Source: an uncultured Acidobacteriia bacterium (GTDB taxonomy: Bacteria; Acidobacteriota; Terriglobia; Bryobacterales; Bryobacteraceae). From it: a stretch of 59,863 bases of DNA. Made by a program: the position numbers and the translations under genes. Of this stretch, positions 1-59,863 are shown piece by piece (positions within the stretch are counted from its first letter, which is position 1; every line of letters begins with the position of its first letter). Location of the stretch: assembly GCA_903923395.1 (NCBI GenBank), contig CAIXXM010000079.1, forward strand, positions 1 to 59,863, read 5' to 3'. The notes under the pieces are model-generated. The model was not told where the DNA came from, did no database searches, and worked only from the letters and a program-made list of their open reading frames with translations.

Positions 1-1
1 C

Positions 2-322
2 CCCGAGTTGCGCTGCGTCCAGGACGCCTCCATCGACCCCAAATTCACCGCCCTCGAACGTCTCATCGTCCGGGCCCAGCGACTCCGCAGCCGACTCTAC
101 GCCGACCTCCGCCTCTGCCGCAAACTCCAGGCCGAATCCGCCGCCAACCTCAATCTCCCCCAACCCGCCCCCGCCGGCGAAGAAGCCCTCCAGCAGATCA
201 TCGAAGAGATCGAACTCGAACAAGTCGCTGCGGAAATCGCAAAAAATACGCCACAAGAGAAGCCCATTAATACTTCCCTTATGGAAATCGACCCGCCAGA
301 TACCCTCGAACCCGCTGCGTAG
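2..322 (+). CDS. C-terminal part of an unrecognised protein, cut by window start
   Basis: The reading frame is open from the first complete codon and ends at TAG 320-322, so the true start lies before the window. About 106 residues are visible. They are rich in Arg, Leu, Glu and Ala and look helical: an Arg-rich stretch (LIVRAQRLRSRLYADLR) is followed by an acidic stretch (EEIELEQVAAEIAK). The arrangement resembles the C-terminal tail of acidobacterial hypothetical proteins whose N-termini carry a GPKT-type motif, but that is recollection and the diagnostic N-terminus is not visible. Codon use favours C in third positions more than the genes that follow. A perfect 12-bp palindrome (CGTGCCGGCACG, 343-354) lies just after the stop and could be part of a terminator; no T-tract follows it. 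Function unknown. Confidence 0.5.
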   Translation, partial: PELRCVQDASIDPKFTALERLIVRAQRLRSRLYADLRLCRKLQAESAANLNLPQPAPAGEEALQQIIEEIELEQVAAEIAKNTPQEKPINTSLMEIDPPDTLEPAA

Positions 323-539
323 TTACCACCAAGCGAGCAACCCGTGCCGGCACGACCCGGCGCGTCAAAAATTAGGCCGGCAGACAGGGCCGCGCCCATG
401 TTCTTTCACAACTGAATAACAACGTCCCCCCCGCCTACACTCGAACTGCGCCCTCCCGCCGGAACCCGAATCCCGCCCCCCGTTCGCGCGCCACGAAGGC
501 ACACAAACAGGGGGGATGGAAATCGAATAGAATCGCAGA

Positions 540-1004
540 ATGGACCTTGCAATTAACGGCAAAAAGCACACCGTGGCGAACGATGCCCCGCAAATGCTGC
601 TTTGGGTGTTGCGGGAGCAGTTGTCACTCACAGGCACCAAGTATGGGTGCGGCGAAGGCCAGTGTGGCGCGTGCACAGTTCTGGTGGACGGCGCGCCGGT
701 GCGGTCCTGCCTGACGCCTGCTTCGGCCTGCGCCGGCAAACAAATCACCACCATTGAAGGTCTGGAGCAGAATGGCAAGCTCCATCCGCTGCAGGAAGCG
801 TTTCTTGCGTGTGACGCCATGCAGTGCGGTTACTGCACAGCCGGGATGATCATATCCGCCGCCGGACTGTTGCATAAGAAACCAACTCCCTCGCATGAGG
901 AGATCCTCGCGGGCATGCAGGGCAATGTTTGCCGCTGCGGGACGTATCCGCTCATTCTTGACGCAATTGCGAAAGCTGCCAAAGGAGCCGGACATGCTGC
1001 ATGA
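540..1004 (+). CDS. iorA: (2Fe-2S)-binding subunit of a molybdenum hydroxylase (isoquinoline 1-oxidoreductase alpha type)
   Basis: This 154-residue protein is the electron-transfer subunit of a xanthine-oxidase-family hydroxylase. The N-terminal plant-type ferredoxin cluster has Cys37, Cys42, Cys45 and Cys57 (CGEGQCGAC...C). The C-terminal four-helix cluster has Cys96, Cys99, Cys131 and Cys133 (CGYC...CRC). All eight ligands are present and the length is normal for a separate small subunit. The stop overlaps the start of the large-subunit gene by 11 bp (994-1004), so the two are translationally coupled. No FAD-binding CoxM-type subunit is nearby, which fits the two-subunit isoquinoline oxidoreductase layout, where electrons leave through a cytochrome instead of FAD. 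The substrate is not determinable; the symbol marks family resemblance only. Confidence 0.88.
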   Translation: MDLAINGKKHTVANDAPQMLLWVLREQLSLTGTKYGCGEGQCGACTVLVDGAPVRSCLTPASACAGKQITTIEGLEQNGKLHPLQEAFLACDAMQCGYCTAGMIISAAGLLHKKPTPSHEEILAGMQGNVCRCGTYPLILDAIAKAAKGAGHAA

Positions 1005-3066
1005 ATTCGAAGTGGAGCGCTATGAGTTGCGGGAAGGCCCGGCCTATGACTTCACACCGGACCGCAGGGACTTCCTGAAGCTGGCCGCCACGGGAATCTT
1101 CGTCTTTCTCGCGCTGCCGCTCGAGGCGCAGGAATCCGGGCGCGGCCGGCGGAGCGGAAATAGCGCACCCAGCGACCTTGCAGCCTGGCTGCACATCGCG
1201 GAAAACGGGCGCATCACCGTGTATTCGGGCAAGGCCGAGCTGGGGCAGAACATACGCACTTCCCTCACACAGGCCGTGGCCGAGGAACTGCGTGCACCCG
1301 TCAGCCAGATCGATATCGTCCTCGGCGACACGGCACTCACCCCTTACGACATGGGGACCTTCGGCAGTCTGACCACGCCGCAGATGGCACCGCAACTTCG
1401 GCGGGCGGCTGTAGCGGCCAGGATGATGCTGGCATCGCTCGCGGCGGATCTGTGGAACACCAAGCCGGACGAAATCCAGCTATTTGAAGGCCTGGCGCAT
1501 TCGGGCGCACAGCAGGCCACTTACGGGGAATTGACGAAAGGCCGGAAGCTGACACAGACGGTGACGGCGGATCTAAAGCTGACGCCGGCCAGTGCGTGGA
1601 AGATCGCGGGCCATGATCTAAGCAAGCTGAATGCGCGTGCGATTGTGACGGGCAAGGAACAGTATGTCTCTGATATACACTTGCCCGGCATGCTGTACGG
1701 TCGGGTTGTACGGCCAACGGCCTTCCGCTCTACCCTCACCGAAGTGGATACAACCGGAGTCCAGGCGGTCCCCGGAGCGATCTCCGTCCGTGACAAGGAT
1801 TTCCTTGGTGTGGTCACCACGGAGCATGCGCATCTCGACCGTGCGGCTGCCGCGGTGCGGGCGAAGTGGAATACGCCCGCGCAGATTTCGAATGCGGAAC
1901 TCTTCGCGCATTTGAAGGAAACCGTGGAGACGCCGGTGGCCTGGAAGGAATCGAAATCCGAAATCAAGACCACGGCCGCTTATACGATTCCCTATATCGC
2001 CCACACTCCCCTGGAGCCCCGTGCTGCCGTGGCGAGCTGGGAGAACGGCAAACTTACGGTTTTTACTGGCAGCCAGCGTCCGTTCGGAGTGCGGACGGAA
2101 CTGGCACAGGCTTTTGGAATTCCAGAGGGCGACATCCGGGTCATTATTGCCGCCACCGGCTCTGCTTATGGCGGCAAGCACACAGGCGAGTGCGCAGTGG
2201 AAGCGGCGCGTTTGGCCAAAGCCGCGGGCAAACCCGTCAAGCTGGTTTGGACACGGGAGGAAGAATTCATCTGGGCGTATTTCCGCCCCGCGGCGTTGAT
2301 TGAGATCCAGGCGGGTGCCTCGAAAGACGGCACCATCACGGACTGGCAATTCCACAACTACAACTCGGGGAATGCGGCGATTCGCAGTCCGTACAACATT
2401 CCCGGCCAGGTTTCTGAATTTCATGCGGCGGAGTCACCGCTGCGGCAGGGCTCATACCGGGCTCTGGCCGCCACGGCGAACCACTTTGCGCGGGAATGCC
2501 ACATGGATGAACTCGCGCTGGCGGCGGGCATGGAACCGGGGGCGTTCCGGCTGAAGAATGCGACGGACCCCAGGCTGCGCGCCGTGATCGAAGCGGCAGC
2601 GGAGAAGTTCCGCTGGGGCCGTCCGAAGACGCGCGAAGGCCAGGGCTTCGGGATGATGGCAGGCTTTGACAAGGGCGATTACATTGCCTGCTGCGTGGAG
2701 GTGACCGTGATCAACGGGAAGATCCGCGTGGACCGCGTGGTGCAGTCCTTCGAGTGCGGGGCCATTGTGAATCCCCTGCAGTTGAAGAATCTGGTCAGCG
2801 GTTCAGTCGTGCAGGGGCTGGGCGGCGCGCTTTCTGAAGCCATTGATTTCGCTGGCGGGAAGATTCTCAACCCGAGACTCTCCGCCTACAAAGTGCCGCG
2901 CTTCCGTGATCTGCCGGAGATTGAGATTGTATTGTTGGACCGGAAGGATCTGCCCTCGGCCGGAGCCGGGGAAACGGCAATTGTCGGCATCGCACCCGCG
3001 ATCGGGAATGCCGTCTTCCATGCCACCGGAAAGAGACTGCGGTCCTTGCCCATGAAGTTGAGTTAG
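994..3066 (+). CDS. iorB: Molybdopterin-binding large subunit of xanthine-dehydrogenase-family oxidoreductase (isoquinoline 1-oxidoreductase beta type)
   Basis: The protein has 690 residues from ATG 994; a longer in-frame extension to 895 lies inside the small-subunit gene and is rejected. RRDFLK at residues 24-29 followed by a hydrophobic stretch (GIFVFLALPL) is a twin-arginine signal, so the heterodimer is probably folded in the cytoplasm and exported. Aldehyde-oxidase-type motifs include the glycine-rich GSAYGGKHTGE and the C-terminal GAGETA, which holds the Glu that acts as base in the family. The protein is slightly shorter than many IorB homologues. It catalyses hydroxylation of an aldehyde or N-heterocycle with water as the oxygen source, passing electrons to the adjacent iron-sulfur subunit. 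Substrate unknown. Confidence 0.87.
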   Translation: MLHEFEVERYELREGPAYDFTPDRRDFLKLAATGIFVFLALPLEAQESGRGRRSGNSAPSDLAAWLHIAENGRITVYSGKAELGQNIRTSLTQAVAEELRAPVSQIDIVLGDTALTPYDMGTFGSLTTPQMAPQLRRAAVAARMMLASLAADLWNTKPDEIQLFEGLAHSGAQQATYGELTKGRKLTQTVTADLKLTPASAWKIAGHDLSKLNARAIVTGKEQYVSDIHLPGMLYGRVVRPTAFRSTLTEVDTTGVQAVPGAISVRDKDFLGVVTTEHAHLDRAAAAVRAKWNTPAQISNAELFAHLKETVETPVAWKESKSEIKTTAAYTIPYIAHTPLEPRAAVASWENGKLTVFTGSQRPFGVRTELAQAFGIPEGDIRVIIAATGSAYGGKHTGECAVEAARLAKAAGKPVKLVWTREEEFIWAYFRPAALIEIQAGASKDGTITDWQFHNYNSGNAAIRSPYNIPGQVSEFHAAESPLRQGSYRALAATANHFARECHMDELALAAGMEPGAFRLKNATDPRLRAVIEAAAEKFRWGRPKTREGQGFGMMAGFDKGDYIACCVEVTVINGKIRVDRVVQSFECGAIVNPLQLKNLVSGSVVQGLGGALSEAIDFAGGKILNPRLSAYKVPRFRDLPEIEIVLLDRKDLPSAGAGETAIVGIAPAIGNAVFHATGKRLRSLPMKLS

Positions 3067-3141
3067 TAGCAGCAATCCCTGAGTGGAAACGCTACGGCAT
3101 GGCCGGCCCGAAGGCGTCCGTTGTGCGGCTTGTTTCCCGGC

Positions 3142-3912
3142 TTATTGCGCATGCAACCGCAGCCATTTCTGGCTCGCTTGTGTAAGTTGCGCGATGGTAC
3201 TGGTCTTGCGTTGCCACTCCGCTTCGGCTGCCTCCGCAGCAATGCCCGCGCGGACTCTGCGGGAAACATAGACATCGTGATGCAGAAGCAGCGGAGTTAC
3301 ATCCTTGGAATCTTTGGGGATCTCCAGGTTGGTGAGATCAGGAAGGCCAGCCGCAATAGCGGTGGGTAACTGGTAAGTCGTTTCGCCTCCATCATTCCAT
3401 GTACGCACGAGACCCACCGTGATACAGCGCAGGCTGGGAGCGCGATATTCGGTGATTGTTCCATCGGGTTGCGTAGCGGTGAAGGTATAGACATCGAACC
3501 CCAGGATAGTGGCGTTGCCCGTGGATTTCTCACCGGAGGCGGCACAATCAGCCGACCAGGAAGGAAATTCCCGCAATGGCACGCCGGGGAAAAAACTATG
3601 CTGGCGGATTTCTGGATAAGAGTCGAACTGTCCCGCTTTTGTGTATGCCCGAACCATCACCGGCTGGCCAGCACGCTGCACGTCAATCGAACGGTTGACA
3701 TACTCGCCGCTGGGGAAATACATCTCCGTGTATTGTTGTTTGACTGGACATCCGGCGACAGCTCGCGGATCACAGCCCCAGTAATCCGCCTTTGTGATCG
3801 TCACTCCCGTAAACACGGGCTGCGCATGTAACTGGTGTAAGAAAGCAGCGCCGCCTGCAAAGCATAGCGCAACGATGAGAAGGCCGGTCTTTGTGGAGCG
3901 CGTCAACCGCAT
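3142..3912 (-). CDS. Secreted hypothetical protein
   Basis: The 256-residue protein starts at ATG 3912. It has a basic N-terminus followed by a hydrophobic segment (LLIVALCFAGGAAFL, about residues 11-25), read as a signal peptide or anchor ending near LHAQ. The mature part has a Cys pair (CDPRAVAGC) and further single Cys residues, Trp-rich patches (WGCD, SWSADC) and a basic helical C-terminus. I recognise no family. The gene is transcribed toward the molybdenum hydroxylase and divergently from the MerB-like gene, 74 bp away. Probably periplasmic. Confidence 0.7.
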   Translation of the reverse strand: MRLTRSTKTGLLIVALCFAGGAAFLHQLHAQPVFTGVTITKADYWGCDPRAVAGCPVKQQYTEMYFPSGEYVNRSIDVQRAGQPVMVRAYTKAGQFDSYPEIRQHSFFPGVPLREFPSWSADCAASGEKSTGNATILGFDVYTFTATQPDGTITEYRAPSLRCITVGLVRTWNDGGETTYQLPTAIAAGLPDLTNLEIPKDSKDVTPLLLHHDVYVSRRVRAGIAAEAAEAEWQRKTSTIAQLTQASQKWLRLHAQ

Positions 3913-3986
3913 GTTGGGATGTTACCGCCGGGATGGAGTTTCGTCAATAAGATTACGGGCGATACCACCCGATATATTCTGTAACG

Positions 3987-4670
3987 ATGACACCGGAACT
4001 GCTGCATCACCATCTTGTGCGAGGTCTTCTGGAAAAGCACGTCTGTCCGGGGGCTTCGGACTTGCGTGCAGCGCTGGGTGTGGAGGCCGGGGAACTCGAC
4101 AAGCTCTATGACGGGTTGGCGGCGATCCATGGAGTGGTGTTGCATCCGCACGCGAAGGAGCCCTGGGTACTGCATCCGTTTTCGCTCACGCCCACCATGC
4201 ACTGGGTGGAGAAGGAAGACGGCAGCGGCTGGTGGGCACCTTGCGTATGGTGTGCGATGGGCGTGGCAGCGCTTGCCGGGGGCCGCGTCAAGATTCATAC
4301 GCGATGGGGAGCAGAATCCGAGCCTGCGCTGATCACAGTGCAAGACGGCGAACCGCTGGAGCCGAATGGGATTCATGTGCACTTCGCAATTCCGCCTTCG
4401 AAGGCCTGGCAAAACGTGCACCAGCATTGCTCGCTGGTGTTGCCGTTCCGCACCAAGGCGCATCTGGAGGCATGGTGCTTGCGGCATGGCATTCCGCAGG
4501 GTGAGGCGGTTCCACTGGCGCAGGTGGCGCGGCTCGCGAGGATCTGGTACGGTCGCCATGCGGACCGGGATTGGAGGAAATGGAGCGTCGCCGAAGCGCA
4601 GGATATTTTCCACGCCGTCGGGCTGACGTCGCCATTTTGGGACTTAGGGGTGCAAGCGGGGCGCTTTTAG
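3987..4670 (+). CDS. Alkylmercury lyase (MerB)-like protein lacking the catalytic Asp
   Basis: This 227-residue protein has the length and layout of organomercurial lyases: a helical N-terminal domain, then a segment ending in WCAMG (Cys89), then HQHCSLVLPF (Cys148), then a C-terminal stretch with IWYG and TSPFWDL. Known MerB uses two Cys and an Asp three residues after the first Cys. Here both Cys are kept (spacing 59, against 63 in plasmid MerB), but the Asp position is Gly92. Protonolysis of C-Hg bonds may therefore be weak or absent, and the protein could bind another soft metal or act on a different substrate. No merR, merA, merT or merP is nearby. Its stop codon overlaps that of the convergent PEP-CTERM gene by four bases (4667-4670). 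Confidence 0.72.
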   Translation: MTPELLHHHLVRGLLEKHVCPGASDLRAALGVEAGELDKLYDGLAAIHGVVLHPHAKEPWVLHPFSLTPTMHWVEKEDGSGWWAPCVWCAMGVAALAGGRVKIHTRWGAESEPALITVQDGEPLEPNGIHVHFAIPPSKAWQNVHQHCSLVLPFRTKAHLEAWCLRHGIPQGEAVPLAQVARLARIWYGRHADRDWRKWSVAEAQDIFHAVGLTSPFWDLGVQAGRF

Positions 4671-5296
4671 CGTCGTTTGAACAAGGAACGGCCGAACAGC
4701 GCTACACCACCAAGACACATCAGGATCACCGTTCCCGGTTCCGGGGCACCAGTACCGCCAACCGAAGCGGCCTCAGTCGTGAGGTTATCGATGCTGAAGA
4801 TATGGGTGCTGTCGAGACCGGTGATGGTTATTTTGCCGATCGTCGCGGCGTCACCCCAGCCGATCCAGATGTTACTGGCGTCGAGAGAAGGTGGTGTAAC
4901 TGTCTCGCTGTCGAGCAGGGTGCTGGTCGGGGAGTAGAACACGACCTGTGCGGAAGATACACCGAGATAGAAACCGGCCTTGGTTGTCGCGGTTCCGAGA
5001 GTAATTGTCAGAACTCCCTGCGCGCTGCTGCTGCCAAAACACTCATTTGCGAAGCAGTCGCCGGTAGCGCCCAGATTGCCATAGAAGAATGTGGTCTGAA
5101 CGGTGCTGCTGAACGTGTTGCCGTTCAAGGTGTAAGGAAGATTCGTCGAACTGGCGGCGCTTCCCGGATCACTGCCCAGGTTCAAGCCGTCAAAGGTTGT
5201 GGTGACGGGACTGAGGAAGTCCGTGGGCAGAATGTCAGCTGCAAATGCCTGTGCGGCACAGATGGTGGAAAGCAAAGCAAGCTTGGCAGCGTTCAC
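4667..5296 (-). CDS. PEP-CTERM sorting domain protein
   Basis: The protein has 209 residues, with a GTG start. An N-terminal signal peptide (residues 1-19, ending AFAA) leads into a Ser/Thr/Gly-rich beta domain containing a Cys pair (CFANEC). The C-terminus is a textbook PEP-CTERM tail: PEPGTV, a hydrophobic span and a final FKRR. Such proteins are exported and processed by exosortase, then released or attached to extracellular polymer. The mid-section (FDGLNLGSD at the start, FSIDNLT near the end) matches the usual acidobacterial PEP-CTERM layout without a known enzymatic domain. A second PEP-CTERM-like gene lies immediately upstream on the same strand. No exosortase gene is in the window. 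Confidence 0.85.
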   Translation of the reverse strand: MNAAKLALLSTICAAQAFAADILPTDFLSPVTTTFDGLNLGSDPGSAASSTNLPYTLNGNTFSSTVQTTFFYGNLGATGDCFANECFGSSSAQGVLTITLGTATTKAGFYLGVSSAQVVFYSPTSTLLDSETVTPPSLDASNIWIGWGDAATIGKITITGLDSTHIFSIDNLTTEAASVGGTGAPEPGTVILMCLGGVALFGRSLFKRR

Positions 5297-5357
5297 AGGC
5301 CCATTCCAGCACCAGTACGTATAGGAAGCAAGATTGCGTTTGGATAACAGACTCTGG

Positions 5358-5945
5358 TTATCGCCGCTTGTGTTCCCGTTTGAGGAATACCAGAACCAAA
5401 GCAGAGACCGCCATCAAAGTAATGGGTGGAGGCTCCGGTGTTGGAGGGCCTGAGATCTGCAGACCGGAATCCTGCACAATTTGCCCCCGGACCTCTCCGG
5501 CGACAAACGTGTAAGTGTGGATGTTGAGATAAGCATTCCCCGCTTCCAATTGCGCGGCAAACGTTGCGGGCGTCAAGCCGCCTCCGAGGGAAATGGTTGT
5601 CAGGTCATAGAGATACGTGAACGTACCGCTGTAGACACCCAGCGGTGCGCCCTGCGCGGCGGTGAACTGCAGAGCGATGCCCGCGTTACTGGAAGCACCA
5701 GCACAGCAGTGAATGGCAATGGCAGTATCATAGCCGGAAAGTCCGCTGAAAGACAGGTTCACGGCAAGGGTATTGGCGGTGTCATCGAGCGTCAGAGATG
5801 CTGTTCCAGTGCCATAGGTCACTTTGGCGGGAATTTCGTTGGCACCTTCGAGGTCGGCAGTTAGATTTACGATCGTGGCGAAAGCAGGCGACGTTGCGGC
5901 GGCCAGTAAGAGACACAGACCCCGCAGGAAGAGCGGTGGGGGCAA
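5358..5945 (-). CDS. CHRD domain protein with PEP-CTERM-like anchor
   Basis: The protein has 195 residues with a signal peptide (hydrophobic LLAAATSPAFA). The central part matches the CHRD fold in outline: LTADLEGANEIPAK at the start, a GTGTASLTLDD strand, and the closing NIHTYTFVAGEVRGQI, a signature in which the His and the GEIRGQ-like turn are typical. The tail PEPPP, a hydrophobic span and KREHKRR is a PEP-CTERM-type sorting signal, with PEPPP in place of PEPGT/S. The start is taken at TTG 5945; other weak starts cannot be excluded. It lies 61 bp upstream of the other PEP-CTERM gene on the same strand and may be co-transcribed with it. Role: probably an extracellular structural or adhesive protein. 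Confidence 0.8.
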   Translation of the reverse strand: MPPPLFLRGLCLLLAAATSPAFATIVNLTADLEGANEIPAKVTYGTGTASLTLDDTANTLAVNLSFSGLSGYDTAIAIHCCAGASSNAGIALQFTAAQGAPLGVYSGTFTYLYDLTTISLGGGLTPATFAAQLEAGNAYLNIHTYTFVAGEVRGQIVQDSGLQISGPPTPEPPPITLMAVSALVLVFLKREHKRR

Positions 5946-6068
5946 CTGATTTCAGCCTACCGGACTGGCAGGCATTCGTGCTGTTCCAAATTGGCATCCT
6001 TCGGCCTTTACAACGTTTTACCCACGCCGGATGGAAAACGTGAGTTCATAGAACTTGAGGTGGTATCG

Positions 6069-6551
6069 ATGAGACTCCGTTTTGTCACACGAATGACGAT
6101 TGTCGCGGCGTTTGCCGTGGCGGCTTTTGCGCAGGGTCCTGGCGGCTTCGGCGGCGGACAGGGACGCGGCCAGGGCGGCCCGGGCGGCGGTGTAGACCGT
6201 ATCGCGGAACAGCTTTCGCTCAAGGGCGACCAGAAGACCAAGATCCAGGGAATTATGGACGCACAGCGTGAATCCATGATGCCGATGATGCAGCAGATGC
6301 AGCAACTCCAGGCAGACATGCAGACGGCCGTCCGTGCGGGAGACAAGGCGAAGATCCAGTCCGTCTCCGTGGAAATTGGCCAGATTCAGGGCAAGCTGGC
6401 TGCAGCACGCGCCATGAGCGATCTGGACATTTACGCCGTGTTGACCGATAAGCAGAAAAAGCAGGCGGCGGAATCCTTCCCCAACGGCTTCTCCGGCGGC
6501 GGCATGGGCGGCTTCGGTGGCGGTCAGCGCCGTCCGCAGCAACAGCAGTAG
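6069..6551 (+). CDS. Spy/CpxP-like periplasmic protein
   Basis: ATG 6069 follows a GAGG ribosome site at 6057-6060; an upstream in-frame extension to 5991 is not needed. The 160-residue product has a signal peptide (about residues 1-20, ending AFAQ), a Gly-rich linker (GGFGGGQGRGQGGPGGG), a helical region of about 90 residues (IAEQLSLKGDQKTKIQGIMD, then a Met/Gln-rich helix and LTDKQKKQ), and a second Gly/Gln-rich tail. Met/Gln-rich helices ending in LTxxQ are typical of the LTXXQ (Spy/CpxP) class of small periplasmic chaperone-like proteins. The low-complexity ends are unlike E. coli Spy. Three hairpins follow the stop. Confidence 0.68.
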   Translation: MRLRFVTRMTIVAAFAVAAFAQGPGGFGGGQGRGQGGPGGGVDRIAEQLSLKGDQKTKIQGIMDAQRESMMPMMQQMQQLQADMQTAVRAGDKAKIQSVSVEIGQIQGKLAAARAMSDLDIYAVLTDKQKKQAAESFPNGFSGGGMGGFGGGQRRPQQQQ

Positions 6552-6574
6552 GCAAAGCGTTACACTTGAGTTTG

Positions 6575-6677
6575 GCCGGGTTTCCCCAAGCCCGGCTGCC
6601 AGTTTCGATGTGGTGACCCGTCCCCTCACGGGTCGGACATCGAACCGCGACCGGTGCGTGCCCCCTCGCGCACCGGT
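6575..6677. other. Array of three tandem hairpins with C-rich loops
   Basis: Three adjacent inverted repeats fill this intergenic stretch. Hairpin 1 (6575-6596): GCCGGGTTT / AAGCCCGGC, nine pairs including one G-U, loop CCCC. Hairpin 2 (6604-6644): TTCGATGT / ACATCGAA outside and GACCCGT / ACGGGTC inside, separated by a small GGT/GG internal loop, apical loop CCCCTC. Hairpin 3 (6650-6677): ACCGGTGCG / CGCACCGGT, nine pairs, loop TGCCCCCTCG. Hairpin 1 could act as a terminator for the Spy-like gene but has no T-tract. The shared C-rich loops suggest one structured element (G-rich loops if the minus strand is transcribed). No known RNA family recognised. Confidence 0.55.
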
Positions 6678-6737
6678 TCCCCCAATTCCATTCCCGCAAT
6701 TCCCCCCTGCTGTTCCTTTGTGATAGTCTCTTGCTCT

Positions 6738-7991
6738 ATGGCTTCACGATTTCTCGCACTTGTATTCCTTCCGCTGCTGGCTTTTGGCGCAAAAAGCACG
6801 GCACCGCAGTTGATTGAACTCTCGAAGAATCCCGCGTCACCGGCCTTTTTGCAGGCCATCAAAGATACCTTTAATCCGCAGCAATTGAAGTCCGGGGCTG
6901 CCATCACGGGAGAAGGTGCGAACTTCTTCTGGGCTTTGGATGCGGACGCCGCGCCGGAGACGCTGATCGACAACGCTCCGGTTGGCAAGATGAAGCGCAT
7001 CACCGGGACGACCATCAACTTCCAGACCGGTGTGCTCAAGACCGGGACCTCGCACTGGTTCGTCTTCCGCGACGGCGCGAAGATTCTGGCCGAAAAGAAT
7101 GACATTCCCGCCTTCGGACCCTACAGCTATGAAAAGCCCGGCGTTCCCAAAGGCACGATTTCCGAGAAGCTGACCGGCAAGAGCACGGTCTACGCGGGGA
7201 TGGAATATGACTGGTGGATCTACGCGCCGGCGCAATACGATCCCTCGAAGCCTGCCGCCGTCATGGTGTGGCAGGATGGCCAGGGTTTGGTGAACCGCAA
7301 TTCGCCCACGAACCATTTCAATGTGTTTGAGAATCTGACCGCGGAAGGCAAGATTCCGGTCATCATCCACGTGTTCATTGCGCCCGGCAAGGTCGGCAAC
7401 AAGGCCATGCGGAGCATTGAGTACGACACGATGAACGCCGATTATCCGAAGTTCCTCGAAACAGAGATCTACCCGGAACTGGCCAAGCGCTACAAGGTGC
7501 GGACGGATGCCTACAGCCACGCGATTGCGGGCGGCTCGTCTGGTGGTATCTGTGCGTTCAATGCCGCGTGGACACGGAATGACTTATTTACCAGGGTCCT
7601 TTCACGGATCGGCAGCTTCACCAGCATCCAATGGCACCCCGGACAGATTGATGGCGGCAATGTCTATCCGTTCCTGATCCGCAAAGAGAAGCAGAAGCGG
7701 AACATCCGAGTGTGGCTGCAGGATGGCGCGGAAGATCTGGAGAATGAGCATGGCAGCTGGCCGCTGCAAAACATCCAGATGGCCAACTCCCTGAAGAAGA
7801 TGGGCTATGACTTCCACCTCAGCTTCGGCACGGGCACACACAATGGCGCGCATGGCAACGCGGAACTGCCGGAAGAAATGCTCTGGCTGTGGCGCGGCTA
7901 TGATGCCGCAAAGACCAGCGAGACCTTTGAGCAGGACCCGGAAGAGAAGGCCAACCCCCTATTCTTCCGTGTGCGGACGCTGAACCGTTAG
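6738..7991 (+). CDS. Secreted alpha/beta-hydrolase esterase (enterochelin-esterase/feruloyl-esterase-like)
   Basis: The start is set at ATG 6738, giving 417 residues with a signal peptide (MASRFLALVFLPLLAFGA); an in-frame extension to 6654 would run through hairpin 3. An N-terminal beta-sandwich-like section (about 50-145) precedes an esterase-D/Fes-like hydrolase domain (about 150-400). The nucleophile elbow is AGGSSGG (Ser268), preceded by RSIEYDTMNADYPKFL, a stretch typical of this family. A likely catalytic His lies in GTGTHNGAHG. Comparable acidobacterial proteins are annotated as esterases or gluconolactonase-linked hydrolases. The substrate is unknown. Its end overlaps the convergent bpt gene by 33 bp. 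No clear Shine-Dalgarno precedes the ATG. Confidence 0.77.
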   Translation: MASRFLALVFLPLLAFGAKSTAPQLIELSKNPASPAFLQAIKDTFNPQQLKSGAAITGEGANFFWALDADAAPETLIDNAPVGKMKRITGTTINFQTGVLKTGTSHWFVFRDGAKILAEKNDIPAFGPYSYEKPGVPKGTISEKLTGKSTVYAGMEYDWWIYAPAQYDPSKPAAVMVWQDGQGLVNRNSPTNHFNVFENLTAEGKIPVIIHVFIAPGKVGNKAMRSIEYDTMNADYPKFLETEIYPELAKRYKVRTDAYSHAIAGGSSGGICAFNAAWTRNDLFTRVLSRIGSFTSIQWHPGQIDGGNVYPFLIRKEKQKRNIRVWLQDGAEDLENEHGSWPLQNIQMANSLKKMGYDFHLSFGTGTHNGAHGNAELPEEMLWLWRGYDAAKTSETFEQDPEEKANPLFFRVRTLNR

Positions 7992-8690
7992 TTCGCGCCA
8001 GGAGCCGTCTTCCTGCCGTTCTTCGAGCGGGCGGTAATTCGACTTGTAAGTGAGTGATTGGCAGGCCTCGACCCAATAGCCGAGATAGGCATGGGTCAGG
8101 CCTGCCTTTTTTGCATAGTCCAACTGGTTGAGAATGGCCCAGGTGCCGATGGAATGAGCCCGCCAGTTCGGGTGGTAAAAGCAGTAGACCAGCGACACGG
8201 CACCGGGCACTTCATCCATCAAAGCGGTGCCAATCAGGGTCGCGCCGTCATAAAAGAGCCATTGTTTCCCGCCGCAGCCGGAACCGGACACGAATTGCCG
8301 GAAGTAATCGTCCAGGTTGGAGAATTGTAACTCCCATCCGCGGTGACCGGTCATGAAGTGCTGGTAGCGGTTGTAGAGATCCACAATCTCCTGCGTGGCA
8401 AAGCAGGAGTGCAGTTCCGCGCGGAGGTGCCGGTTCTTTCGCCATATGCGCCGCTGGGTGGCGGAGGGAGTAAAGCGGTCCACGGGGATGCGGACACTGC
8501 GGCATTGTGTGCAGGCGGGACAAACGGGGCGGAACATCTGCATGCCGAAGCGCCGCCAGCCCTGCTCCAGCAGAACACCATATTCCGCGGGAGACATATA
8601 CGCAATCAAGCGAACCTCCAGCGACGCCGTTTCGTATGGAAGATAGGAACATTGCCGCGGATTTTCGACGAACCGGAAAAGTTCCTGCAT
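7959..8690 (-). CDS. bpt: Aspartate/glutamate leucyl(arginyl)transferase Bpt
   Basis: The protein has 243 residues from ATG 8690, normal for the bacterial ATE/Bpt family. It transfers Leu (or Arg) from aminoacyl-tRNA to N-terminal Asp or Glu, marking proteins for ClpS/ClpAP decay in the cytoplasm. Visible hallmarks are the N-terminal CSYLPYETASLEVRLI, the Cys cluster CPACTQCRSVRIPV, the FTPSATQRRIWRKN stretch, and a C-terminal GNAT-like half with YCFYHP and YLGYWV. Its start codon is only 11 bp from that of the divergent cytochrome gene, so its promoter must overlap neighbouring coding sequence. It overlaps the esterase gene by 33 bp at its 3' end. Confidence 0.9.
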   Translation of the reverse strand: MQELFRFVENPRQCSYLPYETASLEVRLIAYMSPAEYGVLLEQGWRRFGMQMFRPVCPACTQCRSVRIPVDRFTPSATQRRIWRKNRHLRAELHSCFATQEIVDLYNRYQHFMTGHRGWELQFSNLDDYFRQFVSGSGCGGKQWLFYDGATLIGTALMDEVPGAVSLVYCFYHPNWRAHSIGTWAILNQLDYAKKAGLTHAYLGYWVEACQSLTYKSNYRPLEERQEDGSWRELTVQRPHTEE

Positions 8691-8701
8691 ACTAGGAGTT
8701 T

Positions 8702-10090
8702 ATGAAAGCACTACTTACGCTTCTGCTTGCCGCATCCTGCTTCCCTGCCCTGGCAGCTGATTCTGTCACTTTCGCGCAGCATGTGGCCCCGATTGTGTAC
8801 AACCGCTGTACGAGTTGCCACCGTCCGGGGGAAGCTGCGCCATTTTCATTGCTGACTTACGAAGATGTTTCCAAGCGTGGCAAATTGATCGCCGCCGTCA
8901 CAGCCTCACGCTACATGCCGCCATGGCATGCCGAGCCCGCATCTTACGAATACAAAGACAGCCGGCGGTTGACGGATGCCGAATTGAAGACTATCCAAAC
9001 CTGGGTGAAGGCCGGGATGCCAAAGGGTGATCTGGCCAAACTTCCGGCACTGCCCAAGTATCCGGAAGGCTGGCAGTTGGGCCAGCCGGACATGGTGGTC
9101 AAGATGCCGAAGGGTTTCAGTGTCCCCGCGGAGGGAGCGGACATTTACCGGTATGAGCGGATTCCTCTGAATCTCCCCGATGACATGTGGGTCCGGGCGA
9201 TTGAACTTCGGCCCTCGGCGCGTTCCGTGGTCCACCATGTTCTGTACTTCGCGGAACCAACTGACGCGGCGGTGAAGGTCCAAACAGAGCAGGATGCGCT
9301 GGCCAAGCCCGGTGCCGGTATGAAGTTCCGGCCCGACATGAGCGCCATGGGCGGAGTCGCGGTGGGCGCACAGCCGCACCTGCTGCCGGAAGGGCTCGCC
9401 ATCAAGCTGCCGAAGAACAGTGACTTGATGTTCCAGTATCACTATCATCCGGTCGGCAAGGTGGAAACAGAGCAATCCACGGTGGGGTTGTACTTTGCGA
9501 AGAAAGCGCCGGAACGCCATATGACCGGTATCATGCTGCCGGTTTCGTACTCCATCTTCTCCGGGCTCAACATTCCCGCGGGAAAGAAAGATTTTTCGAT
9601 CAAAGATTCCTTTACGCTGCCGGTGGATATTGAAGCGATCAGCGTGGGGGCGCATGCGCACTATATCGGCAAGACGATGAAGATGACCGCGACTCTGCCT
9701 GATGGCTCCGTGAAGACCCTGCTGGATATCAAGGACTGGGATTTCGCATGGCAGGACCGTTACTTCTTCGATCAATTTGTCGCGTTGCCGAAAGGGACAC
9801 GCCTCGATAGTGAGGTGACGTGGGATAACTCGGAAGAGAATCCGAAGAATCCTTCGCGCCCCGCGATTCAGGTGAAGTGGGGAGAACAGACAAAGGACGA
9901 AATGGGGTCTGTGTCATTGCAGGTGGTGGCTAAGAATGAAGCGGATCTTCCTGCCCTGCAACAGGCCCTGCGGATGCACACGCTGCAGGCGGCACAGAAG
10001 CGGATCATGACGGAGCCAGGGTTCCTGACGTGGCTGCGGCAGGAGTTTGGGGACGTGCTTCCCAAAGGCGGATTCGGCGGCGGGCAGTAA
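8702..10090 (+). CDS. c-type cytochrome fused to a copper type II monooxygenase-like domain
   Basis: ATG 8702 follows AGGAG (8694-8698). The 462-residue precursor has a signal peptide (residues 1-19). Haem c binds at CTSCH (36-40) in a short cytochrome domain; YMPPWHAEP (71-79) supplies a possible axial Met. From about residue 130 the sequence matches the peptidylglycine/dopamine-hydroxylase type fold seen in many acidobacterial proteins: His178/179 (VVHHVLYF), His247/249 (YHYHP) and His318/320 (HAHYIG), with Met327 close by, are consistent with two copper sites. Only the general arrangement is visible; hydroxylase activity is inferred. It is followed 8 bp later by a thioredoxin-like gene, a recurrent partner of such proteins. 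Probably periplasmic. Confidence 0.82.
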   Translation: MKALLTLLLAASCFPALAADSVTFAQHVAPIVYNRCTSCHRPGEAAPFSLLTYEDVSKRGKLIAAVTASRYMPPWHAEPASYEYKDSRRLTDAELKTIQTWVKAGMPKGDLAKLPALPKYPEGWQLGQPDMVVKMPKGFSVPAEGADIYRYERIPLNLPDDMWVRAIELRPSARSVVHHVLYFAEPTDAAVKVQTEQDALAKPGAGMKFRPDMSAMGGVAVGAQPHLLPEGLAIKLPKNSDLMFQYHYHPVGKVETEQSTVGLYFAKKAPERHMTGIMLPVSYSIFSGLNIPAGKKDFSIKDSFTLPVDIEAISVGAHAHYIGKTMKMTATLPDGSVKTLLDIKDWDFAWQDRYFFDQFVALPKGTRLDSEVTWDNSEENPKNPSRPAIQVKWGEQTKDEMGSVSLQVVAKNEADLPALQQALRMHTLQAAQKRIMTEPGFLTWLRQEFGDVLPKGGFGGGQ

Positions 10091-10098
10091 GGCAAGAC

Positions 10099-10644
10099 AT
10101 GTGGCTGAAAGCTGCACTGGCGCTGGGTCTGGTGGTAAGTACGGGAGTATCCGTACCCGATATTGAGGGCGGAATGCAGCGGCCTTTCCAGGTGAGGAAA
10201 GGCGGCAAGGCAAACGTGTTGTTCTTCGTAACGCATGATTGCCCGATCTCGAACGCCTTCGCGAAAGAGATAGCCCGCATCTGCCCGGAGTATGCCGCAA
10301 AGGGTATCGGTTGCTCGCTGGTTTATACAGACCCTTCGCTGACCGATGAGCAGGCCGGGAAGCATGCCGCGGATTACTCGCATGGTAACTACCCAAAGAT
10401 TGTGGACCGCAAGCACTTACTGGTAAAGGCCGCGGGTGCAACGATAACTCCGGAGGCGGTGATTGTGGATGCGGCGGGAAAAATTCGCTACCGGGGCCGC
10501 ATCGATGACTCCTTCGCGGCACTGGGCCAGCCGAGAAGACCGGTAAGAAATGCGGATGTGCGGAACGCGCTGGATGATTTGATTGCAGGTAGAGAAGTTA
10601 GAGCAGCTGAAACCAGGGCGCTTGGATGTTATATCACGCCTTGA
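10099..10644 (+). CDS. Thioredoxin-fold (redoxin) protein
   Basis: The start at ATG 10099 gives 181 residues; a longer extension to 10030 lies inside the preceding gene. A short hydrophobic N-terminus (LKAALALGLVVSTGVSV) suggests export. The redoxin active-site region is THDCPISNAF (Cys48, CxxS), after the core strand NVLFFV. Later elements are the VDAAGKIRYRGRIDD strand pair and a C-terminal helix (VRNALDDLIAG). A single Cys with Ser at the resolving position points to a peroxiredoxin- or thiol-transfer-like role, not a classical disulfide reductase. It probably works with the upstream haem/copper protein, for example in cofactor or disulfide handling (inference from position). The 3' end faces the palindromic repeat at 10653. 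Confidence 0.75.
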   Translation: MWLKAALALGLVVSTGVSVPDIEGGMQRPFQVRKGGKANVLFFVTHDCPISNAFAKEIARICPEYAAKGIGCSLVYTDPSLTDEQAGKHAADYSHGNYPKIVDRKHLLVKAAGATITPEAVIVDAAGKIRYRGRIDDSFAALGQPRRPVRNADVRNALDDLIAGREVRAAETRALGCYITP

Positions 10645-10652
10645 TGGGTTAC

Positions 10653-10814
10653 TGGAGTGCTTCACACAGAATGGTGATTATTCCAATGCCTGGAATAATC
10701 AGTCGCAATCAGTTGTGATGTTGGACACGCGCCAGAATGGCGCACGAACATCAAGCGATAGTGGTCCCATTTCCGGCCTGAAAAATCAACCACATTTGTG
10801 AATCAGACCATTAG
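10653..10814 (+). repeat. Palindromic intergenic element, short copy (A)
   Basis: A 162-bp element that fills the space between the convergent redoxin and sensor-kinase genes. It shares its left end (from TGGAGTGCTTCACACAG), middle and right end (to AATCAGACCATTAG) with the longer copy at 28675-29186. It holds three inverted repeats: 10675-10701 (TGATTATTCCA / TGGAATAATCA, loop ATGCC), 10703-10718 (TCGCAA / TTGTGA, loop TCAG, with one G-T pair), and 10729-10743 (GCGCCA / TGGCGC, loop GAA). Relative to the long copy it lacks most of the internal 180-bp unit. It has no credible ORF, no obvious terminal inverted repeat and no target-site duplication. It could be a REP-like or bidirectional-terminator element, or the remains of an insertion sequence. 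Confidence 0.75.
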
Positions 10815-10816
10815 CA

Positions 10817-13261
10817 TTAGCGGGAAGCCATCTTCACCGCAATCAATTCCTGCAATGTAGCCAGCAGGGTTTCCGGGCCGAAGGGCTTGGCGAGAACCGC
10901 GCCTTCCAGCACCAGATTGTCGCGCAATAAATCCAACTGGCCGGGGAAGCCGGTCATGAACAGCACCTTCAGTTCGGGCCGCAGTTGGCGCAACCGCTTG
11001 GCGAGTTCCGTTCCCCGCATGGCAGGCATCACCACATCCGTCAACAAGACGTCAATCACGCCACTGTGCCGCTGGCCGAAATGGATTGCCGAAGCCGGCG
11101 AGATGGCCTCGAGAACGGTGTAGCCCGCGCCCCGGAGCAAGTCCGCGACGAGGACACGGACGTCCGTGCGGTCCTCCACCAGCAGGATGGTGGCGGCACG
11201 ATGCTCCAAACGCAGTTCTTCCACTTCCCGGGAAGGTTCGATGGAGGATAACGGCTGCGAAGCGGCGGCGGGAAAGTGTAATTCAAAAGCTGTACCGCGG
11301 CCAATTTCTGTGCTGATGGTAATCCAGCCATTGCATTGGCGCACGATGCCGTACACAATCGAGAGGCCGAGCCCTGTGCCGTTGTAATCCTGCTTGGTGG
11401 TGAAGAACGGGTCAAAAATTCGGGGGAGCGTGTCTACATGTATGCCGGTGCCGGTATCCCGCGCGGTCAGGACCACGTGAGGACCGCGTACGGCACCAAT
11501 CTGCACTGCCGCCTGGCCTGGATTTAAACTTTGCAGTGAGGTTTCCAGCACGAAACGGCCGCCTTCCAGCATGGCATCCCGGGCATTGGCGGCGAGATTC
11601 ATGAGGACCTGTTCCATTTGTCCGGTATCCACGAGGACCAACGGGAGTTCGGGAGCCAGGATCAACTCCAGTTCGATGTCATCGCCCAGCAAACGCCGGA
11701 GCATATCCGCCGCGTTCGAGACGATGCCGTTCAAATCACGCACGGCAGGCTCAATTTGCTGTTTGCGGCTGAAGGTGAGCAACTGGCGGGTTAGATCAGC
11801 CGCCGCGTTGCCGGCCTTCAGGACTTTCGAAATCTGCTGGGCCACACGTGTTTCTCTGGGCAACTGTTTCAATAGACTTTCGCTGTAGCCATTGATCACG
11901 GTGAGAAGGTTATTGAAGTCATGCGCAATGCCTCCAGCGAGGCGGCCGACGACCTCCATCTTCTGGGATTGGCGCAACTGCTCTTCGAGGCGGTTCCGTT
12001 CATCCTCCGCAGCCTGGCGCGCGGTTTGATCGCGGAGAATGCCAAGCACACCGTCGATCACACCATCGCCGCCGCGCAGAGGAATCAGGCGGTATTCCAC
12101 GGGATGAACGCCCAGCAGTTTCTGTTCCGTGATGGTGACGGCTCCGGTTTTCAACACGGTTTGCACGTCATTGAGATGAGTCTCCGATTCGGCGAGCGAG
12201 AGCACCAGGTCGTCGGTGCGGCGGACCGTGTAGGGAGCGGTGACCACGGACTGCAACTCGCCCTGACGGCTCAGCAAATAGATGGTGTCCGGCAGAAGTT
12301 CCACCAATCCGCGGTAATGCTCTTCGCTTTCACGCAAGGCGGCCTTGGCATCCACGAGTCGAGAGTGGTCCCGCCGCAGTGATATCACCAGTAAAACAGT
12401 GCAGATCAACAGGCAGATCAGAGTGACCAGTCCCGACACAAAGGCCTGCTCTCTGCGACGTGACTTCGAGAGGTTATTGATCGCTTCCAGATTGAGGAGC
12501 GGATAGAAGCTCCAGCCCTCAATGCGCGTGTTGATGGCACCCTCATCAATCATGCGCCGGATTTCATCGCGGATGGCGCGGGCTGCTGGGGCGGCGCGGA
12601 AGTTCGAGGCCAGTCCGAGATAGCCCTGCGGCACTGGCACGGAAAGGATTCTAACCGGGCGTTTCACCTGCAACTCCATCAGGGCGCGGGAGGCTGAGAA
12701 CTGGTCAATGAACGCTGCGTCTGCGGCACCCGAAACCACGGCTTCAATCGTTGCCTGCGGCGTGGCACCCGGCACCAAAGCGGAGGAGGGAAAGTACTTG
12801 TGGAGATTCACGCGGTGGATTTCGAAATCCGGGTGGCTGATGCGGCGTCCGGTGAGGTCGAGATAAGAGCTGAAGGGGCTGTCCGCCAGGACCAGCAGGC
12901 AATATTCCGTCACCAGGAAGGGGTCAGAGATGAAAATCTGCCGGCGGCGTTCCTCCAGCACGGTCATGGCGACCCAGAGATCCGTTTCCCCGCTGATCAG
13001 AGAAGGAATGCCGGGGCTGGCGGATTGGGTCCATTCCAGGCGGATGCCCTGCTGGCGGGCGGCTTCACGGATTACCCCGACTGCGAGACCTTCCGCCTGA
13101 CCACTCTTTTCCGATGGAAAATGAAGCGGCGGGTCGCTGCCAAAGCCGATGCGGTAAACACGATCCTCCACCGCGGCCGGGCGGGAGTAAATGGCGAACC
13201 CCAACACCGCCATCAAGGCAAGCAGCAGCGCGGCAGTCTGAAACTTAGCAGACTGGGACAT
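10817..13261 (-). CDS. Hybrid sensor histidine kinase with periplasmic solute-binding sensor
   Basis: The start is placed at ATG 13261 (814 residues); a TTG eight codons earlier is also possible. Order: a signal/TM segment ([16 protein letters not shown]), a periplasmic SBP_bac_3-type domain (about 35-260, with [13 protein letters not shown] and [12 protein letters not shown]), a second TM ([18 protein letters not shown]), a PAS-like domain ([17 protein letters not shown]), a HisKA domain with the phospho-His in GGIAHDFNN, a HATPase with N-box ([10 protein letters not shown]) and G-boxes (DTGTGI, GTGLGLS), and a C-terminal receiver with phospho-acceptor Asp in LLTDVVMP. It probably senses an amino acid or similar small solute. 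No separate response regulator is adjacent, so output must go to an unlinked partner. Convergent with the redoxin gene across repeat A. Confidence 0.9.
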
Positions 13262-13396
13262 GCTGCCCCGGCAGGCGGAATTCAAATTGCTTTCGTGTCA
13301 TTTTGGCACGGATATTTATCACTGATTCCACCACATCATAGAGGCGGACCTCTCAATACTAACCGAAATGACGGGAAATCGCTTGGTACTTTTGGC

Positions 13397-15787
13397 TTAA
13401 TTTACAAAAGAATCGCGGCGGATAAGCGCGGGTGTTAACCAAAGGATTACAAGCGCAAGCAGATAACAGCCGCCACCGGCGAGCAGAGTTTGCGTCAGGC
13501 CCAGATAAAGCGCCAGGACCAATGCGCCCACAGAGCCCAGCACGCTGGACGCCGCGTTGATGGACCAGGCCCAGCGCACCGACGGCGGGTGGGCCGCTTC
13601 CAGCAGACGGAGGCCGGAGGGGAATGGAATTCCCATCGCAAAGCCCGGCGGCAGCAGCATGGCAAGAGTCAGCAGAATCTTCACCCACAGAGGCAGGCCA
13701 ACACCAGCAGTCAGCAAGGGAGTAACCAGCAGCGCGAGCACTGCCACCAGTGCCGCCACAACGGCCAGAACCAGCGCGATGCGGCGCGACTTTTCCTGCG
13801 CAAGCCTCCCGTCCTGCACAATCTTCCGGCTGACGAAACTGCCCAAGCCGCTCGAAATCAGCATCGAAAAAATGACAACCGTAAGAGCATATGTGGGGTG
13901 GCCAAGGAACAGAACAAATTTCTGAATCAGGGCGACTTCAATCAGGATATAGCCGGTACCGATAGCCAGGAAATACAACAAAAATCCGCGGATAGAATTC
14001 TCCTGGGGCAGCTTTGTACCGAGCACAAGTGGCGGGAGCAGAAGAATAATCAACACTGCCGCAAGACTGACACCGAGAGAAGCGAAGAGTTTTGGCACGG
14101 CGACGTTCACCTTGAGATCCGCCGATTTCGAGCCTGTGCTGGTGAGGAAGGCGGCCAGATCGCGCGGTTGCACAGTGTAGAAGAAGAAGGGCCGGTTGTC
14201 GTCGACCGGGGTGATGTTGAAGGGATAGTCGGCCTGGAAGGCGGCGGGGTTCTTGGCCAGGAGCAATTCTGAAAACGGGGTCTTGGTCTGGACGCCGGGA
14301 TAGTAAACGGGCTCCATATGAGCTTCGCGCATCCCTGTCATGGCGCGGGCCAGGTCCGCGTCGCTTATGGGTTTGCGGGAGATGATGACGGTGTCCTTCG
14401 CGCCCCAGCCCTTCAACTCGCCCTGTGTTCCTTCGCGGCCCACCAGCACATGACGCCAGGGCTGGTCTTCGCCCAGATCATGCAGCGCGGTCATGGCGAG
14501 GGAGATCAGCCGGATCGATTCACGGGGCGGATCAAAGCCCCAGCGGGTGAAGGTGAGCAGTCCATCGTCCGTCAAATGGGCCAGGTAATCACGAAAAGCG
14601 TCCGTGGTGTAGAGGTTGTTTTCTGAGAGAGCGAAGGCACCGGCGGCGGTGGAAGCCCAGGTGTCGACGAGTGTTGCCTGAATCACCTGATACTTGTCGG
14701 GCGAACGGCGGACAAAGCTGCGGCCATCTTCGACATTGATATGCACATCGGGCCGCAGGTAGAGGTTGCGGCTGAGTTGCGGATACTTCTGGCGCATCAC
14801 GTAGTTGGCGATGATCGGATTGATCTCGACGCCAGTGACGTCATGGCTGCCGGAGGCGAGCGCGCGGGAGACATCCCAGCCGCCGCCAGGTCCGATGATC
14901 AGAGTCTTGGCGCCGGGGCGGATGTTGTACGGCAGGCTGGGCCCCTGATGCAGAAGGTCGAGTTTGTTCTGTTCGGTCAAATGATCGAAATCGAACTTTG
15001 CGATTCCCGTGGAAGCATCGGCATCGATGAAGATCATGGGGGCGTTGTCGCCGGGTCCGGGGGCGACGGCGATGCGGGAAATGCTGTTCCAGCGGACATC
15101 GGTTTCGGTTTGCAGTTTCTGGCCTTTGGCGTAACGGACTTCAATGATGTGGAACTTCCAGTTCGCGATGATCAGCATCGTGAAGGCCAGCGCGACGAAG
15201 ACGCTGATGATGCGGCCGATGGGGAAGCCAGCGAGATTGAACCAAAGAGCGGCAGCGGCACAGAAGAGCACCGCGACCGAGAGAACCGTGTTGGGTCCGC
15301 CAAAGGTATTGAGGAGCAGGACCAGCAGGAGGCAACCACCGGCGGCACCCATCAGGTCAAAGAAGTACACGCGGTCCACACGCTCGATGGTCTCCGAAAT
15401 AATGAGCGAAACGATGATGCCGGAGCCAAGGAAGGGCAGCGCATCCGTGAAATAGATGACGCCCAGTTCGAGCGCGGAGATATCAGCGCCGCGGGTCAGG
15501 ACAAAGAGGATCGAGACCAGTACGAGCAGGGCGTTGCCCAGGCTGAGCCACCCGAGTTTACGGAACAATGACCCGGGCCAGGCAGCCACAACGTAAGAAA
15601 GAACCCCGCCCGCACCGAGTCCAAAGAGGGCAATCGAGATCGCCAGGAATGCGAAGTGGTAGTAAAACACCACCGAAAAAATTCGCGTGAGGGATAGTTC
15701 CAGCAGCAGCGTGGCCAGAGTGGTAAGCGCAACGGCAACGTACAGCGGTGGCCAGTTGGCTGGTTTGAGAGCGGAACCTTGGGGCAA
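13397..15787 (-). CDS. Membrane protein with spermidine-synthase-like methyltransferase-fold domain
   Basis: The protein has 796 residues, with the start taken at TTG 15787. It begins with a run of TM helices (VALTTLATLLLELSLT and following), then has a central cytoplasmic or periplasmic domain (about 230-480) resembling SpeE: IIGPGGGWDVSRAL is the nucleotide-binding glycine loop, GVEINPI the acidic strand end, and VEDGRSFVR the next motif. More TM helices follow to the C-terminus. Such fused MFS/spermidine-synthase proteins are widespread, but aminopropyl transfer has not been shown for most of them; the real substrate is unknown. It is followed on the same strand, after 135 bp, by the hybrid sensor kinase. 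Confidence 0.8.
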   Translation of the reverse strand: MPQGSALKPANWPPLYVAVALTTLATLLLELSLTRIFSVVFYYHFAFLAISIALFGLGAGGVLSYVVAAWPGSLFRKLGWLSLGNALLVLVSILFVLTRGADISALELGVIYFTDALPFLGSGIIVSLIISETIERVDRVYFFDLMGAAGGCLLLVLLLNTFGGPNTVLSVAVLFCAAAALWFNLAGFPIGRIISVFVALAFTMLIIANWKFHIIEVRYAKGQKLQTETDVRWNSISRIAVAPGPGDNAPMIFIDADASTGIAKFDFDHLTEQNKLDLLHQGPSLPYNIRPGAKTLIIGPGGGWDVSRALASGSHDVTGVEINPIIANYVMRQKYPQLSRNLYLRPDVHINVEDGRSFVRRSPDKYQVIQATLVDTWASTAAGAFALSENNLYTTDAFRDYLAHLTDDGLLTFTRWGFDPPRESIRLISLAMTALHDLGEDQPWRHVLVGREGTQGELKGWGAKDTVIISRKPISDADLARAMTGMREAHMEPVYYPGVQTKTPFSELLLAKNPAAFQADYPFNITPVDDNRPFFFYTVQPRDLAAFLTSTGSKSADLKVNVAVPKLFASLGVSLAAVLIILLLPPLVLGTKLPQENSIRGFLLYFLAIGTGYILIEVALIQKFVLFLGHPTYALTVVIFSMLISSGLGSFVSRKIVQDGRLAQEKSRRIALVLAVVAALVAVLALLVTPLLTAGVGLPLWVKILLTLAMLLPPGFAMGIPFPSGLRLLEAAHPPSVRWAWSINAASSVLGSVGALVLALYLGLTQTLLAGGGCYLLALVILWLTPALIRRDSFVN

Positions 15788-15911
15788 GGTCTGATTTTAA
15801 TGCATCGCCGTTGGTAATAAATTTCTCTGCGAACGTTTTGCGGGCGAAAAGCGTTATTCTGCCTGACTGGATTGCGCTACCCTCAATGGAAACCGGAGAC
15901 GACCGCACACG

Positions 15912-16793
15912 ATGGAACTGAAGATCACCAACCTTTCGAAAACTTACTCCAATGGCGTTCACGCGCTGCGGGGCATCAGCCTGTCCCTGGGGACGGGAAT
16001 GTTCGGGCTGCTGGGTCCGAATGGCGCCGGGAAGTCGAGTCTGATGCGGACCATCGCCACGCTGCAGGAGGCCGATTCCGGAGAAGTCACTCTCGATGGC
16101 ATCAACGTTCTGAAGGAAAAAGACAAGGTGCGGCGGTTGCTGGGCTATCTGCCGCAGGAGTTCGGCGTCTATCCAAAGATGTCCGCCGGCGACATGCTGG
16201 ATCATCTGGCCGTGATGAAGGGCATCATGAACCGTGGCGAGCGCAAGGAACTGGTGGAAGCGCTGCTGAACCAGACCAATTTGTGGGATGTGCGGAAGAA
16301 GAATCTCGGCACGTATTCGGGCGGCATGAAGCAGCGGTTCGGCATCGCCCAGGCGCTACTGGGGCAACCGAAGCTGATCATTGTGGACGAACCAACGGCC
16401 GGCCTCGATCCAACGGAGCGCAACCGGTTCCTCAACCTGCTGAGTTCCATTGGCCGGGATGTGATTGTGATTCTTTCCACACACATTGTGGAGGACGTGA
16501 GGGAACTTTGCCCGCGCATGGCCATCATCAACAAAGGCCAACTGCTAACGGAGGATTCGCCGGAAGAGGCCATCGGGGCGCTGGCGGGCAGAATCTGGCG
16601 CAAGACGGTCAACAGTGACGCGGAGATGGCCGCGGTGCAGTCCGAACAGAATGTCATCTCGACGCATCTGGTCGCCGGCAGGACGGAATTGCGGATCTAT
16701 GCGGAAGATGCGCCAGGGGAAGGCTTCTTGCCGGTCGAGGCGGACCTCGAAGACGTCTACTTCCTCCACCTGAGCCGTCACGGAAAGAACTAA
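15912..16793 (+). CDS. ABC transporter ATP-binding protein
   Basis: A 293-residue ATPase of the ABC-2 exporter class. It has Walker A GPNGAGKS, a Q-loop in GYLPQEFG, a signature in YSGGMKQRFGIA, Walker B LIIVDEPTAGLD and the switch His in STHIVED. After about residue 225 it carries an extra C-terminal domain (WRKTVNSDAEMAAVQ...LEDVYFLHL) of the type that contacts the permease in this family. It lies 10 bp before the permease-M1 peptidase fusion, so the two form one transporter. The pair plus dinB make a three-gene plus-strand operon. Confidence 0.92.
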   Translation: MELKITNLSKTYSNGVHALRGISLSLGTGMFGLLGPNGAGKSSLMRTIATLQEADSGEVTLDGINVLKEKDKVRRLLGYLPQEFGVYPKMSAGDMLDHLAVMKGIMNRGERKELVEALLNQTNLWDVRKKNLGTYSGGMKQRFGIAQALLGQPKLIIVDEPTAGLDPTERNRFLNLLSSIGRDVIVILSTHIVEDVRELCPRMAIINKGQLLTEDSPEEAIGALAGRIWRKTVNSDAEMAAVQSEQNVISTHLVAGRTELRIYAEDAPGEGFLPVEADLEDVYFLHLSRHGKN

Positions 16794-16803
16794 GGGAACC
16801 GCC

Positions 16804-19800
16804 ATGCTCTGGAACATGTTTGTTTTCGAGATCAAATTGCGTCTGCGGCAGGTTTCGACGTGGATCTACTTCGCCATCTGGTTCCTGATGTGTTTCTTTT
16901 CGGTGTCGGCGCGGGATTTCGGCCCGGTAGGGAATGGTAAAGTTCTGCTGAATGGCCCCTACGCGGCGCAGGTAATTTACACGCAGTTGATGGCCTTCGG
17001 GTCAATCATTCTGGCGGCGATCTTTGGCACCTCCATTCTGCGGGATTTCAAAGAAAACACTCTGCAGTTGATCTTCACGCGGCCCATCCCGAAGCTTGCG
17101 TATCTTGGCGGCCGGTGGGCCGGGTCCATGGTGATCGCGGCGTTTGTCTTCAGTGGCATGATCTTCGGCATGATCGCGGGCAGTCTGGCACCCTGGGCGG
17201 ATCATGACAGACTGGCGCCCATCCAACTCTGGTGGCTCATAGAGCCGTATCTTTCATTGACTCTGGTGCAGATTTTCTTTCTGGGCAGTTTGTATTTCAT
17301 GGTCGCGGCACTGACACGCCGCATCATGGTGGTTTATATGCAGGGCGTGGTGTTATTCGCTCTGTATTTGATTGGCGTTATCTTTGTGACGCGCGGGCAA
17401 TCGCTGGATACGTTCTGGCCGTCTGTGCTGGACCCGCTTGGTTTGCTGATGTTCGGGAATGTCACAAAGTACTGGACGGTGATTGAGCGCAACACGCTGC
17501 TGCTCTCCTGGCATGGCGAATTCCTCTATAACCGACTGCTGTGGTGCGGTGTCGGCTTGCTGTCTTTGGTCATCTCGTTCGCTGCGTTCCCGATGTCCGC
17601 CGAGGCACTTGGAGCAAGGGCAGGCAGGAAGGCGGCGAAGCTTGCGGAAGCGGATGAACAGCCGTCCGGAAAACTGGCAATCCCGGTGGTTTCGAGGATG
17701 TTCGGCAGCAGCACATCGTGGGTGCAGTTTTGGTCATTAACCAGAGTGCGCTTCTGGAATATTGTGCGCGAGATTCCCTTCTGGGCGATTGTGCTGGTGA
17801 TGGTGGTGCTGGTTGTCCTCAACGCGCGTGAGGTGGGGCGGTTCCGGGATACGGCGGTTTGGCCGGTGACTTATCTGGTGGTCGGGGTCATTGGTGGCTC
17901 GTCATCGCTGTTCCTGCTGATTGTTGCCACGTTGTATACGGGTGAATCGATCTGGCGGGAGCGGGATACGAAGTTCGAACAAATTCATGATGCCCTGCCG
18001 GTGGCTGCGTGGGTGAATCCCTTGAGCCAAATTGCACCGGTGATTTTGGTGGAAACGATTCTGGTGACGGTAGTGATGCTCTGCGGCATACTAACGCAGG
18101 CGTCGCTGGGTTATTTCCACTTTCAACCCGATGTTTACTTCAAAGAGCTGTATCTCATTGACTTGATGAACATGCTGGGGCTGGTGTTCTTTGCCTTCTT
18201 CGTCCACACGATGTTACCGAATAAGTTCTTCGGACATGCCGTGGTCATCGGTACGGTGCTGCTGGTGCCAGTCCTGGAAGGGATCGGTGTGGAGAACCGG
18301 CTGCTTCTGTTTGGGGAACAGACCCCTTACACCTACTCCGACATGAATGGCTATGGGCACTTTGTTCCTGCGCTGGCGACTATTCAGACTTACTGGCTGA
18401 TGTTCGGCGTGATGCTGGCCTCGGCCGCCATTGCATTTGCGCGGGAAGGCACTGATCTGGCGTGGAAGAGCCGCTGGAAATCCGCCAGTGCGAGGCTGGG
18501 CGGTGTCGCTCCGGTGGCTGGACTTGCAGCGGTCGTATTCATTGCAAGCGGTGCCTGGTTTTACTACAACACCCACATGGTGAACCACTTCCGCACAGCA
18601 GAGGAAAACCGCAAATTACAGGCGGAGTACGAGAAGCTGTACAAGAAATACGAAGGCCTGCCGCAGCCGAAGATCAATGCCGTCTCATTGCAGGTGGATC
18701 TCCAGCCGGAGACCCGTTCGTTTGATGCCACCGGGGAGATGCACATGGTCAATAAGACCAAGCGTGTGATCGAAACGATCCACATTGTAAACCGGACGGA
18801 ATCCATCAAGAAGGTGGACTTTGACCGGCCTTCGAAGCTGGAGTTAGCCGATACGCAACATGGGTATTGGATCTACAGGCTCGCCAAGCCGCTGGAACCG
18901 GGCGCGGAAATGACAATGCACTTCCAGGCGGGCTACACGCCACATGGCTTCACTGACGGGAATGAGCGTGCTGAACTGGCCTATAACGGGATGTTCTTTG
19001 ACCGCGATTACTTCCCTGGCATCGGTTACTCAGCAGGTGGCGAAATCAGTGACCCGCGCCGCCGCAAGGAGCAGGGGCTTGGTCCGCAGAAGGAATTACC
19101 GCTGCCCGGCGACCCAGGGTCTGATGAAACCAATCTCTTCACGCAGGATGCAGACCGAATTACTTTCCGTGCCGTGGTCAGCACGGCTCCGGATCAGATT
19201 GCCGTTGCCCCCGGCTATCTGCAGAAGGAATGGACTGCCAATGGCCGCCGCTACTTTGAATACAGCATGGGTGACCAGAAGATAGAAAACTTCTACTCTT
19301 TCATCTCCGGGCGTTTCAATGTCAAGCGGGAAGAGTATAAGGGCGTGAAGCTGGAGATTTACTATCATCCGGGCCATGAATACAATCTGGAGCGCATGTT
19401 ACAGGCGAGCCGCAAGGGTCTCGATTACTTCGGCGCCAACTTTTCGCCGTATCAGTTCCAGCAGTTCCGGATTTTGGAGTATCCGCGTTACCGGGGCTTC
19501 GCACAATCTTTCCCCAATACCGTTCCTTACTCGGAAGGGCTGGGCTTTATTCAGCGTGTGGAGAAACCGGAAGATATCGATGAAATCTTCTATATCACCG
19601 CGCATGAACTGGCGCACCAGTGGTGGGGGCATCAATTGGTGGGCAGTAATTCGCAGGGGTCCAACATGATGTCGGAGTCTCTGGCGCAATATTCCGCGCT
19701 GATGCTGATGGAGAAAGAGTATGGCAAGGAGATGATCGGCAAGTTCCTGAAGCATGAACTGGACGGTTATCTGCGTGGACGCGCGGCAGAAAGGCGCAAG

Positions 19801-20379
19801 GAAGAAACGCTTTCGCGCGTGCAGAATGATGCCTATGTCTGGTATCAGAAGGGCTCGCTCGTCATGTACGCACTCCGCGATTACATGGGTGAAGAGGCTC
19901 TGAACGGTGCACTGCATCAGTTCCTGATGGAGCACCGTTACGTGGAGAGTGCTTATCCAAATGCGGACCAGTTTGTGGCGGCTCTGCAAGCGGCGGCACC
20001 GCCCCAGTACCGGCAGTTAGTGGCGGATTCCTTCCACTCGATCATCCTCTTTGACAACCGGGCAGTTAGCGCGACTTATCGGGAAACGCCGGATAAGAAG
20101 TACAAGGTCACGGTGACGGTGGAGTCGCATAAGATGAAGGCCGACGGCCAGGGCAAGGAGACGGATATCCCGGTGGATGACTGGATCGATATCGGGGTGA
20201 TGAATGGTGACGGCAAGAACATGAAACCCTTGTTCCTCGAAAAGCGGCACCTGGACGGCAAGCAGGCGAAGTTCGAGATCACGGTGGACAGTCTGCCATC
20301 CCGCGCGGGTATTGATCCGCTCAACAAGCTGATTGACCGCAAACCTGATGACAATACGATGGCCGTGACCAAGGAGTAA
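16804..20379 (+). CDS. ABC-2 permease fused to M1-family metallopeptidase
   Basis: The protein has 1191 residues. The first about 580 are an ABC-2 permease with two sets of TM helices separated by a soluble loop. A final TM (GLAAVVFIASGAWFYY) leads to an external M1-type peptidase. Its zinc site is HELAHQWWG (His934, Glu935, His938), with the third ligand Glu in MMSESLAQY, one residue further away than in classical M1 enzymes. The stretch AQSFPNTVPYSEGLGF sits where classical enzymes have GAMEN. The active site is predicted to face outside, so the protein could couple export with cleavage of the exported peptide, or use the peptidase fold for recognition. ATPase upstream, DinB downstream. Confidence 0.88.
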   Translation: MLWNMFVFEIKLRLRQVSTWIYFAIWFLMCFFSVSARDFGPVGNGKVLLNGPYAAQVIYTQLMAFGSIILAAIFGTSILRDFKENTLQLIFTRPIPKLAYLGGRWAGSMVIAAFVFSGMIFGMIAGSLAPWADHDRLAPIQLWWLIEPYLSLTLVQIFFLGSLYFMVAALTRRIMVVYMQGVVLFALYLIGVIFVTRGQSLDTFWPSVLDPLGLLMFGNVTKYWTVIERNTLLLSWHGEFLYNRLLWCGVGLLSLVISFAAFPMSAEALGARAGRKAAKLAEADEQPSGKLAIPVVSRMFGSSTSWVQFWSLTRVRFWNIVREIPFWAIVLVMVVLVVLNAREVGRFRDTAVWPVTYLVVGVIGGSSSLFLLIVATLYTGESIWRERDTKFEQIHDALPVAAWVNPLSQIAPVILVETILVTVVMLCGILTQASLGYFHFQPDVYFKELYLIDLMNMLGLVFFAFFVHTMLPNKFFGHAVVIGTVLLVPVLEGIGVENRLLLFGEQTPYTYSDMNGYGHFVPALATIQTYWLMFGVMLASAAIAFAREGTDLAWKSRWKSASARLGGVAPVAGLAAVVFIASGAWFYYNTHMVNHFRTAEENRKLQAEYEKLYKKYEGLPQPKINAVSLQVDLQPETRSFDATGEMHMVNKTKRVIETIHIVNRTESIKKVDFDRPSKLELADTQHGYWIYRLAKPLEPGAEMTMHFQAGYTPHGFTDGNERAELAYNGMFFDRDYFPGIGYSAGGEISDPRRRKEQGLGPQKELPLPGDPGSDETNLFTQDADRITFRAVVSTAPDQIAVAPGYLQKEWTANGRRYFEYSMGDQKIENFYSFISGRFNVKREEYKGVKLEIYYHPGHEYNLERMLQASRKGLDYFGANFSPYQFQQFRILEYPRYRGFAQSFPNTVPYSEGLGFIQRVEKPEDIDEIFYITAHELAHQWWGHQLVGSNSQGSNMMSESLAQYSALMLMEKEYGKEMIGKFLKHELDGYLRGRAAERRKEETLSRVQNDAYVWYQKGSLVMYALRDYMGEEALNGALHQFLMEHRYVESAYPNADQFVAALQAAAPPQYRQLVADSFHSIILFDNRAVSATYRETPDKKYKVTVTVESHKMKADGQGKETDIPVDDWIDIGVMNGDGKNMKPLFLEKRHLDGKQAKFEITVDSLPSRAGIDPLNKLIDRKPDDNTMAVTKE

Positions 20380-20384
20380 ACACC

Positions 20385-20855
20385 GTGGCCTTTGTTATTC
20401 CAGACTCACTGTTGAACGCCTATGCGACTAACAACCGCATCAATCTGTACCTGCTGGAACATCTGCCGGAGGAGGTATGGCGGATGAAGGCGCCCGGAGG
20501 CAAGGGTCGGGATGCCGCAGGCATTTTCGTCCACATGCATAACGTGCGGCTGATGTGGCTCAAGGCTATTGGCACGGCAGAGATGCCTGCCAAGCTGGAG
20601 CCATCCACTGCCACGAAGGCGGATGTGAAAGAGGCGCTGGAGGCGAGCAGTCTTGCCGTGGGCGCGGTGCTGCAGCGCGCTCTGGCATCAGATGGAAAAG
20701 TCAAAGGCTTCAAACCTGACGCTGGCAGCTTCCTTGCCTATCTTCTGGCGCATGATGCCCACCACCGCGGACAGATCACGATGCTCGCCCGGCATTGCGG
20801 ACACGCGGTTTCTCAATCGGCGATGTTTGGTCTGTGGGAGTGGGGGACGCGGTGA
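20385..20855 (+). CDS. DinB family protein
   Basis: The protein has 156 residues with a GTG start five bases after the permease-peptidase stop. It is a four-helix DinB/YfiT-like protein with candidate metal-binding His in HMHNVR (about 50-55) and in HDAHHRGQ (about 126-133), the latter the family's most conserved stretch. These proteins are metal-dependent thiol transferases or of unknown role. The tight spacing suggests co-expression with the exporter. The last 80 bp run antisense to the end of the DUF2252 gene, although the C-terminal LARHCGHA...GLWEW is itself typical of the family. Confidence 0.85.
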   Translation: MAFVIPDSLLNAYATNNRINLYLLEHLPEEVWRMKAPGGKGRDAAGIFVHMHNVRLMWLKAIGTAEMPAKLEPSTATKADVKEALEASSLAVGAVLQRALASDGKVKGFKPDAGSFLAYLLAHDAHHRGQITMLARHCGHAVSQSAMFGLWEWGTR

Positions 20856-22164
20856 AACGTCCGGTTTGCAGCGCTTCGAGGAAAGAGCGGTAATCGGCCG
20901 CGGCTCTATCGGCATAGGCGATGGCGAAATCGCGGATCGCGACAGGCACTTTGTCTGAAGACCCGAGATAGCCCGCAATCACGCAGGCATCTCCCGACCT
21001 GGCGTGTCCGCGGGCCAGCAGTTCCCCGGCAACAACTGCAAGGCTCTCTAAACCAGGGCCGCGCAGACTTTCGAGATCAATGGAGCCCTTGTGGTCATTG
21101 AGTTGGCGCACCAGGAACTGGTGGGAACCGATGGTTGTCCAGCCGAGGAAGGGATCGGAAAGAGGCTGAATGGAGCGCTGGCCCAGTGCGGCCCGCTGCC
21201 CGTTGTGTAAAGAAGCGGCGGAAACGGCAAGGGGCAGAAACGGGCGGTATGCCGAATCGGTCTCCTGCTTGATCTGAAGAAACAGCGGGTCAGACGGGCC
21301 GTTGCCTTCGAGCAGCACTACATAATCGCGCAGACCGACCGAACCGGTGCCAACGACCTTGAAGCCGGTATCGAGCGGTTCGAAGAGATTGAACAGATGC
21401 AGCGCTTCGGGCCGGAGTGTTTCTCTGTAGAGTCCGAGCGATTGGACGGCTGCTGCATGTTCCTCCGGCGAGGCGCGCCAGAAGGAGGGCTTGACGTCAC
21501 GGTAGAGGGGCCGTTTGTCCGCTCCTCTGCGTGTGAATTTCTTCAACAGTTCGGCGGGGGTGCCGCGCTCGGATTCCTGCAGTGCGGCGGATACCGGCTT
21601 GATGTGTTGTTCCCGGCGGATCTGGTGACGGGCAGCGGTCAGCACCGGTTGCCGCGAGAAGGCCTGGATCGATGCGCAGTAGCTCTTGGCGAAAGCCCAG
21701 GCTGCGGCGGCGGAAGCGGGTTCCTTATGATCTGATTCAAGACCGGCCAGAATCAGGCTGGCGGCCATCCGCTTTACATCCCATTCCCAGGGTCCGGGAA
21801 TGCTCTCATCGAAGTCATTGAAATCGAAGATCAGGCGGCCATCCGGCGCGGCGAACGAACCGAGGTTCTGGACATGCGCGTCGCCACAGAGTTGCACGGT
21901 GATGCCGGAGTGCGCCAACTGCCCGAGATCAGCCGCCATGATGGACACCGAACCGCGGAAGAAGGCGAACGCAGAAGCTGCCATCCGGTGACATTTGACC
22001 GGCAGCAGGCGGGGGAGGCGGTCCTGTTCCCCCGATTCCAGTGCGTCGAGAGGATCAAAGCCCCGTTTGCCGGTCTGGAGCAGCGCCTGCCCGGAGCGGC
22101 TTGCCTGGACTCTGCGCTGCTTGCCAGCTTCTATGCGGAGATTGCGTGATGTTGTCAGTGCCAA
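20776..22164 (-). CDS. DUF2252 domain-containing protein
   Basis: The protein has 462 residues, with the start taken at TTG 22164. Family motifs are visible in order: FAFFRGS, LCGDAHVQNLGSF (the HRD-like GDAHxxN), IFDFNDFDES (a metal-binding Asp pair as in aminoglycoside-kinase-like folds), KRMAASL, then GTGSVGLRDYVVLLEG and KQETDSAY. The biochemical role of DUF2252 is not established; the motifs suggest a phosphotransferase-like fold. The C-terminus after about residue 435 (PTPTDQTSPIEKPRV) is unconserved and overlaps the convergent dinB gene by 80 bp. It starts 15 bp after the sedolisin gene and is probably co-transcribed with it. Confidence 0.85.
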   Translation of the reverse strand: MALTTSRNLRIEAGKQRRVQASRSGQALLQTGKRGFDPLDALESGEQDRLPRLLPVKCHRMAASAFAFFRGSVSIMAADLGQLAHSGITVQLCGDAHVQNLGSFAAPDGRLIFDFNDFDESIPGPWEWDVKRMAASLILAGLESDHKEPASAAAAWAFAKSYCASIQAFSRQPVLTAARHQIRREQHIKPVSAALQESERGTPAELLKKFTRRGADKRPLYRDVKPSFWRASPEEHAAAVQSLGLYRETLRPEALHLFNLFEPLDTGFKVVGTGSVGLRDYVVLLEGNGPSDPLFLQIKQETDSAYRPFLPLAVSAASLHNGQRAALGQRSIQPLSDPFLGWTTIGSHQFLVRQLNDHKGSIDLESLRGPGLESLAVVAGELLARGHARSGDACVIAGYLGSSDKVPVAIRDFAIAYADRAAADYRSFLEALQTGRFTASPTPTDQTSPIEKPRVRNAGRAS

Positions 22165-22179
22165 GTGCCAGTGTAGTGG

Positions 22180-25100
22180 TTATTTGGTTGCCATTGTGGT
22201 CAGCATCGAAACGGTTTGGGTCCAGGTATGTCCCGTGGAATCGATCCCCGTGAAGCTGAAGACCAGAGAGGACGGCATTGGATTCCACTGTACCTGCAGA
22301 TTGGCTTTTAGCGTGGCCTTGGCGCCGAGTTGCGTGGTTCCGAAGATGGCCGTAATGGCTGGAGTGAAGTTCGAGCCGTTGATCGTCATGCCGGTGATCT
22401 TCGAGGAATTTCCGGAGAGATCCTGGATCTGCACGTTGATGTTGAGCCCGGTTTGCGCCTGCGAAGCGGGAGTCGCGGTCACGGAGACGGTGCCTGCTGC
22501 GGATGCGGTAACCGTCAGTAGAAACCGCGACGAGGATCCGTCAAAGACCTGGCCGGGCAGGAAGACTGCGGTTAGGGTGTTCGCTCCCACGGCGAGTGAA
22601 GACGCCGGAAGCGGGAGAGTAGCAGCGCCGTTGGTTGCGGTGCCGGAAACCAGAACCGTGCCGGAGGTGGAGAGGATCTGCACCGCGCCGGATGGTGCCG
22701 CCGTGCCGGACACCGCGACCACTTTGATTCCAATCTGGGTCGTGCCATTGGCTGCGACACTGCCCGCACCGGTGTTCACAGACAACGTGGTGGCAATCAG
22801 GGCAGGCTGCACGGTGACCGGGGCGGTCGCCGTGGAGCCGGTGTAGGAACCGGTCGGGTTATAAGTGGCCGTGATGGTATTCGCCCCCGTTGCCAGAGCG
22901 GACGCTTTGACACTGAGTGCCGCGGCACCATTACTGACGGGAACGCTGCCCAGCATCGTCTTGCCGAGAGAGAACACGACAGTGCCGGTGGCTGTGGCCG
23001 GCTTGAGAGCCGCAGTGAGTGTGCTGGTGCCGCTGGCCGGAATCAACGCCGGTGACGGAGTGAGCGTCAGGGTGGTCGCGGACGCCGGAGCAGTGACCGT
23101 CAGAGCGACGGTGCCGGAAGATCCGTCAAAGGAAGAAGTCGCGGTGTAAGCCGCGGTGATCGACATGGTGCCGGACGAAGCCGGCTTCACCGTAATGGAG
23201 GCCGTACCCGAGGAAGATAACGTGGCTGAACCCAGTGCCGTGGTGCCGGACGTAAAGGTCACCGTCCCATTGGGAACCGCGCTGCCGGAAGCCGGTTTTA
23301 CGGTTGCCGTGATGGTGCTGGTCGCGCCAACGGCTAGTGTATTGGGAGAGGCAGCGAGCACCGTTGACGTGGCGACATGCGGTGCGGACACGGTGACGGC
23401 AACGGCCGCGGAGGTCGAGGCGGCAAAGCCGGTGCCGGTAGGAGCAATGGAGGCGGTAATGTGGTTCGTCCCCATGGATAACTTCGCGCCGCTGACCGTG
23501 AGCGTTGCCGGTTGTCCGGTGAACGGCGAGGTGCCGAGTACCGTGCTGCCCAGAGAGAACGTCACCGTCCCCACCGCCTGCGCAGGACTTACCGTCGCAC
23601 TGAGGACGAGAGACGCGGACTGCAGGATGGCCGGAGAATTGACCGTCAGCGTGATCGACGTCGCCACTGGAGCATTGACCGTCACCGTAACGGTCGCGGA
23701 GGAGCCCTGAAATGCTCCCGCCGGGGTGAACACCGCCTGGATACTATTTGCACCGCCAGCCAGTGCAGAGCCCTGCACTGTCAAAGACGCGGTGCCGGAC
23801 GAGGTGACCGCCGAGGTGCCAAGTGTTTTCCCCGCCAAAGAGAATGTGACCGTTCCCGAAGGCACCACCGCTCCACTCACGGCAGTGGCCTTGGCCGTGA
23901 GGACGGTGGAAGCCCCGGCGGCGATGCTGGCGGGTGCGGCGGCCAGTGTCATGGCCGTACCCACACCCGTGGGAGCGCCATTCCACATGGTGACCAGGTT
24001 GTAGGCGTCCACAGAGCCGAGTCCAGTGACCAGATCATACCCTGCCCCGGCTTTATAACCAAAGCTCCCCGTGGTGCAACCGGTGCTGCCGACGGTGCAC
24101 GGAGCGATGTTATCCCCGGAGGTGATGTCATGAAATGCCGCCGGCGTGCTCTGTGCCAGACTGTATAGGTTCGGATTGATATTGCCCAGCCCGGGTTTGG
24201 CGAGGATGCCCTTGGAAACCAGATATTGATTCAGGATGGTGACAATGCCCGCAAACGCCGGGGACGAAGCAGACGTTCCCCCCACACTCATCAAGCCGCC
24301 GCTGTAGATCAGGTAGCCGTCATGCGCACCGCTGGCCGTGAGAGAAACATCAGGCACATCACGGAACTTGTCATTGGGAACGCCAGGGCCAGTCTGCCAC
24401 CAGGGCTTGGCGAAGACCGTGCTCACCCCACCGCCCGAGGCCCAGATTCCCCCGCCGCCGGTGGTATCGTTCCACGCCTTCTCCGGGATATAACCAGTGG
24501 CTGAGAGCAGGCTGGTCGAGTTCGCCACGCTCCAACTGGAATTGCTGGTCTCCGCAAACTCCGTGCCGCCCACTGCGGTGACTTCCGGAATATCGGCCGG
24601 AAAGATCACCGCCGGCCCATGTGTCGCAACGCTCGACCCGTAGTCACAACCCGCCGCCCCTTGATCCCCCGAAGAGTTCATCCAAGTGATCCCCTCGGCA
24701 TTGGCCTGCAGGGCCATGTTGCGGAAAGAGGCGACGCCAGCGGATTCGCAGCCCCCATAGCTGAGGCTGATCACCGGTGCCAGGTTCTGATCCAGCGCAT
24801 ACTGCACCGAAGTGAATACGTTGGTCGAGTAAACATAAATCACCGTCGCGCCACGCGCCACCGCGCCGGACCACTCCAAATCCAGATTCGCTTCCACCTG
24901 ATCATTGGAGGAAATGCCGGGGTCCTTGCCCGTCAGCACCAGTTGCGGATCGCGCGCAGGCAGACCGAACTGGCTCCGGAACGAGCGGATATCAGAAAGG
25001 TTGATCGCCGTTTGGCCCGCAATCACCAGCTTTTGACCCGTGCCGTCAAACCCCGCTTTGTAGAGCGGCGCGACATCGTAAATCATCGCCAGATCATCCG

Positions 25101-25758
25101 GCGCCAGATAGTGGCCCCCGGAGGAACCCGTGTATGACGGGTGGAGGATGCGCATCGGCTTGGGCTTGAAATCATCCAAACCACGAATCTGGGTGATCAA
25201 GCCCGCGAATGCGGCTGGAATCGCGGGCTCCGCGAGATTCGCATAGTGGAGTTCCCCTGACGATTGCAAGGTGTGCAACTCCGTTTGAAAGGTCCGGGCT
25301 ACATCGGCGGCCGTGCCGGAAAATGCGATCCAGTTTCGGGCGTGGGCCTTCGTATCCACATGAAAACCCTCCGCTTCGAGCCAGGCCACCAGCCGCGCGT
25401 AATCATTCTCAGAAGCTCCAAAGCGTTCTGCAAACTGCTCTGGAGTCAGCCAGTTTTGGTAATCCGCCGAAACCGGGTTCCGTTGCTCTTCCACGAACCG
25501 TTCCAGCGCCGCCTGTTGTTCCGGCGAAGGCGAAAGCACCAGACGCAGCCCGTCCACCTGCCGGTTCGCTGCCAGCACACCGAGATCCCGCGCGACATGC
25601 CACTCCGGCCGGAGATGGCCGGTCAGACGGACTTTCTTCGAAATATCGAACGGCCCCGCCAGGCGGTCCCGCGAAACATTCTGCGCAGCAAGAAACGGTG
25701 TGGACAGCAGCGCGGCAGCCAGACAACTGACCGCACTCTTCCAAAAATGGTTGGACAA
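22180..25758 (-). CDS. Sedolisin (S53) pro-kumamolisin-like protease with Ig-like repeats
   Basis: The 1192-residue precursor starts at TTG 25758, preceded by GGAGG five bases upstream. It has a signal peptide (about 1-25), then a pro-domain (about 40-200, with NYxNWLTPEQFAERFGAS-type text near 100-116), then an S53 catalytic domain (about 215-590). The acid-stable serine protease set is visible: Glu289 and Asp293 (EANLDLEW), oxyanion Asp365 (SSGDQGAAG), nucleophile Ser496 (GGTSASSP), and a calcium site near GYDLVTGLGSV. The last about 580 residues are six or so Ig-like (Big_3-type) repeats with recurring GTVTF and GSSATVTV motifs, likely for binding a surface or polysaccharide. Extracellular. 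Codons in the repeats are Thr/Ala/Val biased. Confidence 0.92.
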   Translation of the reverse strand: MSNHFWKSAVSCLAAALLSTPFLAAQNVSRDRLAGPFDISKKVRLTGHLRPEWHVARDLGVLAANRQVDGLRLVLSPSPEQQAALERFVEEQRNPVSADYQNWLTPEQFAERFGASENDYARLVAWLEAEGFHVDTKAHARNWIAFSGTAADVARTFQTELHTLQSSGELHYANLAEPAIPAAFAGLITQIRGLDDFKPKPMRILHPSYTGSSGGHYLAPDDLAMIYDVAPLYKAGFDGTGQKLVIAGQTAINLSDIRSFRSQFGLPARDPQLVLTGKDPGISSNDQVEANLDLEWSGAVARGATVIYVYSTNVFTSVQYALDQNLAPVISLSYGGCESAGVASFRNMALQANAEGITWMNSSGDQGAAGCDYGSSVATHGPAVIFPADIPEVTAVGGTEFAETSNSSWSVANSTSLLSATGYIPEKAWNDTTGGGGIWASGGGVSTVFAKPWWQTGPGVPNDKFRDVPDVSLTASGAHDGYLIYSGGLMSVGGTSASSPAFAGIVTILNQYLVSKGILAKPGLGNINPNLYSLAQSTPAAFHDITSGDNIAPCTVGSTGCTTGSFGYKAGAGYDLVTGLGSVDAYNLVTMWNGAPTGVGTAMTLAAAPASIAAGASTVLTAKATAVSGAVVPSGTVTFSLAGKTLGTSAVTSSGTASLTVQGSALAGGANSIQAVFTPAGAFQGSSATVTVTVNAPVATSITLTVNSPAILQSASLVLSATVSPAQAVGTVTFSLGSTVLGTSPFTGQPATLTVSGAKLSMGTNHITASIAPTGTGFAASTSAAVAVTVSAPHVATSTVLAASPNTLAVGATSTITATVKPASGSAVPNGTVTFTSGTTALGSATLSSSGTASITVKPASSGTMSITAAYTATSSFDGSSGTVALTVTAPASATTLTLTPSPALIPASGTSTLTAALKPATATGTVVFSLGKTMLGSVPVSNGAAALSVKASALATGANTITATYNPTGSYTGSTATAPVTVQPALIATTLSVNTGAGSVAANGTTQIGIKVVAVSGTAAPSGAVQILSTSGTVLVSGTATNGAATLPLPASSLAVGANTLTAVFLPGQVFDGSSSRFLLTVTASAAGTVSVTATPASQAQTGLNINVQIQDLSGNSSKITGMTINGSNFTPAITAIFGTTQLGAKATLKANLQVQWNPMPSSLVFSFTGIDSTGHTWTQTVSMLTTMATK

Positions 25759-25915
25759 GTGTTCCTCCGAACAAACTGACTGATTGTGGAAGGATGATCG
25801 GCTGGAAACGGTGCTGTCTGTAGAGGAAGCCTGTCGGATTCAGGAGGTATGCCCTGAAGATTTCGGCGCAGCAAAGGTGCGACAATAGAGGTTTAATTCA
25901 TTTGGAGGAAGTCGT

Positions 25916-27043
25916 TTGGGAATCCCTGTCTCGCAGATGTGGACGGTAGCGAGCTATGTGCTCAAGCAGCGGCTCAAGGGGCGTGACCGCTATCCGCTGA
26001 CCCTGATGCTGGAACCTCTGTTCCGTTGCAACCTGGCCTGCGCCGGTTGCGGCAAAATCCAGTACCCTGCCCACGTGCTGAAGATGAATCTCTCCCCGGA
26101 GGAATGCTTCAAGGCCGTGGATGAGTGCGGTGCACCGACCATCGCGATTCCCGGCGGCGAACCGCTGATGCACCCGGAGATCGACAAGATCGTGGAAGGT
26201 CTGGTCGCCCGCAAAAAGTACATTTACCTGTGCACCAACGCGCTGCTGCTCAAAGAGAAGATCCATCTCTTCAAGCCCTCGAAGTACCTCAGCTTTTCCG
26301 TCCACGTGGATGGCCAGAAAGAGCACCACGATTTCTCGGTTTGCAAAGAGGGCGGTTATGACATCGCCATCGAAGGCATCAAAGAGGCCGTGAAGCGCGG
26401 GTTCCGGGTCACCACCAACACCACCCTGTTCGATGGCACGGACCCCAACAGCGTTCGCAACTTCTTTGACGAAATGATGGAACTGGGCGTGGAGGGCATG
26501 ATGCTTTCCCCCGGCTACTCCTACGATAAAGCCCCGGATCAACAGCACTTCCTGGGACGCGCCCGCACGCGCCGCCTGTTCCGCGCGATGTTATCGAACC
26601 GAAAGAGCAACTGGCGCTTCAACATGTCGCCGCTGTTCTTGGAATTCCTGATGGGCAAGCGCACTTATAAGTGCACGCCGTGGGGCATGCCGACTTACAA
26701 CGTCTTCGGCTGGCAGAAGCCCTGCTATCTTCTGCAGGATGGCTATGCGGAGACCTTTGACGAGTTGATGGCCTCCACCAAGTGGGAGAAGTACGGCACG
26801 GAATCCGGCAATCCGAAATGCGCCAACTGCATGGTGCACTCCGGTTATGAAGCCTCTGCGGTGCATGACACCTTCAACACATTGAAAGGCTTCCTGGCCA
26901 CGGTCAAAGCCACGTTCTCCTCAAGGTATGAAGACCCCGAAGCAGACCGCATGCTGAAGGAATCCATCCAGCCTGTGCATGCGCCCGCCGGTCTGGTGCA
27001 GATTTCCACCAGCCAGCAGGAAACTGAAGAGGTGGAAGTCTAG
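25916..27043 (+). CDS. hpnH: Adenosyl-hopene transferase HpnH (radical SAM)
   Basis: The protein has 375 residues. The TTG start at 25916 is supported by GGAGG at 25904-25908. Radical-SAM cluster ligands are Cys38, Cys42 and Cys45 (CNLACAGC), followed by the SAM-binding GGEP. The text MLEPLFRCNLACAGCGKIQ and the C-terminal Cys pair CANCMVHSGYE are characteristic of HpnH. The enzyme adds the 5'-deoxyadenosyl group to hopene (diploptene), the first step to C35 bacteriohopanepolyols, membrane lipids that stiffen the envelope. Squalene-hopene cyclase and the other hpn genes are not in the window. The stop overlaps the next gene's GTG by one base. Confidence 0.95.
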   Translation: MGIPVSQMWTVASYVLKQRLKGRDRYPLTLMLEPLFRCNLACAGCGKIQYPAHVLKMNLSPEECFKAVDECGAPTIAIPGGEPLMHPEIDKIVEGLVARKKYIYLCTNALLLKEKIHLFKPSKYLSFSVHVDGQKEHHDFSVCKEGGYDIAIEGIKEAVKRGFRVTTNTTLFDGTDPNSVRNFFDEMMELGVEGMMLSPGYSYDKAPDQQHFLGRARTRRLFRAMLSNRKSNWRFNMSPLFLEFLMGKRTYKCTPWGMPTYNVFGWQKPCYLLQDGYAETFDELMASTKWEKYGTESGNPKCANCMVHSGYEASAVHDTFNTLKGFLATVKATFSSRYEDPEADRMLKESIQPVHAPAGLVQISTSQQETEEVEV

Positions 27044-27444
27044 TGGTTTCCCCTGAAGAACTGGAAATTGCGCCGGGCTTTGAGAAGAGCAACCTGCAGG
27101 GGTCTGTCTTTGAGACGGCGACCGAAGCCGAACTGCTCGACGTGCTTGAGAAAGCCTTCGACTACCGCGGCGATGTAACGATCAAGCGCAAAGACGGCAG
27201 TGAGATCAGTGGTTATATCTTTGACCGCAGAATCGAAGATACACTCGCGGCGTCCGTCGTGCGTTTATTTCCGGCGGGTGTCAATCAGAAGCTGAGTATT
27301 CCCTGCTCTGACATCGCGGGACTGGCCTTCACCGGACGGGATACAGCAGCTGGCAAGAGCTTTGAGGCCTGGGTCAAGAAATACTGGGAAAAGAAGGCTG
27401 CGGGCGAGAAAGATATCGAACTGGTTCCCGAGAGTCTGGACTAG
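27043..27444 (+). CDS. Small conserved-looking protein coupled to hpnH, function unknown
   Basis: The protein has 133 residues with a GTG start sharing a base with the hpnH stop (TAGTG). It has no signal or TM. The core (FDYRGDVTIKRKDGSEISG, then YIFDRRIEDTLAASVVRLFPAG and IPCSDIAGLAFTGRD) reads as a small beta-barrel, Sm/LSm-like in pattern: a strand-turn-strand around KDGSEISGY and a final strand before a helix (FEAWVKKYWEKKAA). I cannot name the family. The tight coupling suggests a role with HpnH, for example in enzyme assembly or hopanoid regulation (inference). Confidence 0.72.
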   Translation: MVSPEELEIAPGFEKSNLQGSVFETATEAELLDVLEKAFDYRGDVTIKRKDGSEISGYIFDRRIEDTLAASVVRLFPAGVNQKLSIPCSDIAGLAFTGRDTAAGKSFEAWVKKYWEKKAAGEKDIELVPESLD

Positions 27445-27449
27445 TCCGC

Positions 27450-28670
27450 ATGGCCGCGGCCGCACTGCGGACTTATTGCTTTGTCCTCGCCGGCCTGACG
27501 CTGCTTGCCTGGAGCATCGGACTGGCAGACCGTCTGCTCTTACATTGGAATTTCCCCTGGGATTGGCCGCTGATGTATCTGGCGCCCCACTTCTCAGACC
27601 TCACCGATTACCGTCATATGATCCAAACCCTGTACCTCGGCGGGTCAGCCGTGGCTACAGGGCAGATGTATAACTATCCAGCGCCGGCGCTGTTCGTCTA
27701 TTGGTTCTTCCTCGCCCTCTTCCAGGAGCCAGTGGGCGCATTTCTAACATTCTCCATGGCGGTCTGGGGAAGTGCGTTCTTGCTCTTGCAGCGAATCGTG
27801 AAAGGGACCGGCTGGATTCTTGCGTCCGTCTTACTCACCTGCCTGCTGTGCTATCCGTTCCACTATGTGATGGACAGGGGGAACATTGAGATTGTCATCT
27901 TTAGCTTCGTCGCGGGTGGGCTGGTCTGTTTCTTACGACAGCGCTACCTTTGGGCAGCCCTGTTATTCGCCGGTGCCGCCTGTATCAAGCCCTTTCCCGT
28001 TTTGTTCTTCTATCTTTTTCTTACCCGCAAACGTTACAAGGAGATCCTCCTCGGCCTCGCCATGATCTTCGTCGTGAACATTGCAGCGCTGGTGTGGCTG
28101 GGCCCGACGATATCCGAAGCGCTGGCCTCATTGCGGCCCGGAACCACGCAGTTTTTTGAGGACTACGTGATGGGTTACCGGGAAGGCGAGATCCAATACG
28201 ACCATTGCTTCTTCGCGGTGGTCAAGCAGGTCATCCGGCTGGCCTCTGGATGGGCGGACCCCGAAGATATCACCGATACCATCGCCCTTGCCTACAAGGC
28301 CTACATGGCCGCCGCGACGGTGTTTGTTCTCTGGCTGGCAAAGCGATTCTGGAAGCAGCCGGTGTTGAATCAGATCTTCTTCGTGATCCTGATCACGATC
28401 ACCGTCCCGCCGGTTTCCTATGACTACACGCTCATCTACGTCGCCGTGCTTTGGGGTGTATATGTAACTTACCTGACCAGCCGAGCAGAAGTAGAAGCAC
28501 CCTTGCACTTTCTTATCCCGATGGCCATTCTGATGACACCGCAGTCCTGGCTGCGGACGGAACATGTGGCTCTGGGTGGACAGGTGAAGGCTTTCTGTCT
28601 TGCCTATCTCCTCATCCAAGCCATGCGGCTGCGCATGCAGTCCCAGCGCCTTGATGGTGGAAACATTTAA
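27450..28670 (+). CDS. GT87-type polyprenyl-phosphate-dependent membrane glycosyltransferase (putative)
   Basis: The 406-residue protein is almost all TM helices (about ten). YNYPAPALFVYWFF, MDRGNIEIVIFSF, GAACIKPFPVLFF and the late VPPVSYDYTLIY match the pattern of DUF2029/GT87 mannosyl-transferase-like proteins, where the RGN and KPFP stretches recur. It probably moves a sugar from a lipid-linked donor at the membrane. Starting 5 bp after the previous gene, it closes the hpnH operon, which could link it to glycosylation of hopanoids or to an unrelated envelope glycan; this is inference. Its 3' end faces the palindromic repeat B. Confidence 0.75.
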   Translation: MAAAALRTYCFVLAGLTLLAWSIGLADRLLLHWNFPWDWPLMYLAPHFSDLTDYRHMIQTLYLGGSAVATGQMYNYPAPALFVYWFFLALFQEPVGAFLTFSMAVWGSAFLLLQRIVKGTGWILASVLLTCLLCYPFHYVMDRGNIEIVIFSFVAGGLVCFLRQRYLWAALLFAGAACIKPFPVLFFYLFLTRKRYKEILLGLAMIFVVNIAALVWLGPTISEALASLRPGTTQFFEDYVMGYREGEIQYDHCFFAVVKQVIRLASGWADPEDITDTIALAYKAYMAAATVFVLWLAKRFWKQPVLNQIFFVILITITVPPVSYDYTLIYVAVLWGVYVTYLTSRAEVEAPLHFLIPMAILMTPQSWLRTEHVALGGQVKAFCLAYLLIQAMRLRMQSQRLDGGNI

Positions 28671-28674
28671 CCAG

Positions 28675-29186
28675 TGGAGTGCTTCACACAGAATGGTGTT
28701 TATTCCAATGTCTGGAATAAACAGTCACAATCAGTTGTGATGTTGGACACGCTGCTACCAACCGCGTTTCGGCGGGGACAGGGCAGACGCGGTTGCCAGC
28801 CGCGTGTTGGGTTGTGGCCGTGGCGGCCGCACAAGTGGATAAATACACCGCCTGTTTCGGGAAGTTGTCTTTGCCTGGGCACGCGCGCCAGAATGGCGCA
28901 CGAACATCAAGCGATAGATACAGATGGGCCCAGGAACGTGAGCGTATTCCAGGGTGTCCCATTTCCGGCCTGAACAAAGCCGCGTGTTGGGCTGTGGCCG
29001 TGCCGGCCACACAAGTAGATAATTACACCGCCTGTTTCGGGAAGTTGTCTTTGTCTGGGCACGCCCGCCAGAATGGCGCACGAACATCAAGCGATAGACA
29101 CAGATGGGCCCAGGAACATGAGCGTATTCCAGGGTGTCCCATTTCCGGCCTGAACAATCCACCAAATTTGTGAATCAGACCATTAG
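28675..29186 (+). repeat. Palindromic intergenic element, long copy (B)
   Basis: A 512-bp relative of the element at 10653-10814, in the same orientation and also lying between two convergent genes. The left end (28675-28750) matches copy A closely. It carries hairpins at 28697-28723 (TGTTTATTCCA / TGGAATAAACA, loop ATGTC) and 28725-28740 (TCACAA / TTGTGA, loop TCAG). The first stem differs from copy A at one base pair on both arms. The interior contains two tandem 180-bp units (28799-29158), each with a GCGCCA-type hairpin. The right end (to 29186) again matches copy A. ORFs of 126 (+) and 136 (-) codons run through it only because the unit length is a multiple of three; they are not called genes. 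Confidence 0.78.
28799..29158 (+). repeat. Two tandem 180-bp units inside element B
   Basis: Unit 1 is 28799-28978 and unit 2 is 28979-29158, an exact period of 180 bp. Both start GCCGCGTGTTGGG, contain CCGCCTGTTTCGGGAAG, GAATGGCGCACGAACATC and CAGATGGGCCCAGGAAC, and end CCGGCCTGAACAA. They differ at scattered single bases, so the duplication is not brand new. The internal hairpin is 28885-28899 (GCGCCA/TGGCGC) in unit 1; in unit 2 the outermost pair is lost (C-C mismatch at 29065/29079). Copy A keeps only fragments of one unit. Confidence 0.85.
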
Positions 29187-29205
29187 AAATCGTCCGTTGT
29201 GCGGC

Positions 29206-30699
29206 TCACTTCTCCGGAGAGCGCCGCCGGTAGAGGGTGTAGCGGCCAAGGTGTCCAGCAGGCTGAAACCTTTCCAGCACAGCGTTCAGCACGTCGCGGC
29301 CGGGCACCAGGACAGGGTATTTCACCGTATAAGTGACGGGAAACATCACGATGCCCGAAATCGCCGCAGGAGTGTCGACGCCGCAGCAATCCGCGGGGTC
29401 CATAATGACCCAATCTGCTTTTTGCAGATTCTGAATTTTCCGCTGCGCGCCTTCCGTGCCCGAGACATCAATCATCCAGGTATAGTAATCGCGCAGGACA
29501 CTTCCGGTGCGGGTCAGATAACTGTTGAGCGACTTATCCGTAGGGAAGGGCGTCGCTATCTTCGTCAGTCCCAGTAGCGCCGGATAGTCTTCTTCGGGCC
29601 GTTCCTTCTCCAGCGCATCGAACAGCGGTTTCAGATTGGCTTGATCTTCGCTTGAAAGTGTTGCCAATAGCTGGCTCTGTGTCTTCGTCAGCCGTTCATG
29701 AAAGTACATCGCCCGTGGCAGCAGAGCCAAGTGACCCGGTTCTTTGTTAAAGTGAATGCCGCCGCCGAATAGGATTGCCAGTCCAGCGAGATAGGCCGGG
29801 GTGAACCAGCGGGGAAGCCCGCGAATCAAAGTCAATGCCAATAAGATAGCGGTGATGCCGTTGAAGAGCACATGGCCGATGTCACAACGTCCCAATGCAG
29901 GCGACACGTAAACCGCCGCGAGAGCAGCCATGGCCAGCAGTTTGGGAAGTTCCTGGCGGCGTGTTCGGGCCAAACCCGCGGGCAGGATCCAAACAACGGT
30001 TCCAATATAGAGAAGAATGTAAGGAGCCGGCTGGACGACAAAGTTGAAAAATCCGCCGGAGAACTTGAACAAACTGTCAAACGCGGCGCGTCCGAAGATT
30101 ATTGACAGCATGGCAGGTCCTGCGGCTAAACCGTATACTGCGAACCATGTACGGGACGCCAGCAGATAGATTCCCGCGCCTGCGGTAAAGGCAGCGCCAG
30201 CCTCAGGCGAGATACTCCAGGCGGCCACACTTCCAACGGCGGCCATGGCCAGAGTGCCCTTCCGGACGAGTAACATCAATAACCAGAGTGCTGCCACGAA
30301 CCGCAGCAGCGTGTAGTTCATGCCGAGGGAAGGATTCAGCAGACAGACCCAAAGGATGCCGAAGATCCAGATCTTCCAGAGATTCCGTAATTCGAGTTGG
30401 GAGATGACTGCCCAGAGCATCCATAAGCCGGCCACTGTCGCGAGATCAACCGCGAGATAGTATCCGGCCTCCGCGGAAAGCCCTGCACTTTTCAGCAGCC
30501 ACGCGAGAGAAGCCGGGAAGTACACCATGAGTGGACCATAGGCGAACTCGAAGTCGCGATACGGCATATCTCCAAATTGCAGGGTTCGTTCGAGTTGTGG
30601 GAGAAAGTACGCGGATTCCCGGAAGTACTGCGGCACGGACCACGCTAACAGCTGTTCCGTCACTAGATAGGCCAGGCTCACGGCAACAGCGAGATACAA
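29206..30699 (-). CDS. Membrane glycosyltransferase-like protein, downstream part after an in-frame TAG
   Basis: This is a 497-codon membrane protein that could begin at TTG 30699, but this TTG directly follows a TAG (30700-30702) in the same reading frame as the 85-codon segment upstream. Several TM helices are visible, with the external-loop text RESAYFLPQLERTLQ and MPYRDFEFAYGPL typical of GT39/ArnT-like lipid-linked sugar transferases. A soluble C-terminal domain of about 170 residues follows. No Shine-Dalgarno precedes the TTG. The simplest reading is that this and the upstream segment were one protein of about 583 codons, now interrupted by a nonsense codon. It is the last gene of the sugar operon. 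Confidence 0.68.
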   Translation of the reverse strand: MYLAVAVSLAYLVTEQLLAWSVPQYFRESAYFLPQLERTLQFGDMPYRDFEFAYGPLMVYFPASLAWLLKSAGLSAEAGYYLAVDLATVAGLWMLWAVISQLELRNLWKIWIFGILWVCLLNPSLGMNYTLLRFVAALWLLMLLVRKGTLAMAAVGSVAAWSISPEAGAAFTAGAGIYLLASRTWFAVYGLAAGPAMLSIIFGRAAFDSLFKFSGGFFNFVVQPAPYILLYIGTVVWILPAGLARTRRQELPKLLAMAALAAVYVSPALGRCDIGHVLFNGITAILLALTLIRGLPRWFTPAYLAGLAILFGGGIHFNKEPGHLALLPRAMYFHERLTKTQSQLLATLSSEDQANLKPLFDALEKERPEEDYPALLGLTKIATPFPTDKSLNSYLTRTGSVLRDYYTWMIDVSGTEGAQRKIQNLQKADWVIMDPADCCGVDTPAAISGIVMFPVTYTVKYPVLVPGRDVLNAVLERFQPAGHLGRYTLYRRRSPEK

Positions 30700-30957
30700 C
30701 TAGCCGCGTCCAAACTGGTGAGTTTCCGGATGGGCATCGGCCTCAATCTCCTTCCAGCCGGAGAGAAACGCACAGAGGCAGGCAAGTGCCGCGGTCAAGA
30801 CCAACCCCATTACAGCAACACGGTTCGAATAACCGGCGGCGAAAGACAGAGATAATTGGGGCACCTTGCCTGGAAACTGAAACGGCAGCACGAAAACGGC
30901 ACCGCAAGCCAGCGGCCCGCAGGCCCAGAACATTGCCCTGAAAGCCTTCTGTTTCAT
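30700..30957 (-). pseudogene. Upstream segment of the interrupted membrane protein
   Basis: ATG 30957 opens a frame of 85 codons ending at TAG 30702-30700; the frame continues without break into the next 497-codon segment. It has two TM helices (FWACGPLACGAVFVLPF and VAVMGLVLTAALACLCAFL) separated by SFAAGYSNRVA, a type of loop I associate with large envelope glycosyltransferases, then a short hydrophilic linker (GWKEIEADAHPETHQFGRG). It begins 15 bp after the RfbE-like gene. It could instead be a genuine two-helix small protein, but the continuous frame and shared hydrophobic character favour a broken gene, stop-codon read-through or a sequence error. Confidence 0.55.
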
Positions 30958-30971
30958 GGCGTTCAACGTCC

Positions 30972-32000
30972 TCAACTTCCCGCGATCTCAGATTCCCAGT
31001 CGAGTACGCGGTTCACACCGGCAGACTTCGTCACTTCGGGTTGCCAGCCGAGTAAACTGGTGGCTCTGGAGTTATCCGCAACGAAATACTTTTGGTCGCT
31101 CTGCCGCCAGGGGAGACGCTCATATTCCATGGCGACGCCGACGCGATCCTCCAGATAGCCGAATAACTCCAGCAGGGACATACTATTCACGGCACCGCCG
31201 CCGATGTTGAAGGGCTTCCCGGCTGACTGATCGATATGTTCCGCCGCAGCCAGATAGCAGCGCACAGCGTCATCCACATGAAGCAGATCTCTCACTTGTT
31301 TGCCGTCACCGGCAATCGTGAACTTAGGCCGACCCGGCTTCTTTTTCAACTCGAGAGCCTGGCGGCAAAACCAGCCGAGCCAGCCCTGGTCAAAAGTAGC
31401 GAATTGCCTGCCGCCATAGATGGTTGAATGCCGGAACACGACTGTGCGCAGTCCGAAAGCACGGGCATAATCCAGCATGTACTGGTCCGCGGCACCCTTG
31501 GAACAACCGTAAGGTGTATGGAACTCCAGCGGCGCACTCTCATCCACGCCAATATCGCCCGCGCGGGGCTGATAGCGGGTCTGATTTTCCACCAGATCCA
31601 GGTAACCAAGGTTCCCATACACTTTATTGCTGGATGCATAGACAACCGGCGTTTCCCTGGCGCTGGTCCGCACGGCCTCCAGCAGGTTCACCGTGCCGAG
31701 AACATTGATTTCAAAATCCCGCCGCGGGCTCTCCATGGATGTTGTCATGGCCACCTGGCCAGCCAGATGGAAGATCGCGGTCCACTTAGCGGAACGGACG
31801 ATGGAATCCAGTTCGAAACCGTTGCGCACGTCCCCGTGGACGAAACGTATCTGCCCCAGACTCCGCAACCATGCCAGGTTCAATTCGGCACCCTGACGCG
31901 CTAAGTTGTCAAGCACCGTGACCTGCTGGCCCCGCCGCAGAAGTTCCGCCGCCAGGTTACTCCCTACAAATCCACAGCCACCCGTAATCAGATAACTCAT
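30972..32000 (-). CDS. rfbE: CDP-paratose 2-epimerase-like NAD-dependent epimerase (RfbE-like)
   Basis: The protein has 342 residues. The Rossmann loop is GGCGFVG (7-13), and the SDR catalytic set is Ser123/124 (YASSNKVYG), Tyr164 and Lys168 (YGCSKGAAD). Long stretches read like Salmonella RfbE: FHLAGQVAMTTS, DFEINVLGT, FRHSTIYGGRQFAT, QGWLGWFC, GKQVRDLLH and FNIGGG. RfbE epimerises CDP-paratose to CDP-tyvelose, a dideoxyhexose donor for surface polysaccharide. The neighbouring reductase (32713-33681) could be the preceding step. It overlaps the GT2 gene by four bases (31997-32000). Confidence 0.88.
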   Translation of the reverse strand: MSYLITGGCGFVGSNLAAELLRRGQQVTVLDNLARQGAELNLAWLRSLGQIRFVHGDVRNGFELDSIVRSAKWTAIFHLAGQVAMTTSMESPRRDFEINVLGTVNLLEAVRTSARETPVVYASSNKVYGNLGYLDLVENQTRYQPRAGDIGVDESAPLEFHTPYGCSKGAADQYMLDYARAFGLRTVVFRHSTIYGGRQFATFDQGWLGWFCRQALELKKKPGRPKFTIAGDGKQVRDLLHVDDAVRCYLAAAEHIDQSAGKPFNIGGGAVNSMSLLELFGYLEDRVGVAMEYERLPWRQSDQKYFVADNSRATSLLGWQPEVTKSAGVNRVLDWESEIAGS

Positions 32001-32722
32001 TTCCCGCCAGCCGCCTCCCGCTTCGCCTCGGAATAGAACTTCCGCAGACGAACCAGTGTCTGAAAATAGCTGATGGCAAATGCCACCAAGTTTCTCTTGC
32101 TCTCGCCTGCTTTCCTGCGTTCAAAGACCACAGGAACCTCTTTGAGGGTTCCCCGTGCTTTGCCATTGATGATCTTGATCAGGATTTCTTCCACCAGGTC
32201 GAAGTTATCGCACTCCAGTTGCAATTGCTTCAAGGGTGCTGCGCGATATAGCCGGAAACTGTTGGTCACATCCTTGCAGTCCAAATGGAAAGCAATTTTG
32301 AAAGTCCAATTGACGACATAGGACATGGCAATCAAAATTGCCGGGTTCTCCGTCATGCCGCCGGAGACATAGCGGCTCCCGATAACGACATCGTACTGTT
32401 CCCGGTGCGCCCAGAGCGAAGGCAGGTACGACGGATTGTGGGAGCCGTCGGCATCCATCACGGCAATATACCGGCCCTGCGCTGCGGCAATGCCGGTGCG
32501 CATCGCATCCCCATAGAAGTTCCCGCCTGTGCGGTGCAAATGACGAACGCCCGCGCTCCAGCAAACCTCCGCCGTATCGTCAACACTTTGTTCTGTATCT
32601 ATAACAAGGATTTCCCAGGAGCCAGTAAGTTCCCCTACCTGGGACTTCAATACAGGGAGCAGTTGGCGCAAGGCACCGGCCTCACGGTAAGCCGGCAGAA
32701 TGATACTCAGCTCTACGTGCAT
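31997..32722 (-). CDS. Glycosyltransferase family 2 (dolichyl-phosphate mannosyltransferase-like)
   Basis: The start is taken at ATG 32722 (241 residues); an extension to 32788 would run deep into the upstream gene. A GT-A fold begins at once (SIILPAYREAGAL), with the DXD-like site in VMDADGSHNP and the later VTNSFRLYR, EILIKIINGK and VPVVFERRKAGESK that mark polyprenyl-phosphate sugar transferases of the DPM1/GtrB kind. It has no C-terminal TM anchor. It probably charges a lipid carrier with an activated sugar for the membrane transferase downstream. It overlaps the upstream reductase gene by 10 bp and rfbE by 4 bp. Confidence 0.88.
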   Translation of the reverse strand: MHVELSIILPAYREAGALRQLLPVLKSQVGELTGSWEILVIDTEQSVDDTAEVCWSAGVRHLHRTGGNFYGDAMRTGIAAAQGRYIAVMDADGSHNPSYLPSLWAHREQYDVVIGSRYVSGGMTENPAILIAMSYVVNWTFKIAFHLDCKDVTNSFRLYRAAPLKQLQLECDNFDLVEEILIKIINGKARGTLKEVPVVFERRKAGESKRNLVAFAISYFQTLVRLRKFYSEAKREAAGGK

Positions 32723-33681
32723 TTGTTCACCCTGGCGGACGGTTTGTTGACGGGAAGTCCGGGATACTCGGCCTGTGCAAATTCCCACACGGCATAAGCG
32801 AGGTTCGTTCCCGGCACCCAGGGTATGGCCTCTGCTTTCGTAACATCGGCGACAAGGTGCATCGCTTCAAAGGGATGGTAAGGCATCCGGCCAAACTGCA
32901 GTTCCACCTGCAGGCCTAATTGGCACCTCACATCCTCAACCAGTTCGCGCAGCGTCAATTCCATCCCACTTCCCAGATTGTAAGTTTCGATTCTCGCGTG
33001 ACCCGGTGCCTGTTGACGCCGCTTTTCCACAACGTCAACCACGGCTTCCGCAATATCCTGCACCGCACAAAAGTCGCGAACCTGTCCGCCGGCCGACATG
33101 GCGAAAGGCTGCTGTTCGGCAGCGGCGCGGATGAGTGAGGGGAACAAGCGGTTGCCGCCATCCCGCAGGCCAGTGAACGAGAAGGGGCGCAGGATGGTAA
33201 GGTCCCGGTCGAATTCGGCGGCACCAGCCTGTAACAGCAGATCCGCCGCTGCTTTGCTTGCGCCGTAAGGATGTTGGGTACCAATCGGGTCCGTCTCGCG
33301 CAGAGGACGTCCCTGGCTGGAGTAAACCAGACCTGTACTGATGTACACAAAATGGCAATCAGGAACAAGGCATGAAGCTTCAAACAGCCGCAGTGTGGCT
33401 TCGACGTTGAAGCTCAGCATCGAGAACCAGGAGGGCCGGCTCGGCCGAACCCCGCTCGCGGCGCAGTGGATTACCGCGGCAGGACGCAGTTCGGTGACGA
33501 GTTGCCGGGTCGCGGCAGCGTCTTCGAGATCCAAATGGACGAACCGCACTCCATCCAGTGGCTTCTGCGCGGAACGCACCGGCGCAGTGACCCTGTACCC
33601 TGGTTCAGCAGCAAGCATCCGGACAATGTTCGAACCCAGCGTACCCGTCGCACCGGTCACCAGAATGTCGGCTTTGTGCAA
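32713..33681 (-). CDS. NAD(P)-dependent epimerase/reductase (RfbS/RfbJ-like)
   Basis: The 322-residue protein is an extended SDR: glycine motif GATGTLG (10-16), conserved Ser in YISTGLVYSS, Tyr-Lys in YGASKAAAD, then LRPFSFTGLRDGG. The start is TTG 33681, 19 bp downstream of a strong hairpin; no ATG fits. Its place before an RfbE homologue makes a CDP-paratose or CDP-abequose synthase (C4 keto-reductase) the most attractive role, but generic NDP-sugar epimerases look much the same. First gene of the minus-strand operon ending at 29206. Confidence 0.75.
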   Translation of the reverse strand: MHKADILVTGATGTLGSNIVRMLAAEPGYRVTAPVRSAQKPLDGVRFVHLDLEDAAATRQLVTELRPAAVIHCAASGVRPSRPSWFSMLSFNVEATLRLFEASCLVPDCHFVYISTGLVYSSQGRPLRETDPIGTQHPYGASKAAADLLLQAGAAEFDRDLTILRPFSFTGLRDGGNRLFPSLIRAAAEQQPFAMSAGGQVRDFCAVQDIAEAVVDVVEKRRQQAPGHARIETYNLGSGMELTLRELVEDVRCQLGLQVELQFGRMPYHPFEAMHLVADVTKAEAIPWVPGTNLAYAVWEFAQAEYPGLPVNKPSARVNKCT

Positions 33682-33699
33682 ATTTTCGGAAGTCAGAAA

Positions 33700-33735
33700 C
33701 TTGAGTATACCGATGCGCCCATCGGCATACTCAAG
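33700..33735 (-). terminator. Strong stem-loop, probable terminator of the S9 peptidase gene
   Basis: On the + strand the arms are CTTGAGTAT (33700-33708) plus CCGATG (33710-33715), and CATCGG (33720-33725) plus ATACTCAAG (33727-33735). That gives 15 base pairs with one A-C mismatch and a four-base loop CGCC. Read on the minus strand the stem is followed by TTTCT. This fits an intrinsic terminator after the S9 peptidase gene, which would separate it from the sugar operon starting at 33681. Because the TTG of that operon's first gene is only 19 bp further on, the same hairpin might also shape its leader. Confidence 0.65.
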
Positions 33736-33762
33736 CCCGCCCGATTTTCCGGCGTACCGTGA

Positions 33763-36753
33763 TCAGGGCTGTTTCTGACCGTCCGTATAGATGGAGTTGA
33801 ACTTCTCCTTCTCCTGATCGCGTTCCAGATACGGAATGCCCTTCACCATCCATTCCGGCGCCGGGGCGTCTTTGAGGAAATGATCAAAGAACTGCTGCAT
33901 ACGGACCGCGTAATCCTTCTGCGCGGCGCGCTTGCGGATGCCATGAGGCTCACCATTGTAGTTGAACAGGTAAACCTCTTTGCCCAGCCTGCGCAGTGAG
34001 AGGAAGAGTTCCAGACCCTGGTACCATGGCACGGCGTCATCGGCGTCATTCTGCAGGATCAGCAACGGCGTTGTCACCCGGTCCACCATGAAGATGGGCG
34101 AGTTTTCAATGAACCGCAGAGGATACTGCCAAGGCGTACCGCCAATACGGCTTTGCGTCTTCTCATACTGGAACTGACGCGGCAGGCCGCTGCCCCAGCG
34201 GATACCGTCATAGGCCGCAATCATGTTCACCACAGGTGCACCTGCTTCGGCGGCCTTGAAGATATTGGTCTGGGTGACCATGTAAGCGATCTGGTAACCA
34301 CCCCAGCTGTGACCCTGGATGCCGATGCGGTCCCGGTCCACGTACCCCTTCGCCAGCAGTGCATCCACGGCAGGCAGCACACATTTCAGAGCGCTCTGCC
34401 CGGGATGTCCGGTGGTGTAGACAATGTCCGGAGTAATGACCAGATAGCCATTGCTGACATAGTAGGGAATGCTGATGGCGGAGCGCGCGGGCGCGGGCGC
34501 AGCGAAGTTATTCACGTTCTGCGAGAGCCGCTCGTAGATATAAACCATCAGCGGGTATTTCTTCTTCGGATCAAAGTTTTCCGGCTTGTAAAGCGCAGCC
34601 TGGAGTTCCACACCATCTGCATTGCGGAACTTCACCAGTTCACTGGTGCCCCAATACATGCCCTCCTGCTGGGGGTTGCCGTTGCTGACTTTCCGCAGTT
34701 CCTTAAATGTGCCGTCTGTGGTCTGCAAGTCAGGCTGTTCGCGGAAAGTGGTGGCGGTCAGCAGGTAGAGATCCGCATCCTTCGCTTTGCCGAGTAGAGT
34801 AATCTTCTTGGCCGCCATGATCTTCTTCACCGGCTTGGAATTCATATCGGCCATGGTGTAGATGCCGCTGTCACGCGTGTCCAAATTTTCCACCTGGAAG
34901 GTCAGCGGCTTGGCAGGGTCGATACCGCGGTCTTCTGTATCATCAGCGGTGCGGTCAAGCCGTGACAGACGGTATTGCAAGTAGCCTGCGCGGCCATCGG
35001 TCAGTTTGCGTCCCCCGGAACCATCGGCAGCAACGGCCCACACGTCGTAACGGTCATACACCAGCGCTGTCTTGCTGTCTTTCGTCCAGCCGGCGGAACC
35101 ATAGGCTGGCGCGGTATCGGGCGTATCGTGATCCTCATTGATGAACGTGGAACCCAGCTTCGCGGTGAGGTTCACCATCTTGCCGCTGGGGGCCTCAATG
35201 GAATACCAGTCATTGTCTTTGAAGACAAGAATGCGGGAGCCATCGGGCGACCATTGCATTCCACCACCGCCGCGGGGACCGCCTCCGGTGCCATGGGCCT
35301 GCTTCATGACCAGCCTGCGGGCACCGGTATCTGTATCCACCAGATAGATATCGCTGTAAGAGCCGTCATACTCGACCATCGGCCTGTAGGCCCGGTCATC
35401 ATTGCCGAAAGCGATCTTGCCATCGTCAGAGGGAGTAACGGTCAACAGCGTTGGATCTGCAAGTTGAAGATATTTTTTTGCTGCAATGTTATAGACACCG
35501 CGATAAGTCCGGCTGCGGTCCTGTGCGGCACGGATCTTCTGCATCGGCTGGACATTATCGTCTTTCCAGTGCCAGAGATCCGCCACGACTTTGTCTTCCG
35601 CCGGGGCCGCAGCGGGAGCGGCACCTGTGGCGGCAGCAGCGGCGGCCAACTTATCCAAAGGAGCAGCGCTCACAAACAGTTTGGAGCCATCACGCGAGAA
35701 GCTCAGCGTACCCGATTCCGCCAGGCCATAATCACTTCGGAATCCAGCGGTGGCGGAAGATACAGCAACCGTGGGAGTACCCTTGCGGTCCCAGAGATAG
35801 GCTTTCATCTTCAGCGGCTTGGCACCGGGCTCATCGCGGTCACTTAGAAACGCAACCTGCTTCTGGGTCAGGTCCCAGGTCAGTTTGGAATACTTACCCT
35901 TGCCCGCGAGCAGCGCTGTGGCAGCCGCGTCATTTCCCGGAGTCAGGGCATAGACGCCGTTCGTCTCTTCTTTCCTTGAAGAGACCGTATAGAGCAGCGT
36001 ACTGGCATCCTTTGCGAAGCTGTACTCCACCACGTCTTCGATGGAACGCTCAGCAGAAGAGCGGAGATCCCGCAGCGCCAGAGTGGCACCGTATTCGCGC
36101 CGTCCGCCGCGTGCTCCGCCAGTTCCAGCGCCACGGCGCTGCTGATCGGCTTCCGCATCATCATCCGCAGCGGGGGCCGCTGCAGCCGCCGGGTCAGGCG
36201 CGGCAGTCTTAAGGTAGGCCAGGAAAGCAGTACCCGTTTCCGGCACCTGATAACTCGCCACATCGGCGACCTTCGTCAACGGCGCAGCACCGTTGTGGAA
36301 TTTCTCCAGATCCACAATCAGCAAGCCCGCCTTGGGCATTTCATCGGGACGCTTCTTATCTTTCTTCGCCTGCTCCGTCTCCGCTTTCTTCGGGTAGGAG
36401 TTGGAGATCAGGTAGTGCGCGTCATAAGTGAAGGTGATCCTCAAACTCCGGCCCACCGGGGTCTCCGTTGGGACTTCCGCATTCGCCGTATCCGGCGCGG
36501 GTGGCACAGAACCGGCGTTCTCCCGGAACTCCTTGCCCGTTACCAGATCCCGGATCACGAGTTCCCCATCCCCTTCCTGCGGGAACAAAGCGTACGCAAG
36601 GAATTTTCCATCCCGGGACAGCACCTGACTTTGGATCGATTTCCAGCCATCGTAATCACGATGGTGCAAGGTGCGTTTGGCGGGTGTCTGCGCGGCGAGG
36701 GCGATTGCCAGCAGGCCGAGCAGTGCGATTCGGGAACGTTTTACATACGTCAT
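33763..36753 (-). CDS. Secreted S9 prolyl-oligopeptidase-family peptidase
   Basis: The 996-residue protein has a signal peptide (LLGLLAIALAAQ). The first about 690 residues form a beta-propeller-like region with repeated WD/PD40-like text (FLSDRDEPG, MQWSPDGSRILVFKDND, YGSAGWTKDSKTAL) and an Ala-rich insertion with AAAAAPAADDDAE. The C-terminal about 280 residues are an alpha/beta hydrolase: nucleophile in GIQGHSWGGYQ, Asp near 905 (DADDAVPW), and His near 937 (GEPHGIR). It releases short peptides from oligopeptide N-termini or cuts after proline. Acidobacteria carry many paralogues. It follows the GH95 gene by 107 bp on the same strand. Confidence 0.9.
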   Translation of the reverse strand: MTYVKRSRIALLGLLAIALAAQTPAKRTLHHRDYDGWKSIQSQVLSRDGKFLAYALFPQEGDGELVIRDLVTGKEFRENAGSVPPAPDTANAEVPTETPVGRSLRITFTYDAHYLISNSYPKKAETEQAKKDKKRPDEMPKAGLLIVDLEKFHNGAAPLTKVADVASYQVPETGTAFLAYLKTAAPDPAAAAAPAADDDAEADQQRRGAGTGGARGGRREYGATLALRDLRSSAERSIEDVVEYSFAKDASTLLYTVSSRKEETNGVYALTPGNDAAATALLAGKGKYSKLTWDLTQKQVAFLSDRDEPGAKPLKMKAYLWDRKGTPTVAVSSATAGFRSDYGLAESGTLSFSRDGSKLFVSAAPLDKLAAAAAATGAAPAAAPAEDKVVADLWHWKDDNVQPMQKIRAAQDRSRTYRGVYNIAAKKYLQLADPTLLTVTPSDDGKIAFGNDDRAYRPMVEYDGSYSDIYLVDTDTGARRLVMKQAHGTGGGPRGGGGMQWSPDGSRILVFKDNDWYSIEAPSGKMVNLTAKLGSTFINEDHDTPDTAPAYGSAGWTKDSKTALVYDRYDVWAVAADGSGGRKLTDGRAGYLQYRLSRLDRTADDTEDRGIDPAKPLTFQVENLDTRDSGIYTMADMNSKPVKKIMAAKKITLLGKAKDADLYLLTATTFREQPDLQTTDGTFKELRKVSNGNPQQEGMYWGTSELVKFRNADGVELQAALYKPENFDPKKKYPLMVYIYERLSQNVNNFAAPAPARSAISIPYYVSNGYLVITPDIVYTTGHPGQSALKCVLPAVDALLAKGYVDRDRIGIQGHSWGGYQIAYMVTQTNIFKAAEAGAPVVNMIAAYDGIRWGSGLPRQFQYEKTQSRIGGTPWQYPLRFIENSPIFMVDRVTTPLLILQNDADDAVPWYQGLELFLSLRRLGKEVYLFNYNGEPHGIRKRAAQKDYAVRMQQFFDHFLKDAPAPEWMVKGIPYLERDQEKEKFNSIYTDGQKQP

Positions 36754-36860
36754 GAGCGGTACTCCAGAATCCGGTTCATCCGGTAAATCTCATCAGTGTA
36801 GCGTGAGAGACGCGGCGATGGAAGCGGACTGAAACCCGCATTGACAAAGAGGTCAAAGAA

Positions 36861-39251
36861 TCAACTGAACCGGACCGCAAAACGTTTTCCAGGCCGCCCT
36901 TGCAGGATTCCAGCCCCAAGGATCGTCTGGCCACCGGGAGCGCGCAGACGATACGGTGCCGCGAAATCCGTGGTGACCGCCGCCATCACAGCCTTACCAC
37001 CGCGCCATTCCATATCCACCGTGGCACCACCCCTGGCGCGCAGGCCACGGACCTTGCCGTTCGCCCACGCCGCCGGTAGAGCAGGTAAGAAGTGAAGCTC
37101 GCCCTGGTGACTTTGGAGTAACATCTCCGCCACCGCGGCGCAACCGCCGAAGTTACCGTCGATTTGAAAGATCGAAGTGTTACCTGCGGGATGCGTATCG
37201 AACAGATTTGGACCCGTGCTGTGTTCCAGCAGAGCGGCCAGTGATTCGTGCGCCTTGTCCCCGTTCCGCAGACGGGCCCAGAAGTGAATGGCCCAGGCGC
37301 GCGACCAGCCTGTATAGGCCCCGCCGTTCGCCAGCCTCCGTTCCAACGACACCTGCGCGGCTTTGGTGAGTGCCGGAGTGCGGTCCGGAGTCACTTCCGC
37401 GCCGGGATAGAGCGGATACAGGTGCGACATATGCCGCTGGCCGGGCTCCGGCTCATCGAAGTCTTCTGACCATTCCTGTAACTGTCCGAAGCGGCCTATC
37501 TTGTATTCCGGGAGCCTTGTCAGCGCTTTTGCGAGGCTGTTGCTGAAGGGCTTGTCCAGCCCAAGTACTTTGGCAGCCGCGAGACAGTTCCGGAATAACT
37601 CCCGCACCAGGGCGATATCCATGGTGCAGCCGGCGCTGGTGGAGGCTTTCTTGCCATCCGGCGTGAGAAATGTATTTTCCGTTGAGAAAGAAGGGCAGGT
37701 GGTCAGCTTGCCTTTGCCATCTTCGATCAACATATCCAGGCAGAACTCCGCCGCACCTTTCATCAGCGGATAAGCCTGCCGCAGGAACTTCACATCCCTG
37801 GTGAACAGCCAATGCTCCCAGAGATGCGCACAGAGCCAGGGTCCGCTCATCTGCCAGTTCGCCCACGTAGGTGAACCCTTGCCATAATCCCCCACGGGCG
37901 CGGATTGCTTCCAGAGATCGATGTTATGGTGCGAGACCCAGCCCTTGGCACCATAGTTAACCCTGGCCGTCACAGCGCCATTCTTCGCTACCTCACGAAT
38001 CAAATCAAACAGTGGCTGATGGCACTCCGATAAGTTCGTTGTCTCCGCATGCCAGTAGTTCATCTGGATGTTGATATTTGCCGTCCAGTTCGAACTCCAT
38101 GGCGGGCGGACGAGATCATTCCATATGCCCTGGAGATTGGCCGGCTGGCAGCCGGGCCTGGAACTCGAAATCAGCAGATAGCGGCCGTATTGGAAGTAGA
38201 GCGCAAGCAGTGCGGGCTCTTTGGTCTTGGGAAAAGCTTTGAGGCGGACGTCAGTGGGGTCCTGCCCGGTGGAGCGGCCAAGATCAAGTGAGACCCGCCC
38301 GAAGAGCGCTTGATAATCCTTTCTGTGCCGCGAGAGAAGCTCCGCATATGGCGGGGCAGCGTCCAACACCTTTTCACAGCGCTCTGTGATGACATCCGCG
38401 GGAGTGTCCGGCGCCTGATCAAAGCCTTTGTAACCTGTCGCCATGGAGACCAGAACCGTCACCGCCGTCGCCTGCTCCACCTTGATCTGCGAGTTACCCA
38501 GCGTGACGCGGCCGCCTTCCAGTAGAACGCGCGCGGCTGCTTCATAACGCATGCTCTTCGCCGGATCATCGCTCTCGATCACGGGCTTCGGCGTGTTGTA
38601 GTAATTCGGATCCACATGCGCGGGTGCTTTACCGAAGATCCGGAGAGTATTCTTCTCCGATTTCAATGTCCTGTGCTGCAAGCGGCTGTGTAAGCTGAGC
38701 TCAAAGTTCAGGGCATCCGCCTTGCTCGCCGTCAGGCGGATCACCAGCACCTGATCTGGCGCCGAAATGAATGACTCACGGGTAAAGACAATCCCATCCT
38801 GCGAGTAAGTAATCCGGTGAACCGCATCATCGAGAGATAACTCACGCCGGTAATCCTGCACCTTACTTGCCGGCGTAAAGTTCAGATGCAGATCAGTCAA
38901 TGGAAGGTAAGACTGGTTGTAAGGCCCCTGCATCGCCTTGCAGGCTGTATCAGCCGCTGGATAATCCCGGGCTTCGAGGACCAGCTTCCGGACTTCCGCG
39001 AGATGCTCCCTCGCCGCGGGATTATTCCAGTCCTTCGGTGCGCCTGACCAGAGAGTATCTTCGTTGAGCCGGTAACGCTCCTGCTCCACCGCACCATGAA
39101 TCATGGCCCCCAAGCGGCCATTTCCCAGCGGGAGCGCATCACTCCACTTCGAAGCCGGCTGACGGTACCAAAGCTTGAGACCGCTCTCCTCCGTCTGTGC
39201 TTCCACCAATACCGCAGCGGCGGCTGTTCCTAGAAACTCTCTGCGATTCAT
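36861..39251 (-). CDS. GH95 alpha-L-fucosidase
   Basis: The start is set at ATG 39251, giving [14 protein letters not shown], a Tat-type signal; this also creates the four-base overlap with the upstream DUF1080 gene (39248-39251). The 796-residue protein shows the family layout: an N-terminal beta domain (LWYRQPASKWSDALPLGNG, RLNEDTLWSG), an (alpha/alpha)6 barrel with NINIQMNYWHAE and GRYLLISSSRPG, and the C-terminal FDTHPAGNTSIFQIDGNFGG, where the acidic residue of IDGNFG belongs to the active site in characterised enzymes. It probably removes alpha-1,2-linked fucose from plant or microbial glycans in the periplasm. A weak TTGAC/GTCAA dyad (36841-36856) follows the stop. Confidence 0.92.
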   Translation of the reverse strand: MNRREFLGTAAAAVLVEAQTEESGLKLWYRQPASKWSDALPLGNGRLGAMIHGAVEQERYRLNEDTLWSGAPKDWNNPAAREHLAEVRKLVLEARDYPAADTACKAMQGPYNQSYLPLTDLHLNFTPASKVQDYRRELSLDDAVHRITYSQDGIVFTRESFISAPDQVLVIRLTASKADALNFELSLHSRLQHRTLKSEKNTLRIFGKAPAHVDPNYYNTPKPVIESDDPAKSMRYEAAARVLLEGGRVTLGNSQIKVEQATAVTVLVSMATGYKGFDQAPDTPADVITERCEKVLDAAPPYAELLSRHRKDYQALFGRVSLDLGRSTGQDPTDVRLKAFPKTKEPALLALYFQYGRYLLISSSRPGCQPANLQGIWNDLVRPPWSSNWTANINIQMNYWHAETTNLSECHQPLFDLIREVAKNGAVTARVNYGAKGWVSHHNIDLWKQSAPVGDYGKGSPTWANWQMSGPWLCAHLWEHWLFTRDVKFLRQAYPLMKGAAEFCLDMLIEDGKGKLTTCPSFSTENTFLTPDGKKASTSAGCTMDIALVRELFRNCLAAAKVLGLDKPFSNSLAKALTRLPEYKIGRFGQLQEWSEDFDEPEPGQRHMSHLYPLYPGAEVTPDRTPALTKAAQVSLERRLANGGAYTGWSRAWAIHFWARLRNGDKAHESLAALLEHSTGPNLFDTHPAGNTSIFQIDGNFGGCAAVAEMLLQSHQGELHFLPALPAAWANGKVRGLRARGGATVDMEWRGGKAVMAAVTTDFAAPYRLRAPGGQTILGAGILQGRPGKRFAVRFS

Positions 39252-40006
39252 AGATTTTTCAAGCGCCAATTCCTGTAACGAACCTGCATGGGCGGACCCA
39301 CGTGGACCTGCACACCAATCAGACCCTTCATCATCCGGCCCTTCGGATCATCATCCACCACCACAGCCATCAAACGTCCATTGATACTGTGCGTGAGAAG
39401 GTTGCCGCGCGCCACAATGTGGACGGCATTCCAGTCATCCGTGATTAGTTTAGCCAACTCCTGCTGCGACCCCAGGCTGGAGAGGATCAGCGGCTTTTGT
39501 TTTCCGGTGACCCGCGTCATCTCCCCACGCTCTGCCAGAAACAACCGGCCCTTCTCTTCGTAGTTATTGCCTGTGTACTTCTTCGCACCATCCATGTCGC
39601 ACTGGTAGCCGCGCATGGCGAACTGATTTGCAGGAGTTACAGTGTCAGGCACCACAACGCTGCGGTAATTGATCCCGCTGTTTCCGCCTGAAGTAATGTG
39701 GAAGTCCACCTTAAGTTCAAAGTCCGCCGGCTCCCCGCCCCGCCAGATCAGAAACGTATTACTTTTGATGATGGTCTCTGGAGTAATCTCTCCCACCATC
39801 TCCCCGTTCTCCACCCGCCAGTATTTCGGGTCGCCGTCCCAGCCATGCAGCGACGTTCCGTCGAAGATACTCCGGAAGCCGGGTTCCTCGCCCGTAAGTG
39901 GCTCCGGCCGGTCGCTCTGTTTGGGCTTATATTCCGTATCTTGCGCGGAGAGCGATGCGCCTGCAGCTATGGAAAACAGAAAGCTCCGCCTGCTTTCCTC
40001 GCTCAT
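39248..40006 (-). CDS. DUF1080 (3-keto-disaccharide hydrolase-type) protein
   Basis: The protein has 252 residues. Its N-terminal [17 protein letters not shown] resembles a Tat or Sec signal. The DUF1080 jelly-roll signature is clear: [50 protein letters not shown] and a closing [27 protein letters not shown]. Members bind or cleave (3-keto-)glycosides outside the cytoplasm. It sits between a sugar isomerase-like gene and GH95 with ATGA overlaps on both sides, so the three are one translation-coupled unit for glycan use. Confidence 0.88.
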
Positions 40007-40890
40007 AACGCAAAGGCCTTTCTAATTTCGCCCAGGAAGGCTTTGATTCGGCCGCGCGGATCATCCCCCGGACCCAGCGCTTCAAAGGGCACATAACCGC
40101 GATACCCGGACCGGTTGATGATCCCCTTGAGCTTATTCAGATCCACAGACTCGGCGACATTATTCCGCCATACCTGCTCCTTGATTTGCCAGGAGACCGC
40201 GTAGGGCACCATCTTTTCGATCTCCGCATAAGGGTCGCCCTGACGCAGGCTGCCAATATCAAGAATTGCGCCAAACCAATCGGAATTTACAGCTTCGATC
40301 AGGCGGATCACCTCATCGGAAGTTTTCAGGAAGTCATTGTGCTGCTGCAACCCGATGACCACGCCATGGGCTTTCCCGAATGCTGCGCACTGCTTCATAT
40401 CTGCGGCCATCCACTGGAAAGCTTCGTCAAAGGAGTGGTCTTTGGGCCTGTTGACACCGGAGAAGACGCGAATGATGGGCGCTCCTATCTTCGCAGCGGC
40501 GACCACCCAGTCCTTGACCATCTGGACGTCTTTCTTGCGCGCAGCGGCATCGGCAACCGCGAAGTCATTGCGGACACCGGTGCCGGAGATCGCAACGCCG
40601 TTGACGAACGCGGTGCGCTTGAACTCATGCAGGTATTCATCCCTTGGAACGGCTGGGTAGCCGGGGAAGTAATAGCCTGTGGCGTCCAGGGCATCCACGC
40701 CTTCCTGCGCGCAGAAGTGGATGGCATCGGCAAGCGTCATCTTCCCCGCCCGCAGAGGTTTATCGAAGGAGTACGCATTCAGCCCAAGCTTCAACTTGAC
40801 GCCGGAAGTGCGGTCGACCGGTTTGGCAGAGAGCGGCAGGGCTGCGGCGGCAATGCCCGCGGAACTGGTAAGGAATGTGCGGCGGTTCAT
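40003..40890 (-). CDS. Sugar phosphate isomerase/epimerase-like TIM-barrel protein
   Basis: The protein has 295 residues. A Tat-like signal ([22 protein letters not shown]) indicates export, unusual for an enzyme named after a cytoplasmic activity but common in Acidobacteria and Planctomycetes. The AP-endonuclease-2/xylose-isomerase-like barrel is shown by [54 protein letters not shown] and [14 protein letters not shown], with metal-binding Glu, Asp and His positions in the usual strands. It is the first gene of the three-gene GH95 operon. The true substrate is probably a sugar or keto-sugar released by its partners. Confidence 0.85.
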
Positions 40891-40894
40891 GGTT

Positions 40895-40923
40895 TTGTGT
40901 GGATCATATCAGGACTCTAGGAT
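40895..40923 (+). promoter_or_regulatory. Possible sigma-70-type promoter for the chemoreceptor gene
   Basis: TTGTGT (40895-40900), a 17-bp spacer and TAGGAT (40918-40923) form a plausible -35/-10 pair, although each hexamer matches the consensus only partly. The overlapping GATAAT (40921-40926) is an alternative -10. It would give a leader of about 60 nt that contains two dyads: the 12-bp perfect palindrome AGCCCGCGGGCT (40938-40949) and GCAGG/CCTGC (40956-40970). Weak support from sequence alone. Confidence 0.28.
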
Positions 40924-40989
40924 AATTACCGGAATGCAGCCCGCGGGCTATCCGAGCAGGCGCAACCTGCCGATATATCCAGCAGCAGA

Positions 40990-42444
40990 ATGAATATTGT
41001 CGAAAATACAGAGCACGGCACCGGGTCCATCACGATTGGCACGAAGCTCATCGCAGCTTTCGGGGCGATGCTGGTGCTGGTTGCGGTGCTTGCGTTCTTG
41101 AGTCAGGTGACAGCGCGGAATTCCAGGCAGCGTCTCGACGAAGTGCTGGAGCGATTCAACGAGAAACTGAGTATCGCCGCAGCCATTGAATTGGCGACTA
41201 CGGAGATGCAGGGCGCACAGCGTGGGCTCATGTTGTCCTATGGCATGAATGACGCGGCCGCTGCGCCGCAATACATCCGGCTGTATGAGGACTCCGGCGG
41301 CAAGATTGACCGGCTGATGGCGACGCTCGAAAAGATGGCTGCAGATGATTCTGAACGGGCAGTGCTGCGGAAAATTCGTGACCTGAGAGAAGCCTGGCGG
41401 CCCCGCTTTCAAAAGCTCATCACACTGTGCGAGGCGGGCCAGATTGCGGATGCCTACAAGTTGAGAAATGAAAACAAGGTGATTTCCGCAAACCTGCATG
41501 CTGCGGCCGCTGCTCTTGCGAACACGCAGAAGCAATCGCTGGCAAGTGCGCGTGCCGTGGCGGAACAGGAAAACACACTTCTCATGGGAGTTTCTGCAGC
41601 CATCATCGCCTTTGCGCTGTTCATCAGTACTGCGGTTCTGCTGCTGGTTCGCTCTACGGTGAGACAGTTACGGAGTTCTGTTCACAATCTTCGGGGTGGA
41701 GCGGAAGAGGTGGCTTCGGCGGCAGGCATGGTTTCGACCACCAGCCAACTGCTTGCTGAAGGTGCCTCGGAACAGGCTGCTTCAGCGGAGGAAACATCTG
41801 CCTGCTCCGCTGAAATTTCGGCGGGCACAGCCCAAAACGCGGAGTATTCGAAGTCTGTCGCGGAGATGATGACGGAAACACTGGGGCTCATTCAAGAAGC
41901 GGATGCTTCCCTGCTGATGATGCACCAATCGATGGAGAGCATGAACGCAGCCAGCGAGAAGGTCCGGAACATCACCAGGGTGATTGATGACATTGCGTTC
42001 CAGACGAACATTCTTGCGCTCAACGCCGCGGTGGAGGCGGCCCGGGCTGGCGAAGCTGGCGCGGGGTTTGCTGTGGTCGCCGACGAAGTGAGAAATCTCG
42101 CCCTGCGCGCGACCACTGCCGCACGCGAAACCTCCGGCCTGGTGGATCAAACCATCTCCACCTCACAGGACAGCCGCAGCAGACTGGAAAGTGTGGACGT
42201 GGCAGTCCGGCATATCACGGAGAGCGCAGCACATGCTAGGGAAGTCATGGAGAAGGTGCAGTCTCTCAGCACGCAGCAAGCGACGGGCGTGACGCAAATC
42301 TCCCAGGCGATGTTGAGCATGCAACAGGTCACACAGAACAACGCTGCCCGCGCACAGGAGGCCGCAACCACGGGCGAAGAGCTGGCCGCACAGGCAAGCA
42401 TGCTCCGTTCCGTGGTTGGACAACTGCAAAGAATGGTCGGTTAG
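40990..42444 (+). CDS. Methyl-accepting chemotaxis protein
   Basis: The protein has 484 residues. TM1 is near residues 17-40 ([18 protein letters not shown]), followed by a four-helix-bundle-type periplasmic sensor (about 45-190) and TM2 near 198-218 ([23 protein letters not shown]). The cytoplasmic coiled coil carries the conserved tip [20 protein letters not shown] and [12 protein letters not shown], where CheA and CheW bind. I see no clear HAMP domain between TM2 and the signalling helix; the link is short ([17 protein letters not shown]), which is less usual. No che or flagellar genes are nearby, so it is an orphan receptor serving an unlinked array. Ligand unknown. Confidence 0.93.
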
Positions 42445-42537
42445 CCGCACAGGCGCGAGTGCCGCGTCACAATACCCGAATAGAAACGGGACGACGATGG
42501 CAGCTCGAAGGCGTCCGCAGTGTGGCTGGCCGGTCTG

Positions 42538-43239
42538 TTACCGGCGAACCTCGAAATCCGCACGGCAGCCGCGGTCGACCCAAATGCCGCGCTCATCATA
42601 GCCCCAGGTGGTTCCCTGACGGCAGGCCGGGCCTTCCTTTTGCTTCACCAGCACCACTCCGCCACGCGTGTCCACGGGGCAGAACTTGCGGTAGCCATCA
42701 TCGGAATTACAGGACACCAGCAAGGGCCGGTCATCGCGCCGGTCCCGGTCACGGTCGCGGTCGCGATCCCTGTCCCGATCACGATCACGATCCAACTCGC
42801 GCCGCGGCGTTTCATCGTAATGGAACCCCGGCGCGTCTGAGCCACCGCGCCAGACCAAATCGAAGGTATAGCCTTCGCGGCCACCCTTTGGATCTTCGAG
42901 CCGGATCACCGCCGTGCCGCGATTGCTCACCGGATCATTCATGAGGGTCTGCCGTCCGCGGCCATCCACGCCGATAAAGCGGAAGTTGGCGGGATAAAAA
43001 GGCATGCGCTGATTGCACTGGAAGCGGCGCCACTGGGCGGGCTGTCCGCTGATGGTGATCAGCCGGCCCTGGTCGCCCCGGATCTCGACCACAGCCACGT
43101 CATCAATGTTCACTTCCACAGTGCATTTGCCATCGCCGCCCTGCCCGCTGATCGAGGCTTTGAGAAACGTCTCACCCCGCTGCGCCAGAGCCGTGCCCGC
43201 ACCAGCCACCAGCAAAAACCCGATTAGAATTGTCTTCAT
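42538..43239 (-). CDS. DUF3011 protein with Arg-Asp dipeptide repeat
   Basis: The protein has 233 residues with a signal peptide (1-19, ending ALA). The N-terminal beta domain contains two Cys (Cys39, Cys75). Residues 150-167 are nine Asp-Arg dipeptides. The C-terminus is a DUF3011 domain: CNSDDGYRKFCPVDTRGGVVL, then a Cys in GPACRQGTTWGYDERGIWVDRGCRADF. DUF3011 proteins are secreted and of unknown role; the fold resembles small Cys-stabilised lectin- or inhibitor-like modules. The stop codon lies in a small hairpin (42529-42545, GCCGGT/ACCGGC) that may help termination. It is 8 bp after the aldo/keto reductase gene. Confidence 0.82.
   Translation of the reverse strand: MKTILIGFLLVAGAGTALAQRGETFLKASISGQGGDGKCTVEVNIDDVAVVEIRGDQGRLITISGQPAQWRRFQCNQRMPFYPANFRFIGVDGRGRQTLMNDPVSNRGTAVIRLEDPKGGREGYTFDLVWRGGSDAPGFHYDETPRRELDRDRDRDRDRDRDRDRDRRDDRPLLVSCNSDDGYRKFCPVDTRGGVVLVKQKEGPACRQGTTWGYDERGIWVDRGCRADFEVRR
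42739..42792 (-). repeat. Hexanucleotide repeat coding for (Asp-Arg)n
   Basis: Fifty-four bases made of variants of a six-base unit (GGTCAC/GGTCGC/GATCAC on the + strand) encode nine Asp-Arg pairs in the DUF3011 protein. Codons vary (CGG, CGT, CGC / GAC, GAT), so the array is old enough to have drifted, but its length could still change by slippage in six-base steps without breaking the frame. Confidence 0.85.
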
Positions 43240-43247
43240 ATGCTCTC

Positions 43248-44234
43248 CTAAGCTGCCGCGAATTCATGCTGACGGCGGTGGTAAGGACCGTCATGCTCGC
43301 CGGTTGACTTGAACGTTTCATACCGTCCGTCGCCAGCTTCCAGCTTGACACTTTCCAACAGTGCATTCTGCGCTTCCACTGACATGGGAACACTCTTTGC
43401 CACGTTCACCGCGAATGCCAGTTGTTCGGAGTTCTTGATCCCAACCACCTGGCTGGCGAGAGGCTGGCTGAGAACATAGCCCAGCAGATCCGCCGGATTC
43501 AAATCCATCCGCTCAATAATACGTCCATTCGGCCAGCCGCCGCCGAGGCCCTTCATGCCAATTGCCGCGACACCCTTTTCCTGGCATACCGGAACCACCT
43601 GGTTCAGAAAGCTGCGGTAGTGGGCATCCAGCGCATTGATGGGCATCAGCGCCGCATCCCACGTAAAATCTTTCGCCAAACACGCGTTGTGGATCCAGGG
43701 TGCTTTATGTCCGGTAAAGCCGATGTAGCGGACCTTGCCCGAAGCCTTCGCTTCCACTGCGGCGCGGACGGCACCGCGTTCGAACAGCCAATCCGGATCA
43801 TTATCGTAGGAGAGTTCGTGGAACATCCAGAGATCCAGATAATCGGTTTGCAGCCGCTTCAGACTGTCTTCCAGATGCTGGAGCGCGCCCTCATAGTGCC
43901 TGTCGCAAACCTTGCTCATCAGGAAGACATCCTTGCGTTTGCCATCCATGGCAAGGGCCTTTCCCATCAGCTCTTCGGCATAGCCATTGTGATATTCCCA
44001 GGCATTATCGAAGAAGTTGATCCCGGCCCCGAGTGCTTCATGCATCAGCCGGAAAGAATGTTCTTCCGGCAATTTATTCATGGCGGTTTCCGCGGTGGAA
44101 TGCCAGCCGCCCAGACATACGATGGAAACCAGATCTTCCGCGCGGCCGAAGCGGCGCTGCGGCACGGCATCCCCTTTTTGAATCTGCGAGGCAAGTGCCT
44201 CTGCTGCCAGTTGTTGTATTTTGAGTGATCTCAC
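43248..44234 (-). CDS. Aldo/keto reductase
   Basis: The protein has 328 residues; the GTG start at 44234 has AAGGA about seven bases upstream. The AKR catalytic tetrad is visible: Asp and Tyr in FFDNAWEYHNGYAE, Lys in FLMSKV and His in DLWMFHEL. The NADPH-binding end includes VVGIKNSEQL. An extra N-terminal stretch (about 30 residues, KIQQLAAEALASQIQKG) precedes the first barrel strand. It reduces aldehydes or ketones with NADPH in the cytoplasm; the substrate is unknown. It is divergent from the large GH18-deacetylase-GT2 gene (51 bp between starts) and shares its direction with the DUF3011 gene. Confidence 0.9.
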   Translation of the reverse strand: MRSLKIQQLAAEALASQIQKGDAVPQRRFGRAEDLVSIVCLGGWHSTAETAMNKLPEEHSFRLMHEALGAGINFFDNAWEYHNGYAEELMGKALAMDGKRKDVFLMSKVCDRHYEGALQHLEDSLKRLQTDYLDLWMFHELSYDNDPDWLFERGAVRAAVEAKASGKVRYIGFTGHKAPWIHNACLAKDFTWDAALMPINALDAHYRSFLNQVVPVCQEKGVAAIGMKGLGGGWPNGRIIERMDLNPADLLGYVLSQPLASQVVGIKNSEQLAFAVNVAKSVPMSVEAQNALLESVKLEAGDGRYETFKSTGEHDGPYHRRQHEFAAA

Positions 44235-44285
44235 GGTATTTCCTTCTAAGATACTGCGAGACTGGAGTTTTCAGGAGCGTGGTTC

Positions 44286-47200
44286 TTGTCGGATAACGGA
44301 CAGTCATTCATTTTTCACGATCCCTCGGGCAAACGCTGGCCCCGGTTCATCAGCTTCCTGCGCAGCATCGGGCTGTTATTGCTCTTCGCCCTGGTCCTGG
44401 TCGTCCTGGTGACCTGGACCGGCCCGCATCTGCCGGGCATCGGACTTCCCGCCGTGGCCCCTCTGCCCGATTTCAACGAAGTACCCAGCATCATCCGCGG
44501 CCAGACGGTCGAGAAAAATGAGCCCTTCCGCATCCAGAAGCCCGCGAAGCCGGTACGATATGTCCATTCACAATCCCCGGTTCTGCGGCCCCGCCCCGCG
44601 GCGAAACCAACCGCCGCCAACCCGCTGGTTTGGGGCTTCTATGTCAACTGGGACCGTGCCAGCATGGTCTCGCTCCGGTTGCACCTCCGCAACATGACGC
44701 ATCTGGTGCCCGAATGGCTGGTCCTGCAAAACGACAAAGGGGACCTCGATGACCAATCCGACACCACTGCGATCACCATTGCGCAGCAGGCCAAGCTGCC
44801 CATCATCGCGATGCTGACCAACTTCCGCGATGGTTGGAAACCGGCCGATGTGCGGAAGATTCTCAATGACAGGCACCGCCGCGAAAACCTGATCGACAAC
44901 ATTTCCGCCAACCTCAAAGAACATAAGTTCCAGGGCATCTGCGTTGATTTCGAAGAACTGAAGGATAAAGACCGCAAAGCCCTCGTCACCTTTGAGACGG
45001 AACTAGCTGCGCGCATGCACAAAGAGGGTTACCTGGTTGCAGAAGCAGTGCCTGTGGATGACACAGCATATGACCTGCGTGCGCTCGCCAGCGTGAATGA
45101 CTACCTGGTGCCCATGGTTTACGACGAGCATTATCAATCTGGCGCGCCTGGTCCCGTGGCCTCTGAAAATTTCTTCCTGGAACAGATTGAGAAGGTCGCC
45201 AAGCAGGTTTCGCCGGAGAAGATCATCGCTGGCATTGGCAACTATGGTTATGACTGGGTCATCGGCAACACCGGCGGTGCGGAGACCAGCTTCGACGATG
45301 TGATGGCCGCGGCTGCCTTGAGCGGAGCACCGGTAGAGTGGGATGCCGGCACGGAAAACCCCGTGCTCCGCTACACACAGGCCGGGCAGCAACATGAGAT
45401 TTGGTTTCTGGATGCCGTGACGGCGCTGAATCAGGTGATTGATACACATGATGCCGGTTTCCGTGGTGTGGCGGTTTGGCGGCTCGGTGCGGAGGATCCG
45501 GGGCTCTGGAAGGTTCTCGCGGATGGCAAATGGCCGGCGGAAAACTTCGCAGTGCAGCCGCTTGCCGAGCTTGCGGCGAACCAGCAAAGCCCGCGCCACT
45601 ACGGCACAGGGGAATTTCTGCAGGTCACCCAAACACCGCATGGCGGCTCACGGAGGATTGATACCCCGCAAACAGAGCAGGATAACTACCGCGAAACCTA
45701 CAAGGGCTATCCAAGTCCCTACGTGGTCAGCCACAGCGGCAGCAGCAAGGAAAAACTGCTCTGTCTGACCTTTGACGATGGCCCGGACCCGAAATACACC
45801 GGCCGGATTCTGGATGCCCTGCGGGAGACCAAGACCCCCGCAACCTTCTTCATCGTCGGCGTCAACGCAGAAGAAAACCCCACTCTCATCCAGCGCGAAT
45901 ACCGCGAAGGCCATGCGATCGGCAATCACACCTATACACATCCGAATATCGCGCTCACTTCCCAGCGCCGCACGGAACTGGAACTGGGCACCACCCAGAG
46001 GATTCTCGAGAACCTGCTCGGCGTCTCCACCGCCCTGTTCCGCCCGCCATACAACGCCGACAGCGAACCAGTCACTCCTGAGGAAATTGAACCCATCCGG
46101 CGCGCCCAGGCGCTTGGCTACACCACGGTTTCCGAGACCATTGACCCGCGCGACTGGGCACCCGGCATCACCGCCGAAGCCATTCTCGATGACATCGACA
46201 GTGAACTCGGCACGGATGCCGCGGAAAATACGAATGCTCACATCATCCTGCTGCATGATGCCGGCGGCAACCGTGAGGCCACCATCGCCGCGCTGCCCCA
46301 AATCATAGAGCGCTACACGAAGCTCGGCTACCGCTTCGGCACGGTTGGCGAACTGATCGGCAAAACCCGCGCGCAGGTCATGCCGGTGCCTCCCGCGGAA
46401 GAACTCCGTATGGCACAGGTGGAAGGCAAGGCCCTCGACTCGAAAGCGCGCTTTCAGCAGGCGCTCGGCATACTGTTTCTTCTGGCGATTTACCTCACCG
46501 TGGCCCGCTCCGGTATCTACAGCGTGCTGGCACTCCTCCAAAAGCGGCAGGCCGCACGCAGAGTGTATGAACCCGGCTTCCAGCCTCCCGTGACGGTGGT
46601 GATTGCCGCCTATAACGAAGAAACGGTGATCACACGGACCGTGGAATCCGTGCTCTCGAATGGCTACCCCGAACTCGAAATCATTGTGGTCGATGATGGC
46701 TCGAAGGACGGCACGTTGCGGGTCCTCCGGGAGGCCTTTGACAATCACCCCGCCGTCACGGTGCTGACACAGCTCAACGGGGGCAAGTCCGCCGCTTTGA
46801 ATAATGCGATCTCTCACGCATCGCACGGAATTCTGATCGCCGTGGATGCTGACACGCTCTTCCGCAAAGGCACCATCGAAAAGCTTGTCCGCCATTTCTG
46901 TGACCGGCGCGTCGGTGCAGTCAGCGGCAATGCCAGGGTGGGGAACAGGAACCGCTGGATTACCCGCTTCCAGGCCATCGAGTACATCTACGGTTTCAAC
47001 CTGGACCGCCGGGCGCTGGATCTACTGAACGCCATCACCGTGGTTCCCGGCGCGGTGGGGGCGTGGCGCAAAGATCTTGTTCTGCAGGCCGGAGGTTTCG
47101 GCCACGATACGCTCGCCGAAGACGCCGATCTCACCATGACCATCCGGCGGATGAATTACAAAATCCGCTACGAGCAGGACGCCATTGCCTATACGGAGGC

Positions 47201-47651
47201 CCCGGAGGACAACGCCAGCCTCTCCAAGCAGCGCTTCCGCTGGGCGTATGGAACTTTGCAGGCAGCATGGAAGCACAGGGATGCGATGTTTGCGCCGCGG
47301 TATGGCACGCTCGGGTTTGTGGCCCTGCCCAGCATCTGGCTGTTCCAGGTTCTGCTTTCGGCGCTCTCGCCCTTCGCTGAAGTCTCCATGGTGATTTCGC
47401 TCTTCGCGGGCAACTGGCGGACGGTGCTGACGTACTACTTCGCTTTCTTTTTCCTCGAACTGCTGACGGGCTTCCTCGCTTATTTCCTGGAGGGAGAACA
47501 ACCCTGGGACCTCGCGTTGCTGTTCTTCCAGCGCATCTACTACAGGCAACTCATGCTGTTTGTGCTGTTCAAGAGCCTGGCGTTTGCGGTCCGGGGGCAA
47601 TTGGTGGGCTGGGGAAAACTGGAACGGAAGGCCTCCGTCACCCAGCCGTAA
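44286..47651 (+). CDS. Trifunctional GH18-like / polysaccharide deacetylase / glycosyltransferase 2 fusion
   Basis: The protein has 1121 residues. The TTG start is supported by AGGAG at 44273-44277. Order: one TM (about 23-45); a GH18-like domain (about 113-400) with the strand FQGICVDFEEL in place of the catalytic DxxDxDxE and a later PMVYDEHY; a NodB deacetylase (about 490-700) with TFDDGPDP from residue 495, metal-binding HTYTHP, RPPYNAD and ILLHDAGGNR; a TM; a processive GT2 (about 765-985) with VVIAAYNEE, DDGSKDGT, DADTLF and QRFRWAYG; then several TM helices. It combines PgaB- and PgaC-like activities and may synthesise, deacetylate and trim an N-acetylglucosamine-type exopolysaccharide from both faces of the inner membrane. 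Confidence 0.92.
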   Translation: MSDNGQSFIFHDPSGKRWPRFISFLRSIGLLLLFALVLVVLVTWTGPHLPGIGLPAVAPLPDFNEVPSIIRGQTVEKNEPFRIQKPAKPVRYVHSQSPVLRPRPAAKPTAANPLVWGFYVNWDRASMVSLRLHLRNMTHLVPEWLVLQNDKGDLDDQSDTTAITIAQQAKLPIIAMLTNFRDGWKPADVRKILNDRHRRENLIDNISANLKEHKFQGICVDFEELKDKDRKALVTFETELAARMHKEGYLVAEAVPVDDTAYDLRALASVNDYLVPMVYDEHYQSGAPGPVASENFFLEQIEKVAKQVSPEKIIAGIGNYGYDWVIGNTGGAETSFDDVMAAAALSGAPVEWDAGTENPVLRYTQAGQQHEIWFLDAVTALNQVIDTHDAGFRGVAVWRLGAEDPGLWKVLADGKWPAENFAVQPLAELAANQQSPRHYGTGEFLQVTQTPHGGSRRIDTPQTEQDNYRETYKGYPSPYVVSHSGSSKEKLLCLTFDDGPDPKYTGRILDALRETKTPATFFIVGVNAEENPTLIQREYREGHAIGNHTYTHPNIALTSQRRTELELGTTQRILENLLGVSTALFRPPYNADSEPVTPEEIEPIRRAQALGYTTVSETIDPRDWAPGITAEAILDDIDSELGTDAAENTNAHIILLHDAGGNREATIAALPQIIERYTKLGYRFGTVGELIGKTRAQVMPVPPAEELRMAQVEGKALDSKARFQQALGILFLLAIYLTVARSGIYSVLALLQKRQAARRVYEPGFQPPVTVVIAAYNEETVITRTVESVLSNGYPELEIIVVDDGSKDGTLRVLREAFDNHPAVTVLTQLNGGKSAALNNAISHASHGILIAVDADTLFRKGTIEKLVRHFCDRRVGAVSGNARVGNRNRWITRFQAIEYIYGFNLDRRALDLLNAITVVPGAVGAWRKDLVLQAGGFGHDTLAEDADLTMTIRRMNYKIRYEQDAIAYTEAPEDNASLSKQRFRWAYGTLQAAWKHRDAMFAPRYGTLGFVALPSIWLFQVLLSALSPFAEVSMVISLFAGNWRTVLTYYFAFFFLELLTGFLAYFLEGEQPWDLALLFFQRIYYRQLMLFVLFKSLAFAVRGQLVGWGKLERKASVTQP

Positions 47652-47734
47652 GAGTACTACCCGAACCCTGATGCGCTTCGACAGCTTGCTGCATCCTGTC
47701 AAACCGCGCCCGCATCCGCTATTCTGGAAGTTCC

Positions 47735-48589
47735 GTGAACAGCCGTTCCGCCCTGTGTGGCATCCTCATCGCCGCTTGCATCCTCCCCGCAGCAGCTTTG
47801 GCCCAAGACGCCGAAGCCGCGTGGAAGAACCTGCTCATGCAGGCGCTTTACGCTGCCATGGAGAAACAGTACCTGAAATCGGAAACCATCTTCGACAAGG
47901 CGGTTCACGAAGCGGAGCGCTTTGGGCCGCAGGATGCCCGCATTGGTATTACGCTGAACAGCCTGGGACTGGTTTACAAGGAAGAGAAACTGTTCGCCAA
48001 AGCGGAGACCGTCTACCGGCGCGCGCTCGCCATTCTCGATAAGGCCTATGGGGCTGAAAGTGTGGACGTTGCCAACGTGAATTTCAATCTGGGCGGCGTG
48101 TTGATTGACCAGAACCGCCAGGCGGCAGCGATGCCTTATCTGCAGAAGGCCTTGCAAACTTACGAATCCACGCTCGGCGGGAACAGCCTCAAGACTGCTT
48201 CGGTGATGTGCCTGATGGGCGATGCCTACCGGGGCATGAAGGAATACAGCAACTCCATCACGAACCTGAAACGCTGTGCCGATATTCGGGAAGCCGACGG
48301 CGGCATTCAAAATCCGGAACTGGCGGAGGCGCTTCGCAGCATTGCGCTGACCTATGCCGCGATGGGCAAATTCCCGCTTGCCGAGTCAAACTTCAAGCTC
48401 TCTGAAAAAATCGTAGAAAGCTCCGCCGGCATTGCGAGTCCGCAGCTCGCATCCACCATGGAAGATCACATCGGCGTGCTGAAACAGATTGGCGGCAAGG
48501 AGCAGGAAATTGAGCGCCTTTCCCGCATGGCGCAGGCGATCCGTCGCATCCAAGCCTCCAAGGCCGCGCAACCCGCTGCCAAGAAGTAG
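47735..48589 (+). CDS. Secreted tetratricopeptide-repeat protein
   Basis: The protein has 284 residues, GTG start, signal peptide to about residue 23 (AACILPAAALAQ). Five or so TPR units follow (for example FGPQDARIGITLNSLGLVYK, GAESVDVANVNFNLGGVLID, LKTASVMCLMGDAYRGMKEY), the TPR_12-type spacing of 42 residues being evident. It is a protein-interaction scaffold in the periplasm. It lies 83 bp after the polysaccharide fusion gene on the same strand and may act as its partner, as TPR proteins do in alginate and PNAG systems (inference). Its stop abuts the stop of the convergent MCE gene with no base between. Confidence 0.82.
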   Translation: MNSRSALCGILIAACILPAAALAQDAEAAWKNLLMQALYAAMEKQYLKSETIFDKAVHEAERFGPQDARIGITLNSLGLVYKEEKLFAKAETVYRRALAILDKAYGAESVDVANVNFNLGGVLIDQNRQAAAMPYLQKALQTYESTLGGNSLKTASVMCLMGDAYRGMKEYSNSITNLKRCADIREADGGIQNPELAEALRSIALTYAAMGKFPLAESNFKLSEKIVESSAGIASPQLASTMEDHIGVLKQIGGKEQEIERLSRMAQAIRRIQASKAAQPAAKK

Positions 48590-49654
48590 TCAAAAGACCT
48601 TCGCCCGAAGATATTTCTTAGGATTTCCCTGTATATCTTTCAGCAGCGCCTGCATGGACCGCAGCGATCCATCGAGCGATTCATACAGTTGCGCATTCAC
48701 CAGCAGTTCCCCGGCACTGCCTCGCCCGGCGATGAGAGCCGCCAGCGCGCTATCCGTCGCGTCGAGAAGTTTCTTGACGTTGCGGTAATCCTCGTCTGAT
48801 TTCAAAGCCTTACCCAGAGCTCCGCCGCCCTTGTTCGCGTCCGCCAGGGCGGAACGCAGTTCCCGCAGGCTGGTAACCATGCTGTTGTATTGCTCATCGC
48901 TGGCGAAAAGGCGGCCCATCTCGCCTTCCCCCTTCTGGATCGCGGTCAACTGCTGGTCGAGCTTGAGCACCGGATCATGGATGTTCCGGTACATTTCCAT
49001 GGAGAAGAAGGCCTGCCCCGAATCACTCTGCGGGGTGAGAATTGCGTGGAGGCCCTTCTGAAAGTCGGCCACACGGCTGAGTAGGGTGCGGTAGTAATCA
49101 TCGGTCAGCAGCAGGGCACCGAATTGGGAATTCTTGTCCGCCAGTCCGGTGAGGATCTCATCCACTTGTTTGAAATTGCGCTCCAGGGTTCGCAACAGAT
49201 CGGCTTTGTCCACCGCTTCGGCTAAAGGTTCGGTGGGCAGTTCGCCCCATTCGGCGACCATCTCCGGACTCTTTCCGATCGTGATCTTGACGAGCTTGTC
49301 GCCCAGCAGATTGTCGGCGCTCACGGAGGTGATGGAATCCACTGGAATGCCCTTCAGGTAGCGGGATTCCACCCGCAATTCCACCCGGACGGCCTTGAGT
49401 TTATCGAAGGCCGGGGAGAGTTGGACACGGCCGACCCGCCCGACTTCGAGACCGTTCAACTGGACAGGAGACGCGGAACTGAGCCCTGCCGCGTTTGGCA
49501 TGTAGGTGACAAGCGTCTTCTTTTCCGCCAGTAAACCGCCCCCCCCGCCGGCCAGAAGATACATGAAAAACAGAGCGATGGCCACCGCGCAGAGAATGAC
49601 GGCGGTGACGCGGGCCCGCATCCCGGCAGTCGGCTTGATCTCAAGAAGCGGCAT
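48590..49654 (-). CDS. MCE/MlaD family substrate-binding protein
   Basis: The protein has 354 residues. One N-terminal TM (VILCAVAIALFFMYLLAGGGG) precedes an MCE domain (about 46-125: VTYMPNAAGLSSASPVQLNGLEVGRV, then VSADNLLGDKLVKI). A long helical tail with repeated FKQVDEIL, LDQQLTAIQ and LRSALADAN heptads follows, likely a coiled coil. MCE proteins form hexameric channels moving lipids between membranes. The permease (MlaE) and ATPase (MlaF) are not adjacent; the ABC pair at 50514-52536 is of a different class. It starts 40 bp from the divergent Yip1 gene. Confidence 0.87.
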   Translation of the reverse strand: MPLLEIKPTAGMRARVTAVILCAVAIALFFMYLLAGGGGGLLAEKKTLVTYMPNAAGLSSASPVQLNGLEVGRVGRVQLSPAFDKLKAVRVELRVESRYLKGIPVDSITSVSADNLLGDKLVKITIGKSPEMVAEWGELPTEPLAEAVDKADLLRTLERNFKQVDEILTGLADKNSQFGALLLTDDYYRTLLSRVADFQKGLHAILTPQSDSGQAFFSMEMYRNIHDPVLKLDQQLTAIQKGEGEMGRLFASDEQYNSMVTSLRELRSALADANKGGGALGKALKSDEDYRNVKKLLDATDSALAALIAGRGSAGELLVNAQLYESLDGSLRSMQALLKDIQGNPKKYLRAKVF

Positions 49655-49694
49655 CCAACCAGAAGTTTAGCGTGTTAGACTCCGAGAGATCTGT

Positions 49695-50375
49695 ATGGGA
49701 ATTTTCGAAGTCTTCTACGCACCCGGAAAACTCTTCGCGTCGCTGCCGGAACGCAAAGGCGCATGGATATTGCCGTTTGTTCTGAATATCGCTTTGACGT
49801 GTGTGGTCAGCGGCCTGGTGGTGCATTACATCGGGATGGAGAACATCCTGCGCCAGCAATTCGAAGGCAGCCGCATGCCCGCCGACCAAATGGAAAAGAT
49901 CATCGCCCAGGCCGCTTCCGCGCCCGCATGGCGGAACTACCTGCAAACAGGACTCGGTACCGCCATCGGCTACCCTTTCATCGCCCTGCTGATCTGGGTC
50001 TTCGCCCTGATGGCGGCCAAGGACGCGAAGTATGGCAATCAGTTCACCATGGTGGTCCACGCCTACTTCCCTTACAACCTCATCGTCTCCATCATGAGTG
50101 CCGCGATCTTGATGGCGGCACCTGACCCGGTGCAACTCGATGTCCGCAATCTGATCGCCTCCAATGCAGCGGTCTTTCTGAACAAGGCCGAGGTCTCGAA
50201 AGCACTGTACTCACTGGCGAGTTCGGTCGATGTGCTGAGCTTCGCCGAAATGATGCTGCTCGCGCTGGGTTTTGCGAAGGTCAACAAGAGCAAGTTCGGC
50301 TACGGCTTTGCGGGAGTTATGGTGCTTTGGATTCTCTATGTGTCGGTGAAGGTGATTCTGTCGCTGCTTTTCTAA
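49695..50375 (+). CDS. Yip1-family membrane protein
   Basis: The 226-residue integral membrane protein begins MGIFEVFYAPGKLFASLPER, the short amphipathic start typical of bacterial Yip1-domain proteins, then has about five TM helices (WILPFVLNIALTCVVSGLVV, GYPFIALLIWVFALM, FPYNLIVSIMSAAIL, AEMMLLALGFAKV, GVMVLWILYVSVKVIL). The function of the bacterial members is not established; they often neighbour ABC-2 exporters, as here. A structured intergenic stretch of 138 bp separates it from the ABC ATPase downstream. Confidence 0.82.
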   Translation: MGIFEVFYAPGKLFASLPERKGAWILPFVLNIALTCVVSGLVVHYIGMENILRQQFEGSRMPADQMEKIIAQAASAPAWRNYLQTGLGTAIGYPFIALLIWVFALMAAKDAKYGNQFTMVVHAYFPYNLIVSIMSAAILMAAPDPVQLDVRNLIASNAAVFLNKAEVSKALYSLASSVDVLSFAEMMLLALGFAKVNKSKFGYGFAGVMVLWILYVSVKVILSLLF

Positions 50376-50382
50376 GTCGTGT

Positions 50383-50500
50383 CAGGTGCTTGTTGAAACC
50401 CGAACAACCGCCTGCGCTTCGTGAGCACCTGCACCGTGCTTTAAATTTACGCCACGAAGGCGCAGATCTGCATTCACCGCACGCAGCACCAGAGCGTAAA
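50383..50500 (+). promoter_or_regulatory. Structured leader with crossing helices before the ABC ATPase gene
   Basis: Three long-range pairings can be drawn. CAGGTGCT (50383-50390) pairs with AGCACCTG (50424-50431). TGCGCTTCGTG (50413-50423) pairs with CACGAAG-G-CGCA (50453-50464, one bulge). TTTACGC (50446-50452) pairs with GCGTAAA (50494-50500). The first two cross each other, so they form either a pseudoknot or alternative folds, and the second and third meet at 50452/50453. A small TTGTT/AACAA stem lies within the first. No T-tract or known riboswitch core seen. It might instead be a terminator region for the Yip1 gene. Confidence 0.35.
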
Positions 50501-50513
50501 CTAACGAACTTAG

Positions 50514-51212
50514 GTGCCAATTCTCCAAGTCCATCAACTGTCCAAGAATTTCGGCAGGCTCCCGGCATTGTCTGCAGTCTCTTTCGCCGTCCGCAAGGGT
50601 GAGGTGCTGGGACTGATTGGCCCCAATGGCGCGGGGAAATCCACCTTGTTTGACTGCCTTGCCGGGTTGCTGCCTGCGGATGGCGGAACTATCACAGGTG
50701 CCGCGGGAGAACCCATCTCCACCCCGGAGACACTTTTCTACGTTCCGGATGGCATCACACCCTGGCCCGCGCAACCGCTCGCCTGGATTCTCGATTTCGC
50801 TATCGGCTGCTTCGGCGGACGGGCAGAACTGCTGGACGACGTCATTTACCAGCTCGATCTCAAAGCCTTCCTGCACCAACCGCTCGGTTCCCTTTCGAAA
50901 GGCCAGCGCAAACGGGGGCTCCTCGCGCTCGGGCTCCTCACCCCACAACCGCTGCTGCTGATCGATGAACCGCTCGACGGCCTCGATCTGCGCCAGATGC
51001 GCGACGTCGCCGCCGTACTCCGTTCGCATTCCGCCAGCGGAAGAACCATGTTCCTCTCCATTCACCAGATCAGCGATGCCGCACGGTTTTGTGACCGCTT
51101 CGTGCTGCTGAGCGGCGGCATGGTCAAAGGCGAAGGAACCGTTACCGAACTGGCCGCGCAGGCGGGCCTGGCAACGGACAATCTCGAAGAGGTGTTCCTT
51201 GCCATCACGTAA
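50514..51212 (+). CDS. ABC transporter ATP-binding protein (ABC-2 exporter type)
   Basis: The protein has 232 residues, GTG start. Walker A is GPNGAGKS, the ABC signature LSKGQRKRG departs from LSGGQ at the third position, Walker B is LLLIDEPLDGLD, and the switch His is in LSIHQISD. The region after Walker A (ETLFYVPDGITPWPAQPL) has no clear Q-loop Gln, the expected position being occupied by VPDG, as in some compact exporters. It overlaps the permease gene by 14 bp (51199-51212). It is the ATPase of a drug-, lipid- or peptide-type exporter; cargo unknown. Confidence 0.9.
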   Translation: MPILQVHQLSKNFGRLPALSAVSFAVRKGEVLGLIGPNGAGKSTLFDCLAGLLPADGGTITGAAGEPISTPETLFYVPDGITPWPAQPLAWILDFAIGCFGGRAELLDDVIYQLDLKAFLHQPLGSLSKGQRKRGLLALGLLTPQPLLLIDEPLDGLDLRQMRDVAAVLRSHSASGRTMFLSIHQISDAARFCDRFVLLSGGMVKGEGTVTELAAQAGLATDNLEEVFLAIT

Positions 51213-52536
51213 CCGCTCCGCCTTCGTCTGGTTGTTGCGCAAGGAGCGGCGGGAATTGCTGGTCTCACGCGCCTGGTGGCTGCTGGTGCTGCTGCTGGGG
51301 CCGCTCACGGGAGTATCCTTCATTGCCGCTGCGAATACCTACGCCGAGGTTTCAGGCTTGAACGGCACTTCGGCCGGCGTGGGAGAGGCCATGGCTCCCC
51401 TGACTGGCGTTTGGGCACCAGCCTTCAGCGCATGCGAACTCGCAGCCGTGTTCCTGCTGCCCTTTGTCGCAATACGAATCGCTGGAGCCGACCGCCAGAG
51501 CGGCGCACTGAAACTGGAACTGCAGGCGCAAGTATCTCCGTTATCGCGGATGCTGGCCAAGACCATCGTCGCCCTGGGCGGCTGGCTCATCGCGATGCTG
51601 CCCTGCTGCAGCGCATTCCTGCTCTGGACTTCTTACGGCGGCACGTTATATGCACCGGAACTGCTGACGCTAACCGCAGGACACATCCTCAACGCCGGGC
51701 TCACCATCGCTCTGGGTTTCGCCGCGGCCTCACTAACAGAACATCCGTCCACCGCTGCCATTGTCACGCTGGGCGTAACCGTCGGCACCTGGCTGATCAA
51801 CTTCTTCGCGGCACTGCACGGGGGCCTCTGGGAAACCGCTGCCGCGTTCACGCCGGCAGCGATGGTTGCGGATTATCAGCATGGCCTGCTGCGGCTGAAC
51901 ACCACGCTGGTGAGTCTGTTGCTGATCCTGTTGGGACTCGGCATCGCGTCGATTTGGCAGCGCATCGGGAAACGCACTTCCCGCAAGATCATCGAATCGA
52001 TCACCCTCACCGCCGCCGCAGCTTTGTTGGTTCTTGCGGCGTCCCAAATCCGCCCCAGTTGGGACTTGGCGGAGAGCCGCGCGAACTCCTTCCCCCTGGC
52101 GGAAGAAATGGCGCTCCGCAGCATTCCGAAACCATTGAAAATCGTGGTGCATCTGGCCCCTGAAGACCCGCGCCGTGCGGACCTGGAACATAACGCCTTT
52201 TCGAAGCTCCGCCGCATTGTTCCGTCCCTGGAGATTGAATATATCTCCGCCACGTCGATCGGCCTCTTCGAACAGAACACGACGAGTTACGGCGAGATCT
52301 GGTATCTCTACCAGGGCCGCAAAGATACCAGCCGGATCACAACGGCTGACGGTGTGCTCGAAGCGATTTATCAGATCACCAGTATTTCCATCCCGCAAAA
52401 CATCCAGGAACCCACGTTTCGCGGCCACCCGCTCGCGTTCCCGCCACGGGGCGCGGCTGCGGTATTCTATGCCTTCTGGCCGGGCATGACACTGCTTTGC
52501 GGCTGGTTCACAAGACGAAAGCTTTCCACCCTATGA
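51199..52536 (+). CDS. ABC-2 type permease
   Basis: The protein has 445 residues, with the start taken at TTG 51199. It begins WLLRKERRELLVSRAWWLLVLLLGPLTG, the usual cytoplasmic helix plus TM1 of ABC-2 permeases, followed by five more TM helices to about residue 285. A large soluble loop follows (about 290-415, WDLAESRANSFPLAEEMA...), and a last TM (AVFYAFWPGMTLLCGWF) ends the protein. The external domain after TM6 resembles the Gld-type extracellular segments of some permeases in position only. It is coupled by overlap to the ATPase before it and by ATGA (52533-52536) to the LamG-like gene after it. Confidence 0.82.
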   Translation: MPSRNRSAFVWLLRKERRELLVSRAWWLLVLLLGPLTGVSFIAAANTYAEVSGLNGTSAGVGEAMAPLTGVWAPAFSACELAAVFLLPFVAIRIAGADRQSGALKLELQAQVSPLSRMLAKTIVALGGWLIAMLPCCSAFLLWTSYGGTLYAPELLTLTAGHILNAGLTIALGFAAASLTEHPSTAAIVTLGVTVGTWLINFFAALHGGLWETAAAFTPAAMVADYQHGLLRLNTTLVSLLLILLGLGIASIWQRIGKRTSRKIIESITLTAAAALLVLAASQIRPSWDLAESRANSFPLAEEMALRSIPKPLKIVVHLAPEDPRRADLEHNAFSKLRRIVPSLEIEYISATSIGLFEQNTTSYGEIWYLYQGRKDTSRITTADGVLEAIYQITSISIPQNIQEPTFRGHPLAFPPRGAAAVFYAFWPGMTLLCGWFTRRKLSTL

Positions 52537-53306
52537 AAAAAGCATTGCTCCTGATCGCTGCACTGCCGCTTCTCGCGGCGGAGAAAAAGATTGACCTCTC
52601 GAAGGAAACACCGGGTAAAGCGCCCGTGGCCTTCACAGGCATGGTCGGCACCTGGACCGTCGCGAAAGACGGCGCGGACAAGGTCATCATGATCGATGGC
52701 CGCCCCTGGGTCGCCAGCAAAGACAATCCGACCAAGCTGTTGCTGCAGAGTGCCCGCAAACTCTACGGAGCAGCCAATGAAGAACTGATGGATAATGCCA
52801 AGCAGTTCGCTTACTACCCCGTGGCCGTGCTCAATGGAGTGGAGAACTTCTCGAACGGCACCCTCAGCGTCAAGTTCAAGACCGTTGGCGGCGAGGCCGA
52901 CCGAGCTTCCGGCATTCTCTTCAACGTGAAACCCAACGGTGACTGGCTTGCCGTGCGTTTCAATGACACAGAAGACAACGTCGCCTTCTGGGAATTCCAC
53001 AACGGCATCCGGCGCAATCTCCGCTTCAGTGACCGCGAGAAGCCCATCAAGCTGGACCGCAACGCCTGGCATGAGTTGAAGCTGACCATCGACGGAGCGG
53101 ACTTGAAGGCTTACGTCGATGGCAACCTGGCGGTGGAATACACGCTCGGGGTGGACCCCAAACCCGGTAAAAAGGGACCGCCGAATGAAGACCTGTTCCC
53201 GAAGAACAACCCGGTTCTGCGGCCTCCGGTCGCTGGCAAGGTCGGCCTGTGGAGCAAGACAGACAGCACCAGTTACTTCAAAGATTTCACGCTTGACCCG
53301 AAGTAA
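52533..53306 (+). CDS. Secreted LamG/DUF1080-like beta-sandwich protein
   Basis: The start at ATG 52533 shares ATGA with the permease stop, giving 257 residues with a signal peptide (MKKALLLIAALPLLAAE). The body reads as a concanavalin-like jelly roll: FSNGTLSVKFKTVGGEADRA, GILFNVKPNGDWLAVRFN, AWHELKLTIDGADLKAYVDG and GKVGLWSKTDSTSYFKDFTL are the usual strands of LamG/DUF1080 domains. No catalytic residues are identified. The coupling suggests it works with the exporter, perhaps as a periplasmic binding partner; this is inference. The DUF305 gene begins 36 bp later. Confidence 0.78.
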   Translation: MKKALLLIAALPLLAAEKKIDLSKETPGKAPVAFTGMVGTWTVAKDGADKVIMIDGRPWVASKDNPTKLLLQSARKLYGAANEELMDNAKQFAYYPVAVLNGVENFSNGTLSVKFKTVGGEADRASGILFNVKPNGDWLAVRFNDTEDNVAFWEFHNGIRRNLRFSDREKPIKLDRNAWHELKLTIDGADLKAYVDGNLAVEYTLGVDPKPGKKGPPNEDLFPKNNPVLRPPVAGKVGLWSKTDSTSYFKDFTLDPK

Positions 53307-53341
53307 TTGACCGGGGAAATCGCCGGGTTGTATAGTTGCTC

Positions 53342-53998
53342 ATGGCTCTTTGCACCCGGCGATTTACAGCCGCATTACTACTCTGCAGCGCGGCAGCCCT
53401 TGCGCAGCAGGTACCCATCATCCAGCCCGGCGCTCCGGGCACCAAAAGCAAAAAGGTTTCGGCCGCCACCGCGGCATCCACCGCAAAAGGTCCGTCGAAG
53501 GCAGACGTGGAGTTCATGCAGGGCATGATCATGCACCACTCCCAGGCTGTCGAAATGACGGACCTGCTGCGCACCCGCACCAATACGCCTGCGTTGCAGA
53601 ACATGGGCCAGCGCATCAGCATCTCGCAATCTGACGAAATCAAGTTCATGAAGCAGTGGCTCACCGAACGCGGCAAGCCCACCACCATGCCCATGGACCA
53701 TGACATGGCCGGCATGGAAGACATGGCCATGGATCACATGATGATGCCGGGTATGCTCACGCCCAAGCAGATGAAAGAACTGGCCGCCGCAAAAGGTGAG
53801 CAATTCGACTATCTCTTCCTCACCGGCATGATTCAACACCACACCGGCGCGCTGATCATGGTGGAAGATCTCTTCGATACCCCCACCGCCGGACAGGACG
53901 CCGTGCTCTTCGACTTCGCCACCGACATTGACAACACACAGCGGGCGGAAATCCGCATTATGCAGAGCCTGCTCGACGCCAAAAAGGACAAGAAATGA
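53342..53998 (+). CDS. DUF305 family copper-binding-type protein
   Basis: The start is taken at ATG 53342 (218 residues; TTG 53336 is also possible). A signal peptide (1-22) is followed by a ferritin-like DUF305 domain with the two diagnostic motifs EFMQGMIMHHSQAVEM and FLTGMIQHHTGALIM. Between them lies a Met/His/Asp-rich loop (MDHDMAGMEDMAMDHMMMPGM) of the kind that binds Cu(I). Members are periplasmic and linked to copper tolerance or protein secretion. It is coupled by ATGA to the LVIVD protein gene, a combination recurring in Acidobacteria (recollection). Confidence 0.9.
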   Translation: MALCTRRFTAALLLCSAAALAQQVPIIQPGAPGTKSKKVSAATAASTAKGPSKADVEFMQGMIMHHSQAVEMTDLLRTRTNTPALQNMGQRISISQSDEIKFMKQWLTERGKPTTMPMDHDMAGMEDMAMDHMMMPGMLTPKQMKELAAAKGEQFDYLFLTGMIQHHTGALIMVEDLFDTPTAGQDAVLFDFATDIDNTQRAEIRIMQSLLDAKKDKK

Positions 53999-55956
53999 AA
54001 GCCCCCATCCAACTCTCTCTCGCGATAGCAGCGCTCACCCCGCTGCTTTCCATGGCGCAGCCGCCCGCGCAGGCCGTGCCTGACCACGTGGTGCCGCCCA
54101 CGGTGTATTCGAATCCGCGCTCCGGTCCGGATGATCCGCGCATTGGTCTGAAAGGCGGACTCTACGATGCCGGGGAAGCCGCTTCCGGCATGGAGCGTCT
54201 GGCTTCCCTGCCCAAGCCGCCGGGCTTTGCCCCCGGTGATGTGGCCGGCCCGGCCACGCCTGCTCCGCAGGAGGGTCCGGCGCGCCCGGGTGCTGTTGCT
54301 CCCAATGCGTATGGCTCCACGAATTCAGATCTGGCCTTCATGGGCAACCATTTGTTCGTTGGCAATTACAACGGCCTGAACTTCTATGACATTGACAACC
54401 CGCGCAAGGTGAAACTGCGGACCTCCCTGCTCTGCCCCGGCGGACAGGGCGACGTTTCGGTCTACGGCCACCTGCTGTTCATGTCGGCCGAAGCGATGAA
54501 CGGCCGCATTGACTGCGGCGTGCAGGGTATTCCACTGCCTGCCGGTTATGTTCCGCCCGCTCCTCCGGCTGCACCGGCAACCCCTGCCGCACCGGGTTCC
54601 CCCGCCGCTGCGGCACGCGTTCGCCGTCCCCCGCCACCGCCCAGCCCGGACCGTTTCCGCGGCGTCCGCATCTTCGATATCTCTGACCTGAGCAATCCCA
54701 AGCAGGTCGCCGCCGTGCAAAGCTGCCGCGGTTCCCACACGCACAGCCTGCTGGTGGACCCCAAGGACAAGGACAACGTCTACGTCTACATCTCCGGCAC
54801 CAGCACCGTGCGCCAGGCCGAAGAACTCGCCGGCTGCTCCGGAGAAGCGCCCGATAAAGACCCCAACACCGCGCTGTTCCGCATTGACATCATCAAGGTC
54901 CCGCTCGCCCACCCCGAACAGGCCAAGATTGTTTCGAGCCCGCGCATCTTCACCGATACGCAGTCCGGTGCGATTGATGGTCTCTGGAAGGGCGGCAACC
55001 ATGGCGATGGCACCCAGACCACTTCCGTCACCAACCAGTGCCATGACATTACGATCTTCGCTTCGGCTGGTCTTGCGGCGGGTGCCTGCTCCGGCAACGG
55101 CATCCTGCTCGACATTTCGAACCCTGTCAAGCCCATCCGCATCGCGGCGGTAAGTGACCCCAACTACGCCTACTGGCATTCCGCCAACTTCAGCAACGAC
55201 GGCACGAAGGTGCTGTTCACCGATGAATGGGGCGGTGGCGGCCAACCCCGCTGCCGTGCGACGGACCCCATGCACTGGGGCGCCGATGCCATCTTCGAAC
55301 TCTCTAAAGACCGCAAGCTGACGCTGGCTTCCTACTACAAGATGCCCGCGCCGCAGACGGAAAATGAGAACTGCGTTGCCCACAACGGCTCCCTGATTCC
55401 GATCCCCGGCCGCGATGTGGAAGTGCAGTCCTGGTATCAGGGCGGCGTTTCCATCGTGGACTTCACGGATGCGAAGCACCCCTTCGAAGTCGGTTACTTT
55501 GACCGCGGCCCCGTTGACCCCACCAAGCATGCCATGGGCGGACAATGGTCCACTTACTGGTACAACGGCTACATCTACGGCTCTGAAATCGCCCGCGGTG
55601 TGGACGTCTTCCGCCTGGTGCCCAACAAGTACCTGACACAGAATGAGATCGATGCCTCCAACCAGGTGCACTTCGATGTTCTGAACGTGCAGAACCAGCC
55701 GAAAATTGTTTGGCCGCAGAACTACGTGGTGGCACGGGCTTATGTGGATCAGCTGGCGCGCGGCACCTCGGTTTCTGCCGAGCAACTGGCTGCAATCACG
55801 GGCTCCATGGCCAAGGTGGAAGCCAACCGTTCTGACAAGAAGGAAGCTGCCAAACTCAAGACCATGGGCGCTGCGCTGGAGAAGGAAGCTTCGGCTGCCA
55901 AGACTCCGGCGGATGCGAACCGCATGAAGTTACTCGCGGCCATCCTGACGAAGTAA
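53995..55956 (+). CDS. LVIVD-repeat secreted protein
   Basis: The 653-residue precursor has a signal peptide (1-21, ending MAQ). A Pro-rich N-terminal section precedes repeated beta-propeller blades with the LVIVD-like pattern: LFVGNYNGLNFYDIDNPRKV, VRIFDISDLSNPKQV, NGILLDISNPVKPIRI and VSIVDFTDAKHPFEV. An Ala/Pro-rich linker (about 185-215) interrupts the second blade. Conserved His (GSHTHSL, YWHSANF) and several Cys suggest metal or disulfide sites. A helical tail (VEANRSDKKEAAKLKTM) ends it. Probably a periplasmic or surface partner of the DUF305 protein whose gene overlaps it. The stop is one base from the stop of the convergent MFS gene. Confidence 0.88.
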   Translation: MKAPIQLSLAIAALTPLLSMAQPPAQAVPDHVVPPTVYSNPRSGPDDPRIGLKGGLYDAGEAASGMERLASLPKPPGFAPGDVAGPATPAPQEGPARPGAVAPNAYGSTNSDLAFMGNHLFVGNYNGLNFYDIDNPRKVKLRTSLLCPGGQGDVSVYGHLLFMSAEAMNGRIDCGVQGIPLPAGYVPPAPPAAPATPAAPGSPAAAARVRRPPPPPSPDRFRGVRIFDISDLSNPKQVAAVQSCRGSHTHSLLVDPKDKDNVYVYISGTSTVRQAEELAGCSGEAPDKDPNTALFRIDIIKVPLAHPEQAKIVSSPRIFTDTQSGAIDGLWKGGNHGDGTQTTSVTNQCHDITIFASAGLAAGACSGNGILLDISNPVKPIRIAAVSDPNYAYWHSANFSNDGTKVLFTDEWGGGGQPRCRATDPMHWGADAIFELSKDRKLTLASYYKMPAPQTENENCVAHNGSLIPIPGRDVEVQSWYQGGVSIVDFTDAKHPFEVGYFDRGPVDPTKHAMGGQWSTYWYNGYIYGSEIARGVDVFRLVPNKYLTQNEIDASNQVHFDVLNVQNQPKIVWPQNYVVARAYVDQLARGTSVSAEQLAAITGSMAKVEANRSDKKEAAKLKTMGAALEKEASAAKTPADANRMKLLAAILTK

Positions 55957-55957
55957 A

Positions 55958-57124
55958 TTACGCTTGCGGTTTCAACACACGGCGCAGCTGGAAGAACATT
56001 CCGGCTGCGCCGAGCTGCATTACGACACCCAGCACGACCAAGGCTGTCAGTGACCTGCTGTACAGCACTCCCATACACAAACTCCCCAGGAACCACATCA
56101 CCCCGTAGATGCCGTTAAAGGCACCGAAAGCACCGCCGCGCTTGTTCATCGAGACAACGGTCGCGATCCCGGAACGCAGGCAGGCATCCTGCGCGCCGAG
56201 TCCGGTGGCCCAGCAGGCAACTGCGGCGATGGCACCGGCGGGTCCGCCGAGAAACCCGAGGGGTAAGGTCAATGCCGAAATGAAGATCCCGAGCACCAGC
56301 GTGTTCAGACCGAACTTGTCATACATGCGGCCGAACAGCAGTGCGGTCAGGCCGTTGATGCCCATGGCTCCGGCATAAAGCAGCGGAATTTCCACCGGCG
56401 TTGAGAACTCTTCACTCTGGAAGTGGAAAGAGAGCAGGGGGAAATCGACAAATCCGAACGCCAGCAAACCAGCCGCGAAGGCATAGGCCCAGAACACCTT
56501 CGGCAACACTTGCGGCCCCTGCGGCTTTGCCGGTTTGGCCTGTGCCGGATTCACCAGACGCGCCGTGGTGAGCGCCAGCAGTGTGCCCACTGCCGGAAAG
56601 GCCAGCCAGAAGAAGGGCGGCCCGAAGTTATGGCTGCGGGCAACCGCCGCCACCATCAGCAAAGGCCCAATCACGGCACCGGTCTGGTCCATGATGGAGT
56701 GCAACCCGAAGCCCCAGCCATGCCCCACTTCCTGCGTGGCGCCGGAGAGCAGCACATCCCGCGCCGGACCGCGCAAAGCTTTGCCCGTGCGTTCGAGGAT
56801 GATCAAGACGGCCGCGGTCTGCCAGTTGTGCGCCCAGGCAAGGGCGGGAATTGCCACCACGTTCATCGCATAGCCGCAGAAGGTGATGGTCCAGTAGGCA
56901 TGGGAGCGGTCAGCAAAGCGCCCGGAGAAAAAACGCAGACTCGCGGCGAGCATCTCGCCGATGCCCGCGATCAGGGCTACCTGGAAGGCCGTCGCCCCCA
57001 GGTCTTTGAGATAAGGCCCAATAATGCTGTGCGCGCCTTCATACGTCATGTCCGCGAACAGACTGACGATCCCCAGGCACACGATGAACTTGAGCGCTGC
57101 TTTTCGTTTCTCTGAATTTGCCAA
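55958..57124 (-). CDS. Major facilitator superfamily transporter
   Basis: The frame is open to TTG 57166; I prefer TTG 57124 (388 residues), which has AAGG eleven bases upstream and leaves a hydrophilic N-terminus (ANSEKRKAALK) before TM1. Twelve TM helices are predicted. The loop after TM2 (FFSGRFADRSHAYW) is the MFS motif A position, and TM4 carries LERTGKALRGPARDVLL. The sequence resembles small MFS proteins of the drug/unknown-solute class; cargo cannot be read. Divergent from the DUF2007 gene, with the start regions only 46 bp apart. Confidence 0.87.
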   Translation of the reverse strand: MANSEKRKAALKFIVCLGIVSLFADMTYEGAHSIIGPYLKDLGATAFQVALIAGIGEMLAASLRFFSGRFADRSHAYWTITFCGYAMNVVAIPALAWAHNWQTAAVLIILERTGKALRGPARDVLLSGATQEVGHGWGFGLHSIMDQTGAVIGPLLMVAAVARSHNFGPPFFWLAFPAVGTLLALTTARLVNPAQAKPAKPQGPQVLPKVFWAYAFAAGLLAFGFVDFPLLSFHFQSEEFSTPVEIPLLYAGAMGINGLTALLFGRMYDKFGLNTLVLGIFISALTLPLGFLGGPAGAIAAVACWATGLGAQDACLRSGIATVVSMNKRGGAFGAFNGIYGVMWFLGSLCMGVLYSRSLTALVVLGVVMQLGAAGMFFQLRRVLKPQA

Positions 57125-57170
57125 GCCACAGGATACCTTGCGGGAGTAAACTGAGCGCAGGAGCAACTAT

Positions 57171-57413
57171 ATGAGCGATCTGTCCATTCTGATCGAATCC
57201 AACGACCAGATCGAACTCTCCATGGTCAAAGGTCTTCTGGACGATGCAGGGATACCCTACTTCGCCCTCGGCCAGATTACGACCCTGGTCAATGAAGTGA
57301 ATCCGTTTCTGAAGAAGCAAATCCAGCTGCAGGTGCCGAATGACCGTCTGGCGGAGGCGCGCGAACTGGTGGAGAACTTCACCACTGCCGATGCAGAGGC
57401 CAAAGTCGATTAA
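57171..57413 (+). CDS. DUF2007 domain protein (putative signal-transducing protein)
   Basis: The 80-residue protein is preceded by GGAG at 57160-57163. The pattern is that of DUF2007: an N-terminal strand (SILIESNDQIELSMVKGLLDDAGIPYFA), a loop, and a closing strand-helix (IQLQVPNDRLAEARELVENF). This ferredoxin-like small domain resembles PII-like or ACT-like regulatory modules, and its ligand is unknown. It stands alone here, between the divergent MFS gene and the remnant of a SpoIIE phosphatase. Confidence 0.86.
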   Translation: MSDLSILIESNDQIELSMVKGLLDDAGIPYFALGQITTLVNEVNPFLKKQIQLQVPNDRLAEARELVENFTTADAEAKVD

Positions 57414-57427
57414 TCCCTGGAAGGGGT

Positions 57428-57793
57428 TTACGCAACGAAGCGAACTTTCAGCACGGTAATATCGTCCTCCTGGCCAAACTCTTTGGCTGCTTGAGCGATC
57501 TGCGCCGCGGGCATCCCGTGTACCTCCTGCGTCCGCTCGAAACCGAATAGCTCTCCGGCGGGATTGCGCGCTTCCACAATCCCGACGGAGAGGAACGTCA
57601 GCGTTTCGCCGGGCAGCAGGCGGACCACCGTCTCGCCGTACTCAATGCCCGGTGCTATCCCCAGCGGAAGTCCGGATTCAACAGGAGTTTCCCCGGCTTT
57701 GTCATACGGCGAAAGGTGTCCGGCGTTGGCCACGGTGACTGTGCCGTCGGGCAAAATGCGGGCGCACAGGCAGGCGACGAAACCGGGACCAGG
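57428..57793 (-). pseudogene. Remnant of a SpoIIE/RsbU-type PP2C phosphatase (C-terminal end only)
   Basis: The last 118 residues of this frame align by eye with the C-terminal third of acidobacterial SpoIIE phosphatases: GFVACLCARILPDGTV, NAGHLSPY, ESGLPLGI, RLLPGETLTFLSVGIVEARN, ELFGFERT and FGQEDDIT. Upstream of about 57793 the frame stays open but the encoded text loses all resemblance (acidic, EEEYEDYPHCSFTLGGG) and lies antisense to a better-supported plus-strand gene. The conserved metal-binding Asp of the SDG motif is replaced (SVG), a further sign of decay. The sensor and N-terminal phosphatase parts are gone. Confidence 0.72.
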
Positions 57794-57829
57794 TTTCCGC
57801 CCACAGCCACCGCCTAAAGTGAAGGAGCA

Positions 57830-58570
57830 ATGGGGATAATCTTCGTACTCCTCCTCTGGGCCATCATCGGCCTCATCGTCGCTTCCACGGGAGGCGCCAT
57901 TTTCGGCGTCGTCACTGCATTCTTCACCCGCCGGATCACGACGGGCCGCCGGAGAATGATCACCGCTGCAGCAGTTTTCCCATTTCTTTGTCTTGGCTGG
58001 GGAGGCGTCGTGTTTGTGGTGCAGGCGGTCGTCAATGAGACACTGCTCGACCGCGACATGGGTCTGGGAGATACATGGCATGCCCCGCTTCCAAACGGAT
58101 ATCAGATCCTGATGATCGACGTGACCGATGTGGGTTCCGTCTACAATCCCAAAACCCAACCCTCCGGAGTCATTACAAACAGGAATGATGCAGTCTTCGG
58201 AGTCCGCCAGCTTCAATTCGCCAACAGGTATATCGCCGGTGCCGCTGACAGCAATTCTTTCCAGCATCTGGGAACGCAGAATGGCCAGGTAGACAGCTAC
58301 TTTGTGCTCGACATAAAGCTTGGGGAGCACATGAGTTTCCAAGACCGTGGCGATTTTCAGAAGCGCTGCAAGGCGCTCGGTATCGAACCACAACTGGAGC
58401 CTATCGCGACCGTCTACGGAAGATACCGGTTCACCTCGTTTGACATCGTGACCGCGGTATTCTTCGTCTTGCCTCCGCTTGCTGCGGCCATCTTGTTGGT
58501 CGTCTGGATTGTGAGGCAGCTGCGCGCGTCGCCCTCTGCCGGGTCAGGTTTGCAGCACCCGCTAAAATAA
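57830..58570 (+). CDS. Membrane protein of unknown function
   Basis: The protein has 246 residues; ATG 57830 follows GAAGGA. Two N-terminal TM helices (IIFVLLLWAIIGLIVASTGG and MITAAAVFPFLCLGWGGVVFVV) with a basic cytoplasmic loop between them lead to an external domain (about 70-190: GDTWHAPLPNGYQILMIDVT, VRQLQFANRYIAGA, YFVLDIKLGEHMSF). A last TM (AVFFVLPPLAAAILLVVWIV) follows. No family recognised. It sits where the front of the SpoIIE gene should be, so it probably arrived with, or caused, the truncation. Six bases separate it from the amidase gene. Confidence 0.74.
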   Translation: MGIIFVLLLWAIIGLIVASTGGAIFGVVTAFFTRRITTGRRRMITAAAVFPFLCLGWGGVVFVVQAVVNETLLDRDMGLGDTWHAPLPNGYQILMIDVTDVGSVYNPKTQPSGVITNRNDAVFGVRQLQFANRYIAGAADSNSFQHLGTQNGQVDSYFVLDIKLGEHMSFQDRGDFQKRCKALGIEPQLEPIATVYGRYRFTSFDIVTAVFFVLPPLAAAILLVVWIVRQLRASPSAGSGLQHPLK

Positions 58571-58576
58571 CGGGAC

Positions 58577-59863
58577 ATGGACCGCCGCTCGTTTCTCTCT
58601 TCGCTTTCCGCCGCACCGCTGGCCGCGCAAACGGCCACAAGCCGGGGGTTTGAACTCGAAGAAGTCACTCTGGCGGACGTTGCGCATGGGCTGTCGCAGG
58701 GCAAGTGGACCTCACGGAAACTGGTGGAGCTCTATTCCGGCCGGATTGATGCCGTGGATAAAGCCGGGCCGAAGCTCAATGCGGTCATCGAAATGAACCC
58801 GGATGCTTTACGTCTGGCCGATGAACTCGACCGGGAGCGCAAGGCGGGCAAGACGCGGGGACCTCTGCATGGAGTTCCGGTCTTGATCAAGGACAACATC
58901 GACACCGCGGACAAGATGATCACCTCAGCGGGTTCCCTGGCTCTGGCCGACTGGCACCCCGCGAAAGATGCCACGGTAGCGGCAAAACTGCGCGCGGCCG
59001 GGGCGCTGATTCTGGGCAAGACCAATCTCAGCGAATGGGCCAATTTCCGTTCCACGCACTCCATCAGCGGCTGGAGCGGGCGCGGGGGCCAGACGCGCAA
59101 CCCGTATATGACGGACCACAGTCCTTCGGGGTCGAGTTCCGGTTCTGGTGCCGGTGCCGCTGCGAGTCTCGCGGCGGGATGCATTGGCACGGAGACGGAC
59201 GGATCGATTGTCAGCCCCGCCTCCGTGAATGGGTGTGTTGGTGTGAAGCCGACGGTGGGACTGGTCAGCCGGGCCGGCATCATCCCGATCTCTCACAGCC
59301 AGGATACGGCGGGGCCGATTACCCGCACGGTTCGCGATGCCGCGATGCTGCTCAGCGCTCTCACCGGCGTGGACCCGCGTGACGCCGCGACGAATGCCTC
59401 GCAGGGCAAGGCGCAACCCGACTATACAAAGTTTCTGGACCCCAGCGGTCTGAAGGGGGCGCGGCTCGGCATCGCCCGCAAATTCTATGAGAAGAACCCG
59501 CCGCTCGACCGTTTCCTGAATTCCTGCATCGACGTACTAAAGAAAGCCGGTGCCATCATCGTGGACCCAGCCGATCTGCCGGCGCATGGCAAGGCGGGGG
59601 ATGCCGCGTTTGAAGTCCTGCTCTACGAATTCAAGGCGGATCTGAACGCGTATCTGTCCGCGATCCCCGCAGGAAGACCGAACCGGACACTGGCCGAACT
59701 CATCGACTTCAACAACAAGAACCGTGACCGTGAGATGAGGTTCTTCGATCAGGAGCTTTTCGATATGGCGCAGGCCAAAGGCCCTTTGACGGAGAAAAAA
59801 TATCTGGATGCGCGCGCGGAGTGCTTGAAGTTTATGCGCACCGACGGGATCGATGCGGTGATC
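58577..59863 (+). CDS. Amidase-signature enzyme, cut by the window end
   Basis: ATG 58577 opens a frame of 429 codons that runs off the window. The N-terminus MDRRSFLSSLSAAPLAAQ is a Tat-like signal. The Ser-cisSer-Lys catalytic set is present: Lys105 (VPVLIKDNID), cis-Ser near 187 (SPSGSSSGSGAG) and nucleophile Ser210 (TETDGSIVSP). The family hydrolyses amides such as aryl amides, peptide amides or the Glu-tRNA amide; export argues against a GatA role. The sequence resembles secreted amidases annotated in Acidobacteria and Streptomyces. The C-terminal residues (about 70-120) are missing. Confidence 0.92.
   Translation, partial: MDRRSFLSSLSAAPLAAQTATSRGFELEEVTLADVAHGLSQGKWTSRKLVELYSGRIDAVDKAGPKLNAVIEMNPDALRLADELDRERKAGKTRGPLHGVPVLIKDNIDTADKMITSAGSLALADWHPAKDATVAAKLRAAGALILGKTNLSEWANFRSTHSISGWSGRGGQTRNPYMTDHSPSGSSSGSGAGAAASLAAGCIGTETDGSIVSPASVNGCVGVKPTVGLVSRAGIIPISHSQDTAGPITRTVRDAAMLLSALTGVDPRDAATNASQGKAQPDYTKFLDPSGLKGARLGIARKFYEKNPPLDRFLNSCIDVLKKAGAIIVDPADLPAHGKAGDAAFEVLLYEFKADLNAYLSAIPAGRPNRTLAELIDFNNKNRDREMRFFDQELFDMAQAKGPLTEKKYLDARAECLKFMRTDGIDAVI

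Follow-up and report, generated by a model that had tools for sequence, protein, structure and literature searches.

A probable IS630-derived MITE family with an embedded REP in an uncultured Acidobacteriia bacterium

Two palindromic elements, here called A and B, lie in a 59,863-nucleotide stretch of DNA (the window, contig C79 of its genome) from an uncultured Acidobacteriia bacterium. Judged by their sequence, they are very probably members of a non-autonomous MITE family derived from IS630. The family is new, and its kind, the IS630-type MITE, is already known. One of the stems shared by A and B is a REP embedded in the MITE; this is the interesting part, the rest being ordinary in kind. 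Attention had been drawn to the elements by a base pair that reads A-T in one left-end hairpin and T-A in the other, from which selection on folding had been proposed. Viewed across the copies in the genome, this compensatory pair is not good evidence for such selection. A compensatory pair taken from two copies of a repeat can mislead: further copies here remove most of the signal.

Anatomy of the two elements

The two copies, their 11-bp arms, loops, and second and third stems are present in the sequence as originally described; all coordinates given here refer to the plus strand. B, the long form, spans 28674-29183 and is followed by a TA at 29184-29185, the two bases ahead of it (28672-28673) being CA, not TA. 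A (10652-10811) is a short, internally deleted form, as judged against the other copies, and lies between TA dinucleotides at 10650-10651 and 10812-10813. The left-end hairpin occupies 10675-10701 in A, where the arm 10675-10685 (TGATTATTCCA) pairs with 10691-10701 (TGGAATAATCA) around the loop ATGCC, and 28697-28723 in B, where 28697-28707 (TGTTTATTCCA) pairs with 28713-28723 (TGGAATAAACA) around ATGTC. A second small stem follows, TCGCAA/TTGTGA at 10703-10718 in A and TCACAA/TTGTGA at 28725-28740 in B. The third stem, GCGCCA/TGGCGC with the loop GAA, is that of the REP core CGCGCCAGAATGGCGCACGAAC, which is found at 10728-10749 in A and twice in B (28884-28905 and, with one mismatch, 29064-29085). 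B also contains two tandem 180-bp middle units, 28798-28977 and 28978-29157, the latter 95 % identical to the former. Both elements close with an inverted repeat that terminates in TAG, at 10795-10814 and 29167-29186, respectively.

That the elements sit between convergent genes is borne out by our gene calls, made with a codon-usage script of our own for which 30 long ORFs from the window served as the training set. A is enclosed by genes at 10099-10644 (plus strand) and 10817-13261 (minus strand), B by genes at 27450-28670 (plus) and 29206-30699 (minus). The last of these is a 497-aa ORF to which no Pfam or NCBIfam family matched at an E value of 0.001. Both elements fold better than their shuffled versions (z = -3.32 for A and -3.39 for B).

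A dispersed family in one genome

Within the 6.15 Mb of the genome, present as 169 contigs, B matched 71 pieces and A 91, counts that include free REP cores. Thirty-four loci were compared. Both ends are present in 16 copies, which measure 164-514 bp and have no transposase inside. The ends are imperfect inverted repeats of about 33 bp, and none of 20000 shuffles scored as high as the 33-nt left consensus end against the reverse-complemented right one. In one orientation the copies begin with CTAG-TGGAGTGCTTCACACAGAATGG and finish with TTTGTGAATCAGACCA-CTAG, the middle varying in length. With up to 3 mismatches allowed, the right end occurs at 18 places in the genome and its reversed control at none. 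A mobile element had been among the functions listed for A and B, and this suggestion is upheld.

The family was absent from the 60 relatives searched, 18 of them of the same genus, and plasmid and phage records gave no match. An exact left-end 18-mer was found in GTDB genomes on a single Bacteroidetes contig, where it lies at the contig end and the next bases differ; it was taken as a chance match. An exact 16-base piece of the right end occurs in 24 stretches of viral contigs (L223-L246), possibly also by chance.

The link to IS630

The tips of the MITE, CTAGTGGNNTGNTTCACA, recur in a genome from another genus of the taxonomic family, as an inverted pair on either side of IS630 transposase ORFs. 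In that genome (G144), CTAGTGTAGTGCTTCACA and its inverted partner span 1166 bp with two ORFs between them, which reach 155.6 and 99.0 bits with NF033545 (cut-off 100) and 74.2 bits with PF13358 (cut-off 28.6). Since the tips served as the search pattern, finding them again carries no independent weight, unlike the IS630 transposase that they turned out to flank. Farther in than the tips, foreign IS630 ends bear little resemblance to those of the MITE: in 12 comparisons the best scores were reached by 59 and 149 of 5000 shuffles, and the others by at least 405.

The tip pattern was found in 20 of 150 genomes of the taxonomic family, our own included. Seventeen of the 20, G144 among them, have it at one to three places each, which is the chance level, 22 genomes matching the reversed control. 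The remaining three stand out, namely our own genome with 33 places, G163 with 9 and G184 with 14 (reversed controls 0, 0 and 1). Of the 23 loci in G163 and G184, 16 were fetched. In each of these the contig breaks off inside the element after at most about 0.7 kb, and in 15 after no more than about 140 bp, a pattern expected of a multicopy element. The stretch that follows the tip in these loci is similar to that of G144, as judged by eye.

In the assembled own genome, no IS630 gene carries the ends of the MITE. The single PF13358 match there, a gene on contig C52, was considered as a parent and lacks these ends. At up to one mismatch, all matches to the tip pattern in this genome are ends of known MITE copies, and no parent was found.

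Target sites and the 3' ends of genes

A lack of preference for the 3' ends of genes had been named beforehand as speaking against selection on folding; the preference is real. Of 32 loci examined, 8 could not be classified; 16 of the 24 others lie in convergent gaps, as compared to 9 of the 41 gaps of the window (p = 0.0005), a background that includes the gaps of A and B themselves and falls to 7 of 39 without them. One entry (L003) rests on a wrong right-end match, and its removal leaves 16 of 23. L008 has a short, weak gene on its left, and the right ends of L002 and L026 are decayed. In 6 left ends and 7 right ends the terminal TAG coincides with the stop codon of the neighbouring gene.

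CTAG is very scarce in this DNA: base composition predicts about 220 occurrences in the window, and 10 are present (approximately 22-fold fewer); two of the 10 lie at stop codons and four outside genes. It borders 12 of 27 left ends and 10 of 20 right ends of the MITE. A TA occupies the expected position in 17 of 27 left and 15 of 20 right ends, and both edges have it in 7 of the 16 copies with both ends. Three loci fit a TA duplication without the need for mutation: L025 (TTAG/CTAG), L004 (CTAG/CTAT) and L010, with CTAA on its right. At a CTAG target, the 2-bp duplication of IS630 and a 4-bp duplication as in MITEPsy1 give the same result. IS630 itself reportedly prefers CTAG, going by the title of a paper of Tenzen and Ohtsubo from 1991.

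The stop position of the peptidase gene beside L004 is shared by three relatives of the same genus, which have TAA instead of TAG and lack the element; this amounts to half an empty site, the other flank being without a match. No two-sided empty site was seen, and for B none of the 20 relatives searched gave a match.

Insertion into CTAG, a rare sequence that forms part of some TAG stops, can explain at least part of this bias towards gene 3' ends. In the related IS630 ends, however, CTAG is the stop of the upstream gene at only 3 of 20 flanks, and 10 of the 20 have a minus-strand neighbour, which argues against the idea that IS630 elements in general strongly favour stop codons. As these ends were found with a pattern containing CTAG, they are uninformative on the target itself. 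Given only 3 of 20, insertion preference alone may not account for the situation in our genome; harmful insertions may in addition have been lost. A sequence-level route is suggested by which a MITE lands at stop codons without harm to the genes, TAG being present at either edge.

The embedded REP and the RAYT gene

The suggestion that the elements contain a REP-like site proved correct: the third stem is a REP embedded in the MITE. Allowing up to 2 mismatches, its core is matched 105 times in the genome and never in 36 relatives, and the reversed control has no match. In the loci fetched, 122 cores were scored at up to 4 mismatches, 37 within MITE copies and 85 elsewhere, although two of the latter, at contig ends (L010 and L099), look MITE-borne. 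Nineteen of the 85 cores placed outside the MITE belong to inverted, REPIN-like doublets. The core ends in GAAC and has no GTAG tag; CGTC is present in the left half of the doublets. Tandem REP arrays are also seen, with a spacer that differs in each of them: C16:11887-12217, C21:216-560, C10:4283-4778, C73:8647-9004, C143:6553-6914 and C162:45426-45593, with units of about 50, 35, 64, 73, 113 and 73 bp, respectively. The array on C73 terminates in a right end of the MITE.

A RAYT gene is located on the plus strand of C20 (28280-28849; 1281-1850 in locus L170) and scores 81.9 bits with NF047646 (cut-off 80). It is followed by 8 related palindromes of the CACGTCATCCTGACGTGCG type. The palindromes beside the RAYT share the CACGTCAT type with the left doublet halves and do not reproduce the core exactly. 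This RAYT with its palindromes is a likely source of the REPINs in the genome. Directly ahead of the RAYT (about 1150-1230 in L170) there is a second repeat that ends in TTTGCCGGCTAG or GTTGCCGGCTAG; it also adjoins several MITE copies, on the left flank in L018, L019 and L020 and on the right flank in L051.

Divergence is lower in the REP core than in the columns on its left side (13/652 versus 228/4334 letters, p = 0.0001), the comparison being with left columns only; columns 146-160 (1.8 %) and 251-265 (2.0 %) are as little diverged as the core (2.0 %). The tips are also low, at about 3 %, in a profile that uses local alignments and thus favours low values there. Recognition, gene conversion or biased sampling could each account for the low divergence of the REP. 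A chimeric repeat, in which the IS630-type ends move the unit and the RAYT/REP system recognises or converts the embedded REP, so that the MITE acts as a vehicle spreading REPs to gene 3' ends, would be a further reading, which we regard as doubtful. A REP inside an IS630-type MITE allows two mobilisation routes to be compared in one genome.

The compensatory pair in other copies

Hairpins were compared in a set of 29 loci from which those known to lack a left end had been left out. Twenty-four could be aligned, one had no recognised left end, and in four (L016, L023, L026 and L107, with L016 and L107 identical in sequence) the hairpin is cut or deleted, that is, in 4 of the 28 left ends read. 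At the focal pair, the 24 copies have AU in 14, UA in 3 and UG in 1, and the pair is broken in 6 (AA in 4, AG and UU in 1 each). The compensatory change between A-T and T-A therefore stands for A versus B but not as a general rule. It is also the only two-sided, pair-keeping change among the 17 pairs, and 478 of 500 shuffles have at least one such pair. In the first stem, 14 single changes break a pair and 5 keep it, with 4 double changes keeping it, all at the focal pair; the second stem has 7 breaking and 2 keeping changes and one two-sided break. Together, 7 of 28 single changes preserve pairing, a fraction that does not exceed chance (P = 0.17, with 1/6 expected).

Substitutions are as frequent in the arms as in the loops: letters that differ from the majority number 39 of 814 in the arms, 13 of 216 in the loops (p = 0.48) and 36 of 789 in the flanks. 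Unpaired arm changes thus occur over the 24 copies at the loop rate, the observation that had been named beforehand as contradicting selection on folding, and this part of the original prediction is not sustained. Over the 34 loci, the hairpin columns (26-60) are 5-7 % divergent, similar to most of the element. A slight signal is seen in the percentage paired, which was matched by 13 of 500 shuffles, in the covariation score (39 of 500) and in the association between the two sides of the focal pair (p = 0.047). However, the shared ancestry of the copies can produce such values. The tree of 20 copies is star-like, with 2 of 17 inner branches well supported. The base-pair difference between A and B looks like inherited variation between copies or subfamilies, with no selection visible.

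Alternative explanations

If the element were kept for its RNA fold, as a small RNA, a protector of mRNA 3' ends or a bidirectional terminator, the compensatory changes would record selection on the stem. Consistent with this are the two-sided change carried by 4 copies, the slight statistical signal just described, the folding of both elements at z values of about -3.3 and the position of most classifiable sites in convergent gaps. Each of these has to be set against the broken focal pair in a quarter of the copies, the lack of any kept two-sided change at the other 16 pairs, the chance-level fate of single changes and a hairpin that diverges like the rest of the element and may be missing altogether. 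Moreover, no Rfam family reached its gathering score in the window, and a terminator scan found nothing within 10652-10811 or 28674-29183, the one weak site lying outside the elements, ahead of A (10613-10625). Neither a small RNA nor a bidirectional terminator, both of which had been proposed, finds a basis here, and we consider a conserved RNA fold very unlikely. A different account of the same base pair invokes template switching, i.e., quasi-palindrome correction (the mechanism is described in the consulted part of PMC8794818), by which stems would have been restored from A-A, once to A-T and once to T-A, without selection. Both corrected states and the A-A state do occur, the latter in four copies, so that a single step from a shared mismatch may have led to each perfect form. 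The star-like tree gives little support to any one order of events, and two ordinary substitutions in ancestral copies would give the same picture. Template switching is thus a possible mechanism for the base change that is compatible with an IS630-derived MITE, and has in our estimation a minor but real chance of being correct.

Two further proposals concern the agent that spreads the element. Were the RAYT to move it through its REP by HUH/Y1 transposition, the IS630-like ends would be incidental. The low divergence of the REP core and the RAYT on C20 with its adjoining array of related palindromes fit this idea, yet the copies are bounded by inverted repeats and not by the REP, other columns are equally little diverged, and most of the cores scored lie outside the MITE. 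This proposal strikes us as improbable. Virtually no weight is given to descent from an IS1182-type element, which was suggested by a locus on C28 where the start of such an element follows a MITE left end within about 100 bases. The copy on C111 has a different left flank without a left end, which refutes this parentage and marks the C28 copy as an insertion into a MITE copy. The two IS1182-type copies lie at about 101086-102523 on C111 and about 10618-10753 on C28, and both run off their contig ends. A truncated relic of a Y1/IS200-like transposase (C159:65-262) next to a MITE fragment was likewise discarded, because the junction is inside the MITE and not at its end, which points to a chance fusion; fragment and relic together make up C159:1-262 (L168) at the start of the contig.

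A possible course of events

For a MITE derived from IS630, a transposase of that family is predicted to bind the inverted ends in trans and to excise the element, which would then be inserted into a TA, mostly within CTAG. Because CTAG is so rare, and part of its occurrences fall within TAG stop codons, insertion there would leave TAG at both edges; such copies would consequently be nearly harmless and persist where genes end and in the gaps between convergent genes. The hairpin at the left end is part of what the copies inherit, and the pair that distinguishes A from B may have arisen in one or two steps, possibly via the A-A state. The third stem, embedded in the MITE, is a member of the REP/REPIN population of the genome itself.

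Comparison with known systems

No paper on this MITE family was found in the open-licence literature, among the matches listed from titles and the beginnings of abstracts. The closest relatives in kind are the IS630/Tc1-mariner elements, which, to go by the consulted part of a report on ISY100 (PMC2170065), share the inverted ends and the presumed TA target; the CTAG preference and the tips of an IS630 element from another genus of the family are further points in common. The MITE differs in having no transposase. Short, non-coding elements with inverted ends also include MITEPsy1 (PMC3189936) and Nezha and others (PMC3733652). In the consulted part of its report, MITEPsy1 likewise inserts at CTAG or YTAA; it is set apart from the MITE found here by its different sequence, its length of 100 nt and its listing, with a query, under IS5 with a 4-nt duplication (PMC3189936). 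The BrickBuilt MITE of Porphyromonas gingivalis (PMC4596501, consulted in part) is likewise intergenic and contains internal repeat units, in its case a 23-nt minisatellite, whereas in the present family the repeats are the REP core and, in copy B, the tandem 180-bp unit.

Hairpins shaped by template switching, as treated in the consulted part of PMC8794818, resemble the left-end hairpin in that a single event can give two-sided, pair-keeping changes, although here this is only a possibility. REP/REPIN systems with a RAYT, as far as they are covered in the consulted parts of PMC3116915 and PMC3733652, offer the best parallel to the third stem: a palindromic core in about 100 copies, inverted doublets and a RAYT next to which related palindromes form an array. 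The same parts of these two papers record REPs close to the 3' ends of convergent genes. The system described here departs from what they contain in that the core ends in GAAC without a GTAG tag and that part of the REP population resides inside a MITE.
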